NCBI GenBank assembly: GCA_016735225.1 | Contig: JAERRX010000149.1 | Location: 1-34,523, forward strand | DNA length: 34,523 nt | Direction of reading: 5' to 3' | Source: Sulfurimonas sp. | GTDB lineage: Bacteria; Campylobacterota; Campylobacteria; Campylobacterales; Sulfurimonadaceae | In this document: piece by piece, positions 1-34,523 of the stretch | Numbering within the stretch: the stretch's first letter is position 1 | Layout of the letters: the number at the start of each line of letters is the position of its first letter | Translations under genes and position numbers: made by a program | The notes under the pieces: generated by a model | The model's input: only the letters and a program-made list of their open reading frames with translations | Database searches by the model: none | Told to the model about the DNA's origin: nothing

Positions 1-5
1 TAACT

Positions 6-296
6 ATGCCAACGGTAGAGAAAAGTGAAACAGCAAAACAGATAAAATCAATCACTAAATCTAAAGATAAAATATTTACTTTCTTACTTAATGAAAATAT
101 CCCACCTGATAATAATGCATCAGAGAGAGCCATACGAAATGTAAAAGTAAAACAAAAAGTATCTGGTCAATTCAAATCATATGATGGTGCAAAAAACTAT
201 GCTAATCTTAGGTCTATTATTGATACTTCTCGGAAAAGAGGCTTAAATGAATTTGAATCTTTGGTAGCTGTGATTCAGGGGGATTCTGTCTTTTAG
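6..296 (+). pseudogene. IS66-family transposase, C-terminal fragment
   Basis: ORF contains the IS66 C-terminal signature 'NNASERAIRNVKVKQKVSGQFKSYDGAKNYANLRSIIDTSRKRGLNEFESL'. It may be open past the window's 5' edge. Confidence 0.85.
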
Positions 297-318
297 ATGG
301 GGTGATTAGTTACAATAT

Positions 319-492
319 ATGAAAATATTTTATGATAGATTGAAAACAAATGGAAAACATTCAACGGTTGCTCAAATTGTAGTGATGTGTAAGATGATTC
401 TTATTGCTCACTCATTATTCAAAAATAATATCAAATTAATGATAAAATTTATGAAAAAAGTATTGGTAATTAAGCTGATTTTAACATGGTAA
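319..492 (+). pseudogene. IS110/IS116-family transposase C-terminal remnant
   Basis: My own translation (not in the supplied track): MKIFYDRLKTNGKHSTVAQIVVMCKMILIAHSLFKNNIKLMIKFMKKVLVIKLILTW*. It resembles the conserved IS110 C-terminal 'fYdrLk..GK....A..avmrKml...hsllk'. Confidence 0.65.
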
Positions 493-509
493 CTTAGAGC
501 TTTATAGAA

Positions 510-1355
510 CTATTTAAACATTGTATATTTAACAGCTAGGTTGATAAATGGACCACTGTAAGTGTCTGTTTCTTTATACCAACTGCCATCATCTTGAGAT
601 GTTTTTGAGTCCATATATAGATATTTATAACCTATATAAAAGGTAGATTTGTATGCTCCATCATTGTAAAACTCATAACCTGCTCTAGCATCTAGTGTTA
701 TAAAATAAACGGTATAGTCCATATCATCTTGCTTTCCATCATAATAAGCACCTCCACCAACACCGATAAATCTATACTTAGCAATATCTTTACGACCACT
801 AAGTGCTAAGTATGGCATAGGGATTGTACTATCAGCACCCACTTTGTCTGTTTCACCCACAAACTCTGTGCTAAAGTCAAGAACCAAAGCACCAAAACCT
901 AAAGCAACATCAGTTGTTGGGTTTTCATATATATCATAAGTTCCACTAATAGAGTAGATGCCCATCTCGATCTTTCCATTGACAACATCACCTTTAGGTA
1001 TGATGTTATCTTTTATGAAAATATCTTGTTTTGCTTGAAATGAACCTTTGTAAACACCTTTACTTGCGGAAAAAAATAGATTCCAATTTTTCCACTCACC
1101 AGAAAATGCTAGTGAATTACTTGCAGCATAGTTGTCCATTCCTATAGCATCATAATCAAGCTTATAGTTGGTATCATGTTTGGCATCGTAAGCGGTAAAT
1201 CCTCCGCCTAGTTTAAGATAACTAACTCTTAAGCCAGCAGCAAAGTCCCATGCCTCTTCTTGCTCTTTAGCATCTAGTATTTTAAAATCTTCTGCTTCAA
1301 TAGTGGAGATAAAAACTTGACTAAACAAGACAAGTAGTAAAATTATTTTTTTCAT
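510..1355 (-). CDS. Probable outer-membrane beta-barrel protein with signal peptide
   Basis: N-terminal signal peptide (MKKIILLLVLFSQVFISTIEA), alternating aromatic/polar strands, terminal aromatic 'YTMFK'. Confidence 0.55.
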   Translation of the reverse strand: MKKIILLLVLFSQVFISTIEAEDFKILDAKEQEEAWDFAAGLRVSYLKLGGGFTAYDAKHDTNYKLDYDAIGMDNYAASNSLAFSGEWKNWNLFFSASKGVYKGSFQAKQDIFIKDNIIPKGDVVNGKIEMGIYSISGTYDIYENPTTDVALGFGALVLDFSTEFVGETDKVGADSTIPMPYLALSGRKDIAKYRFIGVGGGAYYDGKQDDMDYTVYFITLDARAGYEFYNDGAYKSTFYIGYKYLYMDSKTSQDDGSWYKETDTYSGPFINLAVKYTMFK

Positions 1356-1372
1356 TTAAAACTTCACTTATT

Positions 1373-2143
1373 CTAGTCTAAAAATTGTATATTTACAGCC
1401 ATGTAAACCTGTTGTTTAGCTTGACCTTCACCTCTGTTTGCAACTGAGAACTGTGGCTCAACAAACACATTATATACCATTTTTTTTCTTTTAAAGATAT
1501 GCCCAAAACCTACACCGATCGGTACATTGTATGAGTCATTTTCTATGTTGTATGTCCATATTGGTGCGGCTCTTACATAGTTTCCGCCACCTAGTTGATA
1601 AAATGCTATGGGTTGTAATACTGCACTATTTACCGTTTCTCTATCATCTTCACCAGCAAAGCTATGTTGCCATGTCAGAAGATAGCCATATTGAAATGTT
1701 GCTGATTCTGCATTAAAAAGTATATTCATTAGACCTGCTGAATACTTTTGGCTCCCTAGCTTATCATTGCCAGCTGTTGGAAGAGTTATCTGTGGTCCAA
1801 AACCAAAACTAATTGATGGGTTTCCAACATCCATGATATATGATGCCCATAGGTTTAAGTCACCTAAAGAGGTCTCTTTACCGCCTGACTCTGATACGGG
1901 AAAAGTGTTTAGAGGGAGAGAGCCTCTTATTAGCCAGCTAGTATCTTCGATAGAAACAGGATAAGCAAGTCTTAGCCAACCTTGATTTGCATCTTCATCA
2001 GTGTCTGTCATCTCGCCTATGTAATAGTTTTGGATGTTAAAGGCTCTAATAGTAGCGATAGGATTGTTAGCTTGAGCATCATCGTTTGCTAAAAGTGTAG
2101 AAAAAGAGAAGATTGACAAGAGTAATAATTTTATAAATTTCAT
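1373..2143 (-). CDS. Secreted/outer-membrane protein of unknown function (transporter-like beta-barrel)
   Basis: Signal peptide MKFIKLLLLSIFSFSTLLA; beta-strand-rich, e.g. 'SFGFGPQITLPTAG...'; same strand and 17 nt upstream of the 510..1355 gene. Confidence 0.5.
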   Translation of the reverse strand: MKFIKLLLLSIFSFSTLLANDDAQANNPIATIRAFNIQNYYIGEMTDTDEDANQGWLRLAYPVSIEDTSWLIRGSLPLNTFPVSESGGKETSLGDLNLWASYIMDVGNPSISFGFGPQITLPTAGNDKLGSQKYSAGLMNILFNAESATFQYGYLLTWQHSFAGEDDRETVNSAVLQPIAFYQLGGGNYVRAAPIWTYNIENDSYNVPIGVGFGHIFKRKKMVYNVFVEPQFSVANRGEGQAKQQVYMAVNIQFLD

Positions 2144-2156
2144 TTTGTTCCTTTGT

Positions 2157-2186
2157 GCTTAGCACATGTATAGCTTTTTGCTAAGC
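2157..2186 (-). other. Intercistronic inverted repeat just upstream of the 1373..2143 gene
   Basis: Arms GCTTAGCA (2157-2164) and TGCTAAGC (2179-2186), perfect 8 bp, 14-nt loop; the minus strand then reads ACAAAGGAACAAAATG (SD and start). Confidence 0.5.
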
Positions 2187-2222
2187 GAACAGAAATACTG
2201 CTCACTTAGCATATAGCTTTGT

Positions 2223-4235
2223 TTACGGTTCTACTATATTAAACCAAAATTTAAATTTATCTATTTTAGTTAAGAATTTATTAAATGCTTCTTTGTCTCC
2301 ACTAACTTTTATAGCACCTGATTTCATCAATTCTTCAAAAGTTGCTTCGCCTAAGCTTGTTTTATCCAAATCACTTCTGTTGAGAGTTATAGTAGCTGTA
2401 ACATCTTCTGAGATAAGTGAGTCAACACGAGGAGTAACAACTCCATCTTCGATGATTAGAGATCCTCTTTCTGCAACATCAGGCAAAATAATGTTGAAGT
2501 TATATTTCATCTCTTGTGCTTCTTTATCAGTACCGATAAATCTCATAGCAATATAGTTTAAGTATAAATCTAAAGACATTCCTCTAACCATATCAGGACC
2601 TGACATATCTGTTGAAGGTAGAACTTTAACTCCTGTTCTTAGCTCTTTTACAGCTGTTAAGTAGTAGTTTCTCCAAGCACCTGACTCTGTTTGATAAGCT
2701 AACTGCTCATAAGCATCAGCCAATAAATTTTTAGCATCTTGGTTTTTAGGTTCAGCAAATACTAGTTTGTTAAGAACTTCTCCAACCCAACGATACTCTC
2801 CTTTATCATATGATTTTTTAGCATTTAACAAGACTGCATCAGCCCCACCCATGAACTCAACATACTTTTTGCCTGATTCAACTGGCGGTAGTGGATTTAA
2901 GTTTGCAGGATTACCATCAAACCAACCAAAATATAGCTCATATTCAGCTTTGATATTGTGACTCATTGTCCCATAATAATCTCTATTTGCAAATGTTTTA
3001 TCTAGTGACTCTGGTAGTTTTAACATCTCTGAAATCTCTTTTGGAGTGTAACCATGGTTGGCTAAACGCAAAGTTTGATCGTGAGTAAATCTATATAAAC
3101 CTCTTGCTTTTTCTAAAAACTTAGTAATTTCTTTGTTACCCCAAGTTGGCCAATGGTGTGATCCAAAAGATACTTCCATATCATCGCCCCATTTTACTAA
3201 AGCTAGATCTATATAACTACTCCATTTTTGACCATTTCTTACTTTTGCACCTCGTAGAGTGTATAAGTTGTGAAAGTTATGAGTTATGATCTCTGCTTGA
3301 CAAAATGTTTTTAAGTCTGTGAAATAAAATATCATCTCTGATGGTGCTTCTGCTTCAGGAGTATAGACAAACTCAACATTTAAACCATCAACGACTTTAG
3401 TTATTCCAGTTTCACTACTTATGATTATAGTTGGATCAATAATGCCAGCTTTTCCTGTTGATAGAGTTTGCCCTAAGCCACTACCTATCATTCCTTTTGC
3501 ATCTTTTTTTAGCAAGTTACCATACATGTATGTAGATCTTCGTCCCATCGCATTTCCTGCCATGATGTTTTCGTTAACAGCATCATCAAACAAACCTTTT
3601 GGTCCATATAGTTTAACTTTACCACTTTCTATGTCTGCAACATCAACAACACCACGGATACCACCGAAGTGATCGATATGTGAGTGTGTGAATATGATCG
3701 CACTTACAGGTCGAAAACCTAACTCTTTGTTGATAAGATCTAGTGATGCTTTTGCAGTTTCAGCAGAAACAAGTGGGTCGATCACAATCCAACCTGTATC
3801 ACCTTCTATAAAAGATATATTTGAAAGGTCAAAACCTCTCACCTGATATACACGATCAGTAACTTTAAACAGACCATTGATACTGTTAAGTTTAGATTGT
3901 CTCCATAGACTTGGGTTTGTAGTTGAAGGAGCTTCATCTTTGATGAAGTCAAATTGTTTCATACTATAAACAACTTCTCCATTTTCATCTTTTATCTCTC
4001 CGCTATCTAAAGTAGCAATAAAGCCTTTGTTTGCGTTTTCAAAGTCAGTTCTGTCTTCAAATGGAAGATAAGACTTTAGAGCATCATTTTTCTTTTTAGT
4101 AAATGAAGTAGACTCTTTTTGAGTCTTGTCAGTTTTTATCTGTAAAACTTCTTTTTTTACATCGGTCTTAGTAGTGTTACAAGCTGTAAAAAATAGTGCA
4201 GTTGCTACACCTAAAGTAATCGCTGTTGATTTCAT
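2223..4235 (-). CDS. SdsA-type (linear/primary) alkylsulfatase, MBL-fold, predicted lipoprotein
   Basis: MBL motif THSHIDHFGG; further type III sulfatase motifs 'EAPSEM', 'HNLYTLRGAKVRNGQKWSSYID', 'SHHWPTWG'; lipobox-like 'FFTAC'. Confidence 0.85.
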   Translation of the reverse strand: MKSTAITLGVATALFFTACNTTKTDVKKEVLQIKTDKTQKESTSFTKKKNDALKSYLPFEDRTDFENANKGFIATLDSGEIKDENGEVVYSMKQFDFIKDEAPSTTNPSLWRQSKLNSINGLFKVTDRVYQVRGFDLSNISFIEGDTGWIVIDPLVSAETAKASLDLINKELGFRPVSAIIFTHSHIDHFGGIRGVVDVADIESGKVKLYGPKGLFDDAVNENIMAGNAMGRRSTYMYGNLLKKDAKGMIGSGLGQTLSTGKAGIIDPTIIISSETGITKVVDGLNVEFVYTPEAEAPSEMIFYFTDLKTFCQAEIITHNFHNLYTLRGAKVRNGQKWSSYIDLALVKWGDDMEVSFGSHHWPTWGNKEITKFLEKARGLYRFTHDQTLRLANHGYTPKEISEMLKLPESLDKTFANRDYYGTMSHNIKAEYELYFGWFDGNPANLNPLPPVESGKKYVEFMGGADAVLLNAKKSYDKGEYRWVGEVLNKLVFAEPKNQDAKNLLADAYEQLAYQTESGAWRNYYLTAVKELRTGVKVLPSTDMSGPDMVRGMSLDLYLNYIAMRFIGTDKEAQEMKYNFNIILPDVAERGSLIIEDGVVTPRVDSLISEDVTATITLNRSDLDKTSLGEATFEELMKSGAIKVSGDKEAFNKFLTKIDKFKFWFNIVEP

Positions 4236-4254
4236 TGTATTAATTTCCTTTTAA

Positions 4255-4276
4255 GTTTGGAGCATTAGCTCCAAAC
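4255..4276 (-). other. Intercistronic hairpin upstream of the alkylsulfatase RBS
   Basis: GTTTGGAGC-ATTA-GCTCCAAAC: perfect 9-bp stem with 4-nt loop, followed on the minus strand by AAAAGGAAATTAATACAATG. Confidence 0.6.
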
Positions 4277-4298
4277 ATGATCTATACTGATGATTATA

Positions 4299-5762
4299 TT
4301 ATTTTATCAATTCCACATCGTTAAACTGCCATTTTTTTGTAAAAACAGCATCTTTAGGACCATAAAAACGAGCCATCATAAAGAACTTATGACCTTTTTT
4401 TGTAGGTATCCAGTTAGCTTTTTTGCCTCTTGGTGCTTTTGGTCCTATATATATATCTGTAGTTCCATCTCTATTTACCTTAAAGCCTTTGTCTAAAGAA
4501 CTAACTCCAGCAGAGGGAACATTTCGGATAAATCCTGCTGTTTTCATGTCGTAAGCAGTAAGTGCCCAAAACATTTCTACAGGAACATTTGCTGGAACTC
4601 TTAGCTTATAGTTTTTACCACCATCAAGCCAAGCACCCTCTTTATCTTTAGCTACATTGAGATAAAAACTAGTGGCACCAAGATGTTTAATACTGCTAAA
4701 TGCCATGTAATATAGAGCGCCTCGACGGTTATAATCTAGGTGGCTTGCATATTCGAATATAAAGCTATGAAGTGTCGGTGGCATTGCATTAGTCCATCTT
4801 TTACCTTCATAATAAGGAGGTATCATATCTCCATTGTGGTATAAAAATGCCATATATTCATGTGCATCTTTTGCAGCATCATCTAAGATAGCATCACGAC
4901 GAGCATTGGTCTTGTAAGGTTGCCCTTTACTGATACCCATAGCCTCTAACATACCCATCATTGCTAAGTCTTTATCTTCAAGATATTCTTCTTCAAGAAT
5001 TTCATGTAGATTACGATATAAACCAGCATCAAACTTAACTATTCCATCGATATCTTTACCTGTTAGGTCAATATGACGAGTTGCTTTTGGATTGGCTGCT
5101 TGGGAAAAAGGATAAACTTCGATCTTCTTAATCAGATCAATTGCTTTTTTAAGTGTCTCTTTCTTCTTATCCTTCATGATAGTACGTAAAAAAGTAAAAC
5201 CATGGTAAGTACTTTGTTGAAATACTATATAACCAGAATGTGGAATATACCCTTTGTAGTTTGGTGGAATCATTAGATATTTTGCACCCAAGCCATGATC
5301 CTCACCATCCGCACCATAATCTTCAATAGGAGCATGCCAAGAATTTAGAAGTGTACCATACAGTACAATATCATTTTCACTAGCTGGGATCTTAACAACT
5401 ACTGGACCATCGTGTAGATCCCAAAAGAAATTTACATATTGAGTAGTATTGTTTGGTGTTGGGATAGCTCTCTTCCAATCTTGTATCTCCCCATGATAAA
5501 CAACATCGCCATTGTATTTCATACCCACCGCTTTATGTAGTGAATCATATATAGCCTTGTAGTTCATAAGAGGTTGAGCCCAAATAGCAATCTCTACTGC
5601 ACGACGATGTAGAGCTTCTTCTATCATTGTCATATTGCTAGGAGCTTTATGAGGAGCATATATTTCCAGTGCATCTTGCTTATCTTGAGAGGCATGAAGC
5701 CCACTAAACGAACCATAAATCACAAATAGCGTTAAGGCTATTACTTTGATACTTTTCTTCAC
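4299..5762 (-). CDS. DUF1254/DUF1214 domain-containing exported protein
   Basis: Signal peptide; 'FFWDLHDGPVVVKIPASE...LYGTLLNSWHAPIEDYG' and C-terminal 'ANWIPTKKGHKFFMMARFYGP' typical of DUF1254/DUF1214 proteins. Confidence 0.8.
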   Translation of the reverse strand: MKKSIKVIALTLFVIYGSFSGLHASQDKQDALEIYAPHKAPSNMTMIEEALHRRAVEIAIWAQPLMNYKAIYDSLHKAVGMKYNGDVVYHGEIQDWKRAIPTPNNTTQYVNFFWDLHDGPVVVKIPASENDIVLYGTLLNSWHAPIEDYGADGEDHGLGAKYLMIPPNYKGYIPHSGYIVFQQSTYHGFTFLRTIMKDKKKETLKKAIDLIKKIEVYPFSQAANPKATRHIDLTGKDIDGIVKFDAGLYRNLHEILEEEYLEDKDLAMMGMLEAMGISKGQPYKTNARRDAILDDAAKDAHEYMAFLYHNGDMIPPYYEGKRWTNAMPPTLHSFIFEYASHLDYNRRGALYYMAFSSIKHLGATSFYLNVAKDKEGAWLDGGKNYKLRVPANVPVEMFWALTAYDMKTAGFIRNVPSAGVSSLDKGFKVNRDGTTDIYIGPKAPRGKKANWIPTKKGHKFFMMARFYGPKDAVFTKKWQFNDVELIK

Positions 5763-5861
5763 TTTATTTTTCCTTTAAGTATTTTCTAATCTAATATTTA
5801 GAATATTAGAAGTTACACATAAAAACTATAGCAAAAGATATTGTCAAAAAACTGGCATTTT

Positions 5862-6548
5862 CTAAATTGAGTCAATTTTATATCCTTCGCCATAAATATT
5901 CTCTATCAATTCTTCGGGGAACTTTTTTCTCACTCTTTTTAAAATATGACTGAGTGAACTATAAGCAACACTATACTCTTCATCTCCCCATATCAAATTT
6001 ACTATGCTTTGAAAAGAAACTATTTTGTTTGGCTGTTTTACCATAAACTCTAACAGCATCTTCTCTCGTTTGGTTAAATGTATTATCTTATCATGATATA
6101 AAAGTATCTGTTCTTCTATTTTCCATATATAATTATTTTGAAGTTTGATAATATTTTTTTTATCAATTTTCTCATAGCTTAGAGCCATCTCTTCAAACAG
6201 AGCAAGAAGCTTTTTATAGGGTACTGGTTTTATAAGATACTGAGAAAGACCCAATGTTATCGCACTAAGTAATTTTTGTTGATCAGAATAAGCACTTAAA
6301 ATGATGATGGCTGTATTTTTATCATATTTTCTTATTTGCTCCACTACTTTGAGTCCATCTATCTTAGGTATATTGATATCGACTAGCATCATATCGGGAG
6401 AATATTTTTCATACATTTGAAGTGCCTCTTCCCCATCAGATGCTTCATAAATTTTTTTAAATTTTTGTCTTAGAACACGAACAAACTGTTGACGCAACTC
6501 ATCATCATCTTCTATATATAGAAGTGTTAAGTCGGCTATATTACTCAT
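5862..6548 (-). CDS. OmpR-type response regulator (REC + winged helix)
   Basis: 'LLYIEDDDELRQQFVRVLR', 'DMMLVDINIPKIDG' phospho-acceptor region, 'YLIKPV', C-terminal winged helix '...GYKIDSI'. Confidence 0.9.
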   Translation of the reverse strand: MSNIADLTLLYIEDDDELRQQFVRVLRQKFKKIYEASDGEEALQMYEKYSPDMMLVDINIPKIDGLKVVEQIRKYDKNTAIIILSAYSDQQKLLSAITLGLSQYLIKPVPYKKLLALFEEMALSYEKIDKKNIIKLQNNYIWKIEEQILLYHDKIIHLTKREKMLLEFMVKQPNKIVSFQSIVNLIWGDEEYSVAYSSLSHILKRVRKKFPEELIENIYGEGYKIDSI

Positions 6549-8211
6549 TTTCTACCTTATCTAGTGTTATTAAAACTTCACTTCCTTTTTTAGTGTTGGA
6601 TATAGAAAGTTCACCATTCATATTTCTCTCTATAATCATTTTAGAGATATACAAACCAAGCCCTGAACCACCGCTATTTTCTTTTGTAGTAAAATAGGGG
6701 TCAAATACTTTATCTAGTATCTTTGCATCTAAAGAACCTGCATTATCAGAGATTTGAACATATCCTTTAGTACCATTAGTAAAAAGTTTTATGTCTATAG
6801 TAGGGTTTTGAATTTGCTTCTCTTGTAGTGCATCTTTGGCATTGCTAATGATACCCAAGATAACCTGCTGAAATTCACTAGGATAACCAAGCACAGAGAA
6901 GCTATTTCCATCTTTTGTGACCTGTATACCATTTTCTTCTAGTTGATTTAGTTTAAGGTTAGAAACAGATTGAATTTTTTCCATCACATCAAAAAGTCTT
7001 TTCTTTTTGTCTATTTTATAAAAATTTTGAAAATCATCAATAGTTTGGGACATATACTGAATGATTTCACTGTTTTCATGAACGAAATGTTTTACAAAAT
7101 CTTTACTTATTTTTTTTTCTTTACAATCCTCTTCAAGCATCTCAATATTGATATGTAGAGTACTGAGTGGACGTCTCCACTGATGAGCAATAGTTCCCAA
7201 CATCTCACCCATAGCCGCCAGTTTTGTTTTTTCTAAAAGCATGGCATCTTTATAGTGTATCTCTTGTAGTTTTACAGAGATCTCATGTTTTAAATTTTGA
7301 TTGAAGTTTTTAAGTTTAAGTTCCGCTTCTTTTCGCCTTTTTACCTCTTTAAGTAGTTTTCGCACCCAATAAAAACTTACCATTAAAATGATAAAAAACA
7401 AAGAAACTATTTTTATTATTAGTGCATAATTAAATTCATTTTCTACTCGCACCGCTATCCAGCCATGTACAATATCTCTAACCTCTTGTTCTTCAATAGT
7501 ATCGACCGCTTTATTTATGATATGTAAAAGTTCTTTGTCATCTTTTTGCACACCAATACTACCGCCTCTAGGAATAGGGTTGATTTTATTTATAATCTTC
7601 AACTCATTTGTGTAAAGGTTGAGGATATTATAGGCTAAAGAGTAGGTTTCATCTGCATACCCATATACTTGATTTTCTGCAACTAGCCTAAGTCCCTCTT
7701 CGATAGAGTCAACCATAACTATTTGTATATTGGGAAACTTCTGTTTTACAAAGGTCTTAACACTTAACTGCCCTTTTAAAAAGGCTATCTTCTTAGTGTC
7801 AAGACTATTAAATAAAGGTTCGTTTATTCTTGTAGCAATACCTATAAATAGTTCAAATATTTTCTTACTTGGTATCAAATGCGAATGCTTGTTAGGTGAT
7901 GTCACAATAATAGCTGAAATATCAACTTTTTTCTCTCTACTGAGTTCTATACACTCCTCCCATGTTTGAACAGATATATATCGAAATGGTATAGGTATTG
8001 TTTTTTCCACTAAAGACATGACCTCTGGCAATATACCTATGTTTTCTCCATCTTTGTAACCAAAGAGAGGTAAACCTTTAGGACTAAAACAAAGTGTTAT
8101 CTCTTTTTTTTCTTTCATGTAGTTTTGTTCTTCTGGTGTAAATATAATTGTTTCACTTGCATAAGTAACAAAGGAGAAAACAAAGAGTAAGAAGAGTTGT
8201 TTAAATGTCAT
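6541..8211 (-). CDS. Sensor histidine kinase with periplasmic SBP_bac_3-like sensor domain
   Basis: Signal peptide, SBP-like N-terminal half, TM segment, H-box 'GTIAHQWRRPLSTLHINIEML', G-boxes 'FTTKENSGGSGLGLYISK'; overlaps the response regulator by 8 nt. Confidence 0.9.
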   Translation of the reverse strand: MTFKQLFLLFVFSFVTYASETIIFTPEEQNYMKEKKEITLCFSPKGLPLFGYKDGENIGILPEVMSLVEKTIPIPFRYISVQTWEECIELSREKKVDISAIIVTSPNKHSHLIPSKKIFELFIGIATRINEPLFNSLDTKKIAFLKGQLSVKTFVKQKFPNIQIVMVDSIEEGLRLVAENQVYGYADETYSLAYNILNLYTNELKIINKINPIPRGGSIGVQKDDKELLHIINKAVDTIEEQEVRDIVHGWIAVRVENEFNYALIIKIVSLFFIILMVSFYWVRKLLKEVKRRKEAELKLKNFNQNLKHEISVKLQEIHYKDAMLLEKTKLAAMGEMLGTIAHQWRRPLSTLHINIEMLEEDCKEKKISKDFVKHFVHENSEIIQYMSQTIDDFQNFYKIDKKKRLFDVMEKIQSVSNLKLNQLEENGIQVTKDGNSFSVLGYPSEFQQVILGIISNAKDALQEKQIQNPTIDIKLFTNGTKGYVQISDNAGSLDAKILDKVFDPYFTTKENSGGSGLGLYISKMIIERNMNGELSISNTKKGSEVLITLDKVENE

Positions 8212-8247
8212 GTTTTTATTATATCAGAATAGATTTTAAGCACTTGC

Positions 8248-8550
8248 TTAACTCTCTTTTGACAACTCTAACAGTAGATCTCTAATTTCACTTTTATCAA
8301 AGTAGATATTTAATGCCAACTCACTATTAAACTTTTTTAAAAGTTGATTTTTTTTAGACATTCTAAGCTCTTTGTCATCTTTTAAAAGAGCTAGTTCATC
8401 TTTTAGCTGTTTTTTATATCTGTTGATAATATCTTCTTTGCTTTGTATAGAACTATTTACTTTTACTGACTTAGAACTACGAAATGTAACTACTACAATA
8501 AGTATAAGTCCTATGATTCCTACTATTGAGTATAAAACCTCATCATTCAT
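8248..8550 (-). CDS. Small membrane protein of unknown function
   Basis: N-terminal TM helix 'LYSIVGIIGLILIVVVTF' then a charged helical region; overlaps the 3' end of the DUF188 gene by 8 nt. Confidence 0.6.
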   Translation of the reverse strand: MNDEVLYSIVGIIGLILIVVVTFRSSKSVKVNSSIQSKEDIINRYKKQLKDELALLKDDKELRMSKKNQLLKKFNSELALNIYFDKSEIRDLLLELSKES

Positions 8551-9013
8551 GTTCTGTCTTTATCTGCTTTTGTTTACTTAAAAAAGAGTTTAGTTGATTG
8601 GCAAATTGTTGTGCATCTTTAGTGCTAAAAGGTTTTGGTCCTTTTGTGAGTTCGCCACTATCTCTTATCTGTGCCATCAAGTCTCTCATGGCAAGGTATT
8701 GCTTTATATTATCTACACTATAAAGCTCTCCTCTATGGTCTATAGCATGGGCATTTTTTGTTATGACTCTATCTGCTAGTGGAATATCTGCTGTTATGAC
8801 TAGGTCACCAGCTTTGAGCATCTCTACTATTTTATCATCAGCTTCGTCAGCTCCAGCATCTACTATGATGTAGGTTATAAACTTACTTTTACCAATATCT
8901 ATCTTTTTGTTAGCAACTACATAGGTATCGATTTGAAGCCTTGTTATAGCACGATAGATAATTGGCTTTAAAATATTTGGAAAAGCATCTCCATCTATAT
9001 AAATATCAATCAT
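8543..9013 (-). CDS. YaiI/YqxD family protein (DUF188)
   Basis: 'IYIDGDAFPN', 'VDAGADEADDKIVEML..GDLVITADIPLADRVI', 'HRGELYS' typical of DUF188. Confidence 0.9.
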   Translation of the reverse strand: MIDIYIDGDAFPNILKPIIYRAITRLQIDTYVVANKKIDIGKSKFITYIIVDAGADEADDKIVEMLKAGDLVITADIPLADRVITKNAHAIDHRGELYSVDNIKQYLAMRDLMAQIRDSGELTKGPKPFSTKDAQQFANQLNSFLSKQKQIKTEHE

Positions 9014-10680
9014 CTCTTAGCATCTACCTTAAACTTATGTAGATTTGTCTCACCAAAGTCCATAACATGAACAGCACATGCTAGACATGGGTCAAATGAG
9101 TGTAAAACTCTTAAAACCTCCAAAGGTTTTGAAGTGTCTTCTATCTTTATGCCGACTAAAGCTTCCTCATAAGCCCCTCTGATGCCATCAAAGTTTTTAG
9201 GAGTAGCATTCCAAGTGGTAGGAGCTATGACAGAAAAGTTTTCTATCTTTGCATCTTTTATATTTACAAAGTGAGAGAGTGTTCCTCTAGGTACTTCAAA
9301 GAAAGCCCGACCTTTAGCATCTTTGCTTAGTGAGTCAAAGTCAAACTTTGTCCAAGTATCTGTGTCATAGTATTTTATGTTTTGTATTAGGTTTGAAACT
9401 AGTTTAAAAATATACTCACATATATAGCTAGTTTCTATTGCCCTAGTGGCATTTCTTCCTATGCTAGTTGATAGGTCGATAAGCTCTAAGTCTGTAGATG
9501 CTAAAAACTCATCTACAAAAGATTTTATAAGCTTGTTGTCTTTTTTATAGCTTATGATTACTCTTGCTAGTGGTCCTGTCTCCATAACTCTGCCATCATA
9601 TCTAGGAGCTTTTATCCAAGAATATTTGTCATCATTTTTTGCCGTTTTTAAGGTTGCATCTTCATTTAGGTCTGTATATTCGACCTCATTATCTAATGTT
9701 TCATTTTTGTACCATGCTCTGTCTATCTCTTCTGTTATTTTATCTTCATCAAAAGATGCAATATTTTCAAAGTCATGGTTATAGATAACACCTGCATCAA
9801 AGAGCTTTTTGTTCCCCTCTTCATAACCACCAACTGACAAAAAGTTTCCATTTGCTCTACCAACTCCAGCTTTTATCTCATCTTTATAGGCGATAGCTAA
9901 AAGTTTTGCATCTGGTAAATATGCTCTATCTATAAAATCTTTTGCCTCTTTTATGATAAATAGATAGTCATTTAGCCTTTGTGGGTTTAACATGTCAGCA
10001 ACACTTGTAATTCCACCAACAACTATGCTTTGAGGGTGTGGGGTTTTTCCGCCAAAAATAGCCACCGCCTTGCTTATATTTGTCTGAAATTTAAGAGCTT
10101 CAAAATAGTGAGAAATCATAATAAGGTTTTGCTCAGGAGTTAGCTTGTAAGCACTATGTCCCCAGTAAGCATTTGAAAATGGTCCCAGTTTTCCAGCATC
10201 TACAAATTTACCTAACTTTTCTAAAACATCTTCATAATGTGAGTGAGAATTTCTAAAAGGTTTTTTATGATACTTGTGTGCTTCTTTTGATGTAAGCTTT
10301 GCATCTGCACTCAAAGCTGAGGTAATATCTACAAAATCCAAAGAGTGAAGATGATAAAAATGAACAACATGGTCTTGTATAAAAAGTGCCATCGCCATCA
10401 AATCACGAATAATCTCGGCATTTTTTGGAAGCTCTAAAGAGTAAGCATCTTCAACACAGCTAACAGCCGCACGAAAGTGAGAGTTTGTGCAAACACCGCA
10501 AATTCGTCCTGCTAAAAGTCCCGCATCCCTAGGGTCTCTATCTTTTAGAATGATCTCTATTCCACGAAAAAGTTGCCCACTTACATAAGCCTCTCTAACT
10601 ACACCATTCTCATCTACTTCTACCTCAGCTCTTAAATGACCCTCTATTCTTGTTATGGGGTCTATTACTATTTTTTTCAT
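9010..10680 (-). CDS. [NiFe] hydrogenase large subunit
   Basis: N-terminal 'DPITRIEGHLRAEVEV', L1 motif 'RICGVCTNSHFRA', L2 motif 'SFDPCLACAVHV'; an 18-residue tail follows the C-terminal His. Confidence 0.95.
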   Translation of the reverse strand: MKKIVIDPITRIEGHLRAEVEVDENGVVREAYVSGQLFRGIEIILKDRDPRDAGLLAGRICGVCTNSHFRAAVSCVEDAYSLELPKNAEIIRDLMAMALFIQDHVVHFYHLHSLDFVDITSALSADAKLTSKEAHKYHKKPFRNSHSHYEDVLEKLGKFVDAGKLGPFSNAYWGHSAYKLTPEQNLIMISHYFEALKFQTNISKAVAIFGGKTPHPQSIVVGGITSVADMLNPQRLNDYLFIIKEAKDFIDRAYLPDAKLLAIAYKDEIKAGVGRANGNFLSVGGYEEGNKKLFDAGVIYNHDFENIASFDEDKITEEIDRAWYKNETLDNEVEYTDLNEDATLKTAKNDDKYSWIKAPRYDGRVMETGPLARVIISYKKDNKLIKSFVDEFLASTDLELIDLSTSIGRNATRAIETSYICEYIFKLVSNLIQNIKYYDTDTWTKFDFDSLSKDAKGRAFFEVPRGTLSHFVNIKDAKIENFSVIAPTTWNATPKNFDGIRGAYEEALVGIKIEDTSKPLEVLRVLHSFDPCLACAVHVMDFGETNLHKFKVDAKR

Positions 10681-13097
10681 TATTTCTCATCCTCTTTATA
10701 AACTCTTTCATTAGCAAACTTATCTGCAAAGCCAATCTCTGTACATGCCATACAACCATGACCAGCTTGAACAGGCCAGCTAGTTCCTTTGTTAAACTTC
10801 ATAGTTGGGCAGTTTACATTTGCATAGGGACCCTTGCATCCCATCTCAAACAAACAAAAACCTTTTTTAGCTCCCTCGTCTCCCCACTCTTGCACAAACT
10901 CACCTAGTTCATAGTGACCTCTTCTCTCGCAGTTGTCATGAACTCTTCCCTCATAAGCCCATAAAGGTCTGTTAAACTTATCAAGAGCAGGTAACTCCTC
11001 AAACATTATATATGAAAGTAGTGTTCCTACTATATTTGTTGGGTTTGTGGGACAACCTGGAAGGTTTATGATGTCCTCTCTTTGTAGGGCTTCGCCTACT
11101 CCAACGGCACCAGTTGGGTTTGGCTTTGCTGCTACTATGCCACCATCTAAAGCACAACTACCAACCGCTAAAACCAAAGAAGCATCTTTTGCACACTCTC
11201 GCAATAGCTCAACTCCAGTCTTAGCATCGGCACCTATTCTTAAAAACTTTCCATCCATACCCATAGGAACAGCACCCTCAACTATTAAGATATACTCACC
11301 CTTTTTATTTTTAACAATATCTTCTAGTATTGTTTCACTCCGATCACCGCTCGCACTCATAAGTAGCTCATGATAATCAAGAGAGATATAGTCAAATATC
11401 AAGTCTTCTATACTAGGGTTTGTTGATTTTATAAATGCTTCAGAGTTTCCACTACAGTCACTTAACTCTAGCCAGATAATAGGAATCTTGTTTAGCATCG
11501 TCACCCCAGTATCTACAACTTGCTCAAAATTTGGATGCAGTTGCATATTTGCCGTTACCATCGACACCCAGCTATTTACCTCTGACTTGGCTATATCAAG
11601 GGAGTCCATCGCTGCTTGTAGGTTTTTTGTACTTAGTTTATTTACGGGGTTTAGTGTGTTAAATTTATCGAGTCTTTTTTGTACCTTTTGTATCTCTTTT
11701 TCTCTTTTTATATCCTCGGGATTTTTTATAGGTATATTTGGGTCTATGAGATGCTGTGAGTCTTCTATAACATCTTCAATCATTACCTTGCATCTTCCAC
11801 AAACCCTACCAGCTTGACTAAAGTCTGAGAGTTGCCCAAACGAAGAGATACCTGTTTGTTTTACTATATCTACTAGGTCTTGATGATAAACATTCTCACA
11901 GCTACAGATGAGTCTTCCTCTTTCGCCAAGAAGTCTGTTTTCATATAGATAGCCAATATCAACCTTTTCTTCACTCTCTATGAGTGACTCAACATAGGCT
12001 ATATCTACATTTGAGTTTATTCCTATAAATTTTCTTAGCTTATCATCATCTATAAAGTACTCATCTATTCTACTATCTTTTTTTGAGCTTATGAGTACTT
12101 TTTCATACTTTGAAGTAAACTTTGGAGAGTTCACTTCAACTAAGTCAAACTCTCCAACTTTGAGCATATCTACACTAATATCAAGCTCAAACTTTTTTAA
12201 ATCTTTTTGTAGTATGTGAGAAATAGCACAATCAGACTCTAAAATACACTCCTTAACATGCCCTGCCACAAAACCAAACTCCTCTACCTCTGCACACTCT
12301 CCAACAGCATATATATCTTTATCTTCACTTTGCATATATCTGTTTGTCAATACACCCTTGTTGCATCTAATATCATCTGCAAAATCTTCAATATTTGGCT
12401 TGATGCCAACACCAAACACAAGAAAAGGGTTTTGTATAGTTAGTTTTTTTGTTTTTAGTAGTGTTATCTGAGAATTTTCTATAACTTTATCGACAATCTC
12501 ATCTTCATAAGATATATTTATCTTTCCACCATTAGTGTAGCAATCATCGATAATCTTTATAGCATCTATACTTAAATGTTTAGAATATAGATGTTTAGCT
12601 CTTACAAGTAGAGTGATTTTTGATACATTTGGCATCTCGTTTAGAGTTTCTAAAATCTCAAGGCTTATAGGTCCACTACCGACAACAACCACCTCTTTTT
12701 CTTTTACACCCTCTCTTATCATTTGACAATCATCTGCATTTCTAAAAACAGCCGCATTTGAGATAGCATCTATGTTAAAAAGAGAGATAGGAATAGAACC
12801 CGTAGCTATAATGAGCTTATCATAAGTAAACATCGAGTTTTTAGAAAATACTCGTTTAGCTTTTTTGTCTATCTTTATGATCTTTTGACCTAGCTCTATC
12901 TTAACCATGGGGTCAAGATGCAAAGATATATCAGCAGTTGTTTTGGAAGCATCTAACAACCTACAAAGATGTATCCTATCATAAGGCATATATGTTTCTT
13001 CGCTCAAAACAGTTACCTCTACAGAAGGCTCAAGCTTCTTAAAGTTGTTCGCTAAATATGCTGCAGCGATACCGCCACCAATGATAATAACTCTCAT
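10680..13097 (-). CDS. Fusion protein: FAD-dependent pyridine-nucleotide-disulfide-type oxidoreductase + BFD-type [2Fe-2S] domain + [NiFe] hydrogenase small subunit
   Basis: One 805-aa ORF: 'MRVIIIGGGIAAAYLANNF' and 'GSGPIS' dinucleotide-binding motifs; 'CSCENVYHQDL...GRVCGRCK' (CxC...CxxC) BFD motif; then 'WLELSDCSGNSEAFIKSTNPSIEDL', 'GSCALDGG', 'LPGCPTNP', 'HDNCERR...FCLFEMGCKG...NCP...GHGCMACTE' hydrogenase small-subunit motifs. Confidence 0.92.
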   Translation of the reverse strand: MRVIIIGGGIAAAYLANNFKKLEPSVEVTVLSEETYMPYDRIHLCRLLDASKTTADISLHLDPMVKIELGQKIIKIDKKAKRVFSKNSMFTYDKLIIATGSIPISLFNIDAISNAAVFRNADDCQMIREGVKEKEVVVVGSGPISLEILETLNEMPNVSKITLLVRAKHLYSKHLSIDAIKIIDDCYTNGGKINISYEDEIVDKVIENSQITLLKTKKLTIQNPFLVFGVGIKPNIEDFADDIRCNKGVLTNRYMQSEDKDIYAVGECAEVEEFGFVAGHVKECILESDCAISHILQKDLKKFELDISVDMLKVGEFDLVEVNSPKFTSKYEKVLISSKKDSRIDEYFIDDDKLRKFIGINSNVDIAYVESLIESEEKVDIGYLYENRLLGERGRLICSCENVYHQDLVDIVKQTGISSFGQLSDFSQAGRVCGRCKVMIEDVIEDSQHLIDPNIPIKNPEDIKREKEIQKVQKRLDKFNTLNPVNKLSTKNLQAAMDSLDIAKSEVNSWVSMVTANMQLHPNFEQVVDTGVTMLNKIPIIWLELSDCSGNSEAFIKSTNPSIEDLIFDYISLDYHELLMSASGDRSETILEDIVKNKKGEYILIVEGAVPMGMDGKFLRIGADAKTGVELLRECAKDASLVLAVGSCALDGGIVAAKPNPTGAVGVGEALQREDIINLPGCPTNPTNIVGTLLSYIMFEELPALDKFNRPLWAYEGRVHDNCERRGHYELGEFVQEWGDEGAKKGFCLFEMGCKGPYANVNCPTMKFNKGTSWPVQAGHGCMACTEIGFADKFANERVYKEDEK

Positions 13098-13212
13098 ATA
13101 TATTTCCTTTGTATTTTTTTGCTAAGTTTACAATATATTTGATATATTTTCAACTGTAGCAAGTTACTTCAGGATATACATTCTCATTTGGGGACGATGA
13201 GAACCAGAAAAA

Positions 13213-13238
13213 GTGGATATTCAATCACAGGGGTGTAG
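13213..13238 (+). repeat. Copy 1 of dispersed 'AATCACAGGGGTGTA' intergenic repeat
   Basis: gtggatattcaatcacaggggtgtag; related sequences at 17738-17764 (+) and 16429-16450 (-). Confidence 0.6.
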
Positions 13239-13352
13239 CTTCTAAGCTTTTCATCATTTAATACTAATATAGATTGTGCTAAACTGCTCTTATGCCAAGA
13301 AAAGAAAGCATAATAAATATAGAAATATTGGCAAAGATAAATAAGGATAAAA

Positions 13353-13571
13353 ATGAGAAATAAACAAGATAAGATATCAAATATATTTTCTTCTTTAGTT
13401 TTTCCTGATATTAAAGACCCTATTGCATATAGCTCAGATAGTCCTAATCTTACAAAATATATGAAAAGATTGGCAACTGATAAGAGTTTCTTAGAAGAAG
13501 AAGCAAAAAATCTAGGAAAAGAAGTAAGTGAAATGCTAGAAGAGTTAGAAGAAAAAGGTATCATTAAGTGA
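13353..13571 (+). CDS. Small protein of unknown function (first gene of a two-gene cassette)
   Basis: 72-aa ORF, SD 'aagga' upstream of ATG; charged helical C-terminus; GTGA overlap with the next gene. Confidence 0.6.
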   Translation: MRNKQDKISNIFSSLVFPDIKDPIAYSSDSPNLTKYMKRLATDKSFLEEEAKNLGKEVSEMLEELEEKGIIK

Positions 13572-14011
13572 CAAGCAAAGAACAAGAAGAGATCGAAGCC
13601 ATAGCAAGAGGTGGTATGCAATTGATAGATAGCATACTTGTATTAGATCTCTTTAGAACTCATGTTGGTGTTTCAGATTATAGCAAAGAAAATGCTGCTC
13701 AAGATGCTATCAATCATCTAATGGAACATTTGGAGATTATGAAGATACAAGCAAGAGGTTTAGATAGTTATAAATTTATATCATGGTATGGCTTTTTTTT
13801 ATCAAATCACGCAGATGATCCAAAAAATGTCATAAGAATAGCAACTATCCTAGCACTAAATATTATGCTAAGACGAGATAACGACAAATCTTTACCAAAA
13901 GATTTGTTATCAGAATTGGCTGCTATGGCTCTCAGAGATGGTCAAGACGATAACTTCGGTATAGGTAAAAACGGAGTATATTTTATCTTTAAAACTTGCT
14001 CTAAAATATAA
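13568..14011 (+). CDS. Helical protein of unknown function (second gene of a two-gene cassette)
   Basis: 147-aa ORF starting with GTG overlapping the previous stop (GTGA); no family recognised. Confidence 0.6.
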   Translation: MTSKEQEEIEAIARGGMQLIDSILVLDLFRTHVGVSDYSKENAAQDAINHLMEHLEIMKIQARGLDSYKFISWYGFFLSNHADDPKNVIRIATILALNIMLRRDNDKSLPKDLLSELAAMALRDGQDDNFGIGKNGVYFIFKTCSKI

Positions 14012-14031
14012 ATATTAGAACGATAGAATTT

Positions 14032-14487
14032 TTACTGAATAATAGAAAAAATATAATCTTTAAAAAGCACAGTAAACATTGTAGCTATAATCAACCATTG
14101 CATTCTATCAAATTTTGAATCAACTTTAGAAATTTTAGCATCAAGACTTGACATATCTTGTTTTAAACTACCTTCTAACTTCGACATATCTTGTTTTAAA
14201 CTACCTTCTAGCTCCGAGATGTCTTGTTTTAAACTATCTTCTAGTTTCGAGATGTCTTGTTTTAAACTATCTTCTAGTTTCGACATGTCTTGTTTTAAAC
14301 TATCTTCTAGTTTCGAGATGTCTTGTTTTAATTCGTTTTTTACACTTAAAATACTTGCTTCAACTTTTGATATATCAGATTTTAGTTCTTCTCTTGTAAC
14401 CATGTGCTGGGCATTATGTAGTAATAATTGTACTATATCTTTTTGAGTCAGATGTTCATCTACAGTTTTTTCATTTAAATTATTCAT
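14032..14487 (-). CDS. Repeat-rich coiled-coil protein with C-terminal TM anchor (Bdr-like/DUF1640-like architecture)
   Basis: Repeated 11-aa unit LKQD(M/I)SKLEDS, then 'FDRMQWLIIATMFTVLFKDYIFSIIQ'. Confidence 0.75.
   Translation of the reverse strand: MNNLNEKTVDEHLTQKDIVQLLLHNAQHMVTREELKSDISKVEASILSVKNELKQDISKLEDSLKQDMSKLEDSLKQDISKLEDSLKQDISELEGSLKQDMSKLEGSLKQDMSSLDAKISKVDSKFDRMQWLIIATMFTVLFKDYIFSIIQ
14150..14347 (-). repeat. 33-bp tandem repeat (five good copies plus one divergent)
   Basis: Copies start at 14150, 14183, 14216, 14249, 14282 and (partial) 14315; consensus GASATRTCTTGTTTTAAACTAYCTTCTARYTYC on +. Confidence 0.92.
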
Positions 14488-14576
14488 ACCCTATTATACA
14501 GCAAAACAATTAACATTATATAAAATCAGAATCATTAAATTTCACTCTACATGGTAAAACTGGACACTTTTCTATT

Positions 14577-16295
14577 TTAAATGACGCTAACTCTATCTCG
14601 ACCTGAACCTTTAGAGGTGTATAATGCTTCATCTGCTCTTTTTACAATGTTGCATATATCTTTATCTTCAGGTAAAAATTGACTGATACCTATACTTACT
14701 GTTATACTAAATGGCTCTTGTTTATCACTGCTAAAACATAACTTTTTAATTTTATTTCGTACTCGTTGGGCTGCTATCTGTGCTTCGGGAAGATCTATGT
14801 TTGGAAGAAAGATGAGGAACTCTTCTCCTCCGTAGCGGATACATACATCACTTTGTCTTGCTACAGACAAGAGTGCTTTAGATACACCTACCAACACATC
14901 ATCGCCCACAGAATGCCCATAAGTATCATTTACATTTTTAAAATAGTCAAGGTCAAGCATCATTATGGAAAAAACTTGCTTCTCTCTTTGTGCTAATGTA
15001 AAATTATACTTAGCAATTTTTTCAAAATAGCGTCTGTTGTAGAGTGTTGTTAGAGCATCTTGTTCGGAGAGTTTTTGAAGCTCATCTCGTGCATCTTCAA
15101 GCTCTTTAGTCCGAGTCAGCACCTGTTTTTCTAAAAGTTCTTCATTTTGAAGTGTATTTTTTAATAATTCATTTTTTGTTTGGTTAAATCTATTTGCTAA
15201 CATCAAAGTGAAAAAACTCATCTCAATAAATGAAACTAATAAAAATGAATACCTATTGAAGTTATTGTTTTCTATTACCCCTTGCGTGACTAAAGAAAAG
15301 AGTCCTATTGTTAAAATATAACTTATAATAATAGCCAAATAAATTTTTGCCGTTTGACCTCCGTATTTGATAGAGCTTATGGCTGTAAGGAGAAGGAGCA
15401 GTAAAGCTATGCTAGATACTTTAAGGTAAATTCTGAACCAATACACAGCATCTGTATTGAAAAAAAGTATAATTATAAGCAATGCACCAATGATGATATT
15501 TAAAGAGGTATTCATATATTTGTTATGTTTTTTAACTTCAAGAAACTCTTTAGAAAAAAAGATAAAAAAGAGTAAACCAATAATGCCAATAACATATAAC
15601 TCATAATAAAGTGTCGTGATAAAATAATTACTTATACCAGATAAAACAGCAAAATAAAAACCTAAGCTACCCACAGCACCAGCGTAGTAAATATATATTT
15701 TCTCTTTAGTTACTATGGATACAAATATATTTAACAATATAACAATAAAAACTGCACCAAAATAAAACACATATAAGGAGGTGAAAGTGAGCTTATCTTT
15801 TAGATATGAATTTTGATTTTTATGGATAATAATCTCTCCTAGATATGTACCTAATGTGTGAACTTTGATGTAGAATGTTTGCTCTTGCCCTTTTGGAATG
15901 TTGAGTAGAAATGTAGAGGCAGTATCTCGTATCTGCTTGTTTGCCAAAGGTATGGCTAGACCATTTTTATTTATCTCCCAATTGCCTTGCCTAAAGGCAT
16001 ATAGAGAGAACTCTTGAAACCAAGTATCTCGTGTATTTAGGAAGATATTTCTTGAGTTTGAACTATTTTTTACGGTTAGCTTAAACCATACAGTCCCACC
16101 TATATGACCAAAAGCAAACTTGCTAGGAGTTGTTAGTGTAAAGTTCTTTTTAGCAATATCTTCTATGCCTAAGGTTTGATTTATATCATGATAATATTGT
16201 AGCTCAAAACCATCTAGTTTAACGGTATCATCAGTTATGACAACAGAAGCATTTAAAAAATTTGTTAAAATAAGTATAAGTAATATATAACGCAG
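14577..16295 (-). CDS. 7TM-DISM diguanylate cyclase (GGDEF), probable CTG start
   Basis: Supplied ORF begins at an internal TTG (15947), but the frame is open for 116 more codons: ...(CTG)RYILLILILTNFLNASVVITDDTVKLDGFELQYYHDINQTLGIED...GGTVWFKLTVKNSSNSRNIFLNTRDTWFQEFSLYAFRQGNWEINKNGLAIP-LANKQ. C-terminal 'RQSDVCIRYGGEEF' gives I-site RxxD and GGEEF. Confidence 0.8.
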   Translation of the reverse strand: MRYILLILILTNFLNASVVITDDTVKLDGFELQYYHDINQTLGIEDIAKKNFTLTTPSKFAFGHIGGTVWFKLTVKNSSNSRNIFLNTRDTWFQEFSLYAFRQGNWEINKNGLAIPLANKQIRDTASTFLLNIPKGQEQTFYIKVHTLGTYLGEIIIHKNQNSYLKDKLTFTSLYVFYFGAVFIVILLNIFVSIVTKEKIYIYYAGAVGSLGFYFAVLSGISNYFITTLYYELYVIGIIGLLFFIFFSKEFLEVKKHNKYMNTSLNIIIGALLIIILFFNTDAVYWFRIYLKVSSIALLLLLLTAISSIKYGGQTAKIYLAIIISYILTIGLFSLVTQGVIENNNFNRYSFLLVSFIEMSFFTLMLANRFNQTKNELLKNTLQNEELLEKQVLTRTKELEDARDELQKLSEQDALTTLYNRRYFEKIAKYNFTLAQREKQVFSIMMLDLDYFKNVNDTYGHSVGDDVLVGVSKALLSVARQSDVCIRYGGEEFLIFLPNIDLPEAQIAAQRVRNKIKKLCFSSDKQEPFSITVSIGISQFLPEDKDICNIVKRADEALYTSKGSGRDRVSVI

Positions 16296-16428
16296 TTTAG
16301 ATTCCTTTTAAATATCAAATTATGGATGCCATTATAACAACTTTTTCATAAGTTCTATATGATGACTCTCCTCTAAATTCATAAAAAACTCATCTTTTTG
16401 AATCCAGAAACACCAAGTCATGCTTAAT

Positions 16429-16450
16429 GATTACACCCCTGTGATTAAAA
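16429..16450 (-). repeat. Copy of dispersed 'AATCACAGGGGTGTA' intergenic repeat
   Basis: Minus strand reads ttttaatcacaggggtgtaatc. Confidence 0.55.
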
Positions 16451-16486
16451 TTTGATAGCTAGCTTGTTTTCCTGTTTTGTTAACAT

Positions 16487-16680
16487 GTGCGACAAGAGGT
16501 CGCTTAATTTGATCTGGGTAGATACCTATTGATAGCACTTACGATAGTTATTTCTTACAAAGATACTTTAACCTTAATTATCGCAAACTTTCAGCCCTCA
16601 ATGCTTGATCTATGCCATGAAAGTTGTAAGCACGGTTCTTAGGAGAGAATGTCACCGTGAGGTGGTGTTTTTATCCGACT
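16487..16680 (+). ncRNA. Possible group II intron remnant (5' and 3' ends without an intron-encoded protein)
   Basis: Starts with the intron-like GTGCGAC; near the end a degenerate domain-V-like 'GATCTATGCCATGAAAAGTTGTAAGCACGGTTC', then a domain-VI-like hairpin 'TCACCgtgaGGTGG' and 3' end 'TTTTTATCCGAC'. Confidence 0.42.
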
Positions 16681-16682
16681 TT

Positions 16683-17366
16683 TTACTCTAGTAAGTCTAT
16701 ACTATTTTGAATGCTCTCGTCTATAAACTTAAAAAGTTCACTTTTATCATTGATGGCTTTTAAATATTCACTTCTATATTCATTCTCAATAAGTGGTGGA
16801 ACGATATTATTTTGTATAGCTTGAAAAGCCATTATCAATCTTCCAACTCTTCCATTGCCATCGGCAAATGGATGTACTCTTTCAAATAAGATATGAAACT
16901 CTGCAATATCTTCTAAACTCATCTTGTTGCTATTAAATCTATAAAGTAGATTTTCTAAATCATTTGAAATTTTATTTGGTGCTGATAGTTTTATATCTAC
17001 ACCTTTTATATATCGCTCATCTAATCTATATGCTCCAATAGGTTTTGAAACAAATTGAGAAGATACTTTAAGAGCATCTTCAAACATAATGGCATGTATA
17101 TCTTTTATAAAGCTACTGTCCATGATGTTTTCTTTATTTGTTGCCTCACGAACTATGACATCATAAGCTTTTGCAAATCCTAAGATAACAAGTTGTTCAT
17201 GGAGTGGCTTGTCTCCAGCTGTATTTCCATGTTCTAGTAACTCTTTTGTTTCACCGAATGAAAGAGTTGTTCCTTCCATCGCATTTGAGTGATGGGTTAT
17301 GGAGATACGAAGTTGCCTAAAAAGTTCTTCTCTTTGTTTTAGTGTTAAGGTATTTAATTTTTGCAT
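16683..17366 (-). CDS. Fic family protein, class II-like
   Basis: Core motif HPFADGNGRVGR; N-terminal inhibitory motif-like 'SNAMEG' ((S/T)xxxE(G/N)). Confidence 0.92.
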   Translation of the reverse strand: MQKLNTLTLKQREELFRQLRISITHHSNAMEGTTLSFGETKELLEHGNTAGDKPLHEQLVILGFAKAYDVIVREATNKENIMDSSFIKDIHAIMFEDALKVSSQFVSKPIGAYRLDERYIKGVDIKLSAPNKISNDLENLLYRFNSNKMSLEDIAEFHILFERVHPFADGNGRVGRLIMAFQAIQNNIVPPLIENEYRSEYLKAINDKSELFKFIDESIQNSIDLLE

Positions 17367-17550
17367 AATGTTCCTTTTATCTTTAGATTATTTCATATTA
17401 TACAGTATAGCTAAACAGACTGAAAAAAGCCGAGTTCATCTATTTCTCTCCGAGGTTTTGTTATCTCTTGCTGTGCAGTTTGGGTTCACTAATAAAATAT
17501 ATCCTTATGCTTGTATATGTGTTAGCAAACTGGAGCTTGATAACGAGAAA

Positions 17551-17616
17551 ACTCTGTCATCCTCAGCTTGACTGGGGATCTAGTTGGACTCCCAGTCAAG
17601 CTGAGAGTGACGGAGT
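17551..17616. repeat. Imperfect inverted repeat hairpin of the 'SQLDWGS' dispersed type
   Basis: ACTCTGTCATCCTCAGCTTGACTGGG ... CCCAGTCAAGCTGAGAGTGACGGAGT; about 26-bp arms with 3 mismatches. Confidence 0.8.
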
Positions 17617-17737
17617 AAAAAACATTCAAATCCATATAAATATTTCAAACTCTGTTGATGATAACCTGCTAAAACCACTCTCAATCTAGTTGGCATTTTT
17701 ATCCTTTCTTTTATGGTTTTAAAGGTAGATAATAAAA

Positions 17738-17764
17738 GTAGATATTCAATCACAGGAGTGTAAT
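17738..17764 (+). repeat. Copy 2 of dispersed 'AATCACAGGRGTGTA' intergenic repeat
   Basis: gtagatattcaatcacaggagtgtaat, near-identical to 13213-13238. Confidence 0.6.
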
Positions 17765-17840
17765 TCATCGACAAATGCAGGTTCTAAATCTAAATATGGT
17801 TCAAAATGCTAGTGAAAAAGAATTAGACAATAGCTATAGC

Positions 17841-19337
17841 TTACTTTTCCCACTCTATGTAGTTGTGCCATATACCACTATTGCTTTTTTCTACATTTTT
17901 TATATCTCTGTTTATTGTTGTTATGGAGTTTGGAATATATAAAAATAGGTAGGGGTTATCTTTTACTATGACTTTAAACATCTCTCTCCAAAGCTTACCT
18001 AGTCTCTTTCTATCTATGATACTTTGCGACTCCTCTATCATCCTATCTACTTTTTCATTTTTATAGCCTACGAGGTTAAAGCCACCTGTTTTGTCGTTAT
18101 CACTATGCCAAAAAAGATATGGGTCTGGAGTTGATGAGAGTCCCCATCCTAAAAGTACACTATCAAACTTATGTGGAAAGACTATCATGTTTAAAAATGC
18201 CTGCCACTCCATAACTCTTAAGGTTACTATAACACCTGCTTTTTTTAGTTGATGTTGTAGTATTTGAGCCGTGTAGGGTCTCGTGGCACTAGAGTTTGAA
18301 GTGACTATCTCAAAACTAAAGGGATGTTTTTCATCATAACCAGCTTCACTAAGGAGCTGTTTTGCTCTTTTTATATTTTGTTTTGGTGCTTTTACATCTT
18401 TGTTGAAAGCTATGGTTTCTGGAAGAAAAGGTCCAGTGCAGACTTTAGCATGTTTAAAAAACAAGATATCTACTATCTCTTGTCTATCTATAGCTAAAGA
18501 TAGAGCAAGTCTAACTTTTGGGTTTTTAAACTTTTCTCTTCTGAGGTTAAAACCTAAGTAAGTATAAGAGTGGCTTATCTCTTCGTAGATATTAAACTTT
18601 TTAAAAAAGTCATCACTCAACTGCCTTTCATACTGCATAGGCTCGATGCTACCAACATCTAAGGCACTTGACTTTAACATCAAAAAGCGTGTCATAGGGT
18701 CTGCAATAACATGAAAAGATATTTTGTCTATTTTTGCCCTGCCCTCAAAATAATCATCAAAAGCCACTAAGATAATATCTTTGGAATGCTCTAGGCGATG
18801 GAGTTTATATGCTCCTGTTCCTATGGGTTTTGTGTTGAACTTAGAGTTCATAAAGTTTTTCTCATCTTTTAAAATATGTTCTGGCAAGATACCCATCATC
18901 CAAGTTTCAAGGGCTTTAAAATATGCTTTTTTGTAAGTAACTCTTATAGTATAAGCATCTACTATTTCTACATCTTTTACAAAACGAAAGGCTGCACTAT
19001 ATGGAGAAACTACACTCGGTGATATGAGAGTTTTGTAGGTAAAAAGAACATCTTTTGCGGTAAGCTTTTCCCCATCATGCCAGAGTACATTTTGATGGAG
19101 TTTAAAGATAAGAGTAGTGTCATTTTCATAGTAAAACTCTTTTGCCAAATCACCGACAATAGTAGTAGAATCTTTGTCAAACTTAACAAGCCCATTGAAC
19201 AAAAAACCAGCTATTTCTGAAGAGCTGGAGTCTGTTGCTAAAAGGGGGTTTAGCCTAGATGGATTTGCTGACGTTGCTAGATGCAAGGTCGAAGCAAAAA
19301 CATTTAAAGATAAGAAAAAGAGTATAAGTAGTTTCAC
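17841..19337 (-). CDS. Peptide/dipeptide ABC transporter substrate-binding protein (SBP_bac_5)
   Basis: Signal peptide; 'LFNGLVKFDKD..', 'LHQNVLWHDGEKLTAKDVLFTYKTLISP', 'GTGAYKL', 'RLALSLAIDRQEIVD'. Confidence 0.9.
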   Translation of the reverse strand: MKLLILFFLSLNVFASTLHLATSANPSRLNPLLATDSSSSEIAGFLFNGLVKFDKDSTTIVGDLAKEFYYENDTTLIFKLHQNVLWHDGEKLTAKDVLFTYKTLISPSVVSPYSAAFRFVKDVEIVDAYTIRVTYKKAYFKALETWMMGILPEHILKDEKNFMNSKFNTKPIGTGAYKLHRLEHSKDIILVAFDDYFEGRAKIDKISFHVIADPMTRFLMLKSSALDVGSIEPMQYERQLSDDFFKKFNIYEEISHSYTYLGFNLRREKFKNPKVRLALSLAIDRQEIVDILFFKHAKVCTGPFLPETIAFNKDVKAPKQNIKRAKQLLSEAGYDEKHPFSFEIVTSNSSATRPYTAQILQHQLKKAGVIVTLRVMEWQAFLNMIVFPHKFDSVLLGWGLSSTPDPYLFWHSDNDKTGGFNLVGYKNEKVDRMIEESQSIIDRKRLGKLWREMFKVIVKDNPYLFLYIPNSITTINRDIKNVEKSNSGIWHNYIEWEK

Positions 19338-19347
19338 TCAAAAACTT

Positions 19348-20727
19348 TTATTGTATAGATTTGTCATTAACTTTTAAGTTTTCATCTTTAAACTTAAGCA
19401 TAAAGACAATATCATCTCCATCTTTTTTTGCAAAAGAGTTTGCCATGCCAGTCACAGGAAATCTATTGTTTAGTTGAGAGTAAAACTCTTTTGAAAGTTT
19501 TACAGTTGAGTCTATGCTTAACTTTTCAATAAGCTTTCCAAAAGAATCTTCGGATCGTAGAGATAGACCTAAAATCTCTTTAACAACAAGCTTAGTTGCT
19601 ATGCTAAACCCATCTATAGAAGGTTTTTTATCAAGAGATAGTTTTTTAACTGAAAGATCTGCTATGTTTAGAGTCAAACCTTTTGATACGATCTTTACAA
19701 GAGCATCTTGGAGTTCCTCATCAAGGCTACTAGAGTAGTTCTTTTGTTGAAGTGCTATTAGTTTTCTAAACTCTTCATAGCTTGCTTTATCGACTCCATC
19801 TAAAATGATGTCATAGTTAAAGTTTGATAAAATCAAGTTAAGCTCTTGTGACTTTAAGTCAAACTTTTTAAAAGAACTTTTAGTATGGAACTTTGCTTTT
19901 TCTTCTTGAGTGTTTGAAGATATATCAAACTTAGCATCATCAACATCTAGCTTAGCTTTAACCCCTCCAGCCTCACTCATCAGCACAGAAAACTTTTCAA
20001 CAATAGTGTCAGAACTATATGTAGTGCTTGTCTTAAAGTTAGAGTCAAAGGCAATATTTTTCAAGTTGAACTTTATATTTTCATCCGATGCACTGACTTC
20101 AAAGTTTATTTTTGAGATTTTAGATTTTAAACTTTCTGGAGCTACTAGCAGACCATTGCCACTATATGTAGCTTTATTTAGCTCAAACACTATCTTAGTT
20201 TTGTTATCAAAAGTATAACTTTCATCTATATCTTTTATAAATCCAGAAAAAGAACTATCTCTTAAAGAGTAGTTTACATGGTATAAAATACTCTTCTTCT
20301 CGAGTAGGCTCTTTATATAGTTATAAAAAGAGGTATCATCTTTTTGTATATCTTTTACCATCTGAGTAGATAAAGAAAGAGGATAAATATCTACTAGTAT
20401 ATCGCTAACAAAAGGGATGTTGAAGTACTCTATATCTATACCGACAACACCGCCATCGAGCATAGTGTCAATATATGGAGGGAGTTGAACACCTGCATAT
20501 TGGTTTAGATACTCTATAAACTTTGGAGCATCTGAAACTAAAAACTCATAATGTTTTTTTGTTTGAAAGTATGTTGCATCTGTTGAAGAGTTTTTGATCT
20601 CTACACCATTGGAGGTCAGCAAACTAACTCTTGTCTCTAAGACTTTTTGGGTTGCACTATTTCCTACGAGAGGAAGAATTACGACTATTGCGATAACTAC
20701 ACAAAATGCTATGATGATTTTTTTCAC
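19348..20727 (-). CDS. DUF945-like protein
   Basis: N-terminal TM helix followed by a long YdgA/DUF945-like architecture. Confidence 0.6.
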   Translation of the reverse strand: MKKIIIAFCVVIAIVVILPLVGNSATQKVLETRVSLLTSNGVEIKNSSTDATYFQTKKHYEFLVSDAPKFIEYLNQYAGVQLPPYIDTMLDGGVVGIDIEYFNIPFVSDILVDIYPLSLSTQMVKDIQKDDTSFYNYIKSLLEKKSILYHVNYSLRDSSFSGFIKDIDESYTFDNKTKIVFELNKATYSGNGLLVAPESLKSKISKINFEVSASDENIKFNLKNIAFDSNFKTSTTYSSDTIVEKFSVLMSEAGGVKAKLDVDDAKFDISSNTQEEKAKFHTKSSFKKFDLKSQELNLILSNFNYDIILDGVDKASYEEFRKLIALQQKNYSSSLDEELQDALVKIVSKGLTLNIADLSVKKLSLDKKPSIDGFSIATKLVVKEILGLSLRSEDSFGKLIEKLSIDSTVKLSKEFYSQLNNRFPVTGMANSFAKKDGDDIVFMLKFKDENLKVNDKSIQ

Positions 20728-20840
20728 TGAATTTACCTTTATATTGTTTAAAGATATTATATAAAAAAAGTCTTAATCTATGGTTATAAGAAGAAAGAAT
20801 TTTACCAATGCAAGAGCATCGGTAAAAATATAGAGAAATT

Positions 20841-21233
20841 CTAGCGTTTTGAGAACTGACGAGAGCGACGAGCTTTACGCTTACCTGGTTTCTTACGCTC
20901 AACAACACGAGCATCACGAGTCATCATACCTTCTGGTTTAAGAATCGCTTTGATAGCAGGATCAAATGCAACTAATGCACGAGAGATACCATGACGAAGA
21001 GCATCGGCTTGACCACCAAAACCACCACCTACAGTGCTAGCGATAATATCAACTGAGCCATCTTGTTTAGAGATAACCAATGGTTGTTTAACACGAAGTT
21101 TCTTAGCTTCAAGTCCACCTAACCATGCATCTAAAGAAAGACCATTTACTGTTATCTTACCACTTCCTGGAGTTAACCATACTTTTGCTATAGACGCTTT
21201 ACGACGACCTGTTGCGTATATTTTATTTGCCAT
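20841..21233 (-). CDS. rpsI: 30S ribosomal protein S9
   Basis: '[26 protein letters not shown]', C-terminal '[18 protein letters not shown]'. Confidence 0.98.
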
Positions 21234-21244
21234 AAATCGATCCT

Positions 21245-21667
21245 TTACTTAGCAAGTTGTGCAGTGTGAGGATGTTGGTCCCCTGCATATATTTTTAATT
21301 TTTTAAGCATCTTTACACCAAGTTTTGTTTTAGGAAGCATACCACGAGTAGCTAGTCTATATAGTTTCTCAGGATTTTTCTCTAGCAACTCAGTCATCTT
21401 AACACTCTTTGTGCTACCGAAGTAACCCGAGTGAGAAAAATACTCTTTATTTGTCACTTTACCAAGACCGTTAAACTTAGCCTTAGATGCATTAATGATA
21501 ACTACATAGTCACCACAGTCAATATTTGGAGTCCAACAAACTTTTCTCTTACCACGAAGTAAAGTAGCTACTTCAGTGATCATACGACCAAAAGTTTTTC
21601 CCTCAGCATCGATTAGAACCCATTTCTGGTCGATCTGTTCAGGAGTTGCAATTTTTGTAAATTTCAT
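21245..21667 (-). CDS. rplM: 50S ribosomal protein L13
   Basis: '[26 protein letters not shown]', '[14 protein letters not shown]', '[10 protein letters not shown]'. Confidence 0.98.
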
Positions 21668-21749
21668 TCAAAAACCTCTTGTTTTATTTAGTGGTGGAAG
21701 TATAGCTATAAAAACTTACAGATAGCTTAATTTATGGTTAATTTAAGGT

Positions 21750-22850
21750 TTAGAAATAGAGATATTTTATTGCCCAAAGTTCAAATGCTCTATCGGGTAT
21801 GAAGTATTTGTTATCATCTTTGTCTATAAACTCTTTTGCATATAGTTGCTTTAAAGAAGATTGCATAGATGCTCTTGAGATATTTTCAGCATATAAAATA
21901 TCATTACTATATAGTCCTTCACCATGCTTTGACAATATTTTAAAAGCTTTTTTCTGATTTGTACTTAAAATTTCAAACAATGCTTTATAGTGGTCGTTTT
22001 TGCTAAGTAATATCTCATTCATTATTATGTCGATACTATCTTTATCGATGATACTAAACCTTTTTTTATCTATATACAATCTATGTAAAATCATCTGAAT
22101 CAATTTTGTTTCTTTGTCTGCTTTTTCATACAAATACTCTACTATATCTTTAGTGATATTGAGATACTGTTTTGAGTAATTATATATATCTTGTAATTTT
22201 AATGCTCCTAAAGAGATAGGAGTAGCCATAGCATATAAGGGCGACTTGTACTCAAACAAACTATTTAGCAAGTTTCGTTTAGAGCCTGCAAAAATATAAG
22301 ATATATTGTGTGCTTCTTGCATATATTTTCTTAAAGAAGCATCTATTTTTTTATCTTTTATTGAGGTGATTTGTTGAAACTCATCTATTGCCAAAACAAC
22401 TTTTTTAGTTTTTGAGAGTTCAAAGAGAGCATTAAAAGCGTCCTCTAGCTGGTCTTCAAAGGAGAGATGAGATACACTAGGTTTTATGCCCATTTTACCT
22501 GTCGAAACATCAAAGGTTGGCTCAACACTAACTCTCTTAAATATTTTTGATAACTTTTTAATAGACTTAAGTACATCTCCTTTGCTAGAAGCGGTTATTC
22601 CATTTAAAAGCAAACTACCAAAATCTTGTGCGGTTATAATGTTGTATATGTCTATATATATGCCTATATACTCATCACTCAAAGAGTTTAAAACATTTTG
22701 AATTAGCGTACTTTTGCCCATTCTTCTTTTTGAAAAAAGTAAAATGTTTGTAGAGTATTTGATATGAGAAAGCATCTCTTTTATCTCATCATCTCTGCCA
22801 TAAAACATCTCTTTAGATGCTATAATTTCGTATGGAAATGGTGTCATCAT
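21750..22850 (-). CDS. AAA/STAND-like ATPase of the archaeal-ATPase type with C-terminal winged-helix region
   Basis: 'FYGRDDEIKEML', Walker A-like 'FSKRRMGKSTLIQ', Walker B-like 'KVVLAIDEFQQI', C-terminal wHTH-like segment. Confidence 0.8.
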   Translation of the reverse strand: MMTPFPYEIIASKEMFYGRDDEIKEMLSHIKYSTNILLFSKRRMGKSTLIQNVLNSLSDEYIGIYIDIYNIITAQDFGSLLLNGITASSKGDVLKSIKKLSKIFKRVSVEPTFDVSTGKMGIKPSVSHLSFEDQLEDAFNALFELSKTKKVVLAIDEFQQITSIKDKKIDASLRKYMQEAHNISYIFAGSKRNLLNSLFEYKSPLYAMATPISLGALKLQDIYNYSKQYLNITKDIVEYLYEKADKETKLIQMILHRLYIDKKRFSIIDKDSIDIIMNEILLSKNDHYKALFEILSTNQKKAFKILSKHGEGLYSNDILYAENISRASMQSSLKQLYAKEFIDKDDNKYFIPDRAFELWAIKYLYF

Positions 22851-22933
22851 AAAATATCCTTATATTCAATTTTAAATACTTGTTTGTATTTTACATTAAT
22901 TATTTAAAAATATCAAGTATTTTATAAAAGCAT

Positions 22934-25663
22934 CTAAACCCTGATGATCTTTATCTCTTTTTCAAGTAGGTAGCAGATATAGGCATCCACCTCATCGCCA
23001 GTGATCTCTTTTACTACTTTTTGATAGTATTTGACTTGTTTAGTATGCTCTTGTGAGAAATTTGTAGAACTTTTATAGTCTATAACATTCCACAATCCAT
23101 CTCTACTCTTGACTAAAAGGTCTATATAGCGAAGGTTGTTTTTATGCTTGATAGCCTTTTCTTTGTAGCATTTTCCAGAGCTTAGGGATATAAACTTCTT
23201 AGATGCAAGCAGAGAAGCTACTCTGTTTTTTATATCGCATATCTCGCTAGTATCAAGGGAGTAGCCATATTTGTTTATCATCATATCCAGGGCATCTTCT
23301 AGGCTACTTTTTGTAAAATCGCCTAACATCTCAAGCATATAGTGAAGTGCCAAACCGAAGTTTATAGCCTTAAAGTCTTCTTGGACATCTTCTTGAAGTT
23401 TTAAGATATCGCTTTGTGTTCCATAGTACAACTCTTTGTATTCTAAAGTTTTACTCTCCACTTTTAAGTTAGAGCTATAAGGCAAGGAGGAGTTTGCTAG
23501 AGATAACTTTCCGCTATATTGAGTCTTAAGTTCTAAGATGTCAAAGATAGAGTCTTTTGGTTTAGATATAAGAAAAAGGTTTCTTTTTGCTCTAGTAAAG
23601 GCAACATAAAGAGCATTTAAAGAGTCCTCTTTTACCAGCTCCTTTTCCTTTTGAAGGGCAAGAGCATAAGATGGGTCGATAGCATCTCTACCCTTTGAGC
23701 GAAGATATATATTTTGCAGTCTTATGCCATCGTATTCGTAGATGATGGTGTTTCTTGCAGGAGGTACTTTTTTTAGTCTATCCATCACGATAACATGCTC
23801 ATACTCTAAACCCTTAGACTTATGAATAGTTAAAACCTTAACACCATTTAAGTCAGATGCAGCACCACTTGCATCTAGTCGCTCATACTCAAAGAGCAAC
23901 TCCTCTATATCTCCATACTTTCCTACAACATCTAAAAAGCGGATAAGATGAAAGTCATCACTAAAAAGATGATACTCTTGTATCGCTTTTTTTATAATAT
24001 TTAAAAGATTTGTTTTGTAAAAATATACTTTTTTTATCTCTTTAACCTCCTCTCCTATCAATGCAAAGAAGTTGTGTTTATATATATCCACCTCAAAATA
24101 TTGGTACTTTAAGTACTCCAAAACCGCTTTTACACCCTTTTGGTTTATAAGTTTTGTGGTTGTTTCTGTCACAACTTCTATCTTTTCATCTTGTAAAAGT
24201 TGCTTTATGCTTTCTCCATCTCCATTTGTTGCACACAAGATGGCTATCTCGTTTATATCTGCTCCTAAAGATATCAAACTTTTTACTTTTTCTAAACTCT
24301 CTTCTAGTATCTCTTCGCCACAAAGCACTTCCACATAACCAGCATCCGCATCTACTCTAACACTCTGCGGTGCATAGTTTTTTATCTTGCCCTCAAAGGT
24401 TTCATTTACAAAGCTTATGACCTCTTTTTGGGAACGATAGTTTATGAGAAGTGGCTCAACCTCAGTTGCACACTCTTTTACAACCTCGCCAAACAATGAG
24501 CTAACCCCACCTCTAAAACGGTAGATAGACTGCTTAACATCTCCAACAAAAAAGAAGCTTCCATCTTCGCTTGTTCCATTGCCTGATATTATCTCACTTA
24601 TCAGAGGTTTTAATATCTCATACTGTAAAACACTTGTATCTTGAAACTCATCTAAAAGGATATGCTCTATCTTTGCATCTAGTCTAAAGTATAAAAACTC
24701 ACTATCAACCCCATAGTTTAAAATATGATGAACTAAAACTGTAACATCATTAAAGCTTAGCTCATTGTCTTGTGAATACAGCTCTTTTTTTGCCTTAGTA
24801 TATATAGTTCTTAGCTCATTTAGTGCATAAAAAAAGTTCTGCTCTTTTGCTATGGTATGGTTTTTTATAGCCTCTTGAATGATATGTAGATGCAGATCCA
24901 TCTCTGAGCAATAACACTTTTTAAAAACCCAATACTCCAAACTCTCCTTAGCTACCCAAGACTTTTCTTTTAGCACATCAAAGCTATCAGCTAAAACTGC
25001 CTTTTTTAAAGTAGCAGAAGCACCACTACAATTATCTACAATATTTTTCAAACCCTCAAGAGCATCTAGGGCTATAGACTCAAAATGAAGATACTCCTCT
25101 TTTTTAAATTTTAAGTGAGACAGCTCCTCTTGCTTTATATAAAACTCATCTAAAAGAGAAAATATATCTCCTAGTCTTTTTTTAAAAAGTAGTGATAGTT
25201 TTATGAGAGTAGTTTTTTTTCTAGCAGTACTAACCTCACTCAAAAAACGAGAAAGTAGCTTAAGCTCATGTTGAGAGTTCATAGTTGAGAAGTCTGGCAT
25301 CAAAGAGGCATAAAGAGAAAACTTTCGCAGTATTTGAGAAAAGAACTTATCTATGGTCATGATCTTAGTGTTTGCATTTAAAAACTCATCTAAGATGCTC
25401 TTTCTACTGCTTAGTAGATGCTCTTTAGAGAGTCCTGTAACCTCAGCTATAACATCCAACTCCCCACGAGTCTGTAACTCTTCTAGGGTCAAAACTATTC
25501 TCTCACTCATCTCAAAAGCAGCTTTGTTTGTAAAAGTAAGTGCAAGTATCTTAGATGCAGATGCACCCTTAAACAAAAGACTTAGATAACGCACAACTAG
25601 CATAAATGTCTTGCCACTTCCTGCACTTGCTTCATAGGCGAGATTTTTTTTAAATTTACTCAT
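22934..25663 (-). CDS. addA: AddA/RecB-like helicase-nuclease
   Basis: 'ASAGSGKTFMLVVRYL', 'ALTFTNKAAFEMSERI', 'LLDEFQDTSVLQYEIL', 'YVAFTRAKRNLFLI', C-terminal nuclease-like 'YIDLLV...VIDYKSS'. Confidence 0.85.
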   Translation of the reverse strand: MSKFKKNLAYEASAGSGKTFMLVVRYLSLLFKGASASKILALTFTNKAAFEMSERIVLTLEELQTRGELDVIAEVTGLSKEHLLSSRKSILDEFLNANTKIMTIDKFFSQILRKFSLYASLMPDFSTMNSQHELKLLSRFLSEVSTARKKTTLIKLSLLFKKRLGDIFSLLDEFYIKQEELSHLKFKKEEYLHFESIALDALEGLKNIVDNCSGASATLKKAVLADSFDVLKEKSWVAKESLEYWVFKKCYCSEMDLHLHIIQEAIKNHTIAKEQNFFYALNELRTIYTKAKKELYSQDNELSFNDVTVLVHHILNYGVDSEFLYFRLDAKIEHILLDEFQDTSVLQYEILKPLISEIISGNGTSEDGSFFFVGDVKQSIYRFRGGVSSLFGEVVKECATEVEPLLINYRSQKEVISFVNETFEGKIKNYAPQSVRVDADAGYVEVLCGEEILEESLEKVKSLISLGADINEIAILCATNGDGESIKQLLQDEKIEVVTETTTKLINQKGVKAVLEYLKYQYFEVDIYKHNFFALIGEEVKEIKKVYFYKTNLLNIIKKAIQEYHLFSDDFHLIRFLDVVGKYGDIEELLFEYERLDASGAASDLNGVKVLTIHKSKGLEYEHVIVMDRLKKVPPARNTIIYEYDGIRLQNIYLRSKGRDAIDPSYALALQKEKELVKEDSLNALYVAFTRAKRNLFLISKPKDSIFDILELKTQYSGKLSLANSSLPYSSNLKVESKTLEYKELYYGTQSDILKLQEDVQEDFKAINFGLALHYMLEMLGDFTKSSLEDALDMMINKYGYSLDTSEICDIKNRVASLLASKKFISLSSGKCYKEKAIKHKNNLRYIDLLVKSRDGLWNVIDYKSSTNFSQEHTKQVKYYQKVVKEITGDEVDAYICYLLEKEIKIIRV

Positions 25664-25873
25664 AATTTCCTCATTGACTACTTAAAGGTTTATAGCTACT
25701 CACACTATTTTATAGTTTAAGCCTCGTTGTTTAAAATATAGATATAATACTTAGATATAAGTTGAATTTTTAGTTTTAGTTTTATATCAAGAGATTGTAA
25801 CTAATTTTAAACAAGATTTCAACTTTTAAATTTATTGTAGCTTAAATTGTAAGTTATTTTTATAGGTTGGTAC

Positions 25874-26389
25874 ATGTTTTACTTTAGATATATTATCTCC
25901 TTTGCATCTTTTATGTTTTTAGTTGCTTGTAGTAGTAGCCCTACTCCGCCACAAGAGAAGTTTGCCAAACAGGCTATATCGATAACCTATGTTAGTAGCC
26001 AAAAGTTAAATAGCTACAACAATCAAGCCCATACAATTCCTCTCGTAGTATATCAACTAAACGATATCGACAGTTTTGATGGTCTAAAAAAAGATAAAGA
26101 TGGCATCATAAAGCTTTTAAAAGCTGAAAAATATGATAAAAGTGTTATGAGTGTAGAGAAATACTATGTATCGCCTAATGAGACTAAAGAGCTACTGCTT
26201 GACCGAGCAGAAAAAACAGCTTGGGTAGCGATAGTAGCAGGTTACTACGACATGCAAGCATCCCAATCAACACTACAATACCAAACTCCCCCATACAATG
26301 CTTTAAAACTTTGGAGTAGTGAGGCAAGTCAAAAATTTCTTACAATAAAACTATATTTAGATAAATCATCAATTGAACAAATGGAATAG
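25874..26389 (+). CDS. tssJ: Type VI secretion system lipoprotein TssJ
   Basis: Lipobox 'FLVACSSS'; 'HTIPLVVYQLNDIDSFDGL', 'AKYYD/GYYD' region; followed by tssK. Confidence 0.85.
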   Translation: MFYFRYIISFASFMFLVACSSSPTPPQEKFAKQAISITYVSSQKLNSYNNQAHTIPLVVYQLNDIDSFDGLKKDKDGIIKLLKAEKYDKSVMSVEKYYVSPNETKELLLDRAEKTAWVAIVAGYYDMQASQSTLQYQTPPYNALKLWSSEASQKFLTIKLYLDKSSIEQME

Positions 26390-26391
26390 CT

Positions 26392-27765
26392 ATGAACTCT
26401 ATTAAACCTATATATTGGCATCAAGGTCTTTTTTTAAAACCGCATCATTTTCAGTACCTACAGGCATTTGCACAAGAAGATAGCCTCGCTATTAAAGAAA
26501 GTATTAAGCCGTATTTTTGGGGTCTTTCAAAGATAGATATCGATAAAAAAGAGTTACTAAATAAAAACTTTTTACTTGAAAACTTAGAACTTGTATTTAT
26601 AGATGGAACCAGTATAAAGCTAGATCAAAATACCATTGCAACTGCTCGTTCTTTTGAAGATGTAGAAGAAGATAGCATCAAAGTATATGTAGGCTTAAAG
26701 TCTTTTTCTTCAAATGATGTTAATGTTACAGAGCTTGATTCTTATGAAAATATTCAAAAGGTAGATACTCGTTTTATAAGTAAAAAAGATGCACTAAATG
26801 TAAACAACCTTTACCATAGCGATGAAACCGCAGAGATACAATTTATGGACTACTATATAAAGATATTTTTTGAGAATGAACTAGATAGCTTAAACTCATA
26901 TCAAGTCATACCAATCGCAAAGATAGATATACTCGCAGATAAGGTGACTTTGAGCAGTGACTATACACCACCTTTGATAAACATAGAAGCTGATATAAAT
27001 TTTTATGAGATCATAAAGTATATTGAAAAAGATTTAACCTCTCATGCTATTCAACTAGAAGAGTATAAGCTACCATCTGATAGCTCAACACAAGAACCAC
27101 AATATCTTAAGTATATAATGGCACTTCAAGCCATAGTTCCCTATATCTCACAGCTCAAGCATCTTATAAAAACTCCAAATATCCACCCTTGGCAATATTA
27201 TGGACTTTTTTCACAGCTCATCGGGGTTCTTAGCACATTCTCCTCGAGAGTAAACTTTTTAGGAAGGTTAGAAAATGGAAACTATCTTTTACAAGAGTAC
27301 AACCACCTAAATCTCAATGAATGTTTTAGCAACATAAAACTACTTATATCTGAACTACTAGATGGTATCATCATTGGTCCAGACTATGTATTGCCATTTA
27401 AAAAAGATGACACATCGTTTAGTTTAGACTGTCCTGTTCTTATTTTCAATGCTAGATATAGATACTTTTTAGTCTTAAAAATGCCCCTAGACTCACTAGA
27501 ATTGCAAAGCAGTTTTTCTGAATTTGCCAAAATTTCTAGCTCTTTAGAGATAGAGATGATAGTAGATAGATCACTAAAAGGACTTCCTTTTGAGCTACAC
27601 CATGAACCTATACAAGGTTTACCACAAAGAGAAAATAGTTGTTATTTTGAACTTAAAACAGATGACTCACATTGGTCGGGAATTCAACAAGCACAGAACA
27701 TATCTATAGAGTTTGATGATGCAGTTGAGGATCTCTACATAGAGCTTGTAGTGTTAAAAAGGTGA
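26392..27765 (+). CDS. tssK: Type VI secretion system baseplate subunit TssK
   Basis: N-terminal 'PIYWHQGLFLKPHHFQ', characteristic of TssK. Confidence 0.95.
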   Translation: MNSIKPIYWHQGLFLKPHHFQYLQAFAQEDSLAIKESIKPYFWGLSKIDIDKKELLNKNFLLENLELVFIDGTSIKLDQNTIATARSFEDVEEDSIKVYVGLKSFSSNDVNVTELDSYENIQKVDTRFISKKDALNVNNLYHSDETAEIQFMDYYIKIFFENELDSLNSYQVIPIAKIDILADKVTLSSDYTPPLINIEADINFYEIIKYIEKDLTSHAIQLEEYKLPSDSSTQEPQYLKYIMALQAIVPYISQLKHLIKTPNIHPWQYYGLFSQLIGVLSTFSSRVNFLGRLENGNYLLQEYNHLNLNECFSNIKLLISELLDGIIIGPDYVLPFKKDDTSFSLDCPVLIFNARYRYFLVLKMPLDSLELQSSFSEFAKISSSLEIEMIVDRSLKGLPFELHHEPIQGLPQRENSCYFELKTDDSHWSGIQQAQNISIEFDDAVEDLYIELVVLKR

Positions 27766-27767
27766 AG

Positions 27768-28430
27768 ATGCACAAAGATCGCACAGGTATTGTTGAGTGT
27801 TTCACACCATTGATGGTTTATACACTTGAGTTTGCAGACAACTATGCACAAGAGATATATAGTGTTGAAAAACTTATAGCAGACTATGACAAGCTTATAG
27901 AGAGTGCAAGAGTTGCATTTAATAGTAAAAATGTTAAGTCTGACTTTAACGATGCACTATTTCCCTTTGTGGCATGGATAGATGAAGTTATACAATCTAG
28001 CGATTTTAAAGATAAAAAACAGTGGCGAAAATATCTTTTACAAAAAAGATATTTTAGCACTTCAAATGCTGGTTGGGAGTTCTATGAAAGACTCTCCTCT
28101 TTAGAAGAAAACATCTTTGATATTCGCTTGGTATATTTGTATTGTTTATTTTTAGGATTTAGAGGTAGGTACTATAAAGATGAAGATGAGATAGATAGCA
28201 TTTTTCAAAATGAAAAATCATTAGTATCTGATAGTTTTAGCAAAGAGTTTCCAGCATTTACATTCAAAGATGCTTATGCACAAGAGCAGCCCACTAAAAA
28301 GAAAACTTTTACAAGTTCTTATAGAGGTCTTTGGATCCTTATGGGTGTATCAACAGGGCTAGGTTTGGTGTTTTTCTCACTACTACAAGCTCACCTAAAC
28401 GATATGCTGATCAAATACAATATTTTTTAA
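27768..28430 (+). CDS. tssL: Type VI secretion system protein TssL (DotU/IcmH)
   Basis: 'FPFVAWIDEVIQSS', 'FYERLSSLEE', 'YLYCLFLGFRGRY', C-terminal TM. ORF track starts at GTG 27762; ATG 27768 is an alternative start. Confidence 0.93.
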   Translation: MHKDRTGIVECFTPLMVYTLEFADNYAQEIYSVEKLIADYDKLIESARVAFNSKNVKSDFNDALFPFVAWIDEVIQSSDFKDKKQWRKYLLQKRYFSTSNAGWEFYERLSSLEENIFDIRLVYLYCLFLGFRGRYYKDEDEIDSIFQNEKSLVSDSFSKEFPAFTFKDAYAQEQPTKKKTFTSSYRGLWILMGVSTGLGLVFFSLLQAHLNDMLIKYNIF

Positions 28431-28441
28431 AAGGTGCTAAT

Positions 28442-31400
28442 ATGCTAAAGATCTTAGTTAAAATCTTTCTTGTTCTTTTTCTCGCTGGAGCAGTAGTGCT
28501 TGGTGCTTGGTACTTAACTTATATATATAGCTGGTCTATATGGGTAGGTGCCTTGATAGTGGCAGGCATCTTTGGTAGCACTTTAGCACTTATACTGCTT
28601 AGAAGATACCTGCTTCGCAACAATGAGAGAAATTTTGTTAAAAGAGTGATCGCTCAAGAGGGTTCTTCCATCTTTGCCAATAGTGAGGAGCATCAACTAT
28701 ATATAGATGACCTAGAGACCAAATGGGCAAAGTCTATAAAAATTTTACATGACTCAAACCTAAGTAAAGCACACAACCCCATATATGCTCTTCCATGGGT
28801 TTTGGTGATTGGCAATAGTGATGCTGGTAAAACATCGCTTATTAAACATTCACGACTATCTTCTACTCCATCAGAACTAGAAGATGCTACTAGGCACCTA
28901 GGAACTAAAAATTGTGACTGGTGGTTTTTTGAAGATGCTATCATCTTAGATACAGCAGGTCGATACACTATCCCCATAGATGATAAAAGGGACAATGCCG
29001 AGTGGGAAAGGTTTCTATCATTACTATCAAAGTATCGTAAAAAAGAGCCTTTAAATGCTTTAGTAGTTACAGTATCCGCACAAAGACTTTTAGAAAATGA
29101 CAAAGACCTAATTCAAGAAGATGCTTTAAATATTCGTAAACGCATAAACCAGCTCATGGCTAGTATTGGTGCAAAATTCCCAGTATATGTTATGGTAACT
29201 AAGATGGATAAAGTTTATGGCTTTACTAGCTTTTGTGAGAGTTTACCCAAGAAGTACCAGTCACAAGCTATGGGGTATATAAATGAGTCTTTAAACCAAC
29301 ATTGGGATGAGGTTCTTGATGAGGGTTTATCTCAAGTAGAGTCTAAGATAGGCTCTTTAGAACTCCTTATGATAGAAAGAGGGGCTAAAGAGATAAAAGA
29401 ACTATTGGTATTTTCACAAGAGTTTAGCCTTCTTGCTCCAGCCTTAAAAGATTTTTCTAAAATAGTTTTTGGAGACAATCCTTATCAAAAGATACCTATA
29501 TTACGAGGCATCTACTTTTCAAGTGCATTAAATGATGGAGAGAGTAGTTCTAGGTTTTTATCAGAATTTGGTCTATCTCAAAACCCTAAAAAGCCCAGCA
29601 ACAAGGCATATTTTATTTCTGACTTTTTTAAAACAATCTTACCAAATGATAGAAATATATTTACTCCAATAAAAGAGTATCTAGGGTGGCAAAGAAAAAA
29701 CTACACTATCGCCATCGTATCTTGGATATTGATATTTAGTTCGGTAGTGGGTATATATTTTTATTCATTTATGCAAAACTTAGAAGTTATTAACAATATT
29801 GAGAAGATACAAAAGCATGAAAGCAACTTTAAAGATAAAGAATTAACAGCTCAGTTGATGCTTCTTGATAAGCTTCGCTTAGATATTGACAAGATAGATA
29901 TCTTAAACAGGAATGTTCTTTTAGCATCTATAAGCTTCACACAGAGTAAAAAAGCAGAAAAAAATCTTAAAAAATTATTTCATGATACTTTTTACAATCA
30001 CATACTAAAAAAATATATTTTTAAGCTAGATAGGTCTATAAAAAATATTAACACCAAAACACCCACTAAAAAACTTGCAAGTTATATAGGTTTTATCATG
30101 CATAGTATCTCTATTCTTGAGCAAGTTTCACAAAACAAAGCTGATATAGAGATAGACAAACACTTCTATAGTCTTAGTCAAGATATTTTTAGCGAGGAGG
30201 AGCAAAAGATAGACCCAAATTTCTCTCTTTTGTTTACAAACTCTTATATAACTTTCTTAAAATGGGGCGGTGATAAAAACTTTTTAAATGAGCAGATAAA
30301 GATACTTAAAAATCAACTAGCTTATATCATAGAAAAAAAAGGTAAAAACCTACACTGGCTTACAGATGAGGGAGTATCATTGACCCCTAAAGTAACTCTG
30401 GGAGATTTTTGGGAAGATATTGATAGCGAGTTAGCTAAAAATGCTCCTAGCATATCAGGTTCATTGACCATAGAGGGTCGAAAAAATATAGTTAAAAATA
30501 TAGAGATTCTTAAAAAAGTGCTAGGTGACTCCAAAGAACTAGAAGACCATCTTAAACTTTTTTGGAAATGGTATGATGAGAGATTTTACTATCGTTGGAA
30601 AAACTTTGCACTTGGCTTTAGCGATGGAGAAAGGTTTTTGGACTCTAGTGCTGGCAACCATAGCACACTTTATTCAATGGCAGGTGTTTTCAACCCATAC
30701 TTTAAGCTTATGAAAACTATGACAAAAGAGATGAAGGCATATAGATCAACAAGCGATGCTCCAGAGTGGGCAAAACTAATCATAGAACTGGGTGATATAA
30801 TGGATGTTGCAACAAATATCCGTCATTCCAAAAAAAGTATTATGGCTAAGGTTGGAAAAGAAAAAGATAAGCTAGTTGCAAAAGCACAAGAAGATATAGG
30901 CGAAGATATGAAGATAAAGCATATAGAATCGGCTCTACTTTTAAACAACTATATAGAAGATTTAACAAAGCTGTCAATGGTGGTAGATAGGAAAAAAAGC
31001 CAGCTTTTAGTATCTACTTTTTTCAATGACCTACCAGGGCAAAAAGCTCCCTCTCCATCTTTTTCACAATGCCAAAACCATTATTTGCAGTTTCAACATT
31101 CTAACAGCAAATATGAAAACACAGAGTTTGTCTATAAAATAATGGAGGGTCCTAAAAACTATATTATAAACTACTCTATTAAAAATATGGACAGCATCTT
31201 AAATACTCAGTGGGAAAATAGTGTTCTTGGTCTCATACCACCATCTAGTGACATGAACCTTCTTATGTTGCTTTTTGATCAAGCAAAAGGTCTTGTTTGG
31301 AAATATGTTGATGGGATCTTAAAACCATTTGTACAACTAAACCAATATGGATATAAAGCTAAAGTAGTTTCAGGCTTTAAACTAGATATAAAACCATCAT

Positions 31401-31888
31401 TTTTACACTATATAAATAGTGGCATAACAGTACTAGGTGTTTACAAATCTCAATACAACATAAATATCACTACACTCCCTTTTGACACAAATAAAAAGGC
31501 TAAGCTAGAAGCAAACTATGTAACTCTTCACCTAAGGTGTGCAGAGGGTGACTATCTCTTAGAAAATGACAACTATAAACATAGCAAAGATTTTCTTTGG
31601 TCACCTTCAAAATGTGGAGATACTGTTCTTAGTTTTGGCTTTAAGGATTTTGAGATCACCAAAACATATAAAGGGGACAATGGTTTCTTACACTTTTTAA
31701 GGGACTTTAGAGATGGTACTAAAATATTTACTAGTAAAGATTTTGATACTAAAGCACCAGAACTAGCGCAGTACAATATAAAATGGATAAAACTAAACTA
31801 TAATATCAAAGATGTAGGCAATATGCTCAAGCTCTTAGATAAAACACCATATAACCTGCCTAAAGATGTAACAAACTCAAAACAATAA
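28442..31888 (+). CDS. tssM: Type VI secretion system membrane subunit TssM (IcmF)
   Basis: N-terminal TMs, Walker A 'GNSDAGKTSL', 'ILDTAGRYTIP'. ORF track start 28331 overlaps tssL; ATG 28442 (MLKILVKIF) is more plausible. Confidence 0.93.
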   Translation: MLKILVKIFLVLFLAGAVVLGAWYLTYIYSWSIWVGALIVAGIFGSTLALILLRRYLLRNNERNFVKRVIAQEGSSIFANSEEHQLYIDDLETKWAKSIKILHDSNLSKAHNPIYALPWVLVIGNSDAGKTSLIKHSRLSSTPSELEDATRHLGTKNCDWWFFEDAIILDTAGRYTIPIDDKRDNAEWERFLSLLSKYRKKEPLNALVVTVSAQRLLENDKDLIQEDALNIRKRINQLMASIGAKFPVYVMVTKMDKVYGFTSFCESLPKKYQSQAMGYINESLNQHWDEVLDEGLSQVESKIGSLELLMIERGAKEIKELLVFSQEFSLLAPALKDFSKIVFGDNPYQKIPILRGIYFSSALNDGESSSRFLSEFGLSQNPKKPSNKAYFISDFFKTILPNDRNIFTPIKEYLGWQRKNYTIAIVSWILIFSSVVGIYFYSFMQNLEVINNIEKIQKHESNFKDKELTAQLMLLDKLRLDIDKIDILNRNVLLASISFTQSKKAEKNLKKLFHDTFYNHILKKYIFKLDRSIKNINTKTPTKKLASYIGFIMHSISILEQVSQNKADIEIDKHFYSLSQDIFSEEEQKIDPNFSLLFTNSYITFLKWGGDKNFLNEQIKILKNQLAYIIEKKGKNLHWLTDEGVSLTPKVTLGDFWEDIDSELAKNAPSISGSLTIEGRKNIVKNIEILKKVLGDSKELEDHLKLFWKWYDERFYYRWKNFALGFSDGERFLDSSAGNHSTLYSMAGVFNPYFKLMKTMTKEMKAYRSTSDAPEWAKLIIELGDIMDVATNIRHSKKSIMAKVGKEKDKLVAKAQEDIGEDMKIKHIESALLLNNYIEDLTKLSMVVDRKKSQLLVSTFFNDLPGQKAPSPSFSQCQNHYLQFQHSNSKYENTEFVYKIMEGPKNYIINYSIKNMDSILNTQWENSVLGLIPPSSDMNLLMLLFDQAKGLVWKYVDGILKPFVQLNQYGYKAKVVSGFKLDIKPSFLHYINSGITVLGVYKSQYNINITTLPFDTNKKAKLEANYVTLHLRCAEGDYLLENDNYKHSKDFLWSPSKCGDTVLSFGFKDFEITKTYKGDNGFLHFLRDFRDGTKIFTSKDFDTKAPELAQYNIKWIKLNYNIKDVGNMLKLLDKTPYNLPKDVTNSKQ

Positions 31889-31898
31889 GGAGCTTATA

Positions 31899-33368
31899 AT
31901 GGACTACACACAACTTGGCATAAAACCCATAGATGAGAAAAACTTAGCAGGAGAGGATATTAAATATGATGAAGATTTTGAACTAATACAAAGCGAGATT
32001 TCAAAGCTTATATCACCATCTGCATCAAACGAGATAGACTGGGGGAGAGTCTCTAAGCTCTCTTACCACATCTTAGAAACAAAGTCTAAGCATCTCTTAG
32101 TAGCTGTCTATCTATCCTACTCTCTATATAAGCTTAGAGGCATAGATGGCTTAAATGATGGGGTTTTAGTACTAAGCGATATTTTAGAAAACTATTGGGA
32201 AAATCTTTATCCTCCAAAAAAACGACTCAAGGGTCGTGTGAATGCTATAGAATGGTGGATAGAAAAAGTCTCTAAAGATATAGAAAACATGGATAACTTA
32301 GTCGTAGATGAGAGTCAAAAAGAAAGCCTGTTAAGTAACTTAAAAAAAATAGATGACTTTTTAAATGAAAAGCTAGATGATGCACCACTTTTTTACACTC
32401 TTTTAAAACTTCTTGAGATGAAACTAGATGTGCAGAAAAAAGAGGCAATAAGCGAAGCTAGCAAAGAAAATATTTCTCCATCAACAACAAAAACAACAGT
32501 AGTAGAAAACACTTCAGTAAAAGAGATAGAGGGCAAAAACCTAGATGCTCAGGATGATTTTAAATACCTTACTGAAAGACTAGGTGTTCTCTTAGGGCAG
32601 ATGATAGAGGAAAAAGACTATAGAGCAGAACTTTTTATCTCAAATCGTGCATTTGCTTGGCTGGACATAGACTCTCTTCCATCATCACAAAAAAACATCA
32701 CGATGATACCTGCTCCAGATGCTCAAGAGATAGAGATGCTAAGCTCACTTTATGAGCAAAAGAACTATGAAGCACTTCTGTTTTCAGCAGAATCAAGAAT
32801 ATCAAGCTATCTTTTTTGGCTAGACTTGCATTATTATGTAGCCAAATCGCTGGAGCATTTAGAACAGATAGAGTCTTCAAATATTGTCTATCAACAGATG
32901 CAATACTTTATAAAAAAACTTCCAAATATACAAAAGCTAAGCTTTTCAGACTCGATGCCATTTGCTAGTGAAGCTACAAAAAAATGGCTAGAGGTCAAAG
33001 AGATAGAGTCTATTCAAACAAAAGCTCAAACTAAAATGCTCAAAGATGATATAAAAATAGACTCCATAGATGGACTAAGCGAAAAAATGAACTCTTGTAA
33101 GAGCATAGAGGAGCAAGTTTTTTACAACATAAAGATATGCAACTACCTACTAGAAAACAAAAATGAAACATTGATATATGCATACACAGAAAAACTACTC
33201 AAAACCATAGATATCTATAAAACTTCTTCTTGGAAACCAGAGATGGCTCTTGAAGCTTATGGCATTAGTGTAAAATGCTTAAAGAGTTTAGACAATGATG
33301 AGGATAGTAAACTTTTAAATTCCCTGCTTTTAAAGATAGCACTACTAAAACCTAGCCTAATAGAATGA
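31899..33368 (+). CDS. tssA: Type VI secretion system protein TssA (ImpA N-terminal domain)
   Basis: ImpA-N features 'GEDIKYDEDFELIQSEI', 'VAVYLSYSLYKLRGIDGLNDGVLVLSDILENYWENLYPP'. Confidence 0.92.
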   Translation: MDYTQLGIKPIDEKNLAGEDIKYDEDFELIQSEISKLISPSASNEIDWGRVSKLSYHILETKSKHLLVAVYLSYSLYKLRGIDGLNDGVLVLSDILENYWENLYPPKKRLKGRVNAIEWWIEKVSKDIENMDNLVVDESQKESLLSNLKKIDDFLNEKLDDAPLFYTLLKLLEMKLDVQKKEAISEASKENISPSTTKTTVVENTSVKEIEGKNLDAQDDFKYLTERLGVLLGQMIEEKDYRAELFISNRAFAWLDIDSLPSSQKNITMIPAPDAQEIEMLSSLYEQKNYEALLFSAESRISSYLFWLDLHYYVAKSLEHLEQIESSNIVYQQMQYFIKKLPNIQKLSFSDSMPFASEATKKWLEVKEIESIQTKAQTKMLKDDIKIDSIDGLSEKMNSCKSIEEQVFYNIKICNYLLENKNETLIYAYTEKLLKTIDIYKTSSWKPEMALEAYGISVKCLKSLDNDEDSKLLNSLLLKIALLKPSLIE

Positions 33369-33385
33369 AACAAAAAGAGGCAAAA

Positions 33386-34159
33386 ATGAACAGATATAAC
33401 TCAGATATAAATGTTATTGGTAGTATTCCAGACTATCAACTTATAGTAAAAACTATAAAATTATATTCTGTTGATGATAAAGCTATGAGAGATGCTATCA
33501 TTAAACGAAATGAGTTTGATTTTAAGACAGAAAATTCTCGTAAGAGATTCTTAGCAGCGGTCAATTCTGCTTTTTTAAACTTCCAAAACAAAGACCACGA
33601 AGAGCTAATAACAGATCTTTTCTCTCATCATATCTCATTAAAAACTCAACAACTTATTCTTTTTTGGCAATTCTCTTTTTCTAATAAACTCTTTTTTGAA
33701 ATCAGTCGTGATGTATTTATAAAAAATTATTTCTCAGGAAGAGTATTGTTTGCAAAAGAAGATATAGTTGCCTACATAAAAGACCTTAGTTCAAGCACAC
33801 CAGAGTTAAAAGGCAAATTTACAGACTTGACCATAAGCACTATCGCTTCTAAATATTTGACAGTTCTAAAAAAGCTTGACTTGGTTGAAGGCAAGCAAAA
33901 GAAGAGCTTTAAACATATACAAGTCTCTAACGAAGCATTGGTTGTATTTCTTCACTTGCTCAATGCAGTAGAACCAAATGGTGCAGATATCTTACAGAGC
34001 AAATACAGCTTACTTGCAATGGTCTCTCCAGAAAGTTTTGCAGAACGAGTGAAGCTCTTAGCAAAGAAAGATTTTTTCAACATGAGCTTCAATGGTGTAG
34101 CATTGAAAATAGAACCCATCCATACAAACAAAGGAATAGCAGATGTCCTATTTAACTGA
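33386..34159 (+). CDS. brxA: BREX protein BrxA-like (DUF1819)
   Basis: 'RYNSDINVIGSIPDYQLIVKTIKLY...AIIKRNEFDFKTENSRKRFLAAVNSAFLN', '...QQLILFWQFSFSNKLFFEISRDVFIKNY' match the DUF1819 pattern. ATG 33386 has SD 'aagagg'; the ORF track start 33365 overlaps the tssA stop (ATGA). Confidence 0.7.
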   Translation: MNRYNSDINVIGSIPDYQLIVKTIKLYSVDDKAMRDAIIKRNEFDFKTENSRKRFLAAVNSAFLNFQNKDHEELITDLFSHHISLKTQQLILFWQFSFSNKLFFEISRDVFIKNYFSGRVLFAKEDIVAYIKDLSSSTPELKGKFTDLTISTIASKYLTVLKKLDLVEGKQKKSFKHIQVSNEALVVFLHLLNAVEPNGADILQSKYSLLAMVSPESFAERVKLLAKKDFFNMSFNGVALKIEPIHTNKGIADVLFN

Positions 34160-34523
34160 CAATATACAAAAGTTTGAAGACCTAGAGTTTCATCTTAACA
34201 ACAGAGATGCTCTTCGCAGACAAGCAAATGGTGGCAACAGCGTTCTGTTTTCTTATGCTCCAGATGAAGAGAGTGAGTATATCGCTAGAGCAGAAGAGTT
34301 ATATGCAGACAAAGCAGTATTTATAGACATCAGCAAGTTATTTGTTGATTTTATTGATGGTGATGGTTGGGATAATTTTTCTGAGTATTATAAAGATTAT
34401 CAAAACACTCCACATGTAGTTTTCAAGTCAGATGATCCAGCACCTGACCTTTTTAAGTTAATAATTTCAGCCATTAAAAAAGCAAGTGCAGATGATAAAA
34501 TCCCTATGCTTATTCGTACAGGT
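34143..34523 (+). CDS. BrxB/DUF1788-like protein, N-terminal part (continues beyond window)
   Basis: My own translation (not in the track): MSYLTDNIQKFEDLEFHLNNRDALRRQANGGNSVLFSYAPDEESEYIARAEELYADKAVFIDISKLFVDFIDG...PMLIRTG, 127 codons with no stop. Overlaps brxA by 17 nt. Confidence 0.5.
   Translation, partial: MSYLTDNIQKFEDLEFHLNNRDALRRQANGGNSVLFSYAPDEESEYIARAEELYADKAVFIDISKLFVDFIDGDGWDNFSEYYKDYQNTPHVVFKSDDPAPDLFKLIISAIKKASADDKIPMLIRTG

Follow-up and report, generated by a model that had tools for sequence, protein, structure and literature searches.

Two questions are raised by a gene in a 34,523-nucleotide stretch of a Sulfurimonas sp. metagenome-assembled genome (MAG; contig JAERRX010000149.1), hereafter the window: whether the hydrogenase small subunit that it encodes is genuinely fused to a flavoprotein, and what such an enzyme would do with H2.

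Architecture of the fused gene

The gene appears in the ORF listing as a single unbroken reading frame, and the three-domain fusion described in the initial annotation, together with the domain search proposed there (Pyr_redox_2, Fer2_BFD and NiFe small subunit), was borne out (Table 1). A Pfam scan located Pyr_redox_2 at residues 1-270 (1.4e-39), Fer2_BFD at residues 396-445 (2e-9), Oxidored_q6 at residues 548-695 (9e-30) and NiFe_hyd_SSU_C at residues 715-795 (5e-28), all above the curated cut-offs, and the hydA profile TIGR00391 matched with 356.8 bits for a cut-off of 179.5. The best PDB matches of the small-subunit part are group 1 enzymes. An AlphaFold model of the fused chain alone displays pLDDT values of mostly 80-96 over the FAD/NAD(P) domain and below 50 at residues 717-782. 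The large-subunit gene starts within the stop of the fusion, the two overlapping by 1 base.

An assembly join or a frameshift is ruled out, because complete genomes contain co-linear full-length homologues (51-82% identity) and the fusion is present in each of the 117 intact homologues. Homologues split into two genes are likewise ruled out, the copies that are not full length (L070, L071 and L145) being all interrupted or truncated.

Table 1. Features of the fused hydrogenase locus, in window coordinates
Feature	Position	Strand	Remarks
Fused small-subunit gene, 805 aa	10680..13097	(-)	NirB-type FAD/NAD(P) domain, BFD [2Fe-2S] domain, linker and group 1 [NiFe] hydrogenase small subunit
FAD/NAD(P)-binding Pyr_redox_2 domain, residues 1-270	12288..13097	(-)	Pfam, NirB profile, AlphaFold, fold match
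Second dinucleotide motif GSGPIS, residues 140-145	12663..12680	(-)	Family form GxGP[IL][GAS]
Arg166, end of second Rossmann beta-2 strand	12600..12602	(-)	Arg in 115/117; probably NADPH-type
BFD-like [2Fe-2S] domain, residues 396-445	11763..11912	(-)	C398, C400, C433 and C436 invariant
Linker, decayed Tat leader, residues 447-536	11490..11759	(-)	RR and hydrophobic core lost
Hydrogenase small-subunit core, residues 537-798	10704..11489	(-)	Proximal, distal and medial cluster ligands
Asn551, replacing second proximal-cluster Cys	11445..11447	(-)	Asn in 117/117
[NiFe] hydrogenase large subunit, 556 aa	9010..10680	(-)	RICGVC and DPCLAC ligand motifs; C-terminal extension past final His

Export features and the cluster relay

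All 40 unfused relatives harbor the RR of a Tat signal, whereas neither RR nor RRxF was found in any of the 117 fused copies. A Tat-leader HMM scored above 10 bits on every one of the 117 linkers (median 25), compared with 2 of 2340 shuffled controls. At the other end of the protein, the tail of the fused copies has a median length of 22 residues and forms no membrane anchor. The absence of both export features and the cytoplasmic location, proposed from the window gene, are thus supported at the scale of the family, and the fused enzyme is presumably cytoplasmic because its linker is a decayed Tat leader.

The core displays the group 1 cluster pattern, namely His720 and three Cys for the distal [4Fe-4S] cluster and three Cys for the medial one. 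The medial [3Fe-4S] cluster typical of group 1 is a high-potential center and is unusual in an NAD(P)-linked hydrogenase. Initially described as complete, the core departs from the four-Cys motif at the proximal [4Fe-4S] site, whose set is C548, Asn551, C648 and C682. Groups 1f and 2a also include Asn variants of this motif (PMC5364354); Asn551 hence marks a variant, and group 1 membership is not thereby excluded. The cluster ligands are invariant over the 117 copies, two or three end gaps aside, as are the catalytic and cluster residues over the 103 distinct sequences.

The flavoprotein module and its electron acceptor

The NirB profile TIGR02374 matches residues 4-447 of the fusion, spanning the FAD and BFD domains, with 23% identity between the N-terminal 447 residues and E. 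coli NirB, and the best fold matches of the flavoprotein part are NADH-dependent ferredoxin reductases. In NirB, the same FAD and BFD module hands NADH electrons to the catalytic part. The four Cys of the BFD domain are kept in all 117 retrieved copies. Doubt had been cast on NAD(P) binding owing to the GSGPIS form of the second dinucleotide motif, but residue 145 is Gly in 77 copies, Ala in 32 and Ser in 8; the doubt is therefore weakened, Ser145 being a minor variant of a motif that is normal in most members. The signature GxGP[IL][GAS]xE and Arg166 are kept across the family, as in a functional NAD(P) site. Because of Arg166, NADPH is probably preferred over NADH in Campylobacterota, and the coenzyme preference may differ among members, since the Thiomicrorhabdus sequence L143 has Ile and L121 has Gln at this position.

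On these sequence grounds, we consider it fairly likely that the fusion and its large subunit form a cytoplasmic two-subunit H2:NAD(P)+ oxidoreductase, descended from a group 1 hydrogenase that was once exported and feeding NAD(P)H to biosynthesis. The exported ancestor would have gained, at the N-terminus of its small subunit, that half of a NirB-like enzyme at which NADH electrons enter, its Tat leader becoming the linker between the BFD domain and the small-subunit core. If the predicted cofactors are in place and electrons flow in the direction we infer, they would pass from H2 at the [NiFe] site of the large subunit to the proximal [4Fe-4S] cluster (three Cys and Asn551), the medial [3Fe-4S] cluster, the distal [4Fe-4S] cluster (His720 and three Cys), the BFD [2Fe-2S] cluster, FAD and finally NAD(P)+. 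The cell would then probably use H2 internally to form NAD(P)H, with CO2 fixation and biosynthesis as likely destinations. Retention of the fusion as sole [NiFe] hydrogenase beside HypD and the adjacency of Ech-type genes, both described below, also favor this reading. Against it weigh the high potential of the medial [3Fe-4S] cluster and the lack of activity in Thiomicrospira crunogena XCL-2, a carrier of a homologue (PMC4744846). No Hox/Hyd diaphorase domain was found in the fusion or in the neighboring genes scanned, and a path from the Fe-S relay via [2Fe-2S] to FAD that dispenses with a separate diaphorase, as first suggested, is supported as the most economical reading.

That the flavoprotein delivers the H2 electrons to an acceptor other than NAD(P), be it a membrane partner, a ferredoxin or a sulfur compound, strikes us as quite unlikely. 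The superfamily of the module takes in CoA-disulfide reductases and ferredoxin reductases according to profile and fold matches, the hosts are mostly sulfur oxidisers, and Cys45 of the FAD domain, a Ser in E. coli NirB, is present in 116 of 117 copies. A redox role of Cys45 is, however, a conjecture from conservation, the features of a functional NAD(P) site are retained, and no conserved partner gene was found beside the fusion except Ech-type and maturation genes.

Distribution, hydrogenase complement and Ech-type pairing

The full-length fusion was found in 38 of 398 Campylobacterota genomes, some of them single-contig, and in two gammaproteobacteria. A tree of the concatenated subunits places the fusions beside the sampled group 1 sequences in a monophyletic clade, apart from unfused group 1 relatives (UFBoot 99). 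Some of the gene clusters also include a separate group 2 hydrogenase pair, whose genes share 27-32% identity with those of the fusion and lie apart in the tree, placing the fusion outside group 2. With this pair present in several of the same clusters, the fusion cannot be equated with the group II cytoplasmic hydrogenase of S. denitrificans.

In five near-complete genomes the fusion is the sole [NiFe] hydrogenase and HypD is retained, whereas HypD is missing from three genomes that have no [NiFe] hydrogenase at all. This pattern, the invariant catalytic and cluster residues and the separate group 2 enzyme make it very improbable that the enzyme is decaying or inactive or serves as an H2 sensor. 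Broken copies do occur, with two IS elements in one genome (G325) and the two subunit genes separated by an insertion in another (G334), and Thiomicrospira (Hydrogenovibrio) crunogena XCL-2, which carries a homologue, had no hydrogenase activity in any fraction according to Hansen and Perner 2016 (PMC4744846). Nitrogenase is also associated with the fusion (25/40 fusion genomes vs 46/358; within the family p = 0.01), more weakly than Ech. Recycling of nitrogenase-derived H2 as the main role was rejected, as nifH is missing from some of the sole-hydrogenase genomes and is thus not required.

In many relatives, a six-gene Ech-type hydrogenase adjoins the fusion in an operon-like manner and in two opposite orders, its genes lying 1-3 bp upstream of the fusion (9 loci) or overlapping the large-subunit stop (4 loci). 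Of the 27 genomes with this Ech type, 21 contain the fusion; co-occurrence thus reaches 21/40 fusion genomes vs 6/358 in the phylum, and 16/30 vs 1/22 within the family (Fisher p = 2e-4, a value that overstates independence given the kinship of the genomes). The Ech-type partner would transfer electrons from H2 to ferredoxin or back. The pair could form an operon-encoded transhydrogenase, in which H2 inside the cell connects the NADP(H) and ferredoxin pools and Ech ties the low-potential step to the proton gradient. The fusion would then produce H2 from NAD(P)H, and Ech would use this H2 and the proton-motive force to supply the reductive TCA cycle with reduced ferredoxin; or, conversely, the fusion would form NAD(P)H with H2 that Ech derives from ferredoxin. 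We regard this role as unlikely despite the tight junctions and strong co-occurrence: the paired Ech type was not seen in the window's own MAG (82% complete) nor in about half of the fusion genomes, several near-complete ones included, and H2 uptake is the direction favored by a relay of the group 1 type, with its medial [3Fe-4S] site. Were it true, autotrophs using the reductive TCA cycle would be able to reduce ferredoxin independently of Rnf and Nfn.

Relation to earlier reports and known systems

The architecture, at first presumed unreported, is not new. It was reported for XCL-2 by Scott 2006 (as cited in PMC4744846) and described again in 2016 by Hansen and Perner, and the window gene also belongs to the XCL-2-like fused hydrogenases, with which it shares a small subunit of ~800 aa, a pyridine nucleotide-disulfide oxidoreductase domain, the lack of a Tat motif and an adjacent large subunit. 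In the portions of the papers available, the cluster I enzyme of XCL-2 and SP-41 has an oversized small subunit of 813 aa with such a domain, no Tat motif and no cytochrome b (PMC4744846; PMC6501319). The same architecture is listed there in Sulfuricurvum kujiense, Sulfurovum sp. AR, Sulfurimonas autotrophica, Arcobacter nitrofigilis and T. microaerophilum, relatives being assigned to group 1b (PMC4744846); the Sulfurovum sp. AR protein was recovered here as a member of the fusion family (L146). Those portions state that the Fe-S sites are not conserved, and mention neither the BFD domain, the relation to NirB, the decayed leader nor the Ech pairing (PMC4744846; PMC6501319). The located texts do not elucidate the build of the enzyme, the breadth of its retention or its recurrent association with a second hydrogenase. 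This work adds the NirB/BFD identity, the complete relay with an Asn ligand, the leader-to-linker origin, the monophyletic clade, the near-complete genomes with the fusion as only [NiFe] hydrogenase alongside HypD, and the Ech pairing in two orders.

If the proposed function holds, the fusion would represent a further, independent wiring of a [NiFe] hydrogenase to pyridine nucleotides, in which a respiratory group 1 enzyme was made soluble, its export signal reused as a linker and a nitrite-reductase electron module added. It would bear on how H2 provides sulfur-oxidising autotrophs with reduced ferredoxin and NAD(P)H, and it would render an unexplained 'inactive' enzyme testable.

Among known systems, the group 1b HydAB of Campylobacterota are ~41-49% (large subunit) and ~44-56% (small-subunit core) identical to the fused enzyme, and many share the Asn of the proximal motif (CAGNS); they differ by their own RRxF Tat leader, a C-terminal anchor and often a cytochrome b gene, and the fusion clade is separate from them. 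The N-terminal half of NirB resembles the fusion in having a BFD domain of the CxC...CxxC type after its FAD/NAD domain and in the YDRxHL and GEC motifs, but its siroheme half is replaced in the fusion by a hydrogenase small subunit, and E. coli NirB has a Glu near the position of Arg166. The NAD(P)-reducing hydrogenases of groups 3b and 3d catalyze the overall reaction proposed here, H2 + NAD(P)+, with diaphorase parts that are unrelated to the module of the fusion and borne on separate subunits; the fused enzyme falls outside these groups, its catalytic subunits being group 1-like. Finally, phenylglyoxylate dehydrogenase PadH and aldehyde oxidoreductase AorE form the link between NAD and the Fe-S clusters of their catalytic partner. 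Profile and fold matches place both flavoproteins in the superfamily of the fusion's module (AorE as 8c0z_E), and they differ in being separate, unfused subunits of enzymes that are not hydrogenases.

Architecture and conservation of the fusion

As the initial annotation had read it, the fusion is encoded by one uninterrupted open reading frame, all four Pfam domains of which score above their curated cut-offs. The hydA model TIGR00391 reaches 356.8 bits against a cut-off of 179.5, and the NirB profile TIGR02374, spanning the flavoprotein and BFD domains, scores 139, far under its equivalog cut-off, as would be expected when only a portion of NirB is present. The large-subunit gene begins one base within the stop codon of the fusion and encodes both CxxC ligand pairs. 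The AlphaFold2 model computed from the family alignment (mean pLDDT 76.5) is good for the flavoprotein and BFD parts and poor for the cluster-binding C-terminal part, modelled without the large subunit; it supports the predicted N-terminal fold only.

Location of the fusion, its domains and neighbouring genes
Feature	Window position (strand)	Fusion residues	Source or remark
Fusion	10680-13097 (-)	1-805	805 aa
Pyr_redox_2		1-270	Pfam
NirB profile TIGR02374		4-447	NCBIfam
Cys45, FAD domain	12963-12965	45	Cys in 116/117 fusions, Ser in E. coli NirB
Fer2_BFD		396-445	Pfam
Linker		447-536
TIGR00391 hydA		490-795	NCBIfam
Oxidored_q6		548-695	Pfam
NiFe_hyd_SSU_C		715-795	Pfam
Large subunit	9010-10680 (-)		556 aa
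YaiI/YqxD (DUF188) gene	8543-9013		Straight after large subunit; 157-aa gene in matching place in L033, the closest relative
Alkyl-sulfatase-type metallo-hydrolase and DUF1254/DUF1214 protein	2223-5762		Next to each other

The full-length fusion occurs in 38 of 398 Campylobacterota genomes (G numbers; single loci bear L numbers), and two more hold incomplete forms (G325, interrupted; G393, at a contig end); it is absent from f2 and f3, the two largest family labels in this sample. Among 85,462 species genomes scanned, 148 relatives turned up; the best 80 were retained and come mostly from Sulfurimonas, Sulfurovum, Sulfuricurvum and further Campylobacterota, with Hydrogenovibrio sp. 3SP14C1 and Thiomicrorhabdus sp. 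ZW0627 in addition. That homologues might be two separate genes is contradicted by all 117 intact copies gathered, which are fused, these copies (103 distinct sequences) not being independent since the genome sets overlap. In G325 (L070:3826-9012, single contig), two insertion elements with DDE transposase and rve-type integrase genes split the fusion, the large subunit being intact. In G334 (L036), about 2 kb, including an opposite-strand SulP-type sulfate permease gene, separates the two subunit genes, and no large-subunit gene was found adjoining the fusion within loci L046, L047 and L064. L131, whose record bears the title Helicobacter pylori PMSS1 MAG (probably a wrong label), encodes a fusion about 54% identical to that of the window.

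Invariant in 117/117 fusions are FAD-motif glycines 7 and 9, second-motif glycines 140 and 142, Glu147, BFD C398/C400/C433/C436, proximal C548/C648/C682, distal H720/C723/C748/C754 and medial C763; C782 and C785 are too, apart from two or three terminal gaps. The small-subunit core, initially described as complete, thus keeps its other relay ligands, the second proximal cysteine being Asn551 in every copy.

Origin of the linker and coenzyme site

In alignments, the linker corresponds to the Tat leader that unfused relatives carry, and an HMM built from those leaders alone scored above 10 bits for 117/117 linkers (median 25) and for 2/2340 shuffled linkers. The initially noted lack of a visible Tat signal and C-terminal anchor was borne out, RRxF occurring in 0/117 linkers versus 40/40 unfused relatives and the tail extending a median of 22 residues past the last cysteine; the 17-residue hydropathy maximum averages 1.38 in unfused relatives and 0.25 in linkers. 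Taken together, these features suggest that an exported enzyme became cytoplasmic, its old Tat leader being reused as linker. In a concatenated-subunit tree, thinly sampled beyond Campylobacterota, the fusions form one clade (UFBoot 99) beside sampled group 1 and far from group 2.

The second dinucleotide motif of the window fusion is GSGPIS, and position 145 is G, A or S in 77, 32 and 8 of the 117 copies. Arg166, where the second β-strand ends, is found in 115/117. A Glu at this place favours NADH, an Arg NADPH; BphA4 and its E175/T176R/Q177 mutants, altered in the Arg166 loop, are among the fold matches. With modest confidence, Arg166 points to a preference of the Campylobacterota fusions for NADPH. 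The exceptions, Gln in L121 and Ile then Asp in the Thiomicrorhabdus sequence L143:6001-8406, hint at another coenzyme preference. From sequence, cytoplasmic H2-dependent NAD(P)+ reduction is the most likely function, and a somewhat probable one.

Hydrogenase context and Ech-type pairing

Five near-complete genomes (G129, G327, G126, G283 and G304) have no PF00374 match besides the large subunit of the fusion enzyme. HypD is kept in 5/5 genomes with the fusion enzyme as sole [NiFe] hydrogenase and lacking in three without any, with one exception, G393 (97%, 130 contigs), where HypD was not found despite the fusion enzyme. In the window's MAG (82% complete), the fusion enzyme is the only hydrogenase match, and HypD and one HycI-type protease are present. 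Separately, nifH above cut-off is commoner with the fusion (25/40 versus 46/358 of the 398 genomes).

The most interesting lead is a same-strand six-gene cluster (NuoL-, NuoH-, NuoB-, NuoC-, NuoD- and NuoI-like) adjoining the fusion. It matched no NCBIfam Ech model, and its gene content and ligands suggest a group 4 Ech-type hydrogenase, because the NuoD-like subunit retains RVCGLC and DPCMSC. Ech precedes the fusion by 1-3 bp at nine loci (L056-L059, L062, L065-L068) and by 2.3 kb at another; conversely, fusion and large subunit precede Ech with a 4-19-base overlap at four loci (L035, L040, L041, L050) and a 2.7-kb gap at one more. The existence of two orders argues for repeated association, and from the spacing we infer possible co-transcription. 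The fusion occurs in 21/27 genomes having this Ech type, p-values for the pairing being inflated by shared ancestry.

Comparison with described hydrogenases

The fused hydrogenase is real and conserved, earlier noticed yet uncharacterised. An oversized small subunit without Tat signal was reported in Thiomicrospira (Hydrogenovibrio) crunogena XCL-2 and five relatives (Scott et al. 2006, as cited in PMC4744846; Hansen and Perner 2016, PMC4744846), the latter not using the term BFD. Hydrogenase activity was not found in XCL-2 (Hansen and Perner 2016, PMC4744846), and in strain SP-41 membrane activity was ascribed to another cluster (PMC6501319). No characterised enzyme with this architecture was found in the literature searched. 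Contrary to PMC4744846, which describes the Fe-S binding sites specific to the subgroup as not conserved, the Fe-S ligands of the fusion are conserved with one substitution. Asn at the second proximal-cysteine place is known from groups 1f and 2a (PMC5364354); the periplasmic group 1 enzymes of Campylobacterota include one class that shares it (CAGNS), as do the group 2 enzymes of that phylum (CNGNT), whereas another class has CTGCS. The architecture is already known, and the window gene is a further member.
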